Assembly (NCBI GenBank): GCA_009780015.1
Contig: WRAW01000005.1
Location: forward strand, 1-59,166
From: Defluviitaleaceae bacterium
Lineage (GTDB): Bacteria; Bacillota; Clostridia; Lachnospirales; WRAA01
Length of the DNA: 59,166 nt
Direction of reading: 5' to 3'
The notes under the pieces: model-generated
The model's input: the letters and a program-made list of their open reading frames with translations, nothing else
What the model was told of the DNA's origin: nothing
The model's database searches: none
Program-made: the position numbers and the translations under genes
Part shown: positions 1 to 59,166 of the stretch, one piece after another
Numbering within the stretch: position 1 is the first letter of the stretch
Layout: each line of letters begins with the position of its first letter

Positions 1-60
1 CTCCGTTGTCGCCTCCGTTGTCGCCTCCATTGTCGCCTCCGTTGTCGCCTCCGTTTTCCG
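1..60 (-). repeat. 12-bp tandem repeat encoding GDNG
   Basis: Five near-identical 12-bp units (plus strand CTCCGTTGTCGC) run in from the left edge. On the minus strand they encode the tetrapeptide Gly-Asp-Asn-Gly. The third unit has one base change and the fifth is degenerate. Because the unit is a multiple of three, copy changes keep the frame. The array continues outside the window. Confidence 0.85.
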
Positions 61-850
61 CTATGGTAAACGACGGGAATGCGAAACCTGTAACGATATT
101 ACTGCTGCGCGGATTTTGGGTCAAAAGACCGCTCACCAAGGAATTTCCAAAGTGAACCGCTTCCACTGGTGTGGCTGCAGTATAATCTACGAGGGAAGGA
201 GCCGGTTGATTTGCGGGAGCAATCGCCTGTATGCGGAATACGTATCTTTCACCCGGGGTCAGGCCCATCGTATTTACATCAATATAAGTCTGCGTCGTAT
301 CTCTGTAAGCGTCCGCTAAAGCTGTCATGACATGGGTGTTATTTGTCAAGGTAAATGCCTCTATGCCGACGGTTGTCGGGAGGATGAACTCAGTCAGCAT
401 CTCCACTCCGGGTGAAACTGGCTGATTCGCCGGTATACCTGCCCAAGCTACGGCTCCTGCTGAGTTTGTATTAAAGCCACCAGCCCACAGCGAAGTGTTG
501 GGGCCGCTCGGAGGATTCACGGCAAACTGTGCGCCGTATCTAAAAGCGTACACCCTATAGCTTCCCGCGTGAGGTATAGCGTTCCAGGTAAGCAAACCGT
601 CAGCGGATATTTGCTCTCCAAAAGTGAGGGTACCAAAATAAGGTGTATTCTGGACACCCGCGCCTGTGCGCGGCCAGCCGCCCAGCAAACGCTGCAAACC
701 TACTTGAGGACCGTGCCAATTTTCATTATCAACCTGCCCTGCCGCAGGACTGGGATGACGTCCTCCAATCAGAGAACCGTGACCATTGACCGAACCACCG
801 TCGAAAGCATATCTGTAACCTAAGCGATTAACTAATCGCGTGAAGACGCG
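1..850 (-). pseudogene. Broken or partial secreted protein with FN3-like domain and GDNG repeats
   Basis: The minus strand encodes a continuous protein-like reading frame from about 850 to the left edge. It contains a fibronectin-III-like module (LTWNAIPHAGSYRVYAF, later GLTPGERYVFRIQAIAP) and ends at the edge in a Gly/Asp/Asn tetrapeptide repeat. No ATG, GTG or TTG precedes the domain. Upstream, in the same frame, come two TGA codons (851-853 and 872-874) and then the end of the neighbouring repeat protein. The frame is shared across the gap, and a stop-free path exists if one base is lost in the T run near 878-883 and one is gained near 840, which would read through AETPEADADAS. Either the two are one long protein interrupted by indels or sequencing errors, or this is a decayed second gene. 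The product is probably extracellular. Confidence 0.6.
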
Positions 851-871
851 TCAGCGTCTGCCTCCGGCGTT

Positions 872-2404
872 TCAGCCAAAGAAAATCAGCGTATCCTCCC
901 CAATATAGGCGGGATGATTCTGAATTTCGATCGAGATTCTGGCCAGGCTGCTTCTGTTAGTCGCCGCGTCGATGTTCGCGGGGTCAGCGGAAAGGCGGTC
1001 TGGGTTGGGCGTAGTAGTGTTCGGCATCGGGACCATAATGTTGCCAAAGACGCTACCGCCCACATCGCCCACAGTCCCAATGTGAACGAAGACAAAGCCC
1101 GGATAAGCCGCACCTCTGTCCAACGCATCCGCTATCAGCGCTTTGGACTGCGGAGCTGACGCGGAGCGCGCCCCCGGTCTGGTAAGTATTGTAGTAGTGC
1201 TCATGGGTGATTCGTTTATGATTTCACCGTTGACATCTAATTCTACTGCCACTACACGGAAGTGAAAATCCCTGTAAGGAAGCGGCAAATCAAAGCCTTG
1301 ACGCGCAGCTCCCAAGAAAGCACCCCAAGAAAGCTCACCATTGTCGGGGTGTACCGGGAGGTTTGGGTAAAGGAGCTGTTCGTGGACTGGGTTGTTATGA
1401 CCTCCTGTCGTCCCAACCACAAAACCAGGAGCAATATCATTGAATCTTGTTCTGGCCTGTACCACGGTATCATGACCGATCAGGATCCACGGTTCGGTGA
1501 CAAATTGGGATCTGTAGGCCATAGCAGGATCCATTTCGTTTTCTTCTGTGAAAGCGTAAATTATATAACCATCCGCATTCTGAACGGTACCCCATGTGAG
1601 AGCCCGGTTGCCGTTGTAAACCACAGGCCCCAAGGTCGAAGTTACGTTAGCAGGTTGGACGCCGCTGTTTTCATAAGCAAAGCCAAAACCGGTCGGCGCA
1701 ACTAGCGAAGTAGCCGTAATTCCAACCGGCTCCACAACTTCAACCAACACATACGGCGGCTGCATCTCCGGGTATTCGCCGCCGCTTACGGAGAATTCCG
1801 CGGCTGTGAATACATAGGTGTTGCCGACTTCCGTATCTTCCGGGTCGTAGCCGGAAGTGTTTTCCCACAGGTAGACGCTTACGGTAAGCACCAGAGACTG
1901 CAGGGGTTCCACCACCGTTACGGTTGGGAACAACTCCAGCAAAAGCTCCTGGATGTGTTCCAGCGACATGCCGTAGGCTATTTCCAGTACTTCGCCGGCG
2001 GGTACCGCTGGGGCAGTCTGGTTTGGCGTGGATGCGGCGCCATTTTCGCCTTCGCCGTTGTAACCTTCGCCATTTTCACCTTCGCCGTTATAGCCTTCGC
2101 CATTTTGGCCTTCGCCATTATAGCCTTCGCCATTTTGGCCTTCGCCGTTATAGCCTTCGCCATTTTGGCCTTCGCCGTTATAGCCTTCGCCGTTATAGCC
2201 TTCGCCATTTTGGCCTTCGCCGTTAGCGCCTTCGCCATTATAGCCTTCGCCGTTGTCGCCTTCGCCATTATCGCCTTCCGCCGCAACAGGCGGGGCTTCG
2301 TCAGGCGTTTCTGCGAAACTGGACACAGGCATTACGAAGCTTGACATTACTATCATAGCTGCGATAAGAAGGGCTATCGGTCTTCTTAGCTTAAATCTTG
2401 CCAT
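872..2404 (-). CDS. Secreted protein with NGEG-type pentapeptide repeats
   Basis: 510-residue protein. The start is the ATG at 2404, preceded by AAAGGAGG; a longer frame to 2575 has no ribosome site. Residues 1-31 form a signal peptide (MARFKLRR, a hydrophobic stretch ending VSSFA, then ETPDE). A highly charged array of about 15 NGEG units separated by Y, Q, D, A or E follows, then about 330 residues without a named domain but with a beta-rich, FN3-like look (NADGYIIYAF; FHFRVVAVELDVNG). No LPXTG sorting motif is seen before the TGA at 872. Because the next frame downstream continues in register, the true C-terminus may lie beyond this stop. Function is unknown; the repeat may be a cell-surface spacer. 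Confidence 0.75.
   Translation of the reverse strand: MARFKLRRPIALLIAAMIVMSSFVMPVSSFAETPDEAPPVAAEGDNGEGDNGEGYNGEGANGEGQNGEGYNGEGYNGEGQNGEGYNGEGQNGEGYNGEGQNGEGYNGEGENGEGYNGEGENGAASTPNQTAPAVPAGEVLEIAYGMSLEHIQELLLELFPTVTVVEPLQSLVLTVSVYLWENTSGYDPEDTEVGNTYVFTAAEFSVSGGEYPEMQPPYVLVEVVEPVGITATSLVAPTGFGFAYENSGVQPANVTSTLGPVVYNGNRALTWGTVQNADGYIIYAFTEENEMDPAMAYRSQFVTEPWILIGHDTVVQARTRFNDIAPGFVVGTTGGHNNPVHEQLLYPNLPVHPDNGELSWGAFLGAARQGFDLPLPYRDFHFRVVAVELDVNGEIINESPMSTTTILTRPGARSASAPQSKALIADALDRGAAYPGFVFVHIGTVGDVGGSVFGNIMVPMPNTTTPNPDRLSADPANIDAATNRSSLARISIEIQNHPAYIGEDTLIFFG
2041..2278 (-). repeat. 15-bp tandem repeat (pentapeptide NGEGX)
   Basis: About sixteen 15-bp units encode NGEG followed by a variable residue, mostly tyrosine or glutamine. 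Variation is concentrated in one codon per unit. The regularity opens long but spurious frames in the other five phases, which should not be annotated. Confidence 0.9.
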
Positions 2405-2525
2405 CTTGCCATTACCTCCTTTAAAGTTTAATCTCCCAAGGCCCATGCCCCGGAAAATTTCTTGCGAAATCGAACAAAATTCACTCCCCTCCGCGTGCCG
2501 TAATGCATTTACAAGCCAATTGTGT

Positions 2526-2545
2526 ACAATTTTGCGCAAAATTGT
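2526..2545. promoter_or_regulatory. 20-bp perfect palindrome upstream of the repeat protein
   Basis: ACAATTTTGCGCAAAATTGT is a perfect dyad about 120 bp before the start of the NGEG-repeat gene. A TTGACA hexamer reads on the minus strand at 2557-2562, just upstream. No good -10 box is spaced to it, so a promoter is not established. The dyad could be an operator. Nothing else is seen between 2405 and 2623. Confidence 0.4.
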
Positions 2546-2623
2546 GTAGTATGTAATGTCAAAAATTATGCCCATCTGTTATAAAAATAACAAATTTTTA
2601 AGCGATTGTCAACATTAATTTTA

Positions 2624-2659
2624 TAGACCTCTTGCGAAATTAAGCCCGCAAGAGGTCTA
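2624..2659. repeat. Minimal TAGACCTCTT inverted-repeat element
   Basis: A 13-bp perfect inverted repeat (TAGACCTCTTGCG / CGCAAGAGGTCTA) with a 10-nt loop lies behind the ssb-like gene. The arms match the ends of larger elements at 31053 and 48963. It could act as a terminator hairpin, though no strong U tract follows. Confidence 0.7.
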
Positions 2660-2692
2660 ATATAATTCTTTCAATATTGTGCGTCATCAAAT

Positions 2693-3361
2693 TCAATCCT
2701 TGGCCTCGCCCCTTGCCTCAATCTTCGCGACCGATACCTCGTAGGCCACCCGATCCTCGACATTGCCGTCCTCGTACTTTTTCTGATATCCGCGGCTTTG
2801 CATCCGACCCCATATCTTAATATTTTCACCAACGACAAGCCCGCTCGCATAGCGCGAATTTCTGCCCCACGCAATGCACGGTATGTAGTCCGACTTGTTA
2901 TACGAACGGTTTACGGCAACAAGCAGATCCGTTATCTCACGGCCAAACGGCGTAAGGCGATGTGTCGGCGGTTTGCAGATATATCCGTTTAGGAATACGT
3001 CGTTTGGGTTCTTCCTGCCTGTCTCGGCGGTATCGGCGTCGTTCTGCGCCTGAAAATCTCTTACAAACACAGTTAGGAGGAGCCTGTTCTTCCTCTCACT
3101 CTCGACATAGCTGTTGTATGACCGTATCTGGCCCCAGATATTTGCCTGAGTACCCACCGGAAACGTACAGACATCCAGCAGCCTCTCGGATATCGTCACG
3201 GGCAGCGCGTCAAAAGTATCGGAAAGCCGAGCCACTTCAAGCCTGAAATTGTAAAATCCCTCGCCGTAAACCTCGTGCGAGTACTCCAGCTCCGACGCTA
3301 CCTTTCCCGACACGTATATCTTATTGTTTTCCAACAGACTTTCCTTGTTTTCCCTGTGCAT
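2693..3361 (-). CDS. Single-stranded-DNA-binding-like protein with two OB folds
   Basis: 222 residues. The sequence reads as two successive OB-fold units: residues about 14-100 (KIYVSGKVASELEYSHEVYG to RLLLTVFVRDF) and about 120-205 (NDVFLNGYICKPPTHRLTP to VGENIKIWGRMQSRGY). The second resembles the core of bacterial SSB (FLNGYICKPP, GREITDLLVAVNR, IPCIAWGRN). Classical SSB has one OB fold and an acidic tail ending DIPF; this protein has two folds and no such tail, so it is probably an accessory paralogue rather than the replicative SSB. The ATG at 3361 is preceded by GAGGGGAG. It stands alone between two hairpin or repeat regions. Confidence 0.7.
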   Translation of the reverse strand: MHRENKESLLENNKIYVSGKVASELEYSHEVYGEGFYNFRLEVARLSDTFDALPVTISERLLDVCTFPVGTQANIWGQIRSYNSYVESERKNRLLLTVFVRDFQAQNDADTAETGRKNPNDVFLNGYICKPPTHRLTPFGREITDLLVAVNRSYNKSDYIPCIAWGRNSRYASGLVVGENIKIWGRMQSRGYQKKYEDGNVEDRVAYEVSVAKIEARGEAKD

Positions 3362-3437
3362 AAGCTACTCCCCTCATTTGATTTCCGTTTTTCTAATTTC
3401 TAATGTATGAGGGCTAGTCTTCGTTTAGAACCTGTTC

Positions 3438-3965
3438 TTATGCCTGCTTCGCGAAGTTAAACACCTCGTCGATCTCCCACACCTTTGCCCCGCACACCAG
3501 CATTGCGCCAACCAGCGCAATTGCCGCGTCCACACCCAGAGCGTGCATATGTACCGGAAACTCCTGTACAGCCGCCGGTTCCCCGGCCGCCGTCGGAAAC
3601 CCGCGCTGGATACATATCTGCAACTGTCCGCCCAATTCGTCGTCAACTATGGACGACGTAGTGATACAAGCCTTTTGGTTGAGCCCGTATGTGATAAGAT
3701 TCCCTGAGTAGCGCCTGATCGGCATAGTTTTGCTTCGGTCGGAATTCATCAATACAAAGGAGTCCGGCAGCATATCCGCCAATACCTGGCCGGCGCTTTC
3801 GTGAGGGTCATTTATTATCAGAACGTCGAACAACGGCGGGTTTTCGCCTCTTGGAAGCGGAAGCGCGTACAGTTCCCCGCACAGCAGCGAAATTCCGGCC
3901 AGAACCGGTTCATTGCGGTTGTCGCTTAGAATATTTTTCTGGCAGAACATTCCAATGCGCGGCAT
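3438..3965 (-). CDS. Conserved hypothetical resembling a Mur-ligase central domain
   Basis: 175 residues. The ATG at 3965 (MPRIGMFCQ) has GGAGG eight bases before it; the GTG at 3974 overlaps that site and is rejected. From residue about 80 the order of elements (VLMNSDRSKTMP, then NLITYGLNQKACITTSSI, then FPVHMHALGVDAAIALVGAMLVCG) follows the second half of the central domain of Mur ligases and folylpolyglutamate synthase. The P-loop (GTxGKT/S) and the C-terminal ligase domain are absent, so catalysis is unlikely. Weak similarity judged by eye; function unknown. The 180 bases upstream (3966-4146) hold no recognisable element. Confidence 0.5.
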   Translation of the reverse strand: MPRIGMFCQKNILSDNRNEPVLAGISLLCGELYALPLPRGENPPLFDVLIINDPHESAGQVLADMLPDSFVLMNSDRSKTMPIRRYSGNLITYGLNQKACITTSSIVDDELGGQLQICIQRGFPTAAGEPAAVQEFPVHMHALGVDAAIALVGAMLVCGAKVWEIDEVFNFAKQA

Positions 3966-4146
3966 AGCGCTCACCTCCTCTACATCGGTTCCGAACTTAA
4001 AACGACCGAAAGCGAGTCCGGAACAGGCATCTTCAGGCCAATCCCTGCAAAGCTTGAGGTCGATTTTTGAGCAAAATGCGATATTAGTATTCTAATCACT
4101 ATCGGTTTATATATGTATAGTAAATTCTGTTCAAAAAATCCCGTAT

Positions 4147-4713
4147 TCACGGGCGTTCAACAATTTGCATAAAATTTCGGGCTTTGTCTATCAAGCTTTC
4201 AAAGTCAATATTTTTGAAGCTTGTAGCGTCTACGCGTATTGTATTCGAGTCGATAGCGACGTTTACAAACTGCTCGAATGATCTCGAGATGTATTCTTGA
4301 TCCGGCTTAAAATCCGGCAGCCGCAAATTTTCGTGGCGCTCGGAAGTCGTCTCGCGCTCGATGAAGCGCCTGGCCAGCGCGTGCAGGTCGCCTGCAAAAA
4401 GATAGGTCAGGCATCTGCATTTGTACCGTGAAATTATACCGTTTATATGGTCGCACTCAAACTGCCTAAAATTGGCCTCAAGTATACACGGCGCCCCGGC
4501 GGCCAGCATACTTTCGGCCACGCTAAACATAACACCCGAAGTCGCCCTCGACAAAACGTGCCGTGTTTCGTTGGGGTCTTCAAACGCGACATGCTCCGAG
4601 AGTGCAATTTTCAGCGTATCCTTGGTAAAAAAAGGTATGCCCAGCTCATGCGCAAGCCGTGCGGCGAAAGCGCTCTTACCCGACGCGGAAGGCCCGGTTA
4701 TCACGATTAACAT
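4147..4713 (-). CDS. P-loop kinase (zeta toxin / phosphotransferase-like)
   Basis: 188 residues. The chosen ATG (4713) follows AAAGGAGC. A Walker A motif GPSASGKS lies at residues 7-14, followed by a fold typical of small-molecule kinases (FFTKDTLKIALSE, then ILEANFRQFE and CRCLTYLFAGD). RFIERETTSERHE resembles an arginine-rich lid. The layout matches the AAA_33/zeta-like kinase group, which phosphorylates small molecules such as antibiotics or nucleotide sugars; the substrate cannot be told. No antitoxin gene is next to it, so a toxin role is not supported. The 144 bases between this gene and thiI contain only a 35-codon frame with a poor ribosome site. Confidence 0.7.
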   Translation of the reverse strand: MLIVITGPSASGKSAFAARLAHELGIPFFTKDTLKIALSEHVAFEDPNETRHVLSRATSGVMFSVAESMLAAGAPCILEANFRQFECDHINGIISRYKCRCLTYLFAGDLHALARRFIERETTSERHENLRLPDFKPDQEYISRSFEQFVNVAIDSNTIRVDATSFKNIDFESLIDKARNFMQIVERP

Positions 4714-4857
4714 TTTTCGAGCTCCTTTCCACCTATGGCGAAACAACTTTAAACCAATTTTTGCTCGGCGCTAAGACGCCTCCCCTGTGGAGCGTCGGCG
4801 GCAGCAGACCAACGCTTCCAGAAAATATTGGCTCGTTTCTCAAGTTGCTTCACCATA

Positions 4858-6072
4858 TTACAGTTCCGCTCGAGAACTGCCATACAAGAACACATGCGCA
4901 TATGCCGCGTCAGCCGCCGCCCGTACCTTCTCCGGCAAAAACTCCAGCTTTGCCTCCATCCGCTCAATAATGTGTACCTTTGGGCGAATTTCCGGGTGTT
5001 TTGCCACAAATATAGTACAGCAATCCTCAAACGGTCTCACAGATATTTCGTATGTACCGATTTTTTGCGCTATAGAAATTATCTCGTGCTTGTCGAGTCC
5101 GGCCAAGGGGCGCAGTATCGTAATGGAACAGCTCGCGTCGATAGCCGAAATCGCCTCAATGGTCTGGCTTGCTACCTGACCCAGGCTGTCGCCGGTGACG
5201 ACACACTTCGCCTCGCAGCGGTCGGCAAGTATGCCCGCGATCTTGAGCATTGCGCGCTTCATGAAGATTGTGAGTTTTTCGCGCGGTACGCTCTCATACA
5301 GATAGGTTTGGATATCAGTGAACGGCACGACATGCAGCTTTATATACCCGCTGTAACCGGCGATTTTATGCGCGATATCCAGAACCTTCTGGAGCGCGCG
5401 TTCAGACGTAAACGGAGGCGAGTTAAAGTACACGGCTTCCAGAGCCAGGCCGCGCTTTGCCATCATGAAACCGGCGACGGGGCTGTCAATCCCTCCTGAG
5501 AGCAGCAGTACGCCCCTGCCGCTGCTTCCGGCCGGCAGCCCTCCGAGCCCAGGCACGACCTTTGAATAAATATATGCGCTATGGCGGATTTCGATGTTCA
5601 GAACTACATCGGGGTTATGAACATCGACACGGGAAGGTGGAAAGGAATTCAGGACAGCTTCTCCTACAGCCGCCGAAACATCGTAAGAGCGTACGGGAAA
5701 CAGCTTGTTTGCGCGCTTTGTCTCGACCTTGAAGCTGCACGCGAAATCGTTATAATTATCGCGGATGTAGTCCAACACAAGCCGGATAATGTTCTCGAGC
5801 GAAAGTTCCCGCGTTCGTGTGCATGGGCAGAAACCGACGATTCCAAGCGTAGTGCGCACACACGACAACACGCTCTCATACTCCATTTCACCGGAAGCGG
5901 AGCCGGAGCGCTCAATCACAAAGCGTCCGTCCTCAAGTACAATTCTGTAACCGCCAAGCTCTTCAAGGCGTCGCTGTAAATCGCGCGTGAGCTGTTTTTG
6001 AAACATCCGGCGATTCTTTCCGCGCAGAGCGATCTCGCCATATTTTACCAGAAGGACTTTCGTAGTATCCAT
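4858..6072 (-). CDS. thiI: tRNA 4-thiouridine synthase
   Basis: 404 residues. An N-terminal ferredoxin-like/THUMP region (MDTTKVLLVKYGEIALRGKN, later FKVETKRANKLFPV) is followed by a PP-loop ATP pyrophosphatase with SGGIDSP at 192-198. Known role: adenylates U8 of tRNA and transfers sulfur to form 4-thiouridine, and supplies sulfur for thiazole synthesis. The length fits the short form without a C-terminal rhodanese domain. A DCC motif near the C-terminus may carry the sulfur. The cysteine desulfurase gene lies 8 bp upstream, the usual Firmicute pairing (nifZ-thiI in B. subtilis). AAGAGG precedes the ATG. Confidence 0.95.
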   Translation of the reverse strand: MDTTKVLLVKYGEIALRGKNRRMFQKQLTRDLQRRLEELGGYRIVLEDGRFVIERSGSASGEMEYESVLSCVRTTLGIVGFCPCTRTRELSLENIIRLVLDYIRDNYNDFACSFKVETKRANKLFPVRSYDVSAAVGEAVLNSFPPSRVDVHNPDVVLNIEIRHSAYIYSKVVPGLGGLPAGSSGRGVLLLSGGIDSPVAGFMMAKRGLALEAVYFNSPPFTSERALQKVLDIAHKIAGYSGYIKLHVVPFTDIQTYLYESVPREKLTIFMKRAMLKIAGILADRCEAKCVVTGDSLGQVASQTIEAISAIDASCSITILRPLAGLDKHEIISIAQKIGTYEISVRPFEDCCTIFVAKHPEIRPKVHIIERMEAKLEFLPEKVRAAADAAYAHVFLYGSSRAEL

Positions 6073-6080
6073 ATTAAACG

Positions 6081-7244
6081 CTACCTCTTACCAAATTTTC
6101 TAAGCACACGTATAGCCGCCTCAAGCTCTTCGACAAAGCGTGCGGCCTCGTCCATAGTATTTGAAGACGAGAAAGACAGCCTCACCGAACCTTCGACGCG
6201 CTCCTTCGCAAGCCCGTAATGGCGCAGTATGTTCTTGTCCGCTATACGGGAGTTGCAGGAAGACCCTGCCGCAACATATATACCGCGGCTCGACAACTGG
6301 TTTATCAGCGTTTCGGCCGTAACTCCCGCAAAGCTCATGTTCAGTATGTAAGGCGAAACGTTTCCGCCGCCGTTTACGGCCCTCTCCATGTCCCGGGTCT
6401 GCTCCTCAATATATTCCTTGATACGCGCTACGTGAAACGCGTTGTTTGACATATTCTCATGAGCAAGCTCTGCAGCTTTGGTACATGCCGCAATTGCCGG
6501 AAGATCAGGAGTACCATTCCTTAGAACGTCAGCGATTCCACCGGAATCTTTTCGTGCGTGAAAAAGCGGCCCTATCGACTTTGCGAAACATAGTCCGCCA
6601 ACGCCCTTAGGCCCGTTTATCTTGTGTGACGCAAACGTCAGCACATCCACATATCGCATGTCTATGCTGTGCTTACCAAATCCGGCGACTCCGTCTACGT
6701 GCAGTATCGACCTTTGATTCTTGCCCTTCACGACCTTATAGATCGCTTCGATATCGGAGATCACACCGGTCTCGTTGTTGACGTACATCAGGCTCACGAG
6801 AGCGTCGTGCTCGTCCAGAGCGGCCTCCAGGTCGTGAAGATTGATATTTCCCTCATGATCCAGCGGCAGGTATAAGACCTCGTATCCGGCGCTTTCAAAG
6901 TACTTGCATACGCTTCTCACGGAGGAATGTTCGGCCAAGCTGCTGATTAACCGTCTTCGGCGCGGCTTCAAGCCAAAGCCCTGCATTACCCCAAGCATGG
7001 CAAAACTGTTTGCCGCGCTGCCGCTTGACGTAAAAAGCACCTCACAGTTTGAACACAGCAGCTCCGCAGTCCTCGTTCGGCAGCCGTCAAGCGCGCGCTC
7101 GGCGGCAAATCCGAGCGCGTGCGCCGAATTGGGGTTCGCGTAGAGTTGTTCGGAGGTCTGCATGAACGTTTCCAACGCTTCCGCGCACAGCTTAGTTGTG
7201 GCGGCATTGTCAAAATATACTTGAGAGGTATGAGACGCGCTCAA
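6081..7244 (-). CDS. Cysteine desulfurase (NifS/IscS family)
   Basis: 387 residues, PLP-dependent class V aminotransferase fold. The N-terminal VYFDNAATTK, the PLP lysine in SHKINGPKG and the persulfide cysteine in AAGSSCNSR are present. It takes sulfur from cysteine and passes it to an acceptor; the adjacent thiI implies delivery to tRNA 4-thiouridine. The start is a TTG at 7244 overlapping the rsmE stop region, with GAGGGGAA upstream; no better in-frame start fits the NAATT position. It lies in the run prmA-rsmE-nifS-thiI. Confidence 0.92.
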   Translation of the reverse strand: MSASHTSQVYFDNAATTKLCAEALETFMQTSEQLYANPNSAHALGFAAERALDGCRTRTAELLCSNCEVLFTSSGSAANSFAMLGVMQGFGLKPRRRRLISSLAEHSSVRSVCKYFESAGYEVLYLPLDHEGNINLHDLEAALDEHDALVSLMYVNNETGVISDIEAIYKVVKGKNQRSILHVDGVAGFGKHSIDMRYVDVLTFASHKINGPKGVGGLCFAKSIGPLFHARKDSGGIADVLRNGTPDLPAIAACTKAAELAHENMSNNAFHVARIKEYIEEQTRDMERAVNGGGNVSPYILNMSFAGVTAETLINQLSSRGIYVAAGSSCNSRIADKNILRHYGLAKERVEGSVRLSFSSSNTMDEAARFVEELEAAIRVLRKFGKR

Positions 7245-7973
7245 TCAAAGTTCCCCTCTTGCGCTTAGCAGCAATATGACAGACGCGAACGCGGCGGTTT
7301 CCACACGCAGTATGCGTTTGCCCAATGATATGCTTTCGGCGCCAAGTCCGCGCAGCGCCTGAATTTCCTCGTCCTCAAAGCTGCCCTCGGGGCCGATAAA
7401 TACGCAGACATTTTGCCCGCTTACTTCCTTGAAGGCTTCGCTTGCGTTGAGCTTTGTCTCATTTTCATTCGCAACAAAAACATGGTCAAAGCGCGAAAGA
7501 CTGTCCAAAGCATCCTTAAACGTCATAATATTTGATACATCAGGGATAATATCGCGGTTTGACTGCTGCGCGGCCGATTTTGCGATTTTTTGCCAGCGCT
7601 TTGCCTTAATACCGGCATTGGCGGGATGAGTCTGCGTCCGAGCGGTGAACACCGGCACGATTTCGAGCGCGCCAAGCTCGATACACTTTTTGACAATCAG
7701 CTCCATCTTGTCAAACTTGGGAATAGCCTGAAACAATGTTATCTTGCAGACAGGCTCGGAATTGCCGCGCCTTTTTGCGACAATGGTTACTTGCGCGTCT
7801 TGCTTGGTCATTGCGGTCAGTTCAGACTGGTACACGACCTGCGTTGTCGGATTGCAAAGCTCGACTACTTCGCCGATTTTCGGGCGCAAAACGCGAAGAT
7901 GGTCAAAATCCTCACCGCTTAGCAGCAGACGCCCGTCAATGTTTGGGCTTGCATCTATAAAAAATCTCATCAT
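7245..7973 (-). CDS. rsmE: 16S rRNA m3U1498 methyltransferase
   Basis: 242 residues, the family length. The SPOUT knot motifs are visible: VFIGPEGSFEDEEI and, at the C-terminus, SLGKRILRVETAAFASVILLL. The N-terminal PUA-like part (FIDASPNIDGRLLLSGEDFDHLRVLR) binds RNA. It methylates N3 of U1498 in 16S rRNA using SAM. The ATG at 7973 follows GGAGG; three bases separate it from prmA. The prmA-rsmE pairing is common in Firmicutes. Confidence 0.95.
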   Translation of the reverse strand: MMRFFIDASPNIDGRLLLSGEDFDHLRVLRPKIGEVVELCNPTTQVVYQSELTAMTKQDAQVTIVAKRRGNSEPVCKITLFQAIPKFDKMELIVKKCIELGALEIVPVFTARTQTHPANAGIKAKRWQKIAKSAAQQSNRDIIPDVSNIMTFKDALDSLSRFDHVFVANENETKLNASEAFKEVSGQNVCVFIGPEGSFEDEEIQALRGLGAESISLGKRILRVETAAFASVILLLSARGEL

Positions 7974-7976
7974 ACG

Positions 7977-8969
7977 TCAGACCTCCTGTAGGCTGGCCAT
8001 AATCGCGGCCCAGCCATCCTCTTCCAGTATTTTGTCAATCTTAAACCCGTGCTCCCCCAGAGCCGCCGAAACATCCGGCACGCGTTCGCTAATGATCCCG
8101 GACGATACAAACACCCCTCGCTCGCTAAGCATATCCGACACAACCGGCGCGAGGGCAATCACCACATCGGCGACGATGTTGGCTGTCACTATGTCGTACT
8201 TACCGGCAAGCACCTCCGACAAATCCTGGCACCCAACCGAAGTATTGTCCAGCACATTTCCCGCAAATACGCGGTATCTGCCCGGCTCGATGCCGTTAAG
8301 CCCGGCATTTTCTCGGGCGATCTGCGCGGCTGTCGGGTCAATGTCGATCGCAACCGCCTCTTTCGCACCCAACATCAGCCCGATAATGGACAGTATCCCG
8401 CTTCCACAGCCAATATCGAGCATCCTCCCGGCTCCCGGCGACACTTCCTCAAGCGTCTCGACGACCAGCCGCGTGCTCTGATGCAGTCCGGTGCCAAACA
8501 CGTGCCCCGGCTCTATACAGAACACAACATCGGAAGGCTCCGCTTCATAATCTTCCCATGTCGGCTTGATTACCACGGACTTTCCGATCCTGAACGGCTT
8601 GTAATGCTTACGCCAGTGCGAGAGCCACACGTCGTCGTCCATCTTGTCCGAGAACGACAGACCGAGATCGCCCAAGCCGCCTTCGGGGTTTTGGGAGCGT
8701 AAGCGCCCAAGCGCGTCGTCGGCTGCGCGTAACGTCTCATGTCCGTAGCCGTCGTCCTGCACATAGAACTTGACGATAACATCACCCGCTTCCGCGGACA
8801 TGAGTTCTTCGTCAACATAATCCCAGTTAAGCGGGTTTGCCTCCAAAAAGCGGCGCATCTCAGTATTGTCAACAATTTCAGTGCCTTCTATGCCGCAGTC
8901 AAGCAGCATAGCCGCAACAAGGTCGCCCCCGTATTCGTTTGTCCTGATCCGTGCTTCTATCCAGTCCAT
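7977..8969 (-). CDS. prmA: Ribosomal protein L11 methyltransferase
   Basis: 330 residues from the ATG at 8969 (MDWIEARI), with TAGGTGA upstream; a longer frame to 8996 lacks a site. The N-terminal substrate-recognition domain is followed by PGHVFGTGLHQSTRLV and the SAM motif MLDIGCGSGILSI, then DIVTANIVADVV, all diagnostic for PrmA. It trimethylates L11 lysines. It is first in the prmA-rsmE-desulfurase-thiI run. Confidence 0.95.
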   Translation of the reverse strand: MDWIEARIRTNEYGGDLVAAMLLDCGIEGTEIVDNTEMRRFLEANPLNWDYVDEELMSAEAGDVIVKFYVQDDGYGHETLRAADDALGRLRSQNPEGGLGDLGLSFSDKMDDDVWLSHWRKHYKPFRIGKSVVIKPTWEDYEAEPSDVVFCIEPGHVFGTGLHQSTRLVVETLEEVSPGAGRMLDIGCGSGILSIIGLMLGAKEAVAIDIDPTAAQIARENAGLNGIEPGRYRVFAGNVLDNTSVGCQDLSEVLAGKYDIVTANIVADVVIALAPVVSDMLSERGVFVSSGIISERVPDVSAALGEHGFKIDKILEEDGWAAIMASLQEV

Positions 8970-9048
8970 AAATTCACCTACGGCATTATAACACATAAAA
9001 AAGCTGCTAACAATACGCAGCTCTTGAATTTGATAATATTTTTAAAGC

Positions 9049-9252
9049 TTACTCCATGTCGGCCGGCTCACGGGGAATTATGATTGCGGCCACCAAGTAC
9101 GCAAGCAGCCCCGGGAAGATGTTCGAGAACAGGATCATGACAAACACGACAATTCTGACGAGCGTCGGGTCGATGTTGAAATAATCGCCTATGCCGGCGC
9201 AAACGCCGTCCACCTTAACATTCCTTCTGGACTTATACAGCTTCCTATGCAT
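9049..9252 (-). CDS. PspC-domain membrane protein (short)
   Basis: 67 residues. LYKSRRNVKVDGVCAGIGDY is the PspC signature, followed by FNIDPTLVRIVVF and one hydrophobic span (LFSNIFPGLLAYLVAAIII) ending IPREP. PspC-type proteins are small inner-membrane proteins linked to envelope stress. AGGGAGGG precedes the ATG. The next gene upstream is a second PspC protein, so the two probably form a pair. Confidence 0.85.
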   Translation of the reverse strand: MHRKLYKSRRNVKVDGVCAGIGDYFNIDPTLVRIVVFVMILFSNIFPGLLAYLVAAIIIPREPADME

Positions 9253-9281
9253 ACGGTTCCCTCCCTGTAATATATATGCCG

Positions 9282-9521
9282 CTAATTGTGGCGGTTGTCA
9301 TAGTGACCGCCGTCGTAAACGCTCGGATGTTCCGGTTCACGAGGGATTATCATCGCCAAAATAAAGTATACGATCAGCCCGGGAACAAGCTGCAGCATAA
9401 ATATTGCAACAATCGTAATAATTCTGACAATCGTCGGATCAACGCCCATGTACTTAGCGATCCCGCCGCAGATACCGCAAACCTTTGCGTCCGACGTCGA
9501 TCGATAGAGCCTCTTTGTCAT
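9282..9521 (-). CDS. PspC-domain membrane protein (second copy)
   Basis: 79 residues from the ATG at 9521, preceded by AGGAGG. It has the same plan as its neighbour: KRLYRSTSDAKVCGICGGIA, YMGVDPTIVRIITI, a membrane span and IPREPEHP, plus a His/Asp/Tyr-rich tail (DGGHYDNRHN) the other lacks. The upstream region (9522-9618) contains CATACTATC, which could serve a vegetative or sporulation sigma factor; no firm promoter is claimed. Confidence 0.85.
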   Translation of the reverse strand: MTKRLYRSTSDAKVCGICGGIAKYMGVDPTIVRIITIVAIFMLQLVPGLIVYFILAMIIPREPEHPSVYDGGHYDNRHN

Positions 9522-9618
9522 AACATGTCCTCCTAACACCTGTAGACTTGAAGTTCTTTGCTTCTCTAATTACATATACGATAGTATGCGCAGTTTGGTA
9601 TGAAACAATTTCAAAAAT

Positions 9619-10317
9619 TTAGAACCAGTACGGCAGGGTTTTCTGTTCGGAAAAGCTGTAATATTCCTGGCCGGCTACAATGATGTGATCCTCCACAACA
9701 ATATCTATCGCCTCAAGAGCCTTGACAATCGCCTTAGTCATATCGATGTCAGATTTTGACGCAGTCACCACGCCGCCAGGGTGGTTGTGCGTAATAATAA
9801 CCGCTACAGCCCTATGGATAAGCGCGGTATGCACAATCATGCGCGGATATACCATGGTTTGCGTAAGCGAACCTTCGGATACTTTCTCGGTATGGATTAT
9901 GTAGCGTTGATGGTTCAGGCATATAATGTACATGCACTCGTTGACTTCGCCCATAAAAAGCGACATGCAATAATCCCCCGACTGCTTGGAAGTCAGAAGC
10001 CTGGCGCGCTTCTTCCACTTGCTGAGATTGTATCGCCTCGCAATCTGCGGGATCATGGACACCATCACGGCGACGTGCTTTGTCACCTTGCATTTTTGAG
10101 CAATCTCACGCGGACTTGCCTCGAACAGGTTGTGAAGCGAGCCAAACTGGCTTATCATCCTGTGAGCCACTTCGTTTGTGTTGCGCCGCGGGCTGTAGCA
10201 GTAAAACAGGAGCATTTCAAGAATCTCGTGGTCTTCAAAGCCCTCAAAACCATGGGCTATAAACTTATCCTTTACCCTGTCTCTGTGGCCGTCGTGCGGG
10301 TTTTTGTCCTTACTCAT
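9619..10317 (-). CDS. radC: RadC-family JAB/MPN protein
   Basis: 232 residues. An N-terminal helix-hairpin-helix part (GFEGFEDHEILEMLLFY) is followed by the MPN/JAB domain. The metal-binding signature is VIITHNHPGG with a downstream SKSDIDMT Asp. Despite the name, the cellular role of RadC is unsettled. Its start overlaps by one base the stop of the DUF402 gene (TAATG), indicating translational coupling. Confidence 0.9.
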   Translation of the reverse strand: MSKDKNPHDGHRDRVKDKFIAHGFEGFEDHEILEMLLFYCYSPRRNTNEVAHRMISQFGSLHNLFEASPREIAQKCKVTKHVAVMVSMIPQIARRYNLSKWKKRARLLTSKQSGDYCMSLFMGEVNECMYIICLNHQRYIIHTEKVSEGSLTQTMVYPRMIVHTALIHRAVAVIITHNHPGGVVTASKSDIDMTKAIVKALEAIDIVVEDHIIVAGQEYYSFSEQKTLPYWF

Positions 10318-10799
10318 TATGTACTCCGATCAAAGTACTTTAGAAGATCATCGAAATCTCCTCTGTAAATTACGTCCAGAATCCAGGCGCTTATTCTCAG
10401 AGCGGACATAGCCTGATCGCACGTGATGAGACCTTGTTCCAACGCAAACGGGACTTGGTCAAGATCCAACACCTTGACCAAGCCTCCGTTTTCGACTACT
10501 ACATCTATTAACAGATCGTTGAAAACAATTTCGTTAGCCTCGTGATCTATGTGAGTTTCTAATATGTCAATGTAATGATATAGCAGGCGTTCGCCCTGAA
10601 AAAACTTGCTAATCTTCACGCCCTTGTCAATAAGGTAGCAAGAGGTTCCTCGGTCGAAGTCCCGGCGCGGCTTCAGAGTGCTCCATTCGGTTATCAGTAT
10701 GTGACGGTCGTAGTATACGATTGTGTCGTTGCGCAGGCAAACCTTTTCATCGGGAATATAGCGGCGTCTGTAGAGGGTCGGATAGCAAGCGTTTTCCAT
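10317..10799 (-). CDS. DUF402-family protein (possible nucleotide phosphatase)
   Basis: 160 residues. The core GTSCYLIDKGVKISKFF, LLYHYIDILETHID and VDVVVENGGLVKVLDLDQV matches DUF402, a fold shared with the nucleoside tri/diphosphatase Ntdp and the FAU-1 RNA-binding protein. Acidic residues suited to divalent-metal binding are visible in the YIDI and DLLIDVVV strands. Substrate not inferable. The ATG is preceded by GGAGG, and the gene lies 3 bp after the amidase gene and upstream of radC. Confidence 0.75.
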   Translation of the reverse strand: MENACYPTLYRRRYIPDEKVCLRNDTIVYYDRHILITEWSTLKPRRDFDRGTSCYLIDKGVKISKFFQGERLLYHYIDILETHIDHEANEIVFNDLLIDVVVENGGLVKVLDLDQVPFALEQGLITCDQAMSALRISAWILDVIYRGDFDDLLKYFDRST

Positions 10800-10802
10800 T
10801 GG

Positions 10803-12965
10803 CTACCTCCGGGGCGCGTATATTGAAAAAACTTCCCTGATGCTTGCGTATATGGCGTCCGCGATAAGCTGCTGGTGAGCCGTATCCGTCAGCCTTTGCA
10901 GCTCGGCAGGATTGCTCATGAAGCCGATCTCAAGAAATACCGCGGGCATTGTCGTCTGACTAAGCACAACGAACTGGGATTGACGCACTTCTCGGTCATT
11001 GGAGCCGATCATACCGATAATGGTGCGATGGAATATCTCCGCCGCTTCGCGCGAGCCGATGGAATCAGGGTTGGCGTTGGGGCGTGTCCAGTAGTGAGTC
11101 TCCGTGCCGTTTGCTGCGGTATTGCCTCCGCGGCGCACAGCGTTGTTATGGATGGATACAAACAGGTCTCCCACTTCGTTGGCAAGACGCGCGCGTTCTC
11201 CAAGCGTCACGAACACGTCTTCATAACGCGTCGTATACACCTTTATGTAGCCGCTTTGCCTGATATTAGCAATGAGCCTCTCGGCTATCTGCAGGTTCAG
11301 GTCTTTTTCAGCGACTCCGCCGTAGTACGCGCCCGGATCGCTTCCCCCGTGACCGGGATCGACCACTACGATATGCGAGTGGACTTCGCGCGGAAGGCGC
11401 GCACGGATATAGATATTCTCGGTATCTTCTTCCACGACGAACGCAAGTATTCTGCGCTGAGAAATAACCAGGCTGGTCTGGCCCGCCGCGTTGGTCTGTA
11501 TGTTTACGGAGTTGATAAAATCGTCATATATCGGGAAAGTTCCATAACCCAAGTGTGATAACAAGTTGTAACCCATGTGCAGAGTGTATCGAAGCCTAAG
11601 GTATTCGTCGTCATGGGTAACGGCGCCCGAGTTTATGTGCATACCGGCCTTGCTGATTACAATTGTGCGGGACGCGGCGTCATAGCTGATATTGCGGAAT
11701 GTTGGAGCTGTCGCGGTCACAATCAGGCTATTGCCCACGACGCTTGTCTGCACCGACACCTCACCATGAAATGTCAGTACAACACGGCCGGATGTCGGCG
11801 AGTACTGGCTGGAGCGTATGTGCGACACAAACTGCCCGGACTGCGCGTCATCAATCAAGGTGTCCATAAGCGACCCCGGCTGGTCGATAACTAAGCGGCG
11901 AGGATCCGCCAGGAAGAACGTAGACGGGTTCGGCACGCCGTCCAGGTTTATTGTAACGGTATCGGCATTTCCGTCCGCAGCCATGCGTATATCTGTGACG
12001 CTATTCATCGTAAAGCTCAGGAACATGCTGCGCCTGTCTTCCGACATGGTAACCGCCACGTCAAACGGCGCGTGAAGATCAAACACGACCCGTTCAACAT
12101 TTGACCCGGCAGAGCTGGAGCGCACCTGCCTAACAAACGGCGACGTAGTTTCCGTTACGGACGGCAGGCTGCTTGCAGCGTTATGTATATCCAATACGAC
12201 CCTGTTGCCGTACAGAAATAGCGTGTCTACGCGGCTGATTGGGCCGCTGGCCGTTATGCCGTATGAAACCATTTCCAGAAACACATTTGCCGACGCTTCT
12301 TCGACGCTTACCAATGTCGTTCGCGGATGGCTCTCCGCGGTTATGGCAAACGGCGAAATGTCCCGCGGTGTAGTGGCCTCGGCATCTTCTTCGTATTCAA
12401 AGTATTGCTGACCATGTCCGTTTTCCGGCCGGCTTTCCTGTACCTGTTCGTAACCCGGAAGCAGCGATGGGGGAATGTTAATACCCGGAGCGTGCAGCAA
12501 GTCGCGCTCCGACCTTGCCACATACGCAACGCGCCGCTGCCCGTCCCACTGCACGTCAAATCCGAATGATTCGCTCACAAAGCGCAGAGGTATCATTGTA
12601 CGCCCGTTGATAATTCTCGGCGGTATACTCATTGTTACCAGGCTGCCGCCCACATTAGCGTAGAGGCTGTCTATCTGCATAGCCACGACGTTATCCTCGT
12701 AGCTCACGATAATTTCCTGCGTCGGAGGTATCCAGCCGACGTCCGCTCCAAGATTCTCGAAGACGTCACGTGCGGGAACCAGAGTAAAATCATTGTAGAT
12801 CACCGGCGGCGATTCCAAGTCTATAAGAAGAGTATTTTCGACTACCAGCGATATTGGTGAAGAGTCGGAGGCGTTCGCGAGTACCTGTTCGGTTCCGAAA
12901 AAACCTGCGACAACAATGGTCAGGAACATCGCGGCCGGCACGACTGACTTGATTAGTTTCTGCAT
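10803..12965 (-). CDS. N-acetylmuramoyl-L-alanine amidase with stalk and AMIN domains
   Basis: 720 residues, secreted. Signal peptide at 1-31 (MQKLIKSV to VLANA). Residues about 40-150 form a copper-amine-oxidase N-terminal-like domain (NTLLIDLESPPVIYNDFTLV; IINGRTMIPLRFVSESFGF). Residues about 210-500 hold two AMIN-like beta modules that bind the envelope. Residues 531-720 are Amidase_3, with zinc ligands H539 (DPGHGG), E553 (AEKD) and H606 (SIHNN) and catalytic E679 (LEIGFMSN). It cleaves the amide between muramic acid and the stem peptide in wall turnover, division or sporulation. All catalytic residues are intact. A consensus-like promoter lies upstream. Confidence 0.93.
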   Translation of the reverse strand: MQKLIKSVVPAAMFLTIVVAGFFGTEQVLANASDSSPISLVVENTLLIDLESPPVIYNDFTLVPARDVFENLGADVGWIPPTQEIIVSYEDNVVAMQIDSLYANVGGSLVTMSIPPRIINGRTMIPLRFVSESFGFDVQWDGQRRVAYVARSERDLLHAPGINIPPSLLPGYEQVQESRPENGHGQQYFEYEEDAEATTPRDISPFAITAESHPRTTLVSVEEASANVFLEMVSYGITASGPISRVDTLFLYGNRVVLDIHNAASSLPSVTETTSPFVRQVRSSSAGSNVERVVFDLHAPFDVAVTMSEDRRSMFLSFTMNSVTDIRMAADGNADTVTINLDGVPNPSTFFLADPRRLVIDQPGSLMDTLIDDAQSGQFVSHIRSSQYSPTSGRVVLTFHGEVSVQTSVVGNSLIVTATAPTFRNISYDAASRTIVISKAGMHINSGAVTHDDEYLRLRYTLHMGYNLLSHLGYGTFPIYDDFINSVNIQTNAAGQTSLVISQRRILAFVVEEDTENIYIRARLPREVHSHIVVVDPGHGGSDPGAYYGGVAEKDLNLQIAERLIANIRQSGYIKVYTTRYEDVFVTLGERARLANEVGDLFVSIHNNAVRRGGNTAANGTETHYWTRPNANPDSIGSREAAEIFHRTIIGMIGSNDREVRQSQFVVLSQTTMPAVFLEIGFMSNPAELQRLTDTAHQQLIADAIYASIREVFSIYAPRR

Positions 12966-13003
12966 GTCAAACCTCCATAAAGCTGCGAACTTTTCTTAAG
13001 AAA

Positions 13004-13033
13004 ATTATAACACAAACAATGATAATTTGTCTA
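13004..13033 (-). promoter_or_regulatory. Sigma-70-type promoter of the amidase gene
   Basis: On the minus strand TAGACA (13033-13028), an 18-bp spacer and TATAAT (13009-13004) precede the amidase ATG by about 40 bp. The rest of the 175-bp divergent region is AT-rich; no equally good promoter is seen for the plus-strand gene. Confidence 0.7.
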
Positions 13034-13140
13034 ATTGCGTTGCATATTTGTAATATTTATTTAATAATTATGATAAAGTCACCCTGACATACGTCAAATA
13101 ATAGTATGATGTAGCGAATAAATGGGCAGAGGTGGAAGGC

Positions 13141-14418
13141 TTGAAAAACAACTGTATCGTAAGAATGGCCGACAACCGGCTGTTTGCGTTCTACCACAGC
13201 GACACGCCGGGTATTGTTCAAAGAAGCTTTGAAAGCGGAAGATGGGGAAAGCCCACGGTCATCGCGCCGGATATGCAGGACAACTTCACTGTTTCAACCG
13301 ACAGCCAGGGCGTGCTATACTTGTTCGCGCAGGACGCCGCCGGCGACGTGCATCTATACAGGCTCCGCCAGGGAGAATGGAAGTCGCGGGTGATTCTCAA
13401 GAATCCCGGAGACAGGCAGACGAGGCTGAACATTTATCCAATGGTGTCCGACGAAGGAATGTCGATAATCTATAATCACGCCTCAGGCACAGACAGCGGA
13501 ACGCTGATGCTTCGTAGCATGGACGAACGCGGCAAGTGGAGTGCTCCGGCAAGCATCGACAGCTATACCTCAGGCGTCATGCCATTTTCCGTACAGACAA
13601 TAACCCCAAACCACGCAATCCTGTTCTACGCCAGAAAGAGCGCCGAACCTACAATTGGCTACGTCGAAGTCAGCCCCGAACGAACCACGGCGTTCAACAC
13701 TATCCACACAACCAACCACCGCATTACAGACACGTCGTTTCTTGTAACAAACGACAGTCTTCACTCACTGTTTGTCGTCAAAGGTATGTTTTCCAGCCAA
13801 GTAATATACAGGAAGAAATCGAGCGACAACTTTTCAGCGCCGGTTGTATTGGCCGAAGGCGCGCAGATGAGCAACTGCCTGCTTATGTATACTTCAGGCA
13901 GACTGACGGCATACTTTATGGCCGGAGGAAATCTCATACATTCGTCGTCCTCCGATCACGGTGAAACATTTTCCGCCGCCGCACGATATACAAACAAGTT
14001 TTGCGCTGTTCCCGCCAAGTCGACGTACATCTCCCAAATCCCGATGGACAAGGACGCGTATTTCGCGCGCCAGCTATACGTCGACCGCAACAACGCAGCC
14101 GACATACAGTTGATGTCGGATGTGTACGAAGATTTCTACCCGCTGCATCAAGCTGCTGCGGCGCATCAAACCGAAGCCGCAAGCCCGCCGGAAAGCTTAT
14201 CGGACGAGATTTCTTTGTACAGGGATAAACTTGAAATAGCTCGGCTGCAGCTTACCGAAAAAGATCGCCGGATGGCAAGGCAAGCGCAAGCTGCCGAAGA
14301 GCGGGAGACACGTCTGTCAGCACGGATCAGCGAACTCGAGGCCGAGATGAAAAATCTCAAATCAGCCCAAGAAGACGCTAACAAAGCCCAGCGAAAATAT
14401 CCTTTAATGATTGTATGA
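13141..14418 (+). CDS. Beta-propeller-like protein with C-terminal coiled coil
   Basis: 425 residues if started at the TTG at 13141, which lies well after GAGGTG; a GTG at 13132 overlaps that site. There is no signal peptide. Residues about 10-330 repeat blades of the type seen in sialidase/BNR and tachylectin propellers (FAFYHSDTPGIVQRSFESGR, LYLFAQDAAGDVHLYRL, HSLFVVKG, SSSSDHGETFSAAARY). Residues about 355-415 are rich in Glu, Arg, Lys, Ala and Leu with heptad spacing, a probable coiled coil (ISLYRDKLEIARLQLTEKDR). No sialidase active-site arginine triad could be assigned. Function unknown; the location next to sigG and an amidase suggests a spore or cell-wall role, but this is only context. 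Confidence 0.65.
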   Translation: MKNNCIVRMADNRLFAFYHSDTPGIVQRSFESGRWGKPTVIAPDMQDNFTVSTDSQGVLYLFAQDAAGDVHLYRLRQGEWKSRVILKNPGDRQTRLNIYPMVSDEGMSIIYNHASGTDSGTLMLRSMDERGKWSAPASIDSYTSGVMPFSVQTITPNHAILFYARKSAEPTIGYVEVSPERTTAFNTIHTTNHRITDTSFLVTNDSLHSLFVVKGMFSSQVIYRKKSSDNFSAPVVLAEGAQMSNCLLMYTSGRLTAYFMAGGNLIHSSSSDHGETFSAAARYTNKFCAVPAKSTYISQIPMDKDAYFARQLYVDRNNAADIQLMSDVYEDFYPLHQAAAAHQTEAASPPESLSDEISLYRDKLEIARLQLTEKDRRMARQAQAAEERETRLSARISELEAEMKNLKSAQEDANKAQRKYPLMIV

Positions 14419-14449
14419 TTAACACAGAAGGAACTGACGGCAAGCGGCG

Positions 14450-14542
14450 GAAAACCTAGTCCCCACAAAACCCGATTTTGGCCTTGCGGGGTGGGATTCG
14501 ACCTCTCAAAAAGCGTTGAGCGGTATTGAACATAGGTTCTTA
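14450..14542 (-). repeat. One-ended copy of the GTGTTCAATACC repeat family
   Basis: The right end (14522-14542) reads on the minus strand as TAAGAACCTATGTTCAATACC, followed inward by GCTCAACGC and a GGTC..CCACCCC block. The same order occurs at 50676. A further internal block at about 14460-14490 matches the 31053 element (20 of 25 bases). The left end is missing, so the copy looks truncated. Together with the terminator behind it this fills the 335-bp gap 14419-14753. Confidence 0.7.
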
Positions 14543-14640
14543 AAGTACAGAGATCAGAGAACTCAAGCTTTGTCAATAGGCAATTCTATCCATAAATTTC
14601 CATATTCGGATTTTGCGTATGTTTGCAAGCACTGATTGCC

Positions 14641-14678
14641 GTAAAAAAGTTGTCGACATTTTTCGACAACTTTTTTAC
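14641..14678. terminator. Strong bidirectional terminator before sigG
   Basis: A 16-bp perfect stem (GTAAAAAAGTTGTCGA and its complement) with a 6-nt loop and A and T runs on either side. It isolates sigG from the upstream beta-propeller gene. Confidence 0.9.
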
Positions 14679-14707
14679 GTATAAATAGTTGGCTCCGGGT
14701 TATTCTT
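14679..14707 (+). promoter_or_regulatory. Possible sigma-F-type promoter of sigG
   Basis: GTATA at 14679-14683 and GGTTATTCTT at 14698-14707, 14 bp apart, partly match the sigma-F pattern that drives sigG in Bacillus. The -10 match is imperfect, so this is a weak call. Confidence 0.3.
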
Positions 14708-14753
14708 TTAATAACATCATGACTGGCACAACCAAACCAGACGGAGGCTCAAC

Positions 14754-15530
14754 ATGCTTAACAACAAGGTTGAAATTTGCGGTGTAAATACGGCGAAGCT
14801 GCCAATACTCAAGCCGGACGAGAAGAAGGAGCTCTTTAACCGGATTCTGCAAGGCGACGAGGAAGCGCGCGAAAAGTATATCTACGGCAACTTACGCCTT
14901 GTCCTCAGTATTATTCAGCGGTTTTGCAACCGCGGCGAGCACATCGACGACATATTCCAGGTAGGTTGCATCGGGCTTATCAAAGCAATAGACAACTTTG
15001 ACATAAACCAGGGTGTACAATTTTCAACATACGCCGTACCCATGATAATTGGCGAGATCCGCAGATATCTGCGCGACAACAACTCGATACGGGTTTCGCG
15101 CTCGCTTCGCGACACGGCGTACAAGGCTCTGCAAGTTAAAGAGCGCCTGACAAACGCAAACAGCAAGGAACCCACCATCGAAGAGATTTCAAAAGAACTC
15201 GAAATTCCCAAGGAACTAATACTCTTCGCACTGGACGCTATACAAGACCCGATATCGTTGTTCGAGCCGATCTACCACGACGGAAGCGAGGCAATCTTTG
15301 TCATGGATCAGTTGAGTGACGAAAAAAACACCGATGTCAACTGGCTCGAGAATCTATCTCTATCCGAAGCTCTGAAGCGTCTCAATGAACGCGAGAAGCA
15401 CATACTGAACCTGCGCTTCTTCGAGGGCAAGACACAAATGGAAGTAGCTGATGAAATAGGAATCTCACAGGCTCAAGTTTCAAGGCTTGAGAAATCAGCG
15501 TTAAAGAACATGAAAAAGTATATATCGTAG
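14754..15530 (+). CDS. sigG: RNA polymerase sporulation sigma factor SigG
   Basis: 258 residues, the family length. The N-terminal KVEICGVNTAKLPILK is characteristic of SigG. Region 2 (NLRLVLSIIQRFCNRGE, DIFQVGCIGLIKAIDNFD, FSTYAVPMIIGEIRRYLRDN), region 3 (PTIEEISKELEIPKELIL) and region 4 (LNEREKHILNLRFFEGKTQM, EIGISQAQVSRLEKSAL) are complete. It directs late forespore transcription and is strong evidence that the organism makes endospores. GGAGG precedes the ATG. It stands as a single transcription unit between two terminators. A sigma-G-type promoter at 49954 in this window would be a target. Confidence 0.96.
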   Translation: MLNNKVEICGVNTAKLPILKPDEKKELFNRILQGDEEAREKYIYGNLRLVLSIIQRFCNRGEHIDDIFQVGCIGLIKAIDNFDINQGVQFSTYAVPMIIGEIRRYLRDNNSIRVSRSLRDTAYKALQVKERLTNANSKEPTIEEISKELEIPKELILFALDAIQDPISLFEPIYHDGSEAIFVMDQLSDEKNTDVNWLENLSLSEALKRLNEREKHILNLRFFEGKTQMEVADEIGISQAQVSRLEKSALKNMKKYIS

Positions 15531-15533
15531 CAC

Positions 15534-15570
15534 AAAAAAGGTCTGGAGGAAGCTTCCTCAGACCTTTTTT
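15534..15570. terminator. Bidirectional terminator between sigG and moaD
   Basis: AAAAAAGGTCT pairs with AGACCTTTTTT around the palindrome GAGGAAGCTTCCTC, with one bulged G. It ends both convergent units. Confidence 0.93.
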
Positions 15571-15577
15571 GCTATTC

Positions 15578-15796
15578 TTAACCTCCCCCTACCGGAGGAA
15601 ATAATGACACTATGTCGCTTTCGGAAAGCGCGGCGTCAGGATTTGCGTTCCTGCCGTTTATCAGATAAATTGCTACGGCCGAAGGCAATATCCCCAAGGA
15701 CTCCATTACGGCGAGGCCGTTAATGCCCTCATGCCAATCCACTCTGACTGCCTTGCCGCGGTTTTCCCTAAGCGTAGCGAACAATCGGACTTCCAT
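15578..15796 (-). CDS. MoaD/ThiS-like sulfur carrier protein
   Basis: 72 residues of ubiquitin-like fold: MEVRLFATLRENRGK, a central AVMESLGILPSAVAIYLING, and the C-terminal SLFPPVGGG. The terminal diglycine is the site adenylated by an E1-like enzyme and thiocarboxylated to donate sulfur to the pterin dithiolene. The gene is last in the cofactor locus, directly behind the oxidoreductase gene. The ThiF-like E1 at 18107 is its likely partner. A second free glycine at the very end is a small deviation from classic ..GG ends. Confidence 0.88.
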   Translation of the reverse strand: MEVRLFATLRENRGKAVRVDWHEGINGLAVMESLGILPSAVAIYLINGRNANPDAALSESDIVSLFPPVGGG

Positions 15797-15823
15797 TACG
15801 CCACATCTCCGAACGTATAACTT

Positions 15824-17617
15824 TTACAACCCAAGACGCTCAAGCGTCACCGCGGTTGGAAACGCGTTTTCCCAGCCTCTTGCCTTGTAGTATTCCGGCA
15901 ACATTTCGGGAAGCCTGCTCAGGCTGCCCTTTGCCGGCCCGCCGGTGATCGGCTCTTCCAGCAGACGTTTCGGAAGGCTGTCGTCTTCGGGCTTCATGCC
16001 TGCCTTTTGGTTGAAGAGGCGCTCGAGGTTGTAGATTCTTTCGCCGGCTTCAAGCACGCCGTTCACGTCATAGCTTGTTCCGGTTGCGGCGTTAAGCATC
16101 TCCGCGTAAACATCCGCACTCAAAGCGAATGATGTGAAGAGGCACATTCCCGACGAATCGATAACTGCTGTGAGATTTTGGAAAATAATAGACCAAGTAT
16201 GCTTGTTCTCGATGCTTGTCATTTCGAGCTTTTCGGGTATGCCCGCAATTTCCGGCGCGATGGTGTAGCCGCGTACGTGGCAACCGCCTCTGTTGCTGGT
16301 CGCGTAGGTGACGCCGATGCCCTGGATTGCGCGCGCGTCATAAGCAGGAAGGTCAAGCTTCTTGCTGCTCATGGAGAATTCGGGTACTCCGTAGTGTTCA
16401 CACAAACGGTATGAACCCTGAGCCATAAGCTTGCCGAGCTTTGTCTCACCCTTGCCCATTCTTTCAGTCCACTTCACGATAGCGTCGCCGCTTCCCCAAA
16501 CCAGGGGTACGCCTTCGCAATCCTCGTCCTTAATGTATCCGCGCTGATAAAGCTCCATCGCCGCGGCAATTGTACAGCCTGCGGATATTGTATCGATACC
16601 GGTCTCGTTGCAAACCCAGTTTGCGCGGTTTATGGCGTCCAGATCGCTTACGCCGCAGGACGCTCCATAGCTCCAAAGGGTCTCGTATTCCGCTCCGGCA
16701 CGATCCTTGCCGTCAAGCTTGACGACACGGGCGCAGCCTATCGGACATCTGTGGCAGTAGCCGTTCTTTACAAGCACCGTGTCCGCCATTGTTTCGCCCG
16801 AGGTCGCTTCCGCCCCGTCGAATTCTGATTCTTGCCAATTCCTTGTCGGATATGCTCCCACGGAATTGAGAATGTTGACAAGAACAGCCGTTCCAAATTT
16901 CGGAAGGCCCTGACCCGCTACGCCGTTTTCCTTTATCAGCTTGTTAGCCTTGGAAACAACTTCCTTGAGCGCGGCAGCGTCAGCCGGCTCGACGGAAGTA
17001 CGCGACGACGCGCAGCAAATCGCCTTAACGTTCTTGGAACCAAGCACCGCTCCTACGCCGGAGCGTCCCGCGGCGCGCTCGGCGTCGTTCATAACAGCCG
17101 CGAGAAGCGAAAGCTGCTCTCCGCCGGGGCCGATGTTTAGAACCGAACAGCCCTCGTGGCGGCCCTTCAACACTTCCTCAACATGTTCCGTTTCCTGACC
17201 CCACAGATCCGACGCATCAAGAATCTCGTACTTGTCGTCAACAATATTGATGTAGCAAGGCTTGTCGGCCTTTCCTTCCAGGATCATCAGGTCGAATCCG
17301 GCGTACTTGAGCTTTGCGCCCCATACGCCGCCCGAGTTGGAGCAGGCAATCATGTTGTTAAGCGGCGACTTTGTGATGACCATGTAGCGGCATCCCGTCG
17401 GTACGGCTACTCCTGTAAGCGGGCCGGTGGCTATTATGACCTTGTTTTCGGGGGAAAGCGGGTCAACCTTTGGATCAACCTCGTCGAACAGTATCTTCGA
17501 TCCGAGTCCGCGGCCGCCGACAAACTTCTTGGCAAGGTTGAGATCAAGGTCTTCAACCTTGCAGCTTCTCTCCGTCAGATTCACTCTCAGTATTTTTCCA
17601 TTGTACGATGTTGCCAT
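15824..17617 (-). CDS. aor: Aldehyde:ferredoxin oxidoreductase (tungsten type)
   Basis: 597 residues. Four [4Fe-4S] ligands are visible: C288, C291 and C295 in CHRCPIGC, and C492 in DSSGMCLF, closely matching the Pyrococcus enzyme. The pterin-binding motifs RAAGRSGVGAVLGSKN and YDARAIQGIGVTYATSNRGG are present. The family oxidises aldehydes to acids with ferredoxin as acceptor, using a bis-tungstopterin; the reverse reaction is also known. Cytoplasmic. The surrounding moeA, mogA and moaD-type genes fit cofactor supply. The exact aldehyde cannot be read from sequence; aldehydes from amino-acid fermentation are plausible. GAGGAGG precedes the ATG. Confidence 0.94.
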   Translation of the reverse strand: MATSYNGKILRVNLTERSCKVEDLDLNLAKKFVGGRGLGSKILFDEVDPKVDPLSPENKVIIATGPLTGVAVPTGCRYMVITKSPLNNMIACSNSGGVWGAKLKYAGFDLMILEGKADKPCYINIVDDKYEILDASDLWGQETEHVEEVLKGRHEGCSVLNIGPGGEQLSLLAAVMNDAERAAGRSGVGAVLGSKNVKAICCASSRTSVEPADAAALKEVVSKANKLIKENGVAGQGLPKFGTAVLVNILNSVGAYPTRNWQESEFDGAEATSGETMADTVLVKNGYCHRCPIGCARVVKLDGKDRAGAEYETLWSYGASCGVSDLDAINRANWVCNETGIDTISAGCTIAAAMELYQRGYIKDEDCEGVPLVWGSGDAIVKWTERMGKGETKLGKLMAQGSYRLCEHYGVPEFSMSSKKLDLPAYDARAIQGIGVTYATSNRGGCHVRGYTIAPEIAGIPEKLEMTSIENKHTWSIIFQNLTAVIDSSGMCLFTSFALSADVYAEMLNAATGTSYDVNGVLEAGERIYNLERLFNQKAGMKPEDDSLPKRLLEEPITGGPAKGSLSRLPEMLPEYYKARGWENAFPTAVTLERLGL

Positions 17618-17650
17618 TTCTCATCCTCCTCTTGTCTACTACAGCAATGT

Positions 17651-17765
17651 ATAGTGAAATGACTTTAATTCAAGACAAAATATTTTTTAAGCTTTAGCGT
17701 GTCCGCGCGGCTTTAAGCGCGGATCTGAAAAATATTTTGTCTCATTTTCTAAGTCATTTCACTAT
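17651..17765. repeat. 115-bp triple-nested palindromic element
   Basis: Three nested inverted repeats share one centre: outer ATAGTGAAATGACTT / AAGTCATTTCACTAT (17651-17665, 17751-17765), middle AGACAAAATATTTTT / AAAAATATTTTGTCT (17673-17687, 17728-17742) and inner TCCGCGC / GCGCGGA (17702-17708, 17717-17723). It encodes nothing and lies just upstream of the oxidoreductase gene. MITE-like, or a strong hairpin separating the cofactor genes from the enzyme gene. The gap 17618-17837 holds nothing else I recognise. Confidence 0.85.
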
Positions 17766-17837
17766 ATTATATATGCTACAAATCCTTCTCGTATCAAAGC
17801 TGCTGATTATGTACATTCCGAGAAGGAAAATTGTCGG

Positions 17838-18101
17838 TTATCCGCCCAAGCTCAAAAAACGAAGCCTGAACGCCGTCAGAAACTTTTCCGCGGCGTCACG
17901 GTCTCCCGTTACGGTAATTTTGTGACGCGGTATGTCAAACGCCTCGAAAGCACTCACTTCACACGGATCAACCCAAATTTCTATATCCCCCAGCGCATAT
18001 GCTCCGCGTTCGTTTCGTATGGCGTCAATTTCATTAAAGTACCGCTCGATATCGCGAAAAGGAACCGCGCTGATTATCTGTAAGTTTTTATATGTAAACA
18101 T
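17838..18101 (-). CDS. Unknown 87-residue protein of the tungsten-cofactor locus
   Basis: Started at the ATG at 18101, six bases after the ThiF-like stop; a TTG at 18110 would overlap that gene. Sequence features: a short strand-rich start (MFTYKNLQIISAVPFRDIER), ERGAYALGDIEIWVDPCEVS with one cysteine, and a C-terminal helix ending FLTAFRLRFLSLGG. The diglycine end recalls ubiquitin-like sulfur carriers, but the rest does not look like MoaD. There is no clear ribosome site, so it is probably translated by coupling. Not recognised; its position between the E1-like enzyme and the oxidoreductase suggests a role in cofactor or enzyme maturation. Confidence 0.7.
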   Translation of the reverse strand: MFTYKNLQIISAVPFRDIERYFNEIDAIRNERGAYALGDIEIWVDPCEVSAFEAFDIPRHKITVTGDRDAAEKFLTAFRLRFLSLGG

Positions 18102-18106
18102 GATGC

Positions 18107-18793
18107 TCAAAAGACGTCGAACTCGTAGTTCATAAGGTCTACTCTTGCGATAGAGCCCTGAAGATTAGGGCTTTTACCGAGCAGGAGCTTCACCGTCTCG
18201 GCACATTGCATACAGGCCGCAAACCCCGCCACAAAAGGCATGTTGCCAAGAGTCTTGTCTACGTTGCCGTCGGTTGTGTTTCCATAAAGCGGCTCCAAGC
18301 CGGAGCTTTCCGGCATTATCACCGAAACTTGGGCATACCAGCCGCCAATGGCTCCGTGAACAAAGGGGATTCCAAGGCTATCGCAAGCCTTGGCCGCAAC
18401 CCGTCGGCTTCCGATATTATCGAGCGCGTCGACCACAACGTCATGCCCGGCAAGCATTTCCTCAGCGTTGGACGCGTCCAAACGAGCTTGGAGCAGCCTG
18501 AGCCGCGCGCTCGAGTCCACGGCGAGCAGTCGCGCTTCTGCCTCAACCACCTTCGGCTTGCCGACACCGTCCTCCGTGGAAAAAAGCTGGCGGTTCAAAT
18601 TTGTTTCGTCAAACACGTCCGGGTCGATCAGGGTAAGCCGGATCACCCCTACGCGCAGCAGCATTTCGGCAATGTGCCCGCCAAGTCCGCCGCACCCGAT
18701 CACGCATACTTTCTTGCTCGCCAGTATCTCGTTATCAGCCGGGCTGACACTTGTTCCGTTGCGTTCATACCTCTTTTTCCGCTCGTTTGCCAC
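18107..18793 (-). CDS. ThiF/MoeB-family adenylyltransferase (E1-like)
   Basis: 228 residues from the GTG at 18793 (MANERKKRYERN), with TGGAGTGA upstream. The ATP motif VCVIGCGGLGGHIAEMLLR, the conserved DPDVFDETNLNRQ and VDALDN are all present. MQCAETVK carries a cysteine at the usual adenylation-linked position. The classical CxxC zinc pairs of MoeB are not visible. It would adenylate the C-terminal glycine of a MoaD/ThiS-like protein; the locus has one at 15578. Its start follows the MOSC stop by a few bases. Confidence 0.88.
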   Translation of the reverse strand: MANERKKRYERNGTSVSPADNEILASKKVCVIGCGGLGGHIAEMLLRVGVIRLTLIDPDVFDETNLNRQLFSTEDGVGKPKVVEAEARLLAVDSSARLRLLQARLDASNAEEMLAGHDVVVDALDNIGSRRVAAKACDSLGIPFVHGAIGGWYAQVSVIMPESSGLEPLYGNTTDGNVDKTLGNMPFVAGFAACMQCAETVKLLLGKSPNLQGSIARVDLMNYEFDVF

Positions 18794-18798
18794 CGCGA

Positions 18799-19245
18799 TC
18801 ACTCCAGTACGCTGATTTTGTCTCCGCGCTTCACCGTACCACCGCGCAAAACCACCGCGAAAATGCCTTCCAGCGGCATTATACATTTGCCGACCTTTTG
18901 CTGTATCGCACAGCCATGATGACATTCCTTGCCTATTTTAGAGACCTCAAGCATCGTTTCACCTATGGTCATCCTTGTACCGACAGGCATTTTATGCAAT
19001 ACCAGACCCTTGGTGGTTATATTCTCGGCAAAATCGCCAAAATTAAGCTCACTGGAAGTTTGCGCGCGCATCTTGTCGATGCTCTCGCTGGCCAGCAAGC
19101 TAATCTGTTTAATACCTGGCTCCGCGTGCGCGTCCCCGGAAATTCCGTGATTTTCGACCAGCAAAGCCGACTCTGCAGGGGTTTTGACGCCCCCTTTCTC
19201 ACCGCTCAAGTTAATTGAGCAGACTTCTCCCGTATATGATGTCAT
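18799..19245 (-). CDS. MOSC-domain protein
   Basis: 148 residues from the ATG at 19245 (AAAGGTGG upstream). GEVCSINLSGEKGGVKTPAE, VENHGISGDAHA, QISLLASES and FGDFAENITTKGLVLHKMPV follow the MOSC pattern, and GKECHHGCAIQQKVGKCIMP holds the conserved cysteine. MOSC proteins carry sulfur or bind pterin cofactor. Small stand-alone MOSC proteins are common beside moaB/mogA genes in Clostridia, as here. Confidence 0.9.
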   Translation of the reverse strand: MTSYTGEVCSINLSGEKGGVKTPAESALLVENHGISGDAHAEPGIKQISLLASESIDKMRAQTSSELNFGDFAENITTKGLVLHKMPVGTRMTIGETMLEVSKIGKECHHGCAIQQKVGKCIMPLEGIFAVVLRGGTVKRGDKISVLE

Positions 19246-19282
19246 GAGCCTGCCACCTTTCAAAGTATATGCGCCGGTTGTC

Positions 19283-19789
19283 TCATTTACGGGCGCAATC
19301 GGACGCGTTTTTCGTCAAGATGTCCATTCCATGTATTATGGAATCCAATACGTATTCCAGTGACTCAGCCACGGCCTTAGGACTGCCGGGAAGGTTTAGA
19401 ATCACGCTTGCGCCGCGTATTCCGCATACTGCGCGTGAGAGCATGGCGCGGTTCGTAATACTCATGCTATGCTGGCGGATCGCTTCGCACACCCCCGGAG
19501 CTTCGCGTTCTATTACGGCCTTTGTCGCCTCCGGCGTAACATCCCGGGGCGAGAACCCGGTTCCGCCCGTCGTCAGAACAAGCTCGATCTTCAATTCATC
19601 GGCGCAGTACACAAGCCGATCCTTGATAATCTCGAACTCGTCGGGTATGATTTCATAAGCGGCGACGCTGAGTCCGGCATTTTTAAGTATCTCTCGGATC
19701 ACTTCCCCGCTCCTATCTTGGCGCTCTCCGGCCGCTCCCGAGTCGCTTATGGTGATGACGCCGCATCTATAGATATACAATTTCACCAA
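19283..19789 (-). CDS. mogA: MogA/MoaB-family molybdopterin adenylyltransferase
   Basis: 168 residues. GVITISDSGAAGERQDRSG, VLTTGGTGFSPRDVTPEA and ASVILNLPGSPKAVAESL are the family motifs for MPT binding and adenylation. The product, MPT-AMP, is the substrate of MoeA. The GTG at 19789 overlaps the end of the MoeA fusion gene by 23 bp, indicating coupling. GAAGGA lies upstream. Confidence 0.93.
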   Translation of the reverse strand: MVKLYIYRCGVITISDSGAAGERQDRSGEVIREILKNAGLSVAAYEIIPDEFEIIKDRLVYCADELKIELVLTTGGTGFSPRDVTPEATKAVIEREAPGVCEAIRQHSMSITNRAMLSRAVCGIRGASVILNLPGSPKAVAESLEYVLDSIIHGMDILTKNASDCARK

Positions 19790-21662
19790 TTCCTTCGAGG
19801 GTATATCCGCCCATATTCAGAACCTGTTCACGGAATCCGCCTGATTTCAGTATCTGGACAAACTGCCGTACCCTTGGTTCGTCCAGAAATTCCTGTGGAA
19901 CAAGGAAGTCATAACTTTCATCGGCTACCGGCACGAAACCAAGTCCCATAGCCTTAGCCGCCGACAATATCCCCAGCCCGGCGTCGACATGGCCGGATTT
20001 TACAGCCACAGCTACGGACAAGTGGGTATTGAACTCCTTTTCGTAGCCCATAATACCCGACGGCTCAATTCCCTGCCGCGACAAGCAATAATCCAGCAAG
20101 AGCCGCGTTCCCGCGCCGCGCTGCCTGTTGGCAAACCTAATGCCGCGCGCAGGGTCTGCGATATCGGCAACACCGGCAATACCTAACGGATTATCCGGCC
20201 GCACAATAAACCCCTGGACTCGGCCTACGCCCTTTATTAACGCCATCTTTCGATCGCTAAGATATTTATGCACAAACGGGATGTTGTACACTCCGGTGTC
20301 TTCGTCAAGAAGGTGTACCGGGGCTATATGGCACTCGCCGCGTTTCATAGCCGTAATTCCGCCCATGCTTCCGACGTGAGCCGATGATATGTTCATGCTG
20401 TCGGCAAGTATGTCAATAATAAGGTCGTGACTTCCGACGACGGCCAATGTATTTTCAATTCTCGACAACGGAGCCATTAAGTCAACTTGCACAACCTCCC
20501 CGGAGTCAAAGCCTTCAACAAGCCTTGGAATCGTCACCTTTCCGTCCGCACGCACTAGGCTCATGACAGCCGAAGCGCCCCTCTCGAGCGGCGTGGCGAC
20601 ATACTTTCCATGAACATACCCGACGGCGACCCTTACAACCTCCTCATTTTTAGCGGAGGAAACAAGTCTGCGCGAGAGCGTTGCGGAAACCGTAGGAGCC
20701 TGAACAGGCATGAACCCAAGCATTGAAGTCATAAGCGGCGACACAAATTTCTCAAACATCAGGTACGCCGAAACGGGATAGCCCGGTACTCCAAGCACAG
20801 GCTTGCCGCCAATTTCCGCCAGAATTGTGGGCTTCCCAGGTTTCACGGCAATGCCGTGGGTATGCACAACGCCGAGCTCACTCAAGGCGGCAAGGGTATG
20901 ATCCTTTGTACCGGCGGAAGTACCGGCATTTATCACAACTATATCGTTTTCGGATACAGCAGATTTAATCGTTCGTAATAATTCGTCGAAATTATCCCTC
21001 ACAATGGGATATCTTTGCGCAACCCCCCCGTACTCGTCGGTCAGCGCGGCGAATACGTGCGAGTTTGACTCCATCAGCCGCCCGGCTTCAAGCCGCCGTA
21101 CGGAGTCGACAAGTTCGGCGCCTGTTGGTATAATGGCAACCCTTGGCTTTCGGAACACCCGGGCCTTGTCATAACCTCCGGCGACAAGCGCTCCTACGTC
21201 AACCGGTCGTATTCTGCGTCTTGAGGGCAGTATCATTTCCCCCGCGACGATGCTTTCTCCGACAAGGCGCACATGCTGCCAAGGATATGCCGATTGTATA
21301 ATTTGCACAGTGTCATCATCAACGATAATGACATCCTCAATCATTATTACTGTGTCATATCCTCCGGCAATTTCCCCACCGGTGTTGACATACTCGAAAT
21401 CCCGGTGAAGCTTCAGCGCCACCGGAGTTAGTTCCGACGCGTCAAAAGTTTTCGCGGAATTAGTCATAATGCCGTCCATGGCTGCGGCGTTGTAAAATGG
21501 ATCGCAAACCTTGGCAAAATGCGGTTCATATGTAACCCGCCCAAGAGCGGCGGTAATATCTACATCCTCCGCCTTACCGCTTATATGCAGCCTGCACAGA
21601 AAATCTTCCAGCGCTTTGTTGGGGTCGTTGTTTTCAATATATACGCTTCGATAATTTTTCAC
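19767..21662 (-). CDS. MoeA fused to a periplasmic-binding-protein-like domain
   Basis: 631 residues. Residues about 1-410 are MoeA (YNAAAMDGIM, VIPTGAELV-type strand at VAIIPTGAELVDS, VINAGTSAGTKDHT, VLGVPGYPVSAY) and residues about 415-631 are a substrate-binding-protein-like domain (LAVVGSHDLIIDILADSM, RFANRQRGAGTRLLLDYCL, ESYDFLVPQEF). This architecture is known in prokaryotes and is thought to sense or present the oxyanion during metal insertion. There is no signal peptide, so it acts in the cytoplasm. The GTG start overlaps the stop of the neighbouring moeA (GTGA). Confidence 0.92.
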   Translation of the reverse strand: MKNYRSVYIENNDPNKALEDFLCRLHISGKAEDVDITAALGRVTYEPHFAKVCDPFYNAAAMDGIMTNSAKTFDASELTPVALKLHRDFEYVNTGGEIAGGYDTVIMIEDVIIVDDDTVQIIQSAYPWQHVRLVGESIVAGEMILPSRRRIRPVDVGALVAGGYDKARVFRKPRVAIIPTGAELVDSVRRLEAGRLMESNSHVFAALTDEYGGVAQRYPIVRDNFDELLRTIKSAVSENDIVVINAGTSAGTKDHTLAALSELGVVHTHGIAVKPGKPTILAEIGGKPVLGVPGYPVSAYLMFEKFVSPLMTSMLGFMPVQAPTVSATLSRRLVSSAKNEEVVRVAVGYVHGKYVATPLERGASAVMSLVRADGKVTIPRLVEGFDSGEVVQVDLMAPLSRIENTLAVVGSHDLIIDILADSMNISSAHVGSMGGITAMKRGECHIAPVHLLDEDTGVYNIPFVHKYLSDRKMALIKGVGRVQGFIVRPDNPLGIAGVADIADPARGIRFANRQRGAGTRLLLDYCLSRQGIEPSGIMGYEKEFNTHLSVAVAVKSGHVDAGLGILSAAKAMGLGFVPVADESYDFLVPQEFLDEPRVRQFVQILKSGGFREQVLNMGGYTLEGIGEIVYL

Positions 21663-22894
21663 AAGCGCACCACGTCTACCATCTCTCCCGCGTCAAGCCC
21701 TTCGCTCTTTTCGTCAATCATAATCAGGCCGTCGGAATCTGTCAAATGGCTTATCAGTCCTGATTTTCCGTATAGCGGCTCAGCAAAAAACCTGCTGTCG
21801 TCATATCGCAGCGACACGGCTTGGAATGTCAGCTTCCCAGGAGCGGAGTGCACATTTGCGGTAAGCGTCGCCACCAAGTGCGGCTCGCCGCCTATGCCAG
21901 CGGAAGAACCGCGAAGTATGTCCAGGTAATATTGCACAATGGCCTTGTAAACTATGTACGCCGACACACATTGACCGGGAAGACCAAATACGGGCTTTCC
22001 GCCAACACTTGCCAGTATCGTTGGTTTGCCGGGTTTTACGGCCAGCCCATGGGCGAATACGCTGCCATCTTCTATCGACTCTATCGCTTGAAATGTATAA
22101 TCCTTGTCGCCGACGGACGTACCGCCGCTGATTACCACAAAGTCAGCCTTCACCAGCGCGTCTTGTATAGCCGACTTTATCTCGTCAAAGCGATCCATCA
22201 CAAGCCGCTTGCTTACGACACGACAGTCATATGCCTCAAGTTCCGCGCCAATCATGTGGGTATTCACATCACGGATACAGCCGGGCATCAGTGCGTCACC
22301 TACGCCGACAAGCTCGTCGCCCGTTGAAACAACCGCGCAGCTTATGGGCTTATAAACCAGAAGCCGCGAAATTCCAGCGGCGATCATTATGCCAATATGA
22401 ATCGGCGTGATCCTTGTGCCGCGCGTTATCAACAAATCTCCAGGTCTGCAATCGTCACCTTTGTAAATTATGTTGATATTAGGCGCGACCGCGTGATTTA
22501 CGGCAACCGTGTCGGAAGACAGTTCCTCGCAGTATTCGACCATTACAACAGCGTCGGACGAAGCCGGAATCTGAGCGCCGGTCGGTACGTATACCGCCTC
22601 ACCGCTTTTTATGTCGACAGATGTCGCCTCGCCCATTCGCGCCGCCGACAATATTTTCAGAAAGCATGGAATACTCTCCGTAGCGCCGAATGTGTCTCTG
22701 CTGATTATGGCGTAGCCGTCTACGCAGGACCGGTCAAAAGCGGGAGCTTCTTCCTTCGCGAATATATCTTCTGAGGCAAACCGCCCACAAGAAGCCTCGA
22801 CAGGGATAGTCTCACATTCAGGAGCAACATGCGCAAATTTTTCCCGCATTTCGCTCCAAACACTGTGCAATGTTTTCATAGTAAGAAATCCCAT
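21659..22894 (-). CDS. moeA: Molybdopterin molybdotransferase MoeA
   Basis: 411 residues from the ATG at 22894, with AGAAAGGA upstream; an extended frame to 22969 is not supported. FDRSCVDGYAII, VPTGAQIPASSDAVVMVEY, VVISGGTSVGDKDYT and GKPVFGLPGQCVSAY are MoeA motifs. It inserts molybdate or tungstate into adenylated MPT. Two MoeA-type proteins side by side are common where both Mo and W, or two enzyme classes, are served. It heads the cofactor genes. Confidence 0.93.
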   Translation of the reverse strand: MGFLTMKTLHSVWSEMREKFAHVAPECETIPVEASCGRFASEDIFAKEEAPAFDRSCVDGYAIISRDTFGATESIPCFLKILSAARMGEATSVDIKSGEAVYVPTGAQIPASSDAVVMVEYCEELSSDTVAVNHAVAPNINIIYKGDDCRPGDLLITRGTRITPIHIGIMIAAGISRLLVYKPISCAVVSTGDELVGVGDALMPGCIRDVNTHMIGAELEAYDCRVVSKRLVMDRFDEIKSAIQDALVKADFVVISGGTSVGDKDYTFQAIESIEDGSVFAHGLAVKPGKPTILASVGGKPVFGLPGQCVSAYIVYKAIVQYYLDILRGSSAGIGGEPHLVATLTANVHSAPGKLTFQAVSLRYDDSRFFAEPLYGKSGLISHLTDSDGLIMIDEKSEGLDAGEMVDVVRL

Positions 22895-22972
22895 GAAGCG
22901 CATATCCTTTCTGTGTACACAATCAGCAATTTTATTATATTTGTAATGGGCAAAACTGTCAAGACCCATTTT

Positions 22973-23893
22973 TTATCGTCGCTGTTGTAAGATTTCGTAT
23001 GCCGCCAGCTCAGGTGTTTGTATACCTTGACTAATTTCACGCAGATGATTTGCGAACGTCGCGGGGTCGATCTGGAATGATACCGACGAAAGAATCGCCT
23101 GGATTTCAGGGAGTCTTTCCATCACATCCTCACTTGCTACAGGAACAAGATGATTTGACGGCCAGATCGATATGCCTTCAAACGTATGAGGCTCGGAAAA
23201 CCCGCGTCCAATAGCGCTGAAACCTTCATTTACAAGCCAGTCTCCCGTTAGTGTCGTCCTTAGCGCAATAATATCCGCGTCAAGCCGACCCGGTTCAAAA
23301 AAACTATCCTGCTCGACGACCAATACCTCCCGAAACTCCAGACCACCAAAGAGAAAATTAAGATGCGCCATTCCTCCGGGGCTTTCAAAGAAGTCCTGAG
23401 TAGCGGCAAGCGTCATATCCTGGGCAAACATGGCAAGCGCACCAACACCGAAGCCTTCTTGCATAAGCCTCTCGCGGACAGCCAGGGTGTAGTTGGCTTC
23501 AATACCCCACCAATCAAGCAGCATATACCCATAAACGTCGCGGATGGTATTGTTGACAATTTCTACGGCAAGCGTCTGGTCAAATACAGGACTCTCGCCG
23601 ATAGCGGCAAAATCAGTAAGTGCGTCTTGCAGAAATACGGCGGAAAGATCAAACTCACCCGCCCGCATCCCGGCTTCAAGCTCGGCAAGGCTGCGATAGG
23701 TCTGTCCTCGTACGACCTCAAATCCAAAGCTTTCGAGCTGCTGCGCCATTATTTCACCGGCCAGAACAGCCTCCGGCATGTCTAAAGTCGCAAGCGTAAT
23801 TCGGTTCGACGCAAAGCATCCGCTAAGGACAGCTATCAAAACCGTACAAATAGTTATAGCGACGAATTTTGTCAAAATTGACTTATGCCTCAT
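22973..23893 (-). CDS. OpuAC-like substrate-binding lipoprotein (orphan)
   Basis: 306 residues from the ATG at 23893 (GGAGG upstream), overlapping the uracil-DNA glycosylase stop. Signal with lipobox LIAVLSGC, so membrane anchored. LDMPEAVLAGEIMAQQLESF, GEFDLSAVFLQDAL and the two-lobe layout resemble glycine-betaine/osmoprotectant binding proteins, although the aromatic cage is not obvious. No permease or ATPase gene is adjacent. Ligand unknown; the neighbouring moeA invites an oxyanion guess, but tungstate-binding proteins look different. Confidence 0.65.
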   Translation of the reverse strand: MRHKSILTKFVAITICTVLIAVLSGCFASNRITLATLDMPEAVLAGEIMAQQLESFGFEVVRGQTYRSLAELEAGMRAGEFDLSAVFLQDALTDFAAIGESPVFDQTLAVEIVNNTIRDVYGYMLLDWWGIEANYTLAVRERLMQEGFGVGALAMFAQDMTLAATQDFFESPGGMAHLNFLFGGLEFREVLVVEQDSFFEPGRLDADIIALRTTLTGDWLVNEGFSAIGRGFSEPHTFEGISIWPSNHLVPVASEDVMERLPEIQAILSSVSFQIDPATFANHLREISQGIQTPELAAYEILQQRR

Positions 23894-24464
23894 AAATTTC
23901 CTCCAATACATTCCGTAGCTTCAAGATGTCTTCTTGCATAACCTCACGCAGTTTCCTGTTATATATGGCGGCGGCAGGGTGGTACAGCGGAAACAGGTCG
24001 AATCCGGCTCGTATCAGCTTCCCGTGCATCCTGCCTATCGTGGCGTCCTTGCTCCCCACAAGAGCGGTCAGCGCAAAGTTACCGAGCGTAACGACGCATT
24101 TCGGTCGTATAAGCGCGAGTTCTTCCAGCAAGTACGGCACGAAGAACGCCACTTCGTCCCGTGTAGGCGGACGGTTGCTTAACCGGCCTGTCGTTTGATT
24201 CCGCTTCACAGGTCGCACTTTCACCAGATTTGTTATGAATATGTCGCTGCGCGCGCAACCAAGAGCCTCCAGCATTTCGTCCAAGTTCCTGCCGGCGGTT
24301 CCGACAAAGGGACGACCCTGCATTTCCTCCGTCGCGCCCGGCGCTTCCCCTACAAACACCAGGGTTGGCGAATCCGCGTTACCTTCGCCTAACACTATTG
24401 TGCGATTTGCATAATCGTCACAATGTCCAATATCACGCAACATTTTCTCATATAATTCCGGCAT
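23883..24464 (-). CDS. Uracil-DNA glycosylase superfamily (family 4-like, no Fe-S ligands)
   Basis: 193 residues. The motifs GEAPGATEEMQGRPFVGTAG, DIFITNLVKVRP and LYHPAAAIYN are those of family 4/5 uracil-DNA glycosylases, which excise uracil from DNA. The four cysteines that hold the [4Fe-4S] cluster in that family are not there: only C15 remains near the N-terminus, the position in the NLVKVRP strand is Val, and the next (VAFFVPYLL) is Phe. Clostridial homologues with this SNRPPT insert are known, so this is probably a stable cluster-free variant. It sits between pncB and the lipoprotein gene. Confidence 0.85.
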   Translation of the reverse strand: MPELYEKMLRDIGHCDDYANRTIVLGEGNADSPTLVFVGEAPGATEEMQGRPFVGTAGRNLDEMLEALGCARSDIFITNLVKVRPVKRNQTTGRLSNRPPTRDEVAFFVPYLLEELALIRPKCVVTLGNFALTALVGSKDATIGRMHGKLIRAGFDLFPLYHPAAAIYNRKLREVMQEDILKLRNVLEEIYEA

Positions 24465-24468
24465 ACCG

Positions 24469-25923
24469 CTAGATTCCCCGCATTTCGCTAATCAGCCGCG
24501 TCTTGAGCTCGAACAGCTTTTCCGAAAGATCAACAGGCATCAGATGCGGCCTAAGCAGGCGTTTGTGCTCTTCCCACAGCGTATCAAGTTCCTTCCGGCA
24601 ATAGCTCTTTATCTCCATTACGCTCGGAGATGTGTAGACGCACTTACCCCCGGCAAACACAGGCACAAGCAGCTCCCTCACCGTAAACGTCCCGGCGGCC
24701 AGCTCCATCTTCTTCCATGTAGCAATCGGATGAAACAACATCAGATCCTTTGTCGCGTCGATCGTTTCACCCTCAAGGGCGATTACGTCCGCTTTCATCT
24801 TGCCGCTCTCTTTGTCGTATATCCGAAACATTGTTTTCATGCCAGGATTCGTAATTTTTTCAGGATTCTCCGAGAGTTTGATCTTTGGGACCATCTCGCC
24901 GCCGGAGCCCTCCTTGGCCGATATTTTGTAAACACCCCCAAGCGACGGACAGTCCTTGGATGTTATGAGGTTTGTGCCGACACCCCAGAGCGTGATCTTC
25001 GCGCCCTGGTGCTTCAAGTCCTTTATCAGCCCTTCGTCAAGGTCGCTGGAAGCCGATATTATCGCCTTACCAAAGCCCGCCTCGTCAAGCATTACGCGCG
25101 CGGATTTCGAGAGGTACGCCAGATCTCCGCTGTCAAGCCTTATTCCGTATGCCCCGGTCAGGCGCCCTGAATCGCGCATCTCCTCAAACACTTTTATAGC
25201 GTTCGGCACGCCCGATTTCAAGGTATTGTACGTATCTACAAGCAGTATGCACGCCGACGGATAGAGCCTGGCATATTCCCGAAACGCCGTCAGCTCGTCG
25301 TCGAACGACATAATCCAGCTATGCGCGTGAGTCCCTCGCACGGGAACCCCGAACATTTTACCGGCCAGTACATTGGAAGTTGCGGCGCAGCCCCCGATAA
25401 TCGCGGCACGCGCGCCAAGTATCCCGGCGTCCGGGCCTTGCGCTCGCCGCAGTCCAAATTCCAGCACAGGATCGCCTTCCGCCGCGAAGCATATCCTCGC
25501 GGCCTTCGTCGCAATCAGGGTCTGATGATTCATGATGTTAAGAAGAGCCGTCTCAAGAAACTGAGCTTCGATAATCGGAGCTGTTACGCGAAGAATCGGC
25601 TCATGCGGGAACACTACCGTCCCCTCCGGTACGGCGTGTATATCGCCGCTGAACCGGAATCCGCGAAGATAGTCCAGGAATTCCGGGGTAAAACTGCCCT
25701 CATTCTCCAGAAAACCGATATCGTCTTCAGAAAATCTTATCGACTCGACATATTTAATCAGCAAGTCCAGCCCGCATGAAATAGCATATGCGCTCTGTTC
25801 AGGACTCTTTCTGAAAAACATATCGAACACAGACTTTTTTTTGTGCTCACCGCTCGCAAAGTATCCTTGCATCATCGTAAGCTGGTAAAAGTCAGTCATC
25901 ATAGTAAGGTTGATCTCGTGCAT
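24469..25923 (-). CDS. pncB: Nicotinate phosphoribosyltransferase
   Basis: 484 residues. MTDFYQLTMMQGYFASGEH, EFGLRRAQGPDAG, GTHAHSWIMSF and GIRLDSGDLAYLSK are family motifs. It makes nicotinate mononucleotide from nicotinate and PRPP, the salvage entry to NAD. AAGGAGA precedes the ATG. Cotranscribed in all likelihood with trmN6 upstream (16-bp gap) and the glycosylase downstream. Confidence 0.95.
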   Translation of the reverse strand: MHEINLTMMTDFYQLTMMQGYFASGEHKKKSVFDMFFRKSPEQSAYAISCGLDLLIKYVESIRFSEDDIGFLENEGSFTPEFLDYLRGFRFSGDIHAVPEGTVVFPHEPILRVTAPIIEAQFLETALLNIMNHQTLIATKAARICFAAEGDPVLEFGLRRAQGPDAGILGARAAIIGGCAATSNVLAGKMFGVPVRGTHAHSWIMSFDDELTAFREYARLYPSACILLVDTYNTLKSGVPNAIKVFEEMRDSGRLTGAYGIRLDSGDLAYLSKSARVMLDEAGFGKAIISASSDLDEGLIKDLKHQGAKITLWGVGTNLITSKDCPSLGGVYKISAKEGSGGEMVPKIKLSENPEKITNPGMKTMFRIYDKESGKMKADVIALEGETIDATKDLMLFHPIATWKKMELAAGTFTVRELLVPVFAGGKCVYTSPSVMEIKSYCRKELDTLWEEHKRLLRPHLMPVDLSEKLFELKTRLISEMRGI

Positions 25924-25939
25924 ACTATCTCCTTAGTAT

Positions 25940-26644
25940 TCAGCCAATGATTATCGGCGGCATAACTTTAAGAAACGCGCCGCCTCCGCGCGTAGCCTCA
26001 ATCAGACAAAGGGACGGCTCCTTGTGTACTGTTGCGTGAACAAAGCGCAGCCTCTTGGGTTCGAGTCCGTACAGCCTCATCAGCTCGAAGCACTCGGCGA
26101 GCCTGTGCGGTTTATGTACCATCGCGAAGCGTCCGCCCGGACGCAGTAGCCTAGCCGCCGCGCACACCACGTCGGCCAGAGTGCAGGCTATCTCATGGCG
26201 CGAAACGGCGCGCGCGTCGGTCTCGTTCACAAGCCCTTCACCGGCCTTGATGTACGGCGGGTTACACGTTATCAAATCAAAGGACGAGGGCTTGTAAGTA
26301 CCCGAAAGATCGCGCAAGTCGCCGACTTCAATCTCAACCGTACCCTTGACCAGCGCACCGCAGGAAACATTCAGCGCTACGCTTCGGCGCGCCATATCGA
26401 CCATTTCCTCCTGTATGTCTACTCCGGCGTAGTACGATCCCCGTCCTTTCGCGCTGAGCAGTATAGGTATGACGCCGGTACCCGTGCCCAAGTCGAGGGC
26501 GCGTTCGCCCTTCGCCACAGTCGCAAAATCGCTTAACATCACCGCGTCGATTCCAAACAAGAACTTGCCGGGGTTCTGAATTATCACAAGACCGTTTAAT
26601 TGAAGATCATCGACGCGTTCGTTCTCCTTAACAAAATTATCCAT
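25940..26644 (-). CDS. trmN6: tRNA1(Val) A37 N6-methyltransferase-like
   Basis: 234 residues. The Rossmann SAM motif ALDLGTGTGVIPIL, the acidic strand VDIQEEMVDMA and the N6-adenine motif LITCNPPYIKAG are complete. The synteny holB-ricT-trmN6 is that of B. subtilis holB-yaaT-yabA-yabB, although a yabA gene is not present between ricT and trmN6 here. The ATG follows the ricT stop within a few bases without a strong ribosome site, suggesting coupling. Confidence 0.88.
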   Translation of the reverse strand: MDNFVKENERVDDLQLNGLVIIQNPGKFLFGIDAVMLSDFATVAKGERALDLGTGTGVIPILLSAKGRGSYYAGVDIQEEMVDMARRSVALNVSCGALVKGTVEIEVGDLRDLSGTYKPSSFDLITCNPPYIKAGEGLVNETDARAVSRHEIACTLADVVCAAARLLRPGGRFAMVHKPHRLAECFELMRLYGLEPKRLRFVHATVHKEPSLCLIEATRGGGAFLKVMPPIIIG

Positions 26645-26646
26645 GT

Positions 26647-27522
26647 TTAGTCCATAAGCTTCTTGAGTTCCTCGTTAACCGGAACGGCTTCTTCCCCCGA
26701 CAGCTTGCGCGACAATATCTTCAGGTCGTTCACGCTGTAAGTGTTTACGCTGGTTTCATCGCCCGGCTTCTTGCGAATCGCGACCTTTACAAGCTGCCGC
26801 AGCACATTCACGGAATGCACCTCGCCCTTGCCGTCAGGGGAAAGCACGGTATCGCCGGGGGAAGGCATGTTCTTGTTAAACTCGTTGTAGGTTTCTTCCT
26901 CGTACTTGAGGCAACACATAAGCCGCCCGCATATACCCGAAATCTTGGTAGGGTTCAGGCTGAGGCTCTGCTCCTTGGCCATCTTGATCGAAACGGGCTG
27001 AAAGTCGGACAGAAATGTGGCACAGCAAAGACAGCGCCCGCATATGCCCACGCCGTTCAGCATTTTGGCTTCGTCGCGAACCCCGATTTGGCGCAGTTCG
27101 ATACGCATCCGAAATACCGCGGCCAAGTCGCGCACAAGCTCACGAAAGTCCACGCGGCCATCCGACGTGAAGTAGAACATGATCTTCGTCAAGTCGAAAG
27201 CCAGCTCTACGTCTATCAGCTTCATATCCAGGTTGTGTTTCTTAATTTTTTCGGTACATATCGCCAGAGCTTCCTTCTCACGCTGCTTGTTTGACTCCTG
27301 CTGCCGTATGTCGGCTTCGGTAGCCACTCGCACGACCTTGCGAAGCGGCGCCGGTATCGAGGACTCCTCGACCATACGCTTGGGCAGTTCACATGTTCCG
27401 TAGTCGATCCCGCGCGACGTCTCGACAATGACGCCCTCACCCTGTTCCGGCGAGTACCCGTTGGGGTCAAAGTAATAAATTTTTCCGACTCTGCGGAATC
27501 TTACGCCTATTATTTCTACCAT
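26647..27522 (-). CDS. ricT: PSP1-domain protein RicT (YaaT)
   Basis: 291 residues. The start is the ATG at 27522 (TAGGAG upstream); the open frame extends into a GC-rich repeat but that part is not coding. The PSP1 core (MLNGVGICGRCLCCATFLSD, KISGICGRLMCCLKYEEETY) contains the CxxCC and CxxxxCC cysteine clusters by which the RicA-RicF-RicT complex binds Fe-S clusters in B. subtilis. That complex affects RNase Y, sporulation and biofilm genes. Neighbours holB and trmN6 match the usual order. Confidence 0.92.
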   Translation of the reverse strand: MVEIIGVRFRRVGKIYYFDPNGYSPEQGEGVIVETSRGIDYGTCELPKRMVEESSIPAPLRKVVRVATEADIRQQESNKQREKEALAICTEKIKKHNLDMKLIDVELAFDLTKIMFYFTSDGRVDFRELVRDLAAVFRMRIELRQIGVRDEAKMLNGVGICGRCLCCATFLSDFQPVSIKMAKEQSLSLNPTKISGICGRLMCCLKYEEETYNEFNKNMPSPGDTVLSPDGKGEVHSVNVLRQLVKVAIRKKPGDETSVNTYSVNDLKILSRKLSGEEAVPVNEELKKLMD

Positions 27523-27534
27523 AGAATCTCCTAA

Positions 27535-27606
27535 AACCTTGGGACTCCGCCCCAAACCCCGCAAGGGGCGCACCCCTTGACCGGCTCTGCGCTTCGCGCC
27601 CAAGTT
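27535..27606. repeat. GC-rich intergenic hairpin repeat
   Basis: Between holB and ricT on the minus strand: CCCCTTGCGGGG hairpin followed by TTTGGGGCGGAGTCCC. This type of short GC-rich repeat is widespread between genes in Clostridia. A related GC-rich stretch occurs at about 31018-31048. It lies in open reading frame with ricT but carries no start signal. Confidence 0.6.
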
Positions 27607-27610
27607 AAAA

Positions 27611-28585
27611 TCATGTATCTCGAAGTGTTAACAGCAGTGAATCCATCACAAGCTGAAAGTTGCCGTTGAAGCGAAGTCTTGCGCGCGCATTATCAATCGC
27701 CGCCAGCTTATCCAGCAATAAATCCCTGGAACAAGCAACTTGCGAACTTATACCGATGTCAAGCATCCGGCTTGTTTCACCGGTCTCGGATACAACCAGC
27801 GCGTCCCTGTATTTGACGCTGAGAATATCCAGCACGTCGGCGATCCGGTGTTTATATCGCTCGAGCTCCTTTGTTTGCGAAAAAGCTTCTACTATGCTGA
27901 GACCAGCAAGGCTTACGGCCAAGTCGGACGTATATTTGCGGAGGGCGCTGAACTCGTCGTCAGTGGCCAGCCGCATGGCGCGGCCTATACTGCCGTGCGC
28001 AAGCTGTGCAAACTTCTCGGCGTCCTCGGCCGTCACCCGGGCGTTGCGATTCAGATACTCCGCTATTCGCGAAGCTCCAACAGGCCGCGTGGAGTATGTC
28101 AGGCATCTCGACCTGATTGTCGGCAGCAGGCTGTCCGCTCTCTCGGCAATCAGCAATATAACCCCATACCCGCAAGGCTCTTCCAGAGTCTTGAGCATGG
28201 CGTTCTGCGCCTGAACCGTCAGGGCGGACGCTTCTTCCACAACAAATATTTTGTATGGATAGCTGTGCGGCTTATGAGCCATCTCGTCAACGATCCGTTC
28301 GCGCACTATATCTACCCCGACGGAGCTCTTGTCGGAGCGGATTCGGAATACGTCGGGGTGCGTCCCGGCTTCGAGCGAAACGCACGACCGGCAAATACCG
28401 CAAGATTCGCCGCCGCGCCTGTCCTCGCACTGCAACGCCTTAGCGAAAGCATAGGAAATCAGCTTCCGCCCGGTTCCAGGCTTACCCGTCATGCAGAGCG
28501 CGTGACCTATCCGCCCGCTGCACAGCGCGCCTTGCAGCACCCTCACGACATGCTCGTTCCCGACTACATTCTGGAAGCTGTACAT
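27611..28585 (-). CDS. holB: DNA polymerase III delta-prime subunit
   Basis: 324 residues. AAA+ clamp-loader fold: degenerate P-loop GKPGTGRK, zinc-binding cysteines in LQCEDRRGGESCGICRSC, and the SRC motif TIRSRCLTY. Part of the clamp loader that places the beta sliding clamp. It starts one base after the yaaR stop. The yaaQ-yaaR-holB-ricT order is a Firmicute hallmark. Confidence 0.9.
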   Translation of the reverse strand: MYSFQNVVGNEHVVRVLQGALCSGRIGHALCMTGKPGTGRKLISYAFAKALQCEDRRGGESCGICRSCVSLEAGTHPDVFRIRSDKSSVGVDIVRERIVDEMAHKPHSYPYKIFVVEEASALTVQAQNAMLKTLEEPCGYGVILLIAERADSLLPTIRSRCLTYSTRPVGASRIAEYLNRNARVTAEDAEKFAQLAHGSIGRAMRLATDDEFSALRKYTSDLAVSLAGLSIVEAFSQTKELERYKHRIADVLDILSVKYRDALVVSETGETSRMLDIGISSQVACSRDLLLDKLAAIDNARARLRFNGNFQLVMDSLLLTLRDT

Positions 28586-28586
28586 T

Positions 28587-29030
28587 CTAAATCATTATGT
28601 CGAGCAGCAGCCCGTGTATATCGCCCATCTTGTCAAGTATCTTGAGGTGATCCTTCTCGCTTTTCAGCACCTCCTGAGCCAACTCGTCAAGATTCTTATC
28701 GACAAGCTTTACAATGCCGTAAACGCGGTGACGTCCACGCTTATCCAGAAAGTTGTCGCGCGAAAACTTGTGTGAATTTGTCACGACCTCGTTGATAAAT
28801 TCGGCGATCATCGCGCGGTATTCCCGCACGTCCTTTATGTCCATGTGCTCGGCGATCCTATTGCCCTGAACGGTGATCCGGTCGATCATTCCGTGCAAGC
28901 GCAGCCGTAGCTGCTCCTCGTCCAGCCGGTTAAGCGTGAGCGAGAAGTTTGGCCCATCCGTGCCTCTGTCCTTGAGTTTCAGAGCTTCCTGAAACTTCTG
29001 GGTCAGCAGTTCCGTAATTTTAAGCTCCAT
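28587..29030 (-). CDS. yaaR: YaaR-family protein (DUF327)
   Basis: 147 residues from the ATG at 29030 (GAGGAG upstream). All-helical; RLRLHGMIDRITVQGNRIAE and VTNSHKFSRDNFLDKRGRHR are the conserved parts of DUF327. Function unknown; always found with yaaQ and holB. It lies 10 bp downstream of the cyclic-di-AMP receptor gene. Confidence 0.88.
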   Translation of the reverse strand: MELKITELLTQKFQEALKLKDRGTDGPNFSLTLNRLDEEQLRLRLHGMIDRITVQGNRIAEHMDIKDVREYRAMIAEFINEVVTNSHKFSRDNFLDKRGRHRVYGIVKLVDKNLDELAQEVLKSEKDHLKILDKMGDIHGLLLDIMI

Positions 29031-29040
29031 GTCGGCTCCT

Positions 29041-29370
29041 CTAAAACTTTTTGAACTCCGCCACATTCAGAACAAAGACCGTGGCGCCCCCAACCGTAAC
29101 CTCTACAGGATACGGAAGGTACGTTTCCTTGCCATAGAGCGCGGGTACGTTCGTCGGGGCAAGCTGCTTGCGTGACTTGCACTTTTGCTCAATGACTTCC
29201 ATAAGCTCCTCAATCCGATCCTCTGTTACGCCGCAAATCAGGGTCGTGTTGCCGGCGCGCAGGAATCCGCCCGTAGACGCCAGCTTCGTCACCATGTACC
29301 CCTTTTCGCCCAAAATATCCATTATCTGATACGCGTCCTCGTCGTGTATGATTGCCATCACAAGTTTCAT
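29041..29370 (-). CDS. darA: Cyclic-di-AMP receptor, PII-like (DarA/PstA, YaaQ)
   Basis: 109 residues, the family length. MKLVMAIIHDEDAYQIMDIL, KLASTGGFLRAGNTTLICGV and PVEVTVGGATVFVLNVAEF match YaaQ, a trimeric PII-like protein that binds cyclic di-AMP in B. subtilis, Listeria and Staphylococcus. Its output is not known. It heads the yaaQ-yaaR-holB-ricT-trmN6 run and has its own promoter. Confidence 0.93.
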   Translation of the reverse strand: MKLVMAIIHDEDAYQIMDILGEKGYMVTKLASTGGFLRAGNTTLICGVTEDRIEELMEVIEQKCKSRKQLAPTNVPALYGKETYLPYPVEVTVGGATVFVLNVAEFKKF

Positions 29371-29409
29371 AACAGCGCCTCCCTATGCCTCGATATTCTA
29401 TACACAAGT

Positions 29410-29437
29410 ATTATACCACAGAATGGCAATTTTACAA
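29410..29437 (-). promoter_or_regulatory. Promoter of the darA-holB run
   Basis: On the minus strand TTGTAA (29437-29432), 16 bp, then TGGTATAAT (-10 at 29415-29410) with an extended TG. It lies about 40 bp before the darA ATG. The rest of the 190-bp gap to cysS shows no terminator hairpin I can defend. Confidence 0.65.
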
Positions 29438-29560
29438 CCCTTTATGCTTCCCTATCTTCTCTGTTCCAATCATCGCTGCGCGTTTGCATAAAATTACCTT
29501 ATACCCTATGGAATTGTGTGTAAACAATGCTATTCTTGTGGTATTATCTCCGCCTATTGC

Positions 29561-30967
29561 CTACTGCTTCATGCTCCACCTGACGCCCTCGCGCGTGTCT
29601 TCCAGCGCAACGCCCATTTCGGCAAGCTTTTCGCGCAGCTCGTCGGCTGTTTTGAAGTCTTTGTTTTTACGAGCTTCCTGACGCTGTGCGATCATGGCCT
29701 CGACAGTCTGTGCCAAATCGTCGGAGTGCGCCTCGGCCTCAACTACGACCAGCCCCAGCACATCCGCAAGCTGCGAAAGCTCATCCAGCAGCCATTTCAC
29801 AAACTCCGCGGAAGAATCGCCGTTTGCGTGGACGTTCGCAAAACGCACCATCTCGAATATGGCCGTGACCGCGTCGGCAGTGTTGAAGTCGTTTTCCAGC
29901 GCTTGCTCAAATTCACTGCGAAAACGGGCAGCTTCGTCGATCAGGGCACGTTCCCCGCCGCTTAGCGCGCCGCCTGCCTTGCTCAGCAGGAATACCAGGT
30001 TCGCCGCGCAATTCTTGATCCGCCGCAGGCTGTTGGCGGCCGCCTGTATGAGTTCCTCGCTGAAGTTGATAGGCATGGAGTAATGCCCGTTGATTATAAA
30101 GAACCTTATCACATCATATGGGTAACGCTTCGAGATGTCCCGGATTGTGAAGAAGTTGCCTTTCGACTTGGCCATCTTTTGGTTATCCACATTGATAAAG
30201 CTGTTGTGCAGCCAGTAGTTGGCCATAGGCTTGCCGCTCAGACCTTCGGACTGGGCTATCTCGTTCTCGTGATGCGGAAACACAAGGTCTTCGCCGCCGG
30301 CGTGTATGTCGATAGTCTCTCCCAGGTATTTGCGGATCATGGCCGAACACTCGATATGCCAACCGGGTCGTCCGGCGCCCCATGGCGACTCCCAGCGAGG
30401 TTCACCGGTCTTGGCGGGCTTCCACAGCACAAAGTCGGTCGTGTTGCGTTTTTCCTCGTCGACCTCTACGCGCGCTCCGGCTTCCAGTTCCTCCAGCGGC
30501 TTGCCGCTGAAATCGCCGTATTTCTCAAACTTGCTCGTATCGTAGTAAACGCTGCCGTTCTTTTCGTATGCCATCCCTGCCGCTTCAAGCTCCGCGATCA
30601 TGCCGATTATCTCGCCCATCTCTTGCGTTACCTTTGGCTTGTATGAGTGCGGCTTGATGTTCAGGCCGACTTCATCCGTCATACTTTCGGCGATATATCG
30701 CTCGGATATCACGGACGAATCCACGCCTTCGGCATTTGCGGCCTTTATTATCTTGTCATCCACGTCGGTGTAGTTCTGTGCGTAGACGACATCCATCCCC
30801 TTGTACTCGAAATAGCGGCGAAGGCTGTCAAACACCACCATGGGACGCGCGTTGCCAATGTGTATCAAACCGTAAACAGTAGGCCCGCACGAATACATCT
30901 TCACCCTGCCGGGCTCGATTGGCGTAAATTCTTCCTTAGATTTTGTTAAGCTGTTGTATAATCGCAT
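29561..30967 (-). CDS. cysS: Cysteinyl-tRNA synthetase
   Basis: 468 residues. Class I motifs: YSCGPTVYGLIHIGNARPMV with the HIGH-like HIGN, and KMSKS-like KMAKSKGNF. The zinc-site cysteine is in IECSAMI and the histidines in HAGGEDLVFPHHENE. The C-terminal helical anticodon region is complete. AGAAGGAG precedes the ATG. No T-box leader is visible in the 80 bases immediately upstream. Confidence 0.96.
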   Translation of the reverse strand: MRLYNSLTKSKEEFTPIEPGRVKMYSCGPTVYGLIHIGNARPMVVFDSLRRYFEYKGMDVVYAQNYTDVDDKIIKAANAEGVDSSVISERYIAESMTDEVGLNIKPHSYKPKVTQEMGEIIGMIAELEAAGMAYEKNGSVYYDTSKFEKYGDFSGKPLEELEAGARVEVDEEKRNTTDFVLWKPAKTGEPRWESPWGAGRPGWHIECSAMIRKYLGETIDIHAGGEDLVFPHHENEIAQSEGLSGKPMANYWLHNSFINVDNQKMAKSKGNFFTIRDISKRYPYDVIRFFIINGHYSMPINFSEELIQAAANSLRRIKNCAANLVFLLSKAGGALSGGERALIDEAARFRSEFEQALENDFNTADAVTAIFEMVRFANVHANGDSSAEFVKWLLDELSQLADVLGLVVVEAEAHSDDLAQTVEAMIAQRQEARKNKDFKTADELREKLAEMGVALEDTREGVRWSMKQ

Positions 30968-31052
30968 TATAGTCTCCTTCTAGTTTCCAAATTCATGGCT
31001 GGTGTTTCTGTATATGCAAAAGGCGCGAGGCATTGCCCCGCACCCCGTTGAG

Positions 31053-31240
31053 TAGACCTCTTGCGTAACTGTCAAGCGCCATCTTTGCGGTCGATTTCCC
31101 ACCATGCCGCGTCATCTCCTCCTAGCGTAACACTACGGGTACGCTCAGTCCACTCTCAAAGCCAAAACTGGGCTTTGCGGGGACCCCGGGCGCCGTTGAT
31201 TCCTTGCCTGGCGAAAAATTGCCGCGCAAATCTACTCTGC
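31053..31240. repeat. TAGACCTCTT-family repeat overlapping the ispF stop
   Basis: The left end TAGACCTCTTGCG is at 31053-31065. CTTTGCGGTCGATTTCCC (near 31086) matches the 48963 element. The right end reads on the minus strand as TAGATTTGCGCGGCAATTTT, matching GGATTTGCGAGGCAATTTT at 50010. A middle block near 31160 also matches the 14450 copy. The ispF stop codon TAG lies inside this right end. The element fills most of the 264-bp gap between ispF and cysS. Confidence 0.7.
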
Positions 31241-31726
31241 TTTTAAACCGGATGAAACACTAGTTAACAAACACACGGCCTGCGCCGCAATTCCCAAACC
31301 AATACCGGTAAAGCCAAGACCTTCCTCGGTGGTAGCCTTCACACTGACCCTCCCCGCGTCAATGCCAAGCGCCGCGCCTATGTTGCGGCGCATATCGTCT
31401 ATATGGGGCGACATACGCGGCTGTTGGGCGATGATTGTCGCGTCTATGTTGGATATCTCGAAGCTATTGCCGCGGATCATCCCTCCGACCCGGCTCAGCA
31501 AGACCATGCTTGATACGCCCCTAAGCGAAGCGTCGCTGTCGGGGAATCGCTTGCCGATATCTCCAAGCGCCGCCGCGCCCAGCAGCGCGTCTATAATGGC
31601 GTGAGTGAGCACGTCCGCGTCGGAGTGGCCGTCCAAGCCCTTCATAAAAGGTATGTCCACACCGCCGACGATCAGCGGCCGACCTTCGACAAGCCTGTGG
31701 ACATCATAGCCTGTGCCGATTCTCAT
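31232..31726 (-). CDS. ispF: 2-C-methyl-D-erythritol 2,4-cyclodiphosphate synthase
   Basis: 164 residues. [20 protein letters not shown] with the zinc-binding Dx[19 protein letters not shown] and [15 protein letters not shown] are the IspF motifs. It makes the cyclodiphosphate of the non-mevalonate isoprenoid pathway; ispD is not in the window. Its ATG overlaps the PRPP synthetase stop (ATGA). The last codons and stop fall in a repeat end. Confidence 0.95.
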
Positions 31727-32895
31727 ACATCATTCCCGGACAGAGGACAGGTGCTGTTCATAGAGCGTATGACCGACTTCATCTCCTGCGCCATGTCCAA
31801 AAGTGGCGCCACGGAACGGCCAAAGTTATAATTATCAATTAGCTTCGCCACAAACTCCGCCATATCGACCTCCAAGTACCAGGGCTGAGCCTTGACCTCT
31901 GGAGATACATATGTCAAGTTTGTCGAAAACATCCTGTGAAAGAGTCCCTTTTCATAACACTCGTTAAGCTTCTCCACACCGCTTGTAAACTGGGTAAACG
32001 TTACCGCTACGAATACCTTGCGAACATTGCGAAGCCTAAGTTGCACAATTACGTCGATGATAGAATCGCCGGAAGCGACTAAGTCGTCCACAATAAGCGC
32101 GTCCATCCCGTTAAGCGACGGCCCCATATACTCATGCTCGATGATGGGGTTTGTACCGTTAATGACGCGGGCATAGTCCCGGCGCTTGTAGAACAGCCCC
32201 ACGCCCGTGTCGAGCACGCTGGCGTAGTATATGGCGCGATCCATCGCGCCTGTATCCGGCGAAATTACGATCAGCCGGCCGCTCGTGATGCTCTCGCCCT
32301 CGTGTTCCATGAGGGATTTCACGATGTCATATGTTGGGTACAGGTTCTCAAAGGAAGCCAGCGGGATAGCGTTTTGCACAGCCGAGTTATGAACGTCAAA
32401 AGTAAGAATGTCTTTCACACCCATATTTTCTAATTCTTGCAAAGCCATGGCGCAATCCAGTGATTCGCGTGACTTGCGCTTATCCTGACGCGATGCGTAC
32501 AGAAGCGGCATAAGCACGGTCGTGCGGCGCGACTTGCCCCCAATCGCCGATATAACGCGTTTAATGTCGGCAAAATGCTCATCCGGACCCATGTGGTTTG
32601 TATAGCCGTGATGGTCGTAGGTACAGCTATAATTGCCCTTGTCGCAAAGAATGAAAACATCCTTGCCTCTTACCGAATTCGGCAGCCGAACCTTACCTTC
32701 GCCGCTTGAAAATCGCACGCATTCCACGGGCGCCAAGAATGACTCCGGGGTGTGCCTGCCGTGATCAAAGTCGATGTTCTCACGATATCTGCGCAAAATT
32801 ATCTCGTTAACCTTTTCGCCGAAATCCCTGAAACTGTCCAGAGCCAGTATTACCAGTTCCCCATACGCGGCCGGATTCTTTTGTTCTGAATACAT
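31723..32895 (-). CDS. prs: Ribose-phosphate pyrophosphokinase (divergent, long form)
   Basis: 390 residues against about 315 for the common enzyme. Recognisable motifs: [28 protein letters not shown] (in place of YARQDRK), [31 protein letters not shown], and the PRPP loop [14 protein letters not shown] in place of VDDMIDTGGT. The extra length is at the N-terminus and in the [18 protein letters not shown] insertion. It should make PRPP from ribose-5-phosphate and ATP, feeding apt next door and pncB. Long paralogues like this occur in Clostridia; whether this is the only PRPP synthetase cannot be told. Confidence 0.85.
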
Positions 32896-32913
32896 TGTTC
32901 GCTCCTTACCCCG

Positions 32914-33423
32914 TTAGTACGTAATTACGGCCTCTATATCGCCCTTGAGCGCCTTGCGGCCTTCAAGAGCAGACAATTCTATAAGGAAGAGCGACGCGGT
33001 GACTTCCGCCCCGGCCTCCTCGATCAGCTCGACTATTGCGCGCGCCGTGCCTCCTGTAGCCAGCAGGTCGTCCACAACCAGAACCTTTTGCCCCGGCTTG
33101 ACCGCGTCGGTGTGCATTTCGATAGTAGCCGAACCGTACTCGAGATCATAGCTCTTCTTGACCGTGGTGTACGGCAGCTTGCCAATTTTTCTTATCGGCA
33201 CAAATCCCTTGCCAAGCCTTACGGCAAGCGGCACACCGAACAAGAAGCCGCGCGATTCCGGCCCCGCTACGACGTCAAACTCATATTTCACGGCAAGCTC
33301 GGCTATCTGGTCAAGCGCCGCGCGAAGTAGCTCCGCGTCCTGCAAAACCGGAGTAATGTCACGAAATAGTATTCCTTTTTCTGGAAAGTCCGGGATATCC
33401 CTGATTGCGCTCCTTAAATCCAT
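32914..33423 (-). CDS. apt: Adenine phosphoribosyltransferase
   Basis: 169 residues. DIPDFPEKGILFRDITPVL, VAGPESRGFLFGVPLA and the PRPP loop VLVVDDLLATGGTARA are diagnostic. It salvages adenine to AMP. It lies between recJ and prs in a tight run, the recJ-apt pairing being common in Firmicutes. GAAGGTG precedes the ATG. Confidence 0.96.
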   Translation of the reverse strand: MDLRSAIRDIPDFPEKGILFRDITPVLQDAELLRAALDQIAELAVKYEFDVVAGPESRGFLFGVPLAVRLGKGFVPIRKIGKLPYTTVKKSYDLEYGSATIEMHTDAVKPGQKVLVVDDLLATGGTARAIVELIEEAGAEVTASLFLIELSALEGRKALKGDIEAVITY

Positions 33424-33447
33424 ATCTGCACCTTCCTTGATCTATAA

Positions 33448-35244
33448 TCAACTGCTTAACTTCATATCCCTGATGCGCATTTGCACCGACACATTTCCGT
33501 TGTATTCGTCGATCTCAAGCTCATAAAGCAGGTCGAACAAGAGATCTGTCCTGCGTGTGTCTCCCGACATGATCGCCGAGGCCAGCTCCGGCGATAGCCG
33601 ACCCTGCAGCATGTTCCTAAGCGTAGGAACCATTCCGAAGCTAATGCCCTTGACTTTGCGATAACTGCCATTTGGCGCAAGCGTCATGATAACGGTATTC
33701 TTGGCCTCGATAACTCTAAGCTCTTGAAGCTTTTGTCCCCGGCTGCAAAATAGCGGCGCGCGGTTCGACTTGCCAAAAGGCTCAAGCCGCGCGAGCTCCT
33801 CCGCAAGCTCGTATGTAATATCGCCAATTTCAAGCTGGCTGTCATAGCACATCTTTGGCACCAGGTCGTCGCCGGCGAGAGAAAATCCGTCGTTTAAACG
33901 GCTTCGCAGAGCATCCAAGTTGCCGCGATTTATGGAAAGTCCTGCGGCCATCGCGTGCCCGCCGAACCTGATAAACAAATCACGGCACTTGTACAGCTCT
34001 TCAAATATGTTATACCCCTCAATGGAGCGCGCCGATCCCTTCAAACAGTCTTCGGAGTCGGTAATGACAATCGTGGGCTTGTAGTATTTATCCTTAATGC
34101 GCCCGGCGACGATTCCGGCCACGCTCTCGTGTATACTCGGGTCGTATATCACCAGCACGTCGTCATCCGGCAGCCCGCTTGCGCCGATTTGCGCGTCAGC
34201 CGACTCAAACGCCGACAGCGTCAGCCCTCTGCGCGATTCGTTAAGACGGACAAGCCAGTCCGCCAGTTCCCGGGCTTCGTCCAAGTCGTCGGTAGTGAAC
34301 AGGTCTACGGCGTAGCGCGCGTGCTCCAGCCTTCCTGAAGCATTGATGCAAGGCCCTATAATAAAGCCTATCGACGTAGCGTCAATCTCGCGCTGTGTGT
34401 AACCCTTTGCCTCGATCAGCGCGCCCAGGCCGGTGTTAAGCGCCTTATTACGATTAATCGCCAGCAGTCCTCTTTGCACAATCACGCGATTTTCACCGTA
34501 CAGGTCAACAATATCGCATATCGTAGCGATCATGGCCAGCGCAAGCGCCTCCTCCGCGAAACCGCGCTCATCCTGAAACGGCCTGCCCACATACTCATGC
34601 AGCGCCTTGGAGAACTTATAAGCCAGCCCCCCCGCGCACAGCGACTTGAACGGATAAGCGCAGTCGGCCTGCTTGGGGTCGATTATGGCGTCGGCATCCG
34701 GTACAATATCGCTGCGCGCGCCTGTGTCGTCCTCCACAAATCCCGGCTCGTGATGGTCGATCACAACGACCTTCATACCCCGCTTCCTGGCCTCGGCAAT
34801 CTCGTCCTGCGCGGCGACTCCGTTGTCGCACGTAATAATCAGGTCTACTCTCGACCCTGATATACCCTCGACAGCCGTCATGTTCAGGCCGTAGCCTTCT
34901 TCGACGCGCTCGGGTATGTAATAACGTACATCCGCGCCAAGCCGGCTCAACGTCTTGAACAGTATGACGGTCGACATAACCCCGTCCGCGTCATAGTCCC
35001 CATATATGACTATCTTCTCGCAGCGCGCGATACTTTGCGCCACGACCTCAAGAGCTTCCTTCATGCCCTTCATCTCAAGAGCGTCATGCATGTCGGCAAA
35101 GCTTGGATTCAAAAAACGCAACGCCGTATTCTTGGTGCGTATGCCGCGGTTTACCATCACCTGCGCCATTGTCTTCGATATCTTGAGCGTCTGTGACATC
35201 AGCTCGATATTGGCAGCCTCCTGCCTCAACACCCATTTCGTCAT
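33448..35244 (-). CDS. recJ: Single-stranded-DNA-specific exonuclease RecJ
   Basis: 598 residues. DHH phosphoesterase motifs: VIYGDYDADGVMS, TCDNGVAAQDEI, VVIDHHEPG and later CINASGRLEHARYA, then DHHA1 with FGGHAMAAGLS. The 5'-3' exonuclease acts in recombination and mismatch repair. It is the shorter form; the extra C-terminal region of Bacillus RecJ is missing. AAGGGTGAT precedes the ATG and a good promoter lies just upstream. Confidence 0.94.
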   Translation of the reverse strand: MTKWVLRQEAANIELMSQTLKISKTMAQVMVNRGIRTKNTALRFLNPSFADMHDALEMKGMKEALEVVAQSIARCEKIVIYGDYDADGVMSTVILFKTLSRLGADVRYYIPERVEEGYGLNMTAVEGISGSRVDLIITCDNGVAAQDEIAEARKRGMKVVVIDHHEPGFVEDDTGARSDIVPDADAIIDPKQADCAYPFKSLCAGGLAYKFSKALHEYVGRPFQDERGFAEEALALAMIATICDIVDLYGENRVIVQRGLLAINRNKALNTGLGALIEAKGYTQREIDATSIGFIIGPCINASGRLEHARYAVDLFTTDDLDEARELADWLVRLNESRRGLTLSAFESADAQIGASGLPDDDVLVIYDPSIHESVAGIVAGRIKDKYYKPTIVITDSEDCLKGSARSIEGYNIFEELYKCRDLFIRFGGHAMAAGLSINRGNLDALRSRLNDGFSLAGDDLVPKMCYDSQLEIGDITYELAEELARLEPFGKSNRAPLFCSRGQKLQELRVIEAKNTVIMTLAPNGSYRKVKGISFGMVPTLRNMLQGRLSPELASAIMSGDTRRTDLLFDLLYELEIDEYNGNVSVQMRIRDMKLSS

Positions 35245-35283
35245 GCAATCACCCTTGCTCAGCGTCTCATTTGTAATCGACTA

Positions 35284-35313
35284 ATTATATCGCAAAACCA
35301 AACCAAACGTCAA
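35284..35313 (-). promoter_or_regulatory. Promoter of the recJ-apt-prs-ispF run
   Basis: On the minus strand TTGACG (35313-35308), an 18-bp spacer and TATAAT (35289-35284), about 40 bp before the recJ ATG. Confidence 0.8.
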
Positions 35314-35325
35314 GGATATTATGAA

Positions 35326-35350
35326 GCCCGAAGCGGCCTACGCTTCGGGC
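35326..35350. terminator. Hairpin behind the 42-residue protein gene
   Basis: GCCCGAAGCG and CGCTTCGGGC form a perfect 10-bp stem with a 5-nt loop, 6 bp downstream of the small gene's stop on the minus strand. The U tract is weak, but position fits a terminator separating it from the recJ promoter. Confidence 0.65.
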
Positions 35351-35356
35351 GTATAT

Positions 35357-35485
35357 TTAGTTCTTTTCCTTGCCCTGTATCTCAGGTACGGTCGGCGCGT
35401 CATTCTTGGGCGTGTGCGTCTTGTGGTTGCTTTCGGTTCCGTGGGGTTCCTTTGGGTCGGGTCTTCTCATTCCCTTTTTCGCCAA
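35357..35485 (-). CDS. Small conserved-looking basic protein (42 residues)
   Basis: Starts at a TTG (35485) preceded by GAGGTGAT, giving (M)AKKGMRRPDPKEPHGTES and ending TVPEIQGKEKN. Strongly hydrophilic, Pro/Lys/His-rich, no membrane span. The good ribosome site, sense-like codon use and the hairpin right behind the stop argue for a real gene. I recall similar short Lys/Pro proteins with a VPEIQGK end in clostridial genomes but can assign no function. Confidence 0.7.
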   Translation of the reverse strand: MAKKGMRRPDPKEPHGTESNHKTHTPKNDAPTVPEIQGKEKN

Positions 35486-35501
35486 GTTTATCACCTCGAA
35501 G

Positions 35502-35586
35502 CTATAGTAATACGCCTCTCAATAAGTAACACTCGTCGGGGTAAGCACCCTTGCTTTGTTACCGTTTCGAGGTCATATTACTATAG
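35502..35586. repeat. 85-bp inverted-repeat element before ogt's end
   Basis: CTATAGTAATACGCCTC (35502) and its imperfect complement GAGGTCATATTACTATAG (35569-35586) bracket a core with a second GTAAC / GTTAC pairing. No coding capacity. It lies between the 42-residue gene and ogt and resembles a MITE; no second copy is in the window. Confidence 0.65.
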
Positions 35587-35607
35587 TTTGCGCGTATAGC
35601 CGGGATT

Positions 35608-36120
35608 TTATGCCCGTGGGCTTGGTTTGCGAAGCGAAAAGCCTTCGTGCTCCAGAAGCCACTCTTTACGCCAGACTTCGCCGCCATATCCGCACAGGGA
35701 GCCATTTGCGGCGATGACCCTATGGCACGGGATGATAATGCTGATGGGGTTGTTGTGGTTTGCTCCGCCTACCGCGCGCGAGGCCTTTGGGTTGCCGACG
35801 CGGCGCGCAAGCTCGGCGTAAGAAATCGCCTCGCCGTATGAAATGCGCGAAAGCTCTCCCCAGACCTTCTCTCGAAACGGTGTACCCTCCGGCATAATCG
35901 GCACATCGAACATCTTGCGCGTTCCGCTGAAATATTCATCGAGTTCACGCGCGCACTGTACTATGATTGGGTCGTCGGTTACCTCTGCCGCTCGGGGAAG
36001 CGATTTCGCAGTTTCACCGTTTGGAAAATCCAAGCGTTTAAGCGCCTTGCTGCCGTCGGCGCGCACACCGGACTCGATCATTAGCGCGCCTATCTGTGAT
36101 GATTCGTAAACTGCCTGCAT
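35608..36120 (-). CDS. ogt: Methylated-DNA--protein-cysteine methyltransferase
   Basis: 170 residues. The active-site motif IIIPCHRVIAANGSLCGYGG and the DNA-binding helix EAISYAELARRVGNPKASRAVG are intact. It removes O6-methyl groups from guanine by a single-turnover transfer to the Cys in PCHR. Last gene of the long run that includes tldD and pmbA; two bases separate it from pmbA. Confidence 0.95.
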   Translation of the reverse strand: MQAVYESSQIGALMIESGVRADGSKALKRLDFPNGETAKSLPRAAEVTDDPIIVQCARELDEYFSGTRKMFDVPIMPEGTPFREKVWGELSRISYGEAISYAELARRVGNPKASRAVGGANHNNPISIIIPCHRVIAANGSLCGYGGEVWRKEWLLEHEGFSLRKPSPRA

Positions 36121-36122
36121 AA

Positions 36123-37481
36123 CTACACCCCCGATATATTTAGTTTGCCCGCGTACACGCTGGGTGAACCGAATGTACCGTCGCCGCTTGGCGTATCGAA
36201 GCGAAGATCGCTGCCGACCTGTACTATATCCCTTATCATTTCGTAAAAGTTGCCTGACACGACCATCTGATCTACGGGAGAACCGATCTTTCCGCCAATG
36301 ATCTCGAAACCGCCGGCCGACAGCGAAAAGTCGCCTGTCACGGCGTTGACCCCGGCGTGAAGACCTTCCAGTTTGGTGATGAGTATACCGTCGCCGGCCA
36401 TATCCAGTATCTGGTCGAAGCTGACTCGCGAAGGTTGAACAGCAAATAGTCCGCAGCCTGTGGTAATAGGGCCCGTCAAGCCGCGCTTGAAGCCGTTTCC
36501 GGTGGAGTCTACGCCGTCCTTTTCAGCCGACTTGAGGTTGTACAAAAATGTCTTGAGGACGCCGTTTTCGATCACAGCCTTGTTCTTGGCGGCTACACCT
36601 TCCGAGTCGAAAGGCTTGGAACCCACGCACCCATCTATGTAGCCGTCATCTCTAAGCGTCAGTACGTCGCTTGCGATTTTCTGCCCCAGCTTGCCCCCCA
36701 GCAGCGAAAATCCTTTCTGCACATCTTCAGCGAAAAAGTTGGACGCGAACGACGCGAATATGTCTGCCGCAGTCTCGTTGTTGAATACGACCTCTGTGTT
36801 AGCGGTAGCCGCCTTGGACGCGCCAAGCTGCGCCAGGCCCTTCTCGACGGCAGTCCTTGCCACATTATCAGGGCTGAAGCTTTCCAAGTCGCTTCCGGCC
36901 CAGCTCTCAAAGCCGACCTTAGGCTCTCCGCCTTCCGATTGTACACGCACCATCGCTACGGCGAACGCACCGTTTGATCTGTGAGAAACGTCAAGGCCAA
37001 GACTGTTGGCGATCACGATTTCGCCCTCAAATGTGCCCATCACCGCTAAATCGACGGACACAACACGCTTGTCGTACTCCAGCGCGGCCGTCTCAAGGTG
37101 CTTTGCCAGCGCGCATTTTTCAGATGTCTCGGCTGCGCTCAGCTTCTCGTTGAACGAGTTTACAACAGGATACTCCGCGTCTCCGGCGTAAAGCGGCTCC
37201 GTGTCCTTGTCCTCTATGACGGCGGCGTTGGCCCTTGCCGCATCCAGCAGATATTCTATAGAATCCTCCGCGACTTTTTCCGTAGAGGCATATCCCATTT
37301 TGCCTCCGTACGTTCCTCGAAAGGAAACGCCGCTACTGTGAGCGCTCTTGAATTCTTCGATCTCGCCGCCAAACACCTTTACCTGGAAGCTGTCGGTACT
37401 TGGAGCGTACATCTCGAAGCTGTCGAACCCGGCGCCCCGCGCCTTTTCAAACAAGAGCGACTTAAAATCCTGTATGTTCAT
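36123..37481 (-). CDS. pmbA: PmbA/TldE-type metalloprotease subunit
   Basis: 452 residues from the ATG at 37481, which overlaps the tldD stop (TGATG) and has GGAGGG upstream. The layout (FDSFEMYAPSTDSFQVKVFG, VVFNNETAADIFASFASNFF, RGLTGPITTGCGLF, the C-terminal QMVVSGNFYEMI) is that of the PmbA partner, which lacks the HExxxH zinc site. With TldD it forms a heterodimer that degrades unfolded or modified peptides, such as microcin B17 precursors and CcdA in E. coli. Confidence 0.93.
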   Translation of the reverse strand: MNIQDFKSLLFEKARGAGFDSFEMYAPSTDSFQVKVFGGEIEEFKSAHSSGVSFRGTYGGKMGYASTEKVAEDSIEYLLDAARANAAVIEDKDTEPLYAGDAEYPVVNSFNEKLSAAETSEKCALAKHLETAALEYDKRVVSVDLAVMGTFEGEIVIANSLGLDVSHRSNGAFAVAMVRVQSEGGEPKVGFESWAGSDLESFSPDNVARTAVEKGLAQLGASKAATANTEVVFNNETAADIFASFASNFFAEDVQKGFSLLGGKLGQKIASDVLTLRDDGYIDGCVGSKPFDSEGVAAKNKAVIENGVLKTFLYNLKSAEKDGVDSTGNGFKRGLTGPITTGCGLFAVQPSRVSFDQILDMAGDGILITKLEGLHAGVNAVTGDFSLSAGGFEIIGGKIGSPVDQMVVSGNFYEMIRDIVQVGSDLRFDTPSGDGTFGSPSVYAGKLNISGV

Positions 37482-38869
37482 CACTTCCGCCCTCCTACCG
37501 TCATCTTGCTTACGCGCAGCCTTGGCTGTCCTAGATCTGTCGGCACGCTGCCGCTCAACGAACCGCACATTCCTCCGGCTCGGCTCAATGTCAGGTTGTC
37601 GGCCACCATGTCGATATCCATTAAAACTTCGTGCCCCTTGCCTATCAGCGTAGCGCCCCGGGCGGGCTCGGCAATCTTGCCGTTTCGTATCATGTAACCC
37701 TCCTGCACGGCGAAGTTGAATTCCCCGGTGGTTGGCATAACCGATCCGCCGCCCATCTTCTTGGCGTAAAAACCATATTCCGTAGCGGCGATTACCTGCT
37801 CCGGCGTGTGCTTGCCGGCCGCGATGTATGTATTATTCATCCGCGACGTGGGCGCAAACTTGTAAGACTCTCGACGGCACGACCCTGTGCTTGGCAAGCC
37901 CATCTTGAGCCCGGCCAGCCTGTCCAGCAAATACGACTTTAAAACTCCGTCCTCAATAAGCACATTGCGGCGTGTTGGCGTGCCCTCGTCATCAATATTG
38001 AGAGAGCCCCATGCGCCTGGAATGGTTCCGTCGTCAATAGCCGTCACTATTTCCGAGGCCACGCGCTGACCCAGTTTGCCCGCAAAGTTCGAGGCGCCCT
38101 TTGAGACGAACGTACCTTCCAGGCTGTGTCCGCAAGCCTCGTGGAATATCACGCCGCCAAACGCGTTTTCCAGCACTACCGGCATCTCACCGCCGGGCGC
38201 GAAGTCGGCTCTAAGCATCGTAACGGCGGACTCGGCGGTTTTGCGGCCAAACTCGGCTATGTCCCGGTCGTCGAACAGCTCAAAGCCTTTCATAGCGCTC
38301 AGCCCGTCGCGTCCCGTCTGCTTTTCGCCTCCGTCGGAGGCCACGGACTGAACCCCAATATGCGTGTAAATCCGCTGATCCTCAACCCACAGCCCGTCGG
38401 AATTGATTATCAGTACATCCTGTGTGACGTCGCGGTAGCTGTTGCTGGTCTGCGTCACGAGCTTGTCGTAAGCGGTCGCCGCATCGTGAGCCTGTCGCAA
38501 AAGCAGGGCTACGTCGGTCTTGCTGACATCAGACGGAAGCTTGAGAATCTTGTGATTATTAGCAACCGCGACCGGCGCGAACGGGCGCAGCGATCCGCTC
38601 TCCCCTGCGGCAATAGCGCCGGCGGCAGCCTGGGCAAGCTTCATAAGCCCCTTCTCCGTAACGTCATTGCCGTAGGCGTACACAGCGTTGTACCCATGAA
38701 ACACCCTGAGGCCGCACCCGAAAATCGTTCCCGACACTGACTTCTCAAGAACGCCGTTGACCATTACCAGGCTGTTGCCAAGGGTGTTTTCAATAAAGAG
38801 CTCGGCGAAGCTTCCGCCTGTCGACATTGCCTTTACCAGCACCCGTTCCGCCGTATCCTTGTTAATCAT
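37481..38869 (-). CDS. tldD: TldD-type zinc metalloprotease subunit
   Basis: 462 residues from the ATG at 38869 (GGAGG upstream), overlapping the stop of the GH26-like gene by one base. The zinc motif HEACGH, then EGTFVSKGASNFAGKLG, and MCGSLSGSVPTDLGQP near the end are typical. It carries the active site of the TldD/PmbA protease. Neither a RiPP precursor nor a toxin gene is adjacent, so the natural substrate here is open. Confidence 0.94.
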   Translation of the reverse strand: MINKDTAERVLVKAMSTGGSFAELFIENTLGNSLVMVNGVLEKSVSGTIFGCGLRVFHGYNAVYAYGNDVTEKGLMKLAQAAAGAIAAGESGSLRPFAPVAVANNHKILKLPSDVSKTDVALLLRQAHDAATAYDKLVTQTSNSYRDVTQDVLIINSDGLWVEDQRIYTHIGVQSVASDGGEKQTGRDGLSAMKGFELFDDRDIAEFGRKTAESAVTMLRADFAPGGEMPVVLENAFGGVIFHEACGHSLEGTFVSKGASNFAGKLGQRVASEIVTAIDDGTIPGAWGSLNIDDEGTPTRRNVLIEDGVLKSYLLDRLAGLKMGLPSTGSCRRESYKFAPTSRMNNTYIAAGKHTPEQVIAATEYGFYAKKMGGGSVMPTTGEFNFAVQEGYMIRNGKIAEPARGATLIGKGHEVLMDIDMVADNLTLSRAGGMCGSLSGSVPTDLGQPRLRVSKMTVGGRK

Positions 38870-40191
38870 TACACTCCTCCTGTCCCTACTGTCACTGCTC
38901 CTGTCGGTACAATTGTTATATGACTTCCGTGCGCCTGCAAAACCCACTCGTTGCTCTGCACAAAAGGTGCGAACGGATAAAACCGCGCGCCGTTCCGCGC
39001 CCTCGAGCGTCCGCGGAGGCGGTTCCTTGATATCCTCAGTTCATCCAGCAATGCCTGCTCGCTGACGTAGTAGACGCCGCCGACCCTAAGCGCGCCGTGA
39101 CGCGAACGCATCAGTCCGCCGCCGGACAAATCTTCGCCCGTAACGGCCACCGCGTTTACTACGCTCGGGTGGGACGCCAATTCCCTGTATACTGATCTTA
39201 ACACATCGTCGTCGGTAATTAAATAGTTATCTCGAATATTTTGACCACGATTCAGCGAAATTTCATTAAAATTCATGTAGATGATTCCCTTGATGCGCGG
39301 ATAGTCCGCGAGAAGGGCACTGTACACGCGCTCCAGCTCAGCGGCGGCCAGACGCGGACGGTGGATGAAGTCGTGGCAGCTTTGACGGCTTATGCCCAGT
39401 GACACAAACATGGGCTTGCGCTCTTGGAACGCGAAGTACACCTCGTCAATGGCCGCAAGCATGTCACCCTCAAACGGCCGTTCCGGCGACATCGAAGCCA
39501 TGGCGCGCACACCCACCCAGTCGACATGTTCGTCGCCCGGATAGAAGTCCTCGGCGATTTCAGCGTCGGCGGCGTCCACGGCATATACGAACGCCACATG
39601 AGGGGCATGCCTGCGAAACAGCTCACGCACCCGCACAAATCGCGCTATATAGGCCGCAGCGTCCTCACCACGCTCGGGCTTTGGCGGCTGCACAAACACC
39701 GGTGAGAAATAATATCCGAACTCACGGGCAAGCTCCTCCGCAAGCTCCATAAATTCTTCATCATCTCGGACTTCGCCGCGTTCCAGCACAAAAAACGGCG
39801 CTCTCCCTCTGACGGCGCTGTCAAACACAAATTCATCAGGGAAACCGCCCGTAATATCGAGATGATACTTATAAATACTATGCCTGCCCATCATCTGCTC
39901 AAATCGGGTAATGTCGCCGTTTACCACGCCGTCGGACAGAATGTAGGCACCAAGATACACACCATGAGGCGGCTCGAAAAGCGATAGCTCAACGGACGTA
40001 TCTACGTAAAAGAGCGAGATTTCCTCGTAACGCGGCGCACTAAACACTTCGGAATAAGGCTGATCTCGTTGGGCATATTCAACGGCGGCCTGGTGCAAAC
40101 GCCAGTTTTCACGCGCTATATCCGCGGTGCTTTGCGCAAACGCCAATAAAATCGCTATTCCGACAACCCGGCGAAGTATTTTGTGTTTCAC
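38869..40191 (-). CDS. GH26-like (beta/alpha)8 protein, probably catalytically altered
   Basis: 440 residues from a GTG at 40191 (AAGGAG upstream). The N-terminus has a hydrophobic segment (VVGIAILLAFAQSTA), a signal peptide or anchor. The fold markers FEPPHGVYLGAYILSDGV, FEQMMGRHSIYKYHLDI, FYPGDEHVDWVGVRAMASM and RKPMFVSLG are those of GH26 mannanase-like proteins. The catalytic acid/base Glu, normally in an (H)EMNG motif, is not found (the region reads VFVQPPKPERGE), and the nucleophile strand reads FVSLG rather than an E-x-G. It may therefore bind rather than cleave sugar. Translational coupling to tldD is unusual. Confidence 0.65.
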   Translation of the reverse strand: MKHKILRRVVGIAILLAFAQSTADIARENWRLHQAAVEYAQRDQPYSEVFSAPRYEEISLFYVDTSVELSLFEPPHGVYLGAYILSDGVVNGDITRFEQMMGRHSIYKYHLDITGGFPDEFVFDSAVRGRAPFFVLERGEVRDDEEFMELAEELAREFGYYFSPVFVQPPKPERGEDAAAYIARFVRVRELFRRHAPHVAFVYAVDAADAEIAEDFYPGDEHVDWVGVRAMASMSPERPFEGDMLAAIDEVYFAFQERKPMFVSLGISRQSCHDFIHRPRLAAAELERVYSALLADYPRIKGIIYMNFNEISLNRGQNIRDNYLITDDDVLRSVYRELASHPSVVNAVAVTGEDLSGGGLMRSRHGALRVGGVYYVSEQALLDELRISRNRLRGRSRARNGARFYPFAPFVQSNEWVLQAHGSHITIVPTGAVTVGTGGV

Positions 40192-40212
40192 GTCAGTACT
40201 CCTTCAACCTAG

Positions 40213-40752
40213 TTAGATACGCTTCCCTCTCTGCAGGTACGTGCTGAGCGGTTCCAGATAATGCACCATCGCTCCGCTCTTGCCGTGAGCCACCAGTTCT
40301 TCGTCGAAGGCAGACAGCGGGATCGACTTTCGCCCGCCCCCCTGAGCCCGAGACCAACAACTGTACAACTGATCGAACGGCAGAAGAAATACCCTGTCGG
40401 CAATCGCGAAGCGCACCAGCAGGAACGCCACGCCGTCCTGCCGTTGGAAATCACGCATAAACTCGATCTGATGCTCGTGGATGTTCTGTAGCGGCAGGCT
40501 CTTCCGGGTCGTCTCCTTTGCGTCGAACGCCACGGGTATGCCTTGTACGGCGCCTATGTAGTCGACGGTAGACTTCTTCTCGAAGTACGCGACCTCGATT
40601 GCGCGCGTGGACTTATTCAGCCGCACGGGGGTAATCGGAGTCGGAACCTTTTGGATTATCGCCAGCCCCTTGGCGCGATAAGCGTCATTAGTCAGATTTA
40701 CCATCTCTTCAAATGTACTGCCGCGCAACCCGCGGGTGTTCCAGTAGCCCAT
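40213..40752 (-). CDS. recU: Holliday junction resolvase RecU
   Basis: 179 residues. TRGLRGSTFEEMVNLTND, VPTPITPVRLN, STVDYIGAVQGIPVAFDAKE and LQNIHEHQIEFM are the RecU motifs, including the acidic residues and KET lysine of the nuclease site. It cuts four-way junctions, a Firmicute counterpart of RuvC. GGAG precedes the ATG; 13 bp separate it from queG. Confidence 0.94.
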   Translation of the reverse strand: MGYWNTRGLRGSTFEEMVNLTNDAYRAKGLAIIQKVPTPITPVRLNKSTRAIEVAYFEKKSTVDYIGAVQGIPVAFDAKETTRKSLPLQNIHEHQIEFMRDFQRQDGVAFLLVRFAIADRVFLLPFDQLYSCWSRAQGGGRKSIPLSAFDEELVAHGKSGAMVHYLEPLSTYLQRGKRI

Positions 40753-40765
40753 CAGGGATTATCTC

Positions 40766-41668
40766 CTATACTTGCGAATTATATACCAGGCTGCTTAGGG
40801 CATTGCGCCGGATAATGCCCGGCCCGCGCCACGCCGCCTCGGTGTGACCATATCTCCGCGTGAACTCGGCGTCGTCCATCTCGATAAGCCGCGCTAAGTC
40901 AGGGGCTACGGATTCGATGTCATCAACGTCCCCCCGCGTCTTACCCTCGTTGCACGGGCAAACCTGCTGGCAAACATCGCAGCCATAGACATATGAACCC
41001 ATGATACGCGCTTCATCAGGCGAAAGATCACCCTTCTTCTGCGTTATATATGAGACGCATCGCCGCCAGTCAAGCGGCGCGCCATTGACGAGCGCGCCTC
41101 CCGGGCAATGTGCGACACAAGCTCCGCAGTCAACGCACGGCGCAAATTCCGGCGGACTTGGCTCATCCGCCTCTATCACGGCGTCAACCATCAGAAGCCC
41201 GATATTAAAATACGAGCCCAGCACAGGCGATATCAACTGATGGTTCCGCCCATAAGAACCAAGCCCGGCGCGGCGCGCGACTTCACGCTCCACGAGCGGG
41301 CCCGTGTCGACTTGTACTTTGTACCGGAAACCGGTATAACGGCTGAGACGGCTTGCAAGCTCCTCAAGTATCCCCCTCAGCGTCACATGATAGTCACGTG
41401 AAGCGCACGCCACGGACTGTATGCCCCGCAGCCGGCCGTCGTCAACGCGCAAAAAACTCTTCGCGTAGCTTGACCCCAGCGCGATAATGCTCTTGCAACC
41501 CGGAAAAACGAGCTCCGGCGCGACCCTTGCCGCAATGTCGCGTGAAACAAACGGCGTACCCGCCTCTTCCAGCGTTTTGCGGATTCCCGTAAGTTCACGC
41601 GAGTCGCTCACCCCGGCAATACAGCCGTTTTCTTGGGCAAATTCCGCGATAATATCCCGCAGGCTCAC
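40766..41668 (-). CDS. queG: Epoxyqueuosine reductase QueG
   Basis: 300 residues from a GTG at 41668 overlapping the nucleotidyltransferase stop (GTGA). Two [4Fe-4S] sets are visible: CVDCGACVAHCPG and CDVCQQVCPC. The upstream cobalamin-binding region includes SIIALGSSYAK. It reduces epoxyqueuosine to queuosine in tRNA using cobalamin. The fused ECF system at the right end could supply cobalamin, but this is only a possibility. Slightly shorter than E. coli QueG (379). Confidence 0.92.
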   Translation of the reverse strand: MSLRDIIAEFAQENGCIAGVSDSRELTGIRKTLEEAGTPFVSRDIAARVAPELVFPGCKSIIALGSSYAKSFLRVDDGRLRGIQSVACASRDYHVTLRGILEELASRLSRYTGFRYKVQVDTGPLVEREVARRAGLGSYGRNHQLISPVLGSYFNIGLLMVDAVIEADEPSPPEFAPCVDCGACVAHCPGGALVNGAPLDWRRCVSYITQKKGDLSPDEARIMGSYVYGCDVCQQVCPCNEGKTRGDVDDIESVAPDLARLIEMDDAEFTRRYGHTEAAWRGPGIIRRNALSSLVYNSQV

Positions 41669-42405
41669 TGTTTCCCAGCCATCAGTTCGTTCACGTAGTC
41701 GAGAGACTGCTTCGTACCGATATCGTAAATTTCGCCGTTTATACGGTAAGCGTATACTTCGGCAATCTTGTAAAGCCACTGCACGAAATATCCAGGCGCG
41801 TCGGGCTTGTTACCCTCGTCCAGATACCTGGCGAAGAGCGCCACAGTCTCACGCGTGTATATGTACGCGGCGAATATAGCGGTGCTGCTTTCGGGCTGCG
41901 ACGGCTTTTCGACAAGGTTGTGAATCCTTCCGTCGCCGTCCAGCTTTGCCACGGCGAATGACTTGAGCTGCTCGATATCCGCAACCTCTTTCGCGATTAC
42001 GCAATCCTTACCGGTGCTCCTGTAATACGCCTCAAAGTCACGCAGGTCAAACGTGAAGAAGTTATCCCCGGCGATTATCAGCACGTCCTCGTCGATGCTT
42101 TCCGTCTCGATTGCAAATTGAATGTCGCCGATAGCTCCCAGGCGCGTTTCTTCGGACGCAGTCATGTCGTCGAGTATTTTCACAGGCCTGGCGTAATCAA
42201 GGCCTTTCTGCCAGCTCATAAAGTGTTCGGCAAATTTGTGATTTGTCACCACAATTATTTCGGAAATGGCGTCGATTCGCACCATCTGCTCCACAATATG
42301 ATTAATTATCGGCTTACCGGCGATCTCCAGCAATGCCTTGGGGCGGTCAAGCGTAAGCGGATAGAGTCTTGTCGCGTAGCCCGCCGCCAGAATTATACCC
42401 TTCAC
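41665..42405 (-). CDS. Sugar-phosphate / phosphocholine-type nucleotidyltransferase
   Basis: 246 residues. The NTP-transferase signature KGIILAAGYATRLYPLTLDR with PKALLEIAGKPII, the metal site IIAGDNFF and VEKPSQP are present. The short length without a left-handed helix domain resembles LicC-type cytidylyltransferases and small glucose-1-phosphate enzymes. The activated product is likely a cell-surface sugar or alcohol, but no partner gene is near. The GTG start overlaps the previous small gene by four bases. Confidence 0.8.
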   Translation of the reverse strand: MKGIILAAGYATRLYPLTLDRPKALLEIAGKPIINHIVEQMVRIDAISEIIVVTNHKFAEHFMSWQKGLDYARPVKILDDMTASEETRLGAIGDIQFAIETESIDEDVLIIAGDNFFTFDLRDFEAYYRSTGKDCVIAKEVADIEQLKSFAVAKLDGDGRIHNLVEKPSQPESSTAIFAAYIYTRETVALFARYLDEGNKPDAPGYFVQWLYKIAEVYAYRINGEIYDIGTKQSLDYVNELMAGKQ

Positions 42406-42590
42406 CCGTGATCCTCCTCTCGCTTTTTCCTTCCCTTTTCCTCCATGTAATCCCGAATTTCCTTGATTGCGATCGCTACGTTTTCTTCACCCATTACGCC
42501 TCGTAAGTGTCTTTTGAATAAATCGTAGTCGCCTATCAGTTCCGCGTTAATGTAGATGGCTCTCAACATCTTGTCCATGTCCGAGCTCAT
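42402..42590 (-). CDS. Small helical protein (62 residues)
   Basis: Starts at an ATG (42590) with GAGAGGAAGG upstream, six bases after the rluA-type stop, and overlaps the next start (GTGA). Helical throughout (MLRAIYINAELIGDYDLFKR, then EENVAIAIKEIRDYMEEKG), with a Lys/Glu-rich tail. Its second half shares spacing with the 59-residue protein at 44738 (M..EENVAIAIKEIRD against M..EDVQLVLKKIAD). No function recognised. Confidence 0.7.
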   Translation of the reverse strand: MSSDMDKMLRAIYINAELIGDYDLFKRHLRGVMGEENVAIAIKEIRDYMEEKGRKKREEDHG

Positions 42591-42593
42591 GAG

Positions 42594-43604
42594 CTACCTT
42601 CCTCTCTTTAACTCAACAAGCCCAAACTCTTCCATTACCTTCTGGAACACTTGCGGCGGCGGCGCTTCAAACCTTTTCCCGGCAAGATAGCCCAGCGCCC
42701 CGTCGGTCTGAGTGAACGTAAGGCTCTCACAGTGAAGAAGCTGGCTTGTCACCCCGAACCTTCTCTGGAAATCAACATTTGCGCGTGGTTCGCCGTACTT
42801 GGTGTCGCCCACAACAGGAAATCCCGCATATTTTAGGGACGCGCGTATCTGGTGAAACCGCCCCGTCTCAAGTCTGGCGCGTAAAAGCGTGCAGCCTAAA
42901 GCCGACGCCAACGGCTCGAAGCTGGTCGCGGCGTACTTTGCGCCATCTATGGTTTGCTCGGATATTACGGCGATTTTGTGCGAATTCTTGCGCAAATATA
43001 CCCGAACCTCGAAAGATTCGCGAACTTCACCAACTACCAGAGTCAGGTACAGCTTTTCGCACCTATTCTCAGCAATCGCCCGGTTCATCCAGGCAAGAGC
43101 CGCGTTGGTCTTTCCCAGGGCCACAACCCCTGACGTGTTGCGGTCGAGCCGGTTTACAACAGCCGGGGCTCCCACGAAGCCCGGTTTTGGCTTCATGGGG
43201 TGGTCATCCGAGGAATACTCATAGCCGCCCTCACGCAAATACGACGCGGCCCGGTCGACAATGGAGTCGCGCACGTCGGCGCTGTCCGGCTGGGACAGTA
43301 CTCCTGGCGGCTTGTTGACTATCAGTATGTTGTCGTCTTCATAAATGATGTCCAATTCACCCGCCGAGTAATAGCTCGGCTTACCGGCGGTAAGGTCTGC
43401 AAGAGCCGCGTCGGATAGAAAAATCCTTACCACGTCGCCGTCTTGAAGCATTTCATTCCCCGCGGCCTTGGAATCATTAAGCTTGACGTTGCGCTTTCGT
43501 ATCATCTTCTGAACTAAGCTCTTAGGCGCGCGATTAAGGTATTTCAGCAGAAATCTGTCAAGGCGCTGGCCGCATGTGTACGCGTCTATCAAAACTTCCC
43601 TCAT
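42594..43604 (-). CDS. RluA-family pseudouridine synthase
   Basis: 336 residues. An S4-like RNA-binding start (RLDRFLLKYLNRAPKSLVQK) is followed by ILIVNKPPGVLSQPDS and the catalytic Asp motif VNRLDRNTSGVVALGKT, then LETGRFHQIRASLKYAGFPV. It isomerises uridines in 23S rRNA; the architecture fits RluC/RluD. The start overlaps the prfB stop (ATGA). Confidence 0.93.
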   Translation of the reverse strand: MREVLIDAYTCGQRLDRFLLKYLNRAPKSLVQKMIRKRNVKLNDSKAAGNEMLQDGDVVRIFLSDAALADLTAGKPSYYSAGELDIIYEDDNILIVNKPPGVLSQPDSADVRDSIVDRAASYLREGGYEYSSDDHPMKPKPGFVGAPAVVNRLDRNTSGVVALGKTNAALAWMNRAIAENRCEKLYLTLVVGEVRESFEVRVYLRKNSHKIAVISEQTIDGAKYAATSFEPLASALGCTLLRARLETGRFHQIRASLKYAGFPVVGDTKYGEPRANVDFQRRFGVTSQLLHCESLTFTQTDGALGYLAGKRFEAPPPQVFQKVMEEFGLVELKRGR

Positions 43605-44720
43605 TCGGCCATCCTGCCGCTGGACTTCATCACAAGGTACGCGTTTATGAAACTGTCGATTTCGCCGTCCATCACGGCGGAGGTATTGCCGGTCTCCTCA
43701 CCCGTTCGCAAATCCTTGACCAACGAGTACGGATTGAAAACATAGTTACGTATCTGCGAACCGAAAGATACACCCTTTACTTCGCCCCGGATGCCCTGTA
43801 TCTTTTCATTCTGCTCCGCGCGGGACAGCTCGTAAAGCTTTGCTCGCAGCATCTTCATGGCGCTCTCGCGGTTCATGTGCTGTGACCTGTCGTTCTGGCA
43901 CTGAACGACAATGCCCGTCGGTATGTGAGTTATGCGTATGGCCGACTCCGTCTTGTTTACGTGCTGGCCTCCCGCGCCGCTGGAGCGGTATGTGTCGACA
44001 CGCAGATCATCTGGGCTGATCTCGACCTCGACGTCTTCGCCCAGCTCCGGCATGACGCTGCACGAGGCGAAGGAAGTGTGGCGCTTACCCGACACGTCAA
44101 ACGGTGATATGCGCACAAGGCGGTGTACGCCGCGCTCGGCCTGCATATATCCGTAGGCGTTCTCGCCGCTGACCAGCACGGTCACAGACTTGAGCCCGGC
44201 TTCGTCGCCCGACAACTGGTCGAGTATCTCCACATTGAACCCACGCTTCTCCGCCCACTTCGTATACATCCTCAGTAGCATCGTGACCCAGTCGCAGCTC
44301 TCCGTGCCTCCGGCCCCCGAGTGCAGGGCCACGATAGCGTTGCTGCGGTCGTACTCGCCGCTTAACAGTGCGGCTACCCGCATTTCTTCGTACTTTTTCG
44401 CAAACGCGCGGAATATCTGTGACGCCTCTTCGTACACCGACTCGTCGCTCTCCTCGAAGCCCAGATCTATCAGGGTGACAAGGTCGTCGTACTCACCGCT
44501 TAGCAACTCATACTCCCGCACCTTCCTCTGCAACGCCTTCAAGCGCTGGAGCACTTTCTGCGAGTTTTCCGCGTCATTCCAGAAGCCGGCTTTCGCCGAC
44601 TCCTCCTCAAGCTTCGCTATCTCCTGAACCGCCCCCGCGACGTCAAAGAGAGTTCCCCATTTCAACGACTTTCGCGCGGTACGGTAGCGCGTCTTGCCTT
44701 AATTCCTGTAGCCTTAACAT
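43601..44720 (-). CDS. prfB: Peptide chain release factor 2 (programmed +1 frameshift)
   Basis: 372 residues once the frameshift is read. The ATG at 44720 (AAGGAGAAAGC upstream) opens MLRLQELRQDALPYRAKVVE and runs 25 codons to CTT TGA C (stop at 44643-44645). A +1 slip continues with Asp into EIAKLEEESAKAGFW. The GGQ motif SSGAGGQHVNKTESA and the SPF-type recognition motif region are intact. It releases peptides at UGA and UAA. The in-frame UGA makes synthesis depend on its own level, the classic autoregulation. A TTG at 44665 in the downstream frame is not the start. Confidence 0.96.
44642..44650 (-). promoter_or_regulatory. prfB +1 frameshift site
   Basis: CTT TGA C on the minus strand, with GGGGA a few bases upstream (about 44653-44657) that could act as the stimulating Shine-Dalgarno-like sequence. 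The frame after the slip matches release factor 2 exactly. Confidence 0.93.
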
Positions 44721-44737
44721 GCTTTCTCCTTATCTTG

Positions 44738-44917
44738 TCAATCTAAGTCGGCAATCTTCTTTAGCACCAGTTGAACATCTTCCGGTTCCATTGTAGCCTC
44801 TAACTGTGAAATTATCTTCTTAAAACTCTTCGATTCCGCAAGTTTCGGATCAGATTTCAGAGCTTCAAGCAGCATGAACAGAATATTCTTTTCGGTATGC
44901 CTTGTCTCAAGCGACAT
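44738..44917 (-). CDS. Small helical protein between secA and prfB (59 residues)
   Basis: Starts at the ATG at 44917 with AAGGGGG eight bases before it. Predicted all-helical and amphipathic: ILFMLLEALKSDPKLAESKS, then SQLEATMEPEDVQLVLKKIA. No signal or membrane span. It lies 34 bp behind secA and 17 bp before the prfB start. Shares a helical pattern with the 57- and 62-residue proteins in the same run. Not recognised. Confidence 0.72.
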   Translation of the reverse strand: MSLETRHTEKNILFMLLEALKSDPKLAESKSFKKIISQLEATMEPEDVQLVLKKIADLD

Positions 44918-44951
44918 TTTCATTACCCCCTTGTATACTGACTATCACTCA

Positions 44952-47543
44952 TTATTTGCCCTCGAGAAGCGCGCAGCAATGCTTGTACTTCTTATCGCTT
45001 CCGCAATGGCAGGGGTCGTTGCGTCCTATCTTGGGCGTCGTACGCTTGGCGGGACCTTTGACCGCCGGTTCCTGCCTGTTGGTGGTCATCTGCTTGGCCT
45101 TCGTGTCCATCTTCTGCAGTTCTTCCTGCGGCTGCATGGCCACACGCACGTTAAACATGGCGCGCACCGTGTCGAGCTGGATATTGTGTCCAAGCTCGTC
45201 AAACATTTCGTAGCTGAGAAATTTGTACTCCACGACAGGGTCCCGCTGGGCGTACGCGCGCAGAGATATGCCCTGGCGCATCTGATCCATGTCGTCGATG
45301 TGATCCATCCACTTCTGGTCGATAATTCGCAGCAGCAGCACACGTTCAATCTCTCGCGTGCGCTCGGAAGTGAACTCGGCCTCGCGCATGTTATATTTCT
45401 CGACAGCCTGATTGTAAAGGCGCTCCTTGAGCCCATCCTTGGTAAGACCCTGTATGTCTGACGGCGTAAGCTCGACCGCCGTTTTGTGATAGATAGGCAA
45501 CAAATTCTCGTTCAAAGCCTTGATGTCCCATTCCTCGGGAAAGTCGGTCTGCCCTGTGTATAAGTCCACGGCGCGGCCTATCACGCTCTTCAGCATGATT
45601 AGGATGTTTTCCTTGAGGTCTTCGCCGGTCAGAACCTTCATGCGCTCGCTGTACATGATCTCGCGCTGCTCGTTCATCACGCGATCATAGTCCAGCAAGT
45701 GCTTACGTATTCCGAAGTTATTGCCCTCGACCTTCTTCTGGGCGTTCTCGATGGCCTTAGAAAGCATTGTGTTTTCCAAAGGCTCGTCTTCCTCAAGCCC
45801 CATTGTGTCGACGACCTTCATAACGCGTTCCGACCCAAACAGGCGCATCAAATCGTCTTCCAACGATATATAGAAGCGGGACTCTCCGGGGTCGCCCTGA
45901 CGCCCCGAGCGTCCGCGCAACTGGTTGTCAATACGGCGCGATTCGTGGCGTTCCGTTCCGATAATTTTCAAGCCGCCGAGCTCGACTACCCCTTCGCCCA
46001 GCTTTATGTCGGTACCACGCCCCGCCATATTAGTAGCTATGGTTACGGAACCGCGCCGGCCGGCTTCGGCCACGATCTCGGCTTCCTTCTCGTGGAATTT
46101 GGCGTTAAGGACGTTGTGCTGCACGCCCTCTCGCTTCAAAAGCTTGCTGAGCTCCTCAGACTTCTCAATCGTGATAGTACCCACAAGCACAGGCTGTCCG
46201 CGGTCATAACAGTCCTTAATATCGCGCACCACGGCGCGATACTTGGCGCCGATGTTGCGGTATACCAAGTCCGACTGATCCACGCGCGCAATCGGCATAT
46301 TCGTAGGAACTGAAACCACGTCCATGCCGTATATCTCGCGAAACTCGCCTTCCTCGGTAAGCGCGGTACCGGTCATACCCGATTTCTTGCCATACTTGTT
46401 GAAGAAGTTCTGGAACGTTATTGTCGCCAACGTCTTGGACTCGCGCTTGACCTGTACCTTTTCCTTAGCCTCGATAGCCTGATGCAAGCCGTCGGAATAG
46501 CGTCTGCCGGGCATAAGTCGCCCTGTGAACTCGTCCACGATCACGATCTCGTCGTCCTGCACGACATAGTCCTTGTCACGATGCATATTGTAGGTGGCTT
46601 TCAACGCGTTGTTGACGTGATGCTGCAGCTCAAGATTTACAGGGTCGGAAAGGTTGTCCAGCGTAAAGAATCGCTCTGCCTTCTTGACGCCCTCCTGTGT
46701 CAGCGAAACCGTCTTCCCCTTTTCGTCGACTACGAAATCGCCCACCTCTTCAAGCTCCGTGCGCATCAGCGGGTTCAGAGCCTCCTGCTCGTTCACGAGC
46801 TTTCCGCGCTGAAGCGTGTTCACGAAGCTGTTGGCAATCTTGTAAAGCTCGGTGCTCTTGCCCGACGCACCGGAAATAATCAGCGGCGTGCGCGCCTCGT
46901 CAATCAGTATCGAGTCTACCTCGTCGATGATGGCGAAGCTCAGTCCGCGCTGAACCATATCCTCCCTGCGCACAACCATGTTGTCGCGCAGATAGTCAAA
47001 ACCAAGCTCGTTGTTGGTGGCATAGGTTATGTCGCAGGCGTATGCGGCGCGGCGCTCCTCGTTTGTCAGCCCGTGATGTATAACGCCGACGCTAAGACCC
47101 AGAAAGTCGTGAACCTGACCCATCCAGTCGCGGTCGCGCCGTGCCAGGTAGTCATTTACCGTAACTATGTGGACGCCCTTTCCGGCGAGCGCGTTCAGAT
47201 ACGACGGCAGAGTCGCCACAAGGGTCTTTCCTTCACCCGTACGCATCTCGGCAATGCGCCCCTGGTGCAGAACCATTCCGCCGAAGAGCTGCACACGATA
47301 TGGCCGCATACCCAGAACACGCCTGCCGGCCTCGCGCACAACGGCGAATGCCTCGGGCAGTATGTCGTCCAAGGACTCGCCGTCCGCAAGACGCCGGCGA
47401 AATATCCCCGTCTGCTCGCGCAGCTGCTCGTCGGAATAGCTTACATACGTCGGCTCCAGCGCCTCTATTTTGTCGACTGTCGGCTCGAGACGTTTTAGCT
47501 CCTTCGTGCTGTATGAGCCGAATATCTTTTCAAGTAGTCCCAT
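44952..47543 (-). CDS. secA: Preprotein translocase ATPase SecA
   Basis: 863 residues from the ATG at 47543 (AAGGAG upstream). Walker [45 protein letters not shown] and [16 protein letters not shown] are SecA landmarks. The C-terminus has a SEC-C zinc motif ([17 protein letters not shown]). It powers export through SecYEG; the many secreted proteins in this window would depend on it. The usual SecA-prfB neighbourhood of Firmicutes is preserved. Confidence 0.97.
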
Positions 47544-47553
47544 TCCTAACTCC

Positions 47554-47727
47554 TTATTGCTTAGATTTCCGCGTCTTCCAGATTTCAACATGCTGGGTTA
47601 CTACGGCTAAGTCGTCTTTTGTACACATAACTTCAAGTGCGGTTGCAACATCTTCAAGAGATTCCGCAGTCCTAACTTGAAATAGTATAGAGCTCAGTAT
47701 TGCCTCAATTCCCCTGTCGGATGCCAT
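47554..47727 (-). CDS. Small helical protein between pfkA and secA (57 residues)
   Basis: Starts at the ATG at 47727 (GGAAG eight bases upstream) and reads [57 protein letters not shown]. It fills almost the whole space between pfkA and secA, and the secA ribosome site starts right behind its TAA. Two or three helices are predicted, with a basic tail. The [20 protein letters not shown] part resembles helical winged or Trp-repressor-like small proteins only vaguely. Function unknown. Confidence 0.68.
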
Positions 47728-47739
47728 TGTTCATCTTCC

Positions 47740-48825
47740 TTATTCCCCGAAAGATATACCAAGAGACCTGGCGACCTCTACCATCTCACCCTCCGGGTTT
47801 ACGGGCTTTGTCTTTCCGGCAATGCTCTCAAGGCTTACATAATCCATCTTGCCGTTGCGCAGGCATACCATGTTGTTGTAATTTCCCTCATGAATAAGCT
47901 TGGCCGCCGCTACGCCGTAACGGCACGAGAGTACGCGGTCGGCGGCGGATGTCTCGCCTCCGCGCTGGATATGCCCAAGGGCGACCGAACGCACCTCCTG
48001 GCTTATGTTGTGTTCCAAAAGCGCTGCCAGCATCTCCCCGATTCCACCGAAGCGTACGGGGTCGGGGCTGTCCTCGACTATCTTGCTGACTACTTTGTCC
48101 CCTCCCTTGAGTGACGCGCCTTCACATACGACAATCACTGTAAATGTTTTGCCATGCTTCTGACGCTCTTCGATTTTCTTGATAATTCCCGCAAGAGTGA
48201 AAGGAATCTCAGGAATAAGAATGACGTCGGCAGACCCGGCAATACCCGAGTGCAGGGCAATCCACCCGGCCGAGCGGCCCATTACCTCTACGATCATGAC
48301 GCGGTGGTGCGACTCCGCAGTGGTGTGCAGGCGTCCCAAGTTTTCGGTGACGATGTTTACAGCCGTGTCAAAACCGAATGTTGTGTCGGTAGAACCCAGA
48401 TCGTTATCGATTGTCTTAGGCACACCCACAACATTGATGCCCTTTTTCGCAAAATCATAGGCGGAAGCAAGCGTACCGTCGCCGCCAAGCACGCACAGCA
48501 CGTCCACGCCTTCGCGCCGCAGATTTTCAACCGCCACGTCCGACACGTCCTTCTTGAACCTTTCACCGTTCTCTTCTACCCAGTAGTCAAAGAGATTGTC
48601 CTTGTTCGAGCTGTAGAGAATTGTTCCCCCCCTGTGCAGAATGCCGGACGTGCTCTGCATCGTCAACGGGATATAATCGTTGAGATACATTCCGCGGTAA
48701 CCGAACTTATAGCCGATGAGCTCGTAACCATACTTGGCGATACACGTCTTTGTCAGGGCATAAATTACGGCATTCAGGCCCGGGGCATCTCCGCCGCCGG
48801 TCATTACTGCTATTTTCTTAGACAT
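47740..48825 (-). CDS. pfkA: 6-phosphofructokinase (group III-like)
   Basis: 361 residues from the ATG at 48825 (GGGGAG upstream). GGGDAPGLNAVIYALTK, LGGDGTLASA, VPKTIDNDLGSTDTTFGFDT and MGRSAGWIALHSG define the family. The Gly in GGDG suits ATP, while the Lys in PKTIDND is the residue usual in pyrophosphate-dependent enzymes; this mix is seen in group III enzymes, so the phosphoryl donor is uncertain. It commits fructose-6-phosphate to glycolysis. It heads the long run through secA and prfB. Confidence 0.92.
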   Translation of the reverse strand: MSKKIAVMTGGGDAPGLNAVIYALTKTCIAKYGYELIGYKFGYRGMYLNDYIPLTMQSTSGILHRGGTILYSSNKDNLFDYWVEENGERFKKDVSDVAVENLRREGVDVLCVLGGDGTLASAYDFAKKGINVVGVPKTIDNDLGSTDTTFGFDTAVNIVTENLGRLHTTAESHHRVMIVEVMGRSAGWIALHSGIAGSADVILIPEIPFTLAGIIKKIEERQKHGKTFTVIVVCEGASLKGGDKVVSKIVEDSPDPVRFGGIGEMLAALLEHNISQEVRSVALGHIQRGGETSAADRVLSCRYGVAAAKLIHEGNYNNMVCLRNGKMDYVSLESIAGKTKPVNPEGEMVEVARSLGISFGE

Positions 48826-48871
48826 ATTAATAATCTCCCCTTGAAATTTTTTTAAAACCATTCTCCACTCT

Positions 48872-48900
48872 AGTATAGAAAAAAAATAGGCAAACGTCAA
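48872..48900 (-). promoter_or_regulatory. Promoter of the pfkA-secA-prfB run
   Basis: On the minus strand TTGACG (48900-48895), a 17-bp T-rich spacer and TATACT (48877-48872), about 45 bp before the pfkA ATG. Confidence 0.78.
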
Positions 48901-48906
48901 CAAGAA

Positions 48907-48944
48907 GGTGTTTTAATGTTGTATCCGGGCAACATTAAAACACC
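48907..48944. terminator. 15-bp hairpin upstream of the pfkA promoter
   Basis: GGTGTTTTAATGTTG pairs perfectly with CAACATTAAAACACC around an 8-nt loop. It probably ends transcription from the gerMN/spoVAE side. With the repeat behind it, it fills the 307-bp gap 48826-49132. Confidence 0.65.
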
Positions 48945-48962
48945 GACAAGATGTTCACCTAT

Positions 48963-49127
48963 TAGACCTCTTCCGAAATCAGCCAACACCGTCTTTGCGG
49001 TCAATTTCCCGAAATACGTCGTCGCCTCCTTCTTGCGAACCATTGCGGGTTCGCGGCGTCGTCGGCTCCTAGTATTTCTGGAAATTGCCTCGCAAATCCG
49101 GCATCGTCTAATTTCAGAAGAGGTCTA
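48963..49127. repeat. Complete TAGACCTCTT-family element (165 bp)
   Basis: 17-bp terminal inverted repeats (TAGACCTCTTCCGAAAT left; TAGACCTCTTCTGAAAT read from the right) match at 16 positions. The interior holds CTTTGCGGTCAATTTCCC and, on the minus strand, GATGCCGGATTTGCGAGGC, each also found in other copies. It has no coding capacity. It begins 5 bp behind the gerMN stop. Confidence 0.85.
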
Positions 49128-49132
49128 TTTTC

Positions 49133-49567
49133 TCAGCCTCTTCTGAATCTGAAATAACGGGAATTGTCAACCAATACCGTGACCGTGTCGATACCCGGGA
49201 CTTCGAGCGCGGTTTTGACTATCTGCCGGCGAAGGCAGTCCTCGTAATACGCCTCGCCAAAGCTCAGAATTTCCTTCGATAAGTTTAGGATCAGGTGGTT
49301 GTCGTTGATTATAAGCGTAAGTATCTGTGTGCCCGGCGGCGCAAAGTTTGGGCTGTACTTCTTGTCAAACAGAGCTTCCAGCAAAGCCGCCGCGTATTCT
49401 TCCGGGGTAGAAGTCTCAGGCAGTTCCACCTGTATCTCGCTGAAACTAACCTCCCCGCTCTCGTCAAAGCTGACGTTGTAAATATTCGCGCTCTGCGCGC
49501 TGACCTGATACCCAATAAACAGCACAAGGACAATCAGCACAAAGGTTGCGGCATACTCAATACGCAT
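49133..49567 (-). CDS. GerMN-domain protein
   Basis: 144 residues. An N-terminal hydrophobic segment (ATFVLIVLVLFIGYQV) acts as anchor. The GerMN core follows: YAAALLEALFDKKYSPNF, LTLIINDNHLILNLSKEILS, RRQIVKTALEVPGIDTVTVL. GerM is a sporulation/germination protein in B. subtilis with two such domains; this has one. Two bases separate it from spoVAE, supporting a spore role. Confidence 0.8.
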   Translation of the reverse strand: MRIEYAATFVLIVLVLFIGYQVSAQSANIYNVSFDESGEVSFSEIQVELPETSTPEEYAAALLEALFDKKYSPNFAPPGTQILTLIINDNHLILNLSKEILSFGEAYYEDCLRRQIVKTALEVPGIDTVTVLVDNSRYFRFRRG

Positions 49568-49569
49568 GG

Positions 49570-49923
49570 CTACTTCTCCTTAGGAGCGAACAACAGGGAC
49601 GCCACGAAGCTGAAAAATATCGCCGCTGAAATACCCGCCGCAGCCGCCGTGATGCCGCCCGTAAGTATTCCCGATATCCCGCGCTGGTCTATCTGATCCC
49701 TGACTCCCGTCCACAACAGGTATCCAAACCCGGGCAGCGGCACGGTCGCGCCGGCTCCGGCCCACTCGGCAAAGCGCTCATATATCCCAAGCGCGCCAAG
49801 CACGCAGCCCACCACCACAAACAACACCAAAATTCTTGCCGAAGTCAGCTTTGTCTTGTCAAGCAAAATCTGCCCGATCACACATATGAGCCCACCGGCG
49901 ATAAACGCATTGATATATTGCAT
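49570..49923 (-). CDS. spoVAE: Stage V sporulation protein AE
   Basis: 117 residues from the ATG at 49923, with GAGGGG upstream. INAFIAGGLICVIGQILLD, LGIYERFAEWAGAGATVPL and ISGILTGGITAAAAGISAAI match SpoVAEb. It is a membrane part of the SpoVA channel that moves dipicolinic acid into spores and out on germination. spoVAC and spoVAD, normally directly upstream, are absent here. A sigma-G-type promoter lies just upstream. Confidence 0.94.
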   Translation of the reverse strand: MQYINAFIAGGLICVIGQILLDKTKLTSARILVLFVVVGCVLGALGIYERFAEWAGAGATVPLPGFGYLLWTGVRDQIDQRGISGILTGGITAAAAGISAAIFFSFVASLLFAPKEK

Positions 49924-49953
49924 AAAAACACCCCTCATGACAAATAGTACATC

Positions 49954-49982
49954 TAGTATTTGTCAATTCGACGTTCTTATGC
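49954..49982 (-). promoter_or_regulatory. Sigma-G-type promoter of spoVAE-gerMN
   Basis: On the minus strand GCATA (49982-49978), a 17-bp spacer and AATACTA (49960-49954). This is one base off the sigma-G -10 CATACTA, with the -35 form GYATA intact. Spacing to the spoVAE start (about 30 bp) fits. spoVA genes are sigma-G targets in Bacillus, and sigG is in this window. Confidence 0.7.
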
Positions 49983-49995
49983 GTTCTGCATAAAA

Positions 49996-50048
49996 TAGAC
50001 CTTTTCTGAAACCGGACAATGCCGGATTTGCGAGGCAATTTTTTGCTG
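49996..50048. repeat. Half copy of the TAGACCTCTT family
   Basis: TAGACCTTTTCTGAAACC, then GGACAATGCCGGATTTGCGA and GGCAATTTTT. This matches the minus-strand reading of 49127-49080 in the full element. The other half is missing. It sits 15 bp behind the YbaK gene stop and just upstream of the spoVAE promoter. Confidence 0.8.
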
Positions 50049-50062
50049 CTTTTCACCTGATT

Positions 50063-50602
50063 TTACAGCTCGACTACTCTTGCCCTGTGATATATATGCG
50101 GCAGAAACTTGTCCAGCAGCAGTCTTGTTTTAATCTTCAAGTGACTGGTATTAGCTCCGGGGTTGCAGCAAAACCACTCGGCGTCCGCGACTTCCTTATC
50201 TATTATGAGCTGAACAAAGTCATCCTTATCATTTATAAGCCCCATGATTGTAGCGGATCCCGGCGTAACGCCCAAATGTTTGAGCATATATTCTTCTTTA
50301 GCGAACGAAACCCTCGAACATCCTACGGCGTTGGAAAAAACTCCGGTATCAAACGGCTTTTCAGCCGGCATGATCAGTAAGTAAAAACTGGTCTTCTTGC
50401 TGTTGCAAAGAAATATGCTCTTTCTTATTTCCGCGCCAAGAACCTTGTTTATTTCGATACATTCCGCCATAGAGCTTACCGTGTCATTATCAACTCTTTC
50501 GTACGGAATTTGAAGACTGTCGAGAATTTTATAGACCTCTTTTTCAAGCGGAACACGCTCGTCCGCAGGAGCTGTTGTCATAACTTCGCTTATGCTTATC
50601 AT
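50063..50602 (-). CDS. YbaK/ProX-type aminoacyl-tRNA deacylase
   Basis: 179 residues. VYKILDSLQIPYERVDNDTV, GAEIRKSIFLCNSKKTSFYL, LLIMPAEKPFD, GVTPGSATIMGLINDKDD and the C-terminal WFCCNPGANTSHLKIKT follow the ProX/PrdX branch of the YbaK editing domain. This branch hydrolyses Ala-tRNA(Pro) made by mistake. AAAGGAA precedes the ATG. No proS gene is adjacent. Confidence 0.88.
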   Translation of the reverse strand: MISISEVMTTAPADERVPLEKEVYKILDSLQIPYERVDNDTVSSMAECIEINKVLGAEIRKSIFLCNSKKTSFYLLIMPAEKPFDTGVFSNAVGCSRVSFAKEEYMLKHLGVTPGSATIMGLINDKDDFVQLIIDKEVADAEWFCCNPGANTSHLKIKTRLLLDKFLPHIYHRARVVEL

Positions 50603-50622
50603 ATTTTAATTCCTTTCTGAAA

Positions 50623-50659
50623 TTCAGGGGATCAGGCCAAAGCTGAAAGATCCCCTGAA
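50623..50659. terminator. Hairpin between tyrosine phenol-lyase and YbaK genes
   Basis: TTCAGGGGATC pairs with GATCCCCTGAA (11 bp) around a 15-nt loop. It follows the tpl gene and its repeat on the minus strand; a short T run lies after it. Likely a terminator. Confidence 0.6.
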
Positions 50660-50675
50660 AATTTGGTCAAAAAAC

Positions 50676-50803
50676 TAAGAGCCTGTGTTCAATACCGCTC
50701 AACGCCGTCTGGAAGGTCAAACTCCACCCCAGGCGTCGCTCCTTCCGAGATTGGCGAAAAATCGCCTCTTCCAGCCGACATTTCGGGTATTGAACACAGG
50801 TTC

Positions 50804-50806
<3 letters not shown>
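50676..50806. repeat. 131-bp inverted-repeat element providing the tpl stop codon
   Basis: Terminal repeats of 21 bp, TAAGAGCCTGTGTTCAATACC (50676-50696) and the minus-strand TAAGAACCTGTGTTCAATACC (50806-50786), differ at one base. The interior has GCTCAACGCCGTCTGGAAGG and a GGCGAAAAATCGCC hairpin. A related copy lies at 14450. The first three bases of the right end, TAA on the minus strand, are the stop codon of tpl. Confidence 0.88.
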
Positions 50807-52249
<1,443 letters not shown>

Positions 52250-52307
52250 TTATTATATTATGAATCTTTACAGCGCTTTTTGTGCAAAATTTATAAAGGC
52301 AAATAAT

Positions 52308-52336
52308 TTGACAAAGTTGCTGATAAAGAATATAAT
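52308..52336 (+). promoter_or_regulatory. Perfect-consensus sigma-70 promoter
   Basis: TTGACA (52308-52313), a 17-bp spacer and TATAAT (52331-52336). It should drive strong expression of the secreted protein that starts at 52398; the leader is about 55 nt. Confidence 0.92.
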
Positions 52337-52397
52337 GGATGGAACATAATAGCTGTTATAAACGTGTTAATAAAAAACCGCAAGGAGGGATTTAAGT

Positions 52398-54215
52398 TTG
52401 AAGAATAATATTTTTAAGCGTTTTGCTTCGATAGCGGTATGCATATCCTTGCTGCTGTCGGCACAAATGATTAACCCTGTCGATGTCAGCGCTCAGCAAA
52501 TCAGGGTTGTTGTAAATGGTGTGCAGGTAAACTTTCCTGACGCTCAACCGGTTATTGTGGAAGGGCGCACCCTTGTTCCGATGCGCGGCGTCTTTGAGCA
52601 GATGGGCTTTGCCGGCGATTGGAACCCACAGACGGAAACATCTACCCTGATGCGCTCGGGAATGACCGTATCCGTAAGAAGAGGCGACCCGTTCTTTATA
52701 GTGAACGGCGTGCAGCAATTCCCCGAAGTTCCGCCGCAGCTTCTCGGCGGCAGGTTTATGATACCGCTCAGGGCGGTAGCCGAATCCACCGGTGCAGGCG
52801 TCAACTGGAACGATCACACAAGAACGGTTATAATCACCACCGGCACACCCATCACAACGCTTCCCGCTCCGGTCACGCCTGTCGTACCGGCGCCCATGCC
52901 CACGGTTCCGGTTGTCACGCCAAGCTTCAACATAGCTAACCAAACCGGGCAGCTTGTTGCGGGAGTAGCCGGATCTGTCGACTTCCAGGTAATGACGAAC
53001 AATGTACCCAACGGCACGTATCAACTGGCTCTGCGGGGCAATGTGCCAAACGGCGTAACCTTGCAAAGCACCAGCATAAACATCAATAACAACAGCGGAA
53101 TTCTGAGGCTGAACGGAAGCAGCGCAACCCAGCAGGGCACGTTCCTTATAACCGTTGGCATTAACCTGGGCGCAAACAGAGGCTGGGTAGAGCAAAACCT
53201 GACCCTTGTCGTTTCCCAAACTTCCGGGCCGCCCGGCGCTTTCCAATTAACCGTCGGAAACCAGATCGGTACTCTGGCACAGGGTTCAGCCGGTCAAGTG
53301 CAGTATTCGATCACAACACAGAATCTGCCTAACGGAAATTATAACGTAGCATTGGCGGCTCCCTTTACGCAGGGCGTTTCATTGGGGGCAAACGCCGTCG
53401 CCATCAGCAACAACAGCGGCTTATTGCAACTTGCCACAAACGGTACGACCCCTGCGGGTCAGCACAACATTAACCTGGCCTTTACCATAGGAACCGGGGC
53501 GCAGGCCGTAACGGTAAACCGGCAGGCAATCCTTACAATAGGCGGCGGAGCCGTGCCGAATATCACAAATATCACCCCCGTAAGCGGAGGCAACAATCCT
53601 CCGATACAGGGAATGTCCGGCGGTTGGATTCAATACAATGTCACAACGCAAAACGTGCCTAACGGAAGCTATAACGTAGCTCTGACGGCTCCTGTACCTC
53701 AAGGCGTCTCATTGGCGGCAAACAACATCACTATCAATAATGGCGGCGGCTTCGTGGTACTTTCCACAAACGGTAATACCCCCGCCGGTACACACAACGT
53801 CAACCTGGCGTTTACGTTAGGTACCGGAGCACAGGCCGTGACGATAAACCGAAACGTCGCCTTTACGGTACTCCCGTCCGGCGGAGGGGGAGGAGCCGCG
53901 CCCACCATTAGCGGCGCAGGCCAATCGGGTAATGTTTCCGCAGGCAGCTCCAATACTATTACACTTTGGTTCAATGTACAAAACTCTACTTCCGGTTCCA
54001 GAGTGTCAAATGTTACCTCCAGCCCTCCCGGTCTCAGCGTATGGTCAGTAAGCAATTTAGACGTCGACACCACCGGCACAGGCCAGCTTGATCTTTTTGT
54101 AGACGCCACGTCTATTGCGCCCGGCTCGTACACTATACAATTACAGACAACTCTGCCCAACGCAGCCGGTAACAACGTCACAATAACTCACAACGTTACC
54201 CTCTTCATAAATTAA
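52398..54215 (+). CDS. Secreted protein with copper-amine-oxidase-like domain and Ig-like repeats
   Basis: 605 residues from a TTG at 52398 (AAGGAGG upstream). Signal peptide at 1-32 (ending DVSAQ). Residues about 35-150 form the copper-amine-oxidase N-terminal-like domain also seen in the amidase (VIVEGRTLVPMRGVFEQMGF; GGRFMIPLRAVAESTGAGV). A Pro/Thr linker leads to three to four beta-sandwich repeats of about 100 residues; repeats two and three are closely alike (TTQNLPNGNYNVALAAP against TTQNVPNGSYNVALTAP), a recent duplication. No sortase motif. Probably an abundant cell-wall protein, given its consensus promoter; function unknown. Confidence 0.8.
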   Translation: MKNNIFKRFASIAVCISLLLSAQMINPVDVSAQQIRVVVNGVQVNFPDAQPVIVEGRTLVPMRGVFEQMGFAGDWNPQTETSTLMRSGMTVSVRRGDPFFIVNGVQQFPEVPPQLLGGRFMIPLRAVAESTGAGVNWNDHTRTVIITTGTPITTLPAPVTPVVPAPMPTVPVVTPSFNIANQTGQLVAGVAGSVDFQVMTNNVPNGTYQLALRGNVPNGVTLQSTSININNNSGILRLNGSSATQQGTFLITVGINLGANRGWVEQNLTLVVSQTSGPPGAFQLTVGNQIGTLAQGSAGQVQYSITTQNLPNGNYNVALAAPFTQGVSLGANAVAISNNSGLLQLATNGTTPAGQHNINLAFTIGTGAQAVTVNRQAILTIGGGAVPNITNITPVSGGNNPPIQGMSGGWIQYNVTTQNVPNGSYNVALTAPVPQGVSLAANNITINNGGGFVVLSTNGNTPAGTHNVNLAFTLGTGAQAVTINRNVAFTVLPSGGGGGAAPTISGAGQSGNVSAGSSNTITLWFNVQNSTSGSRVSNVTSSPPGLSVWSVSNLDVDTTGTGQLDLFVDATSIAPGSYTIQLQTTLPNAAGNNVTITHNVTLFIN

Positions 54216-54237
54216 GCGGCACTACATTAAGTCTTTT

Positions 54238-54282
54238 GGCCGACGCAATCCGTTTTTCCGCGGAATGCGCCGGCCCGTTTTT
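54238..54282 (+). terminator. Intrinsic terminator after the Ig-like repeat protein
   Basis: GGCCGACGCAATCCG pairs imperfectly (two mismatches) with CGGAATGCGCCGGCC and is followed by CGTTTTTA. Confidence 0.75.
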
Positions 54283-54296
54283 ACGGCAAAAAACTG

Positions 54297-54325
54297 TTGA
54301 CTCTTCGCATGATAAGAGATATAAT
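54297..54325 (+). promoter_or_regulatory. Promoter of the M-box-mgtE transcript
   Basis: TTGACT (54297-54302), a 17-bp spacer and TATAAT (54320-54325), placing the RNA start at the head of the riboswitch. Confidence 0.88.
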
Positions 54326-54333
54326 TAAGACAA

Positions 54334-54500
54334 CTTGTTAGGTGAGGCTCCTAAAAGAATACAGGTTGCTGCCCCAAAACGTCGAGAGACACCAAGGGGT
54401 ATAACAGGCATGATCGGATTAAGGTCTGCTTAACGTAACTGATTTGGACAAGAGTTCAAATCTACGTCTTTTAGTGCTAAAGCTCATACGAGGGGTTACA
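54334..54500 (+). ncRNA. M-box (ykoK) magnesium riboswitch
   Basis: The conserved M-box core is legible: TTGTTAGGTGAGGCTCCTAA, then GGTTGCTGCCCCAAAACGTC, GAGAGACACCAAGGGGTA and AACAGG, closing with TTAGTGCTAAAGCTCATACG. In B. subtilis this RNA folds on binding Mg2+ and terminates transcription of mgtE. An intrinsic terminator (54575) and mgtE (54628) follow, so the logic is the same here: high Mg2+ switches mgtE off. Together with the promoter and terminator it accounts for the 412-bp gap 54216-54627. Confidence 0.93.
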
Positions 54501-54574
54501 ATTGTTGTGTTATTGCGCAGTCTATATTCACGGTATTTTCGTGTGTAGTATTTGCGTTAGAATAACGTGCGTTT

Positions 54575-54599
54575 GCGGCCCCTTGACGGTCGCTTTTTT
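54575..54599 (+). terminator. Riboswitch-controlled terminator
   Basis: GCGGCC pairs with GGTCGC (one G-U) around a 7-nt loop and is followed by six Ts. It lies between the M-box and mgtE and should be the expression platform. Confidence 0.85.
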
Positions 54600-54627
54600 G
54601 TTGCTACTTTAAAAAAGGAGGTGCGAT

Positions 54628-55989
54628 ATGTTGAAAAAAAGTATCTTGAACCACATCAATGACAAGGATATGGAGAGCCTCAAGGCTCTGCTTGCCGGCG
54701 CGGAAGAAATGGATATTTTATACGCTTACTACGACCTGTCTTCCGAAGACCAGCTAATAGTATTCAGGCTCCTTGGAAAAGATTCCGCTCTGTCGGTATT
54801 CGACCAGCTCGACGCCGGGCTGCAGCGCAACTTGCTGCGCTCGTTTACGGACGAAAGCGCGATAGAGTTCGTCAACGAGATGGCCCCTGACGACAGGGTA
54901 AAGCTACTGGACGAACTTCCCGCGGGCGTCGCGAAGAAACTCATAAACTCACTGTCCCCGGAGGAACGGGAAGCCACGAATATTCTGATGGGCTACAAGC
55001 CGGAGACCGCCGGCCACATAATGACGACCGAGTACATATCGCTTAAAAGGGATATGACGGTGGAAGAAGCAATAGAAAAGGTGCGCAGACAAGCAAGAGA
55101 AAAGGAAACCGTCTACGTATTGTTCGTAACTGACAACTTTAAGAAGCTTGAAGGCGTGCTGACGCTGAAAGAACTGCTGATAGCCGACTGCAGCGCAGAA
55201 CTGGAAAAGGTCATGCACAAAACAGTCATGAAAGTGTCCACAAGCACAGACCAGGAGGAAGCCGCCCACATTCTGCAAAGGCTTGACCTTCTGGCGATAC
55301 CTGTAGTCGATAGTGAAGATCGCCTGGTTGGCATTATAACTATCGACGACGCCATGGACATACTTGAAGACGAAGCCACGGAAGATATATACGACCACGC
55401 CGGGCTTGCCGACGTTACAGGCAACGAAGCCGACAGAAGCGAAGTTCTTATCAACGGCAGCATGTGGAACATCTGGAAGGTACGGCTTCCGTTCCTGCTG
55501 ATAACACTTGCGGCAGGGGTTTTCTCCGGCGCGATAATCAGCGGGTTCGAAGACACGCTACAGTCAATCGCGGCCGTGGCGATATTCATACCGCTAATTA
55601 TGGACATGGGCGGTAATGTCGGAACTCAGTCTACAACGATTTTCGTGAGAGGAATGGTGCTTGGGCATATCAAGATACAGAGCTTTTTCAAGCATTTCGC
55701 GAAAGAAGTCGGAATCGGGTTCAGCATAGGATTGTTAATAGGCGCAGCTTCCGGCGTAATCGCGGCCGTATGGCAGGGTATGCCGATGCTCGGCCTGGCC
55801 GTCGCAATGGCTCTTGTCGTGACAATGACCCTGGCTTCTCTGCTGGGCTTTCTTGTACCGTTTGTCCTGATAAAATTCAACGTCGATCAGGCGGCCGGCT
55901 CCGGGCCCATCATTACCTCTATCAAGGATATTGTCGGTCTAGTTGTTTACTTCGTGCTTGTAAGCGCTTTTCTGGGACACTTGATGTAG
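54628..55989 (+). CDS. mgtE: Magnesium transporter MgtE
   Basis: 453 residues, the family length. The N-terminal helical domain (FDQLDAGLQRNLLRSFTDES, MAPDDRVKLLDELPAGVAKK), two CBS domains (MTTEYISLKRDMTVEEAIEK; LLAIPVVDSEDRLVGIITID) and a five-helix pore domain (LIMDMGGNVGTQSTTIFVRG) are complete. CBS/N domains close the pore when cytosolic Mg2+ is high. GGAGG precedes the ATG. Its last 51 bp overlap the convergent ECF gene. Confidence 0.97.
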   Translation: MLKKSILNHINDKDMESLKALLAGAEEMDILYAYYDLSSEDQLIVFRLLGKDSALSVFDQLDAGLQRNLLRSFTDESAIEFVNEMAPDDRVKLLDELPAGVAKKLINSLSPEEREATNILMGYKPETAGHIMTTEYISLKRDMTVEEAIEKVRRQAREKETVYVLFVTDNFKKLEGVLTLKELLIADCSAELEKVMHKTVMKVSTSTDQEEAAHILQRLDLLAIPVVDSEDRLVGIITIDDAMDILEDEATEDIYDHAGLADVTGNEADRSEVLINGSMWNIWKVRLPFLLITLAAGVFSGAIISGFEDTLQSIAAVAIFIPLIMDMGGNVGTQSTTIFVRGMVLGHIKIQSFFKHFAKEVGIGFSIGLLIGAASGVIAAVWQGMPMLGLAVAMALVVTMTLASLLGFLVPFVLIKFNVDQAAGSGPIITSIKDIVGLVVYFVLVSAFLGHLM

Positions 55990-58398
55990 CTCCACTAATC
56001 CGTACTTGGTCTTGACCCGGTCAAGCTTCTCAAGCATCGGACGCGCGATAACCGTGAGGAACGTCAGAGTGGCGGCGGCGTGCACAAGGTCGAAGGGCGC
56101 CCCATAAGCAAACGCCACAATAAACATAGCGGGAGCCGGGCTGGGCTGGAACATCAGCACGCTGGCCGGGTTCATAATACCGCCGTAGACGACAAACGCC
56201 GCGAACGCGCCAAACGCCGCAATACTCGCGGGGGCGCGGCTAAGACCCCCCTTGCGAAACAGAATTCCCGCCAAAAACCCGATAAGCCCAAACGCAAACA
56301 TCTGCCACGGAGTCCACGGCCCCTGGCCGAAGAACATATTGCTGACAAGAGCCGTAATCGCGCCAACTAAGAAGCCGGCCTGCGGGCCAAACGCTATCCC
56401 CGAAATTGTCACAAGCGCGGTAACGGGCTTGAACTGCGGCAATGCAAAGAACGCCATCCTTCCCGCGATTGCAATCGCGCACAGCACGGCGATAATCACA
56501 AGCTCTCCGGCCTGCGGCTTGCGGCTCTCGAACGCAAGAACGAACGGCAGCATTGTTTGAAAGATAATTAACAAAGATACAACCTCGTAACGCCGGTCGT
56601 CGAAGATGTACATGCCCGCGAATATCGTAAGCGGAATTGTGAGCAGTATCAGCGCCGACGCCGCGGCCGCGCGGTTTGACGGACTGCGAGCCTTCCCCGT
56701 ATCTTGCGGCGGATCGGCTGGTTTTTCCGGCTTCGGCGCTATCGGCTTTATGTCGATTTTGACAGATTCCTGCTCTTGCGGCAGCTTTCCGCCAAGCGCA
56801 AGCACGACATCACCAGCCGTCACCGCGCCGGGCAGAATACCCCTCGCCATTCGATTGGCGCTCGTTGTGTAAAAGCTGTTTCCTCCGAAAAACGCGCGCG
56901 GAGTATTCTCGGCTACAATACCGCCGTCGAAGAACAGCACGCAGCGGTCTGCGTACTCCGCGGCAAACTCCACGTCGTGGCTTACTACCACTACAGCCGT
57001 CCCGTCCTCCGCCAAGCCGCGTAGCATCGCCGCGAATTCCTGCTTGAACTCCGCGTCAAGCCCCTTAGTAGGCTCGTCGAGAAGCAAAATTTGGGGCTGC
57101 AACAAAAGCAGCTTGGCAAGCGCAGCGCGTTGCTGCTCACCGCCCGACAGATCGTATGGATGGCTGTCCAGCAGGCTCTCAAGGCGGCACAGTTTCGCTA
57201 TATCTGCAATTCTTCGCGATTTTTCGTCCCTTGTTATTTCCCGGTCGGACAATATCTCCAACAAGTCCTCACGCACAGTCTTGGCAACAAACGAAGACTG
57301 AGGACTTTGAGACATCATGTATACCTTGGCGTCGGCGCTGATTTTCCCACGATACGGTGAGCGCAAGCCGGACATCACGGACAGCGCCGTGGTCTTGCCC
57401 GTGCCGTTGCCGCCTAGTATCGCCGTAATCTCCCCGTAGCGCGCTTCAAATGTCAGCCCTTTCAACACGTCGGGCTGATTCTTTTCGTATTTGAACCATA
57501 TATCATTGAGCGATACGGCTGTCTCTTTGCCGGACACCGGCACATCCTTGGGTAATTTGCCGCCATCAACCGATTGATCCGCAAGCCAGTCCGCCCCGTC
57601 GCGAACAGTTATCGGGCAAATATCGTCCTCCGACTTACTTGCCGCCCATATGCGCATAGGCGTCGGCATCGCAAGGAACATGCCATGAGACCGGCCCCGG
57701 AGTTCAAGACCAACCTTACGCGGCTCTCCGTCCGCGATTATGCGCCCGCCGTCCATTACGACCACGCGGGAAGACAAGGGGAATACCTCTTCCAGCCTGT
57801 GCTCAGTCAAGATCACCGTTACGCCGAATTCCCGGTTTATCCTGCCAAGCGTCGCCAGGAACTCACCCGCCGCAATGGGGTCGAGCTGGCTTGTCGGCTC
57901 GTCAAGTATCAACGCCGAAGGCTGCATCGCCATTACCGACGCAAGAGCCAGAAGCTGTTTCTGCCCGCCCGAAAGCTCCGTCACAGATTTGTGGAACCAC
58001 GTCTGTATCCCGAAAAAGCTTGCCATCTCCGCCACGCGCAAGCGTATTTCAGGCGTCGCCAGACCAAGGCTTTCAAGCCCGAAAGCCAGCTCGTGCCACA
58101 CCTTGTCCGTTACGATCTGATTATCCGGCGACTGCGTCACAAAGCCTATCCTGGCCGCCGCGTCACGGTCGGACATGGCGGCGATATGGGTCCCCTCAAA
58201 GCTGATTACACCGGACTTTTCGCCGTGCGGAGCCGCCAACGGCTTGAGATGACGCAACAGCGTCGTCTTTCCGCATCCGGAAGGCCCTGCAAGCACAACA
58301 AAATCACCGCGCTCAATAACCAGATTGACTCCGGCCAGCGCGGACGCTTCACGGTTTGGATATGTAAATGTTAGATTTTCGATTCTAAACGCTTCCAC
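55939..58398 (-). CDS. ECF transporter: two ATPase domains fused to the S component
   Basis: 819 residues from a GTG at 58398 (AAGAGGA upstream). ABC 1: Walker A GPSGCGKTT at 38-46, LSGGQ at 142-146, LILDEPTSQLD at 163-173. ABC 2: GGNGTGKTT at 329-337, LSGGEQQ at 418-424, LLLDEPTKGLD at 438-448. A Pro/Lys linker (about 545-575) joins a membrane domain of about six spans (581-790) of the ECF S-component type (FGPQAGFLVGA, NMFFGQGPWTPWQMF). The latter pattern resembles S components assigned to cobalamin or related vitamins, but the substrate is not proven. It overlaps ecfT by 28 bp. Confidence 0.88.
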   Translation of the reverse strand: MEAFRIENLTFTYPNREASALAGVNLVIERGDFVVLAGPSGCGKTTLLRHLKPLAAPHGEKSGVISFEGTHIAAMSDRDAAARIGFVTQSPDNQIVTDKVWHELAFGLESLGLATPEIRLRVAEMASFFGIQTWFHKSVTELSGGQKQLLALASVMAMQPSALILDEPTSQLDPIAAGEFLATLGRINREFGVTVILTEHRLEEVFPLSSRVVVMDGGRIIADGEPRKVGLELRGRSHGMFLAMPTPMRIWAASKSEDDICPITVRDGADWLADQSVDGGKLPKDVPVSGKETAVSLNDIWFKYEKNQPDVLKGLTFEARYGEITAILGGNGTGKTTALSVMSGLRSPYRGKISADAKVYMMSQSPQSSFVAKTVREDLLEILSDREITRDEKSRRIADIAKLCRLESLLDSHPYDLSGGEQQRAALAKLLLLQPQILLLDEPTKGLDAEFKQEFAAMLRGLAEDGTAVVVVSHDVEFAAEYADRCVLFFDGGIVAENTPRAFFGGNSFYTTSANRMARGILPGAVTAGDVVLALGGKLPQEQESVKIDIKPIAPKPEKPADPPQDTGKARSPSNRAAAASALILLTIPLTIFAGMYIFDDRRYEVVSLLIIFQTMLPFVLAFESRKPQAGELVIIAVLCAIAIAGRMAFFALPQFKPVTALVTISGIAFGPQAGFLVGAITALVSNMFFGQGPWTPWQMFAFGLIGFLAGILFRKGGLSRAPASIAAFGAFAAFVVYGGIMNPASVLMFQPSPAPAMFIVAFAYGAPFDLVHAAATLTFLTVIARPMLEKLDRVKTKYGLVELHQVSQKSAYKHEVNN

Positions 58399-59166
58399 GT
58401 CAAGTCCTCTTGTATGTTTACAATCATCGGAAATCCGGCCAGGGCGAGGTACGCGACGAACACAGCAACAGTATCCGCGCCGCCCCACTGCCCTCTGACC
58501 GTCGGAAAATAACGGAAATGGTACGCGCCTGTCGCCGCACCCGCGATTACTATGGCGGCGCAGACAAGTATGTACGCAAGCGCGCAGGCGTCGCGCCGGC
58601 AAAAACGGAAAATGGAAAACGCCGTGCGATCCGGCAGCCCGTATCCGCGGCACTTCATGCTGACGGCGGTCTCTATGGCGTTTTCCAGCGCCCATGTCAC
58701 CATAATTGACATTATCCTGACGGCGTTGCGTACTTTCTGAGAGACGCTCCCATCCGACACACCCCGCCCGACGCATTTCTGAACGCCCGATATCACGCCG
58801 AACTGTTCCTTAAACCGCGGAACAAGCCGCAGAGACATCGAGAATATAAGCGACAGCGCCGGTATAACACGACCGAACAGATATACGAGCTTGTCGCTGG
58901 TCATGACTGTGTTAAAACACGCAAACCACGCGATCACGGTAATCATCATTACTGACGCCGCTATCCCGTACAAAATAGACTCTAGCGTCAGCGGGTTGCC
59001 CCCCGGCAGATATGCCAGGATCGTCGCTCCGCGGTGATTCAGCAGCGGATTGAGAAGCGCAGTGAACAGCATCATGGGCAGCATGAACATCAGACCCACG
59101 CGCACGGCCTTCCTCCCATGCAGGTACACCGAGTACGCGAACGCGCAAGCCAGCGACACGGCAAGA
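58371..59166 (-). CDS. ecfT: ECF transporter transmembrane protein EcfT (5' end outside window)
   Basis: At least 262 residues visible; the frame remains open at the right edge, and the GTG at 59159 has no ribosome site in view, so the true start is probably outside. Several membrane spans, then the coupling region with LSLIFSMSLRLVPRFKEQF and ENAIETAVSMKCRGYGLPDR, whose A-R-G-like CRG motif contacts the ATPases. The stop lies inside the fused ATPase/S gene, so the two are coupled and form one transporter. Confidence 0.88.
   Translation of the reverse strand, partial: LAVSLACAFAYSVYLHGRKAVRVGLMFMLPMMLFTALLNPLLNHRGATILAYLPGGNPLTLESILYGIAASVMMITVIAWFACFNTVMTSDKLVYLFGRVIPALSLIFSMSLRLVPRFKEQFGVISGVQKCVGRGVSDGSVSQKVRNAVRIMSIMVTWALENAIETAVSMKCRGYGLPDRTAFSIFRFCRRDACALAYILVCAAIVIAGAATGAYHFRYFPTVRGQWGGADTVAVFVAYLALAGFPMIVNIQEDLTWKRLESKI

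Follow-up and report, generated by a model that had tools for sequence, protein, structure and literature searches.

A small protein ending in two glycines, encoded in a tungsten cofactor locus of a Defluviitaleaceae bacterium, is almost certainly related to the DUF1952 domain, as judged from profile and structure-model comparisons, and the association of its family with the genes of tungsten aldehyde ferredoxin oxidoreductase (AOR) and MoaD is well supported. The 87-residue protein, here called SP, lies in a stretch of 59,166 nucleotides (contig WRAW01000005.1) that was analysed as a whole, hereafter the window. By analogy, we tentatively read it as a DUF1952 relative that may serve the tungsten-pterin pathway with MoaD, as a second E1-dependent Gly-Gly carrier lacking the beta-grasp fold. 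Supply of the AOR-type tungsten cofactor is only partly known, and structure 1V8C, released in 2004, has held DUF1952, a domain of unknown function, ever since. New here is the link from this domain to a family of stand-alone proteins from Bacillota, Calditrichales and Asgard archaea, to AOR and MoaD genes, and to a strict C-terminal diglycine. If the last glycine is activated, a carrier of non-ubiquitin fold would occur in the same loci as MoaD.

The features of the window locus are the following.
15578..15796, minus strand: MoaD, separate from SP, ending FPPVGGG (ThiS-family PF02597, E 8.4e-11).
15824..17617, minus strand: AOR (AFOR_C PF01314, E 2e-140; AFOR_N PF02730, E 1.1e-75).
17650..17766, no strand assigned: palindromic stretch in the SP-AOR gap, outside the proposed function.
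17838..18101, minus strand: SP, 87 residues, predicted DUF1952-like fold, C-terminal Gly-Gly.
18107..18925, minus strand: ThiF/MoeB-like E1 gene (PF00899, E 1.3e-46; alignment to MoeB 1JW9).
18799..19263, minus strand: MOSC-domain protein (PF03473, E 6.5e-12).
19283..19789, minus strand: MogA/MoaB-like protein of the same locus, from a reading of the sequence and not a family scan.
19767..22969, minus strand: two tandem MoeA-like genes (19767-21662 and 21659-22969), from a reading of the sequences.

SP runs from an ATG at 18101 to a stop at 17838 and ends in FRLRFLSLGG; a TTG at 18110, as an alternative start, would add three residues. The earlier note had placed an 87-residue gene with a Gly-Gly end in a tungsten cofactor locus, coupled to a ThiF-like E1, and all of this is confirmed. 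The stop codon of the ThiF-like gene lies five bases ahead of the ATG of SP. The congener G001 keeps a 60% identical protein between ThiF and AOR, so SP is not a chance open reading frame. The MOSC gene lies upstream of the ThiF-like gene, whose true start is probably inside the open reading frame 18107-18925, given the overlap with MOSC. AOR and then the ordinary MoaD follow downstream of SP, as the note had said, but a gap of 220 bases that bears the palindrome precedes AOR, against 33 bases in G001; we therefore group SP in a MOSC-ThiF-SP unit, with which AOR may or may not share a transcript. The first MoeA-like gene (19767-21662) has a long C-terminal extension, read as periplasmic-binding-protein-like, and a tandem MoeA-like pair was also found beside AOR in other loci.

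SP has relatives elsewhere: 27 Bacillota genomes carry one, as do four genomes from an Asgard phylum and one from Calditrichales. The window SP had no Pfam match at E<=10 and reached no NCBIfam model at its cut-off. When 392 genomes of the order were searched with the single sequence, six had SP, and the profile of those six members matched 18 of 398 genomes sampled from the phylum (E<=0.001). A broader profile, A7, built without the last nine residues, matched 24 of the same 398 genomes at E<=0.01, of which 22 were kept; these and five order members outside that sample make up the 27 Bacillota carriers. Two of them from one genus, G395 and G442, carry a divergent SP that was first detected at E 0.003. 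Six genomes with best E values of 0.009-0.08 and a second weak match in G537 were dropped from the scan with the six-member profile, as were G760, G579 and a second G478 match from the A7 scan, all three inside long frames of other proteins.

A tail-motif scan of named genomes gave 26 loci, more than half of them in Desulfosporosinus and others in Clostridium, a Calditrichales genome and a Prometheoarchaeum (Asgard) record. A single-sequence scan of the named genomes with the window SP returned no relative, the window lineage being divergent, and plasmid records gave no match. Among 227 genomes of the phylum of Prometheoarchaeum, the tail-less profile had seven matches. Four were kept (G803, G897, G894 and G893); contamination is disfavoured, because the same two genes come after SP in G803 and in G897. 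The three rejected matches (G852, G849 and G855) covered only the N-terminal part of the profile, in proteins of 183-189 residues without a Gly-Gly end, which we take to be archaeal tRNA methylases. Kinship with the archaeal small protein family TIGR04140 (chp_AF_0576) is not established by sequence comparison: 3 of 23 SP members matched weakly (best E 0.0021), and the window SP did so over residues 54-80, before the tail, with 11.8 bits against a curated cut-off of 45. A TIGR04140 search of 101 Bacillota genomes gave no match, and none in the control genomes either.

To relate the family to known structures, a profile of 26 members (A5) was compared with 177,635 PDB sequences. The single match below E 0.01 was 1V8C (E 9.9e-5), covering residues 96-152 of 168, which correspond to Pfam DUF1952 (PF09189). 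In the database sequence, this Thermus thermophilus 'MoaD related protein' consists of a MoaD with FPPVAGGG followed by DUF1952 ending in SRGGG. Comparison of the SP profile with the 1V8C domain by hhalign gave 96% over 59 columns. Structure models of the window SP (pLDDT 76.6) and of a Desulfosporosinus member (85.4) agreed with this match: in VIA they aligned to 1V8C with Z 10.8 (rmsd 2.8; next row 8.1) and Z 11.1 (rmsd 2.2; next row 8.0), respectively, each over 82 residues, and plain Foldseek also ranked 1V8C first (E 1.9e-3). Both models aligned to residues 83 or 84 to 165 of 1V8C, its C-terminal, non-MoaD half, and the modelled order of elements is strand-helix-strand-strand-strand-helix.

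The window SP did not reach the PF09189 gathering score (22 bits), 6 of 28 members of the A6 set matched PF09189 at E<=1, one of these being the Thermus piece itself, and a search of the window's own genome gave two sub-threshold matches, neither at SP. PF09189 matched six genomes, including the control Thermus composti, and one of the six exceeded the cut-off. Because of the profile match and the model alignment to 1V8C, SP is read as a stand-alone relative of the DUF1952 domain that falls below the Pfam threshold. Likeness to the C-terminal domain of 1V8C thus lies in a predicted common fold, a significant profile match, a C-terminal Gly-Gly and a tie to MoaD; the difference is that the domain is fused behind MoaD in Thermus and is a gene of its own in the window.

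A beta-grasp fold, which the earlier note had suggested looking for, was not borne out: among the 50 matches listed by VIA for each model, the only beta-grasp protein recognised was 1V8C, matched via its other half, and SP showed no profile similarity to ThiS or MoaD. The note's remark that SP does not resemble MoaD held, with a probability of 0.3% for the SP profile against the window MoaD and no ThiS match. SP shares with the beta-grasp carriers MoaD, ThiS and WorX a small size, a C-terminal Gly-Gly and genes beside E1 and AOR, but its models have another fold and a genuine MoaD is present in the same loci. WorX, another small protein, takes its name from the operons of tungsten oxidoreductases and is called ThiS-like in the accessible part of its source (PMC13328260), so it corresponds to MoaD and not to SP. 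No literature on DUF1952 was found by that name, and the portions available of the literature on 1V8C, WorX, AOR/MoaD and the tungsten maturase held no description of SP.

The last two residues are Gly-Gly in 49 of 49 aligned rows (47 distinct sequences), and Arg79 (94%), Phe82 (91%) and Leu83 (89%) are also conserved. Many of these rows were found by profiles or a pattern that included the tail, so the tail-less profile is the fair test of the ending. All five members new to that profile (G602, G782, G897, G894 and G893) ended in Gly-Gly. The rejected rows do not, and G852, G849 and G855, if counted as members, would break the universal ending. In the two models, residues 81-87 have low confidence (block mean pLDDT 59 and 56), as a flexible tail would give; a conserved Gly-Gly end could equally be a docking tail.

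AOR (PF01314) was present in 22 of the 23 SP carriers first known and in 31 of the 57 genomes counted as lacking SP at that stage. G395 and G442 later moved to the carriers, which leaves AOR in 29 of 55 non-carriers, and the loci of G602 and G782 contain AOR, which brings the Bacillota carriers with AOR to 26 of 27; the exception, G537, has SP and no AOR match in its genome. For the phylum sample, 21 of 22 carriers against 29 of 55 gives a Fisher p of 3.8e-4, in genomes that are related and draws that are not independent. All 24 named carrier genomes counted have AOR, 13 of them Desulfosporosinus (24 of the 26 tail-motif loci, L065 and L076 being left out). Nearness to AOR is stronger evidence than these presence counts. 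Of 23 genomes, 11 have SP no more than 10 kb from AOR, where 0.59 would be expected; counted by family, the figures are 6 of 14 and an expected 0.35. Homologues thus do occur near pterin and aldehyde oxidoreductase genes, the point on which the earlier note had staked its reading: with later members included, AOR is within 10 kb in 13 of the 27 Bacillota carriers. The radical SAM protein of L008 passes TIGR04317, the tungsten cofactor oxidoreductase radical SAM maturase, with 388 against 380 bits. SP probably acts in the pathway to the tungsten or molybdenum cofactor. Its presence is not a general requirement of AOR, since 29 AOR-bearing genomes gave no SP. In 20 AOR stretches from 18 genomes without SP then known, no SP was seen, and MoaD-like genes (14/20) and ThiF (6/20) were recognised by eye; two of those genomes, G395 and G442, have SP elsewhere.

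Gene order ties SP to MoaD as well. The order AOR-MoaD-SP was found in L039, L050, L055 and L057, with a radical SAM protein between AOR and MoaD in L052; L042 has AOR-MoaD-ThiF-SP, and L051 and L143 have the same order with a radical SAM gene following AOR. L077 has MoaC-MogA-SP-radical SAM-AOR-MoaD-ThiF. In L145, SP lies beside an AraC-type gene, divergent from a large tungsten-pterin set (tupABC, two moeA, moaA, moaC, MOSC, AOR, radical SAM, MoaD, ThiF). SP is the next gene after MoaD in six loci (L039, L050, L052, L055, L057 and L144), and it adjoins ThiF in the window, L004, L038, L042, L051 and L143. A separate MoaD stands in each of the 13 AOR-linked loci long enough to show it (the window, L038, L039, L042, L050, L051, L052, L055, L057, L077, L143, L144 and L145; in L039 and L050 recognised by eye), which rules out SP as the MoaD of that pathway; L004, L005 and L053 end inside AOR and show no MoaD.

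Several of these loci have further features. In L005 (3110-3694), L053 and L145 (G036, G106 and G122), SP overlaps the preceding AraC-type regulator gene by one base, and the same AraC-type gene is divergent from the tungstate transporter genes tupABC in these three genomes. A rhodanese-like protein, recognised by eye, is encoded downstream of SP in G036.

In the alignment with MoeB 1JW9, the ThiF-like E1 of the window keeps the GxGGLG (presumably the nucleotide loop), NLNRQ, GKPKV and DALDN stretches and is without the Cys pair that MoeB has at the aligned place. In Thermococcus, according to the part of the report available, a tungsten enzyme is served by a carrier of the MoaD type whose gene shares an operon with that of its E1, and the E1 makes pyrophosphate with this carrier (PMC11323500). 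By analogy with that pair, the tail of SP (...FRLRFLSxGG) would most likely be adenylated at its last glycine, Gly87, by the ThiF/MoeB-like E1 encoded five bases upstream. Adenylated SP would then be thiolated, probably to a thiocarboxylate, and act as a second, non-beta-grasp carrier beside MoaD. That SP is adenylated and passes on sulfur, and to which acceptor, is our inference; E1-dependent carriage by SP is a real prospect, if somewhat short of even. ThiF also lies beside MoaD in AOR loci that lack SP, so MoaD may be the sole substrate of the ThiF encoded beside SP. The earlier note's interpretation is supported in part: it had left a choice between an alternative carrier, an inhibitor and a maturation factor; linkage to AOR favours a carrier or maturation factor, and nothing speaks specifically for an inhibitor.

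The main rival to the carrier is a partner that covers or positions MoaD. SP would then cap or stabilise MoaD or the MoaD-E1 complex, or order the hand-over, and its Gly-Gly tail would dock unactivated in a pocket of the E1 or the synthase; an inhibitor would be one form of this. The MoaD-SP gene order in six loci and the adjacency of ThiF in only part of the SP loci favour such a role. In Thermus thermophilus DUF1952 follows MoaD within a single polypeptide, each module having glycines at its end; fusion suits partners and carriers, and the order fits both readings alike. Docking alone, however, leaves unexplained why nothing follows Gly-Gly in any member and why the tail is the same where SP is far from MoaD genes, and we regard a non-carrier partner as rather unlikely. 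If SP is a carrier, the Thermus chain would have two activatable glycine ends. That many anaerobes, including Asgard archaea, run a tungsten-pterin pathway with a second, non-ubiquitin-like, E1-activated diglycine carrier alongside MoaD, the Thermus chain being a double carrier, is conceivable though doubtful. Related arrangements have been described, as far as the parts seen of these reports go: Thermus is one of the organisms for which Iyer and colleagues record MoaD beside AOR (PMC1779556), a resemblance to MoaD is stated for aorD and aorE of Aromatoleum (PMC6365974), and in Deinococcus a JAMM protease cuts a MoaD-MoaE fusion and frees the MoaD end (PMC8832034).

SP was not seen near AOR in 14 of the 27 Bacillota carriers, two of these on contigs below 7 kb. 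Its neighbours there, read from sequence, include a cytochrome bd subunit, uracil/xanthine-type permeases and a zinc transporter. This scatter would suit a sulfur carrier or protein modifier of general use, with the tungsten pathway as one client among several and with another role in Desulfosporosinus and other lineages. The Desulfosporosinus SP, which follows a YgbA_NO gene (Pfam on one member; the others look alike), and the SP of G537, beside a C_GCAxxG_C_C protein (Pfam) in a genome without AOR, point the same way. Such genomes nevertheless nearly always own AOR (24/24 named, 26/27 Bacillota), which a general carrier would not need, and we consider this explanation improbable. In many of L059-L062, L064-L073 and L075 (Desulfosporosinus and one Bacillota bin), a Cys-rich, YgbA_NO-like gene precedes SP at little or no distance.

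MoaE (PF02391) was found in 7 of 53 AOR or SP genomes (G602 and G782 outside this count) and, by a divergent clostridial profile, in 11 of 55, of which those in G036, G106, G472 and G482 are remnants, short or interrupted. The control Thermus composti gave matches for both MoaE and AOR. Intact MoaE was present in 6 of 27 SP carriers against 2 of 28 AOR-bearing non-carriers, G474 of the 29 being outside both searches. That SP stands in for an absent MoaE as the large subunit of molybdopterin synthase in anaerobes with AOR, a thought prompted by this rarity, is very nearly out of the question, because SP does not complement the absence of MoaE in these counts, that absence is equally common without SP, and SP is missing from most MoaE-less AOR genomes examined. 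Most AOR-bearing Bacillota examined are without MoaE by the two profiles; MoaE may have diverged beyond both in these genomes.

The palindrome at 17650-17766 spans 117 bases, with perfect arms of 16 and 15 bases and an RNA fold of -50.7 kcal/mol (z -8.2). A riboswitch in the SP-AOR gap was rejected, as Rfam gave only two miRNA-precursor matches, both below their gathering scores and one on the palindrome. The palindrome is missing from the SP-AOR gap of G001 and looks like a small inserted element.

Follow-up and report, generated by a model that had tools for sequence, protein, structure and literature searches.

A 165-bp inverted repeat lies between two genes of a Defluviitaleaceae bacterium, and related copies occur elsewhere in the window, by which we mean the whole 59,166-nt stretch that was analysed (contig 5 of a MAG of 2.77 Mb, 84% complete, in 183 contigs). 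What kind of element is this, what moved it, and does its position behind genes serve the genes or the element itself?

Elements in the window

The coordinates of the full-length copy, 48963–49127, are exact: its 10-nt ends are perfect on both sides, with TAGACCTCTT at each end. It is flanked by a 144-aa ORF (49133–49567, minus strand) and a phosphofructokinase gene (47740–48903, minus strand), and a covariance model scores it at 149.9 bits on the minus strand versus 49.9 bits on the plus strand. The four copies named in an earlier note on this DNA (the full, half, mini- and chimeric copies below) all exist, and each lies downstream of a gene's 3′ end. The full, minimal and half forms described there were recovered, but the copy at 31053–31263, taken for a half form, is a chimera with a type C right end and a nested hairpin.

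48963..49127, minus strand: full-length type A element, 165 bp; minus is the strand predicted to fold as the conserved rod
48963..48978, plus strand: left TIR of the full element, TAGACCTCTTCCGAAA
49112..49127, minus strand: right TIR of the full element, TAGACCTCTTCTGAAA as read on the minus strand
49035..49054, no strand assigned: core apical hairpin of the full element, GCGAACC-ATTGCG-GGTTCGC
49996..50041, plus strand: type A half copy, 90% complementary to the full copy's right end over 50 nt
2624..2659, no strand assigned: mini-copy, 36 bp, consisting of ends alone; over its first 21 nt it is identical to the left end of the autonomous G258 IS
31053..31263, minus strand: chimeric element with a type A left arm (TAGACCTCTT), core and type C right end (TACTCTGCTTTTAAACCGGATGAAACACTAG)
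31147..31190, no strand assigned: nested hairpin, insert I, within the chimeric element
31232..31261, minus strand: element-encoded C-terminal tail of IspF, SVSSGLKAE plus stop, read from the element end
50678..50804, minus strand: type B element with GAGCCTGTGTTCAATA / GAACCTGTGTTCAATA ends and an internally deleted core
14436..14541 (boundaries approximate), plus strand: degenerate type B element with insert I at 14459–14494
43164..43203, plus strand: copy of insert I in an RluA-family gene (42594–43604, minus strand)

The full copy and the half copy have GGATTTGCGAGGCAATTT in common. When one mismatch was allowed, TAGACCTCTT had 10 matches in the window; shuffled sequences had a mean of 2.07 and a maximum of 7, and none of 100 reached 10.

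Other structures were seen in the same stretch. A perfect 15-bp hairpin (GGTGTTTTAATGTTG/CAACATTAAAACACC, 48907–48944) adjoins the full element just upstream of the phosphofructokinase gene (minus strand). An intergenic palindrome at 17652–17764, almost perfect, has TATAGTGAAATGACTT ends and is GC-rich in the middle; it is single-copy in the 830-kb sample described below and is possibly a MITE of another type. Rfam covariance models gave no match at 48900–50900 up to E = 1, and elsewhere in the window they matched only an M-box (magnesium) riboswitch at 54327–54502 (plus strand, 142.9 bits), upstream of a 453-aa ORF (54628–55989).

Ends, core and inserts

Our sample consisted of 40 stretches plus the window, 829,798 bases (the 830-kb sample). 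At least seven kinds of TIR, each of them found at both ends of an element, surround one core.

End type A: TAGACCTCTT
End type B: GAACCTGTGTTC and variants
End type C: TAGTGTTCCATCCGG
End type D: GAGCCTGT
End type E: TAGGGTGTGT
End type F: TTAACTCCCTCTGAAAC
End type H: TATAGCTG

The core is about 105 nt long, and its two arms flank an apical hairpin of the form GCGTACC...GGTACGC or a compensated variant of it. Two nested hairpins are optional. Insert I (AGTCCACCCC...GGGGACCCCGGG) has a length of about 45 nt and is always at one of three positions; insert II (GCCTACGCTGGCGCTTCGGATGCT...AGCATCC) has a length of about 50 nt. Hardly any copy of either lies outside such elements. Element length is strikingly constant, mostly 162–166 nt, irrespective of the ends. 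The common descent that the earlier note had read from shared interior blocks is borne out and extends further, since the core is common to elements with unrelated ends.

Core identity is 0.77 within end types versus 0.66 between them, and several cores have a nearest neighbour with another end type. Because the cores mostly cluster by end type, exchange of ends would be occasional. Three elements have different end types at their two ends, and one of these, which has two cores, may be two nested elements.

Variant interiors and other cargo were also encountered. The element at L104:2494-2744 has TAGACCTGTCCGG ends and, inside, another kind of hairpin (TTCGCGTTTCGTTGTCTAAAACTACTTAGG...) twice in tandem. 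Three elements of the MAG Mx356_bin48 (L173, L176 and L177) have the same core arms and D-type ends around a different apical hairpin (GGCATAATAAGAGATTATGTC), so the apex is exchangeable too. Other TAGACCTCTTGCGAAATT-ended repeats (L285, L286 and L300, from G242 and G295) have an interior unrelated to the core; type A ends therefore carry more than one kind of cargo.

Fold and strand asymmetry

We aligned 37 elements from the host and other genera on the minus-core strand and chose pairs regardless of G.U. In this alignment 90% of cells are paired and 61 of 65 pairs have changes on both sides, which none of 500 shuffles reached; controls slid by 1–3 columns had 37–42% of cells paired. By itself, covariation could be produced when one arm of a DNA palindrome is copied onto the other. 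A difference between the strands could not be, because such copying predicts no strand preference.

Mismatch counts, which are non-independent because the copies are related, were G.U 118 versus A.C 30 and G.A 142 versus T.C 22 in the inner stem, and G.A 191 versus T.C 1 in the rod near the apex. At alignment columns 69/117, 67/119 and 70/116, G.A or A.G is present in 36, 32 and 30 of the 37 sequences. Taken alone, the foreign elements have G.A 308, T.C 18, G.U 139 and A.C 72. Predicted folding energy prefers the folding strand in 34/34 of the host's own elements and in 34/34 foreign ones. G.U exceeds A.C in the inner stem of 32 of the 37 aligned sequences, with the reverse in 2, and the sign test over columns is modest (20 versus 5 columns, p = 0.002). 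A count from RNAalifold (G.U 95, A.C 8) was set aside because the program picks pairs allowing G.U; the unbiased pairing was used instead. Insert I alone showed no clear strand asymmetry, and one column carries most of what there is.

Could ordinary palindrome maintenance account for all of this? On this reading the asymmetry would be a fossil of one ancestral core. Arm-to-arm copying gives two-sided changes without selection, the copies are of common ancestry, and the asymmetry is weak in the TIRs (19 versus 9 and 5 versus 4) and absent in the apical hairpin. However, several columns that switch repeatedly between G-C and A-U hold G.U and almost no A.C intermediates, and the same asymmetry recurs with the conserved G.A pairs in other genera and families, by mismatch count and by energy alike. 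We consider it rather unlikely that copying alone is the explanation. Judging from the alignment, the core fold is apparently constrained on one strand only and conserved across genera.

Position relative to genes

ORF calls trained on the sample gave 741 genes and 87.5% coding sequence. Of 80 placed elements, 74 are intergenic, with 54 between co-directional, 11 between divergent and 9 between convergent genes. Of 72 flanking gene 3′ ends, 24 have their stop codon at the junction, as TAA/GAACC, TTAG/AACC or TAG/ACC (the slash marks the junction), versus 14.6 expected if TA sites were chosen uniformly in the gaps after removal of the elements. There is thus a genuine though modest excess. Many copies do lie directly behind genes, as the earlier note had stated for this family; the placement as such would come largely from TA targeting in short gaps and from stop-regenerating ends.

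The earlier note had also suggested that the repeats possibly act as terminators or mRNA stabilisers. As host-level cis elements, they would be part of the transcript as 3′ hairpins, would end transcription or make the upstream mRNA more stable, and would be kept for the gene's benefit. Consistent with this, many copies start at a stop codon, the fold is strongly conserved, and the window copies with a readable core, the half copy excepted, are all sense to their neighbours. Across the 830-kb sample, however, orientation is random: relative to co-directional flanking genes, 31 copies are sense and 23 antisense (p = 0.34), and the split by majority gene strand is 18 versus 20. Most of the intergenic copies (the 54 of 74 noted above) have co-directional genes on both sides, so that a terminator there would interrupt operons. 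Nor does the strand asymmetry differ among sense, antisense, convergent and divergent copies. A U-run after the stem, the criterion for an intrinsic terminator, was not evident by eye in any of the copies read. A role of this kind for the host is improbable.

One site points to insertion. In a sister species of the same genus, the gap between ispF and cysS is only a few nucleotides long and has no element. In the window, the ispF stop codon is covered by the element, as had been noticed earlier: the final codons of the gene, stop included, come from the type C right end of the copy at 31053–31263. The likeliest account is that an element inserted into the 3′ end of ispF on the branch leading to the window's genome, a direction of change that we infer from this one site. 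At the phosphofructokinase site, sister-species homology ends before the element. Relative to the sister species, the RluA-family gene has an extra 54 nt (18 codons), in frame, in the stretch that holds insert I, and solved relatives have a shorter loop here as well.

Transposase source and target sites

An order-wide pattern search for inverted TAGACCTCTT pairs found one such pair spaced 885 bp apart, delimiting an autonomous type A IS of that length (G258:C85:4011-4895) in another family of the same order. Both of its ends read TAGACCTCTTGCGAAATTAA, and its 20-bp TIRs are perfect. It encodes ORFs of 151 and 119 aa that match HTH_Tnp_4 and DDE_Tnp_4; their best NCBIfam model is NF033581 IS5, with each ORF below the whole-protein cut-off. 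The mini-copy at 2624 shares its first 21 nt with this IS. A second, truncated copy with a similar protein is present in G243; all known occurrences of the type A IS are in other families of the order. For types B and D (ends GAACCTG/GAGCCTG), IS5-type ISs of 824–875 bp with the same kind of ends are found in other genomes of the order. One of these, in G034, shares GAACCAGCGGTCAATAACGC, an exact 20-nt end, with the host elements, and its ORFs match NF033580 IS5. Searches found no transposase for end types C, E, F, G and H.

The earlier note had called for a transposase with matching ends; such enzymes exist in other genomes of the order, but the host MAG, 84% complete in 183 contigs, yielded no intact one. 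There, DDE_Tnp_1 matches are weak or broken and the IS5 query has no match. The host's transposase may thus have been lost, be unassembled or act only after transfer.

The flanks of types B and D carry an identical 3 bp in 31 of 35 cases (16 TAA, 14 TTA and one TCA). Type A elements have TA at both ends, where a TA duplication is indistinguishable from the TIR itself. By the features tested, the elements are non-autonomous IS5-family MITEs. The MITE-like character proposed earlier is upheld by the TIRs, the TA or TWA targets, the 3-bp duplications of the GAACC and GAGCC types, the dispersal, and the IS5-family ISs with the same ends elsewhere in the order.

Two candidates were rejected along the way. 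IS630 (PF13358) was considered as the origin of the TA-type ends, but two host loci and 13 others had no matching inverted pair around the transposase; the exception was D-type ends at G010 loci, which are apparently separate elements. G010, a relative in the same order, has 34 PF13358 matches, with many IS630-type transposase genes and fragments. A pair of TAGACCTCTT matches 4 kb apart on contig C20 was rejected as an element since one match falls within coding sequence and the other is an end without a partner.

The REP-like character that had been offered beside the MITE-like one fared less well. Strand-specific hairpins are typical of Y1 systems, in which elements move as single-stranded DNA. 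The nested inserts, moreover, resemble REPs or Rickettsia palindromic elements (PMC3733652). Against a REP/RAYT-like origin, PF01797 (Y1 tyrosine transposase) has no match in the 84% complete MAG, size and ends differ, and the ends and duplications fit IS5-family DDE elements. We regard movement by a Y1 transposase as very improbable.

Abundance and distribution

The exact sequence TAGACCTCTT occurs 52 times in the host MAG, versus 7 for the reversed pattern, and BLASTN with the 165-bp element gave at least 47 matches. In the 830-kb sample, iterated nhmmer found 84 core matches; merged with the nested inserts, these make up 97 elements covering 18.5 kb, or 2.2% of the sample. By extrapolation, the whole MAG would hold roughly 300–320 elements. 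A covariance model gave 128 matches at E ≤ 0.01, a figure that counts both strands of the same palindromes. In most cases the elements are 36 to about 380 bp long, with a mode near 165 bp, and they are short, non-coding, multicopy and dispersed, as MITEs are. TIR pairs more than 500 bp apart in the sample, considered as large elements, were mostly pairings of separate elements.

Among 392 sampled genomes of the order, 24 carry the core, in 16 of 174 genera. A named carrier among them is the 'Clostridiales bacterium' MAG Mx356_bin48, which has an element identical to one in G113. A scan of genome contigs named only Mx356_bin48 and two likely chance matches in Planctomycetes, while plasmid and phage sequences gave no match to the element. 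Two window copies are only 1 kb apart, but local duplication or an assembly artefact is practically ruled out as an explanation: further copies, whose absence the earlier note would have taken as a sign of local duplication, are spread over dozens of contigs and also occur in the sister species and other families.

Proposed mechanism and implications

Taken together, these are probably IS5-family MITEs mobilised in trans, with a common core on many end types and a core fold that serves the element. Matching ISs in other genomes, the target duplications of types B and D, the dispersal and the element-free ispF–cysS gap of the sister species directly support the mobility part of this reading. 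IS5-family transposases would recognise the element ends in trans and insert type A and similar elements at TA, types B and D at TWA. Since the ends read TAG or TAA, a protein would still be terminated after the element lands on its stop codon or within the final codons of its gene. Recombination within the core, between copies, is the most likely way in which the core came to have at least seven end types; a few chimeras may be products of it. One arm would then have been copied onto the other across the palindrome.

The predicted fold of one core strand is a rod with as many as about 80 pairs, which the conserved G.A pairs interrupt. Since the copies show no preferred orientation to genes and are equally asymmetric whether sense or antisense, we infer that the element, and not the neighbouring host gene, is what the fold serves, either as RNA or as single-stranded DNA in movement or maintenance. 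A bolder and more tentative reading is that the core is a mobile structured RNA or single-stranded DNA module that spreads by changing ends. The G.A rod would then ride several distinct IS5-family transposases in different families of a single Clostridia order, and its fold would be selected for raising the transposition or persistence of the element.

MITEs are usually seen as deletion remnants of one IS. With one structured interior under many IS5-type ends, selection on a MITE interior, beyond the ends, becomes testable. A strand-specific G.A fold in several families of the order is a candidate for a new mobile RNA or single-stranded DNA structure. Ends that carry a stop codon offer a simple reason for accumulation behind genes, and they can rewrite protein C-termini, as at ispF.

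Comparison with known systems

Like other IS5-family MITEs, the elements described here are short and non-coding, have TIRs and TA or TNA targets, and match autonomous IS5-family ISs at their ends. Unlike them, they have an interior that does not resemble the IS sequences read and that is common to several end types, together with a strand-specific conserved fold and nested hairpin inserts.

The likeness to GTAG/CGTC REPs and Rickettsia palindromic elements (PMC3733652) is in the parts. Insert I is small, forms a hairpin and in one case lies within an open gene; its in-frame position in the RluA-family pseudouridine synthase gene recalls the Rickettsia elements in particular. The core also has CGTC motifs beside a hairpin, as GTAG/CGTC REPs do. 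The whole elements differ in having IS5-type ends and duplications, with no Y1 transposase found, and here CGTC is in the arms of a longer fold.

The closest published parallels are the BOX elements of Streptococcus (PMC3049150) and the QMITEs of Coxiella (PMC5896051). BOX elements are modular, with variable internal modules, an RNA fold predicted from alignments and IS-like ends, and in S. suis the same boxB modules are bordered by either of two kinds of ends (PMC3049150). Our elements share the modularity, the alignment-based fold, the IS-like ends and the presence of more than one kind of end on the same interior. They differ, in a comparison with BOX by description only, in that what is shared is an entire core, about 105 nt long, and the end types number at least seven. 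QMITE1 and QMITE2, in the part of their description that we draw on, are long palindromic MITEs that overlap gene 3′ ends, and one of them supplies the C-terminal residues of a protein (PMC5896051), as the chimeric element does for IspF. Their ends and host are different, and that part of the description gives no core common to the QMITE end families.
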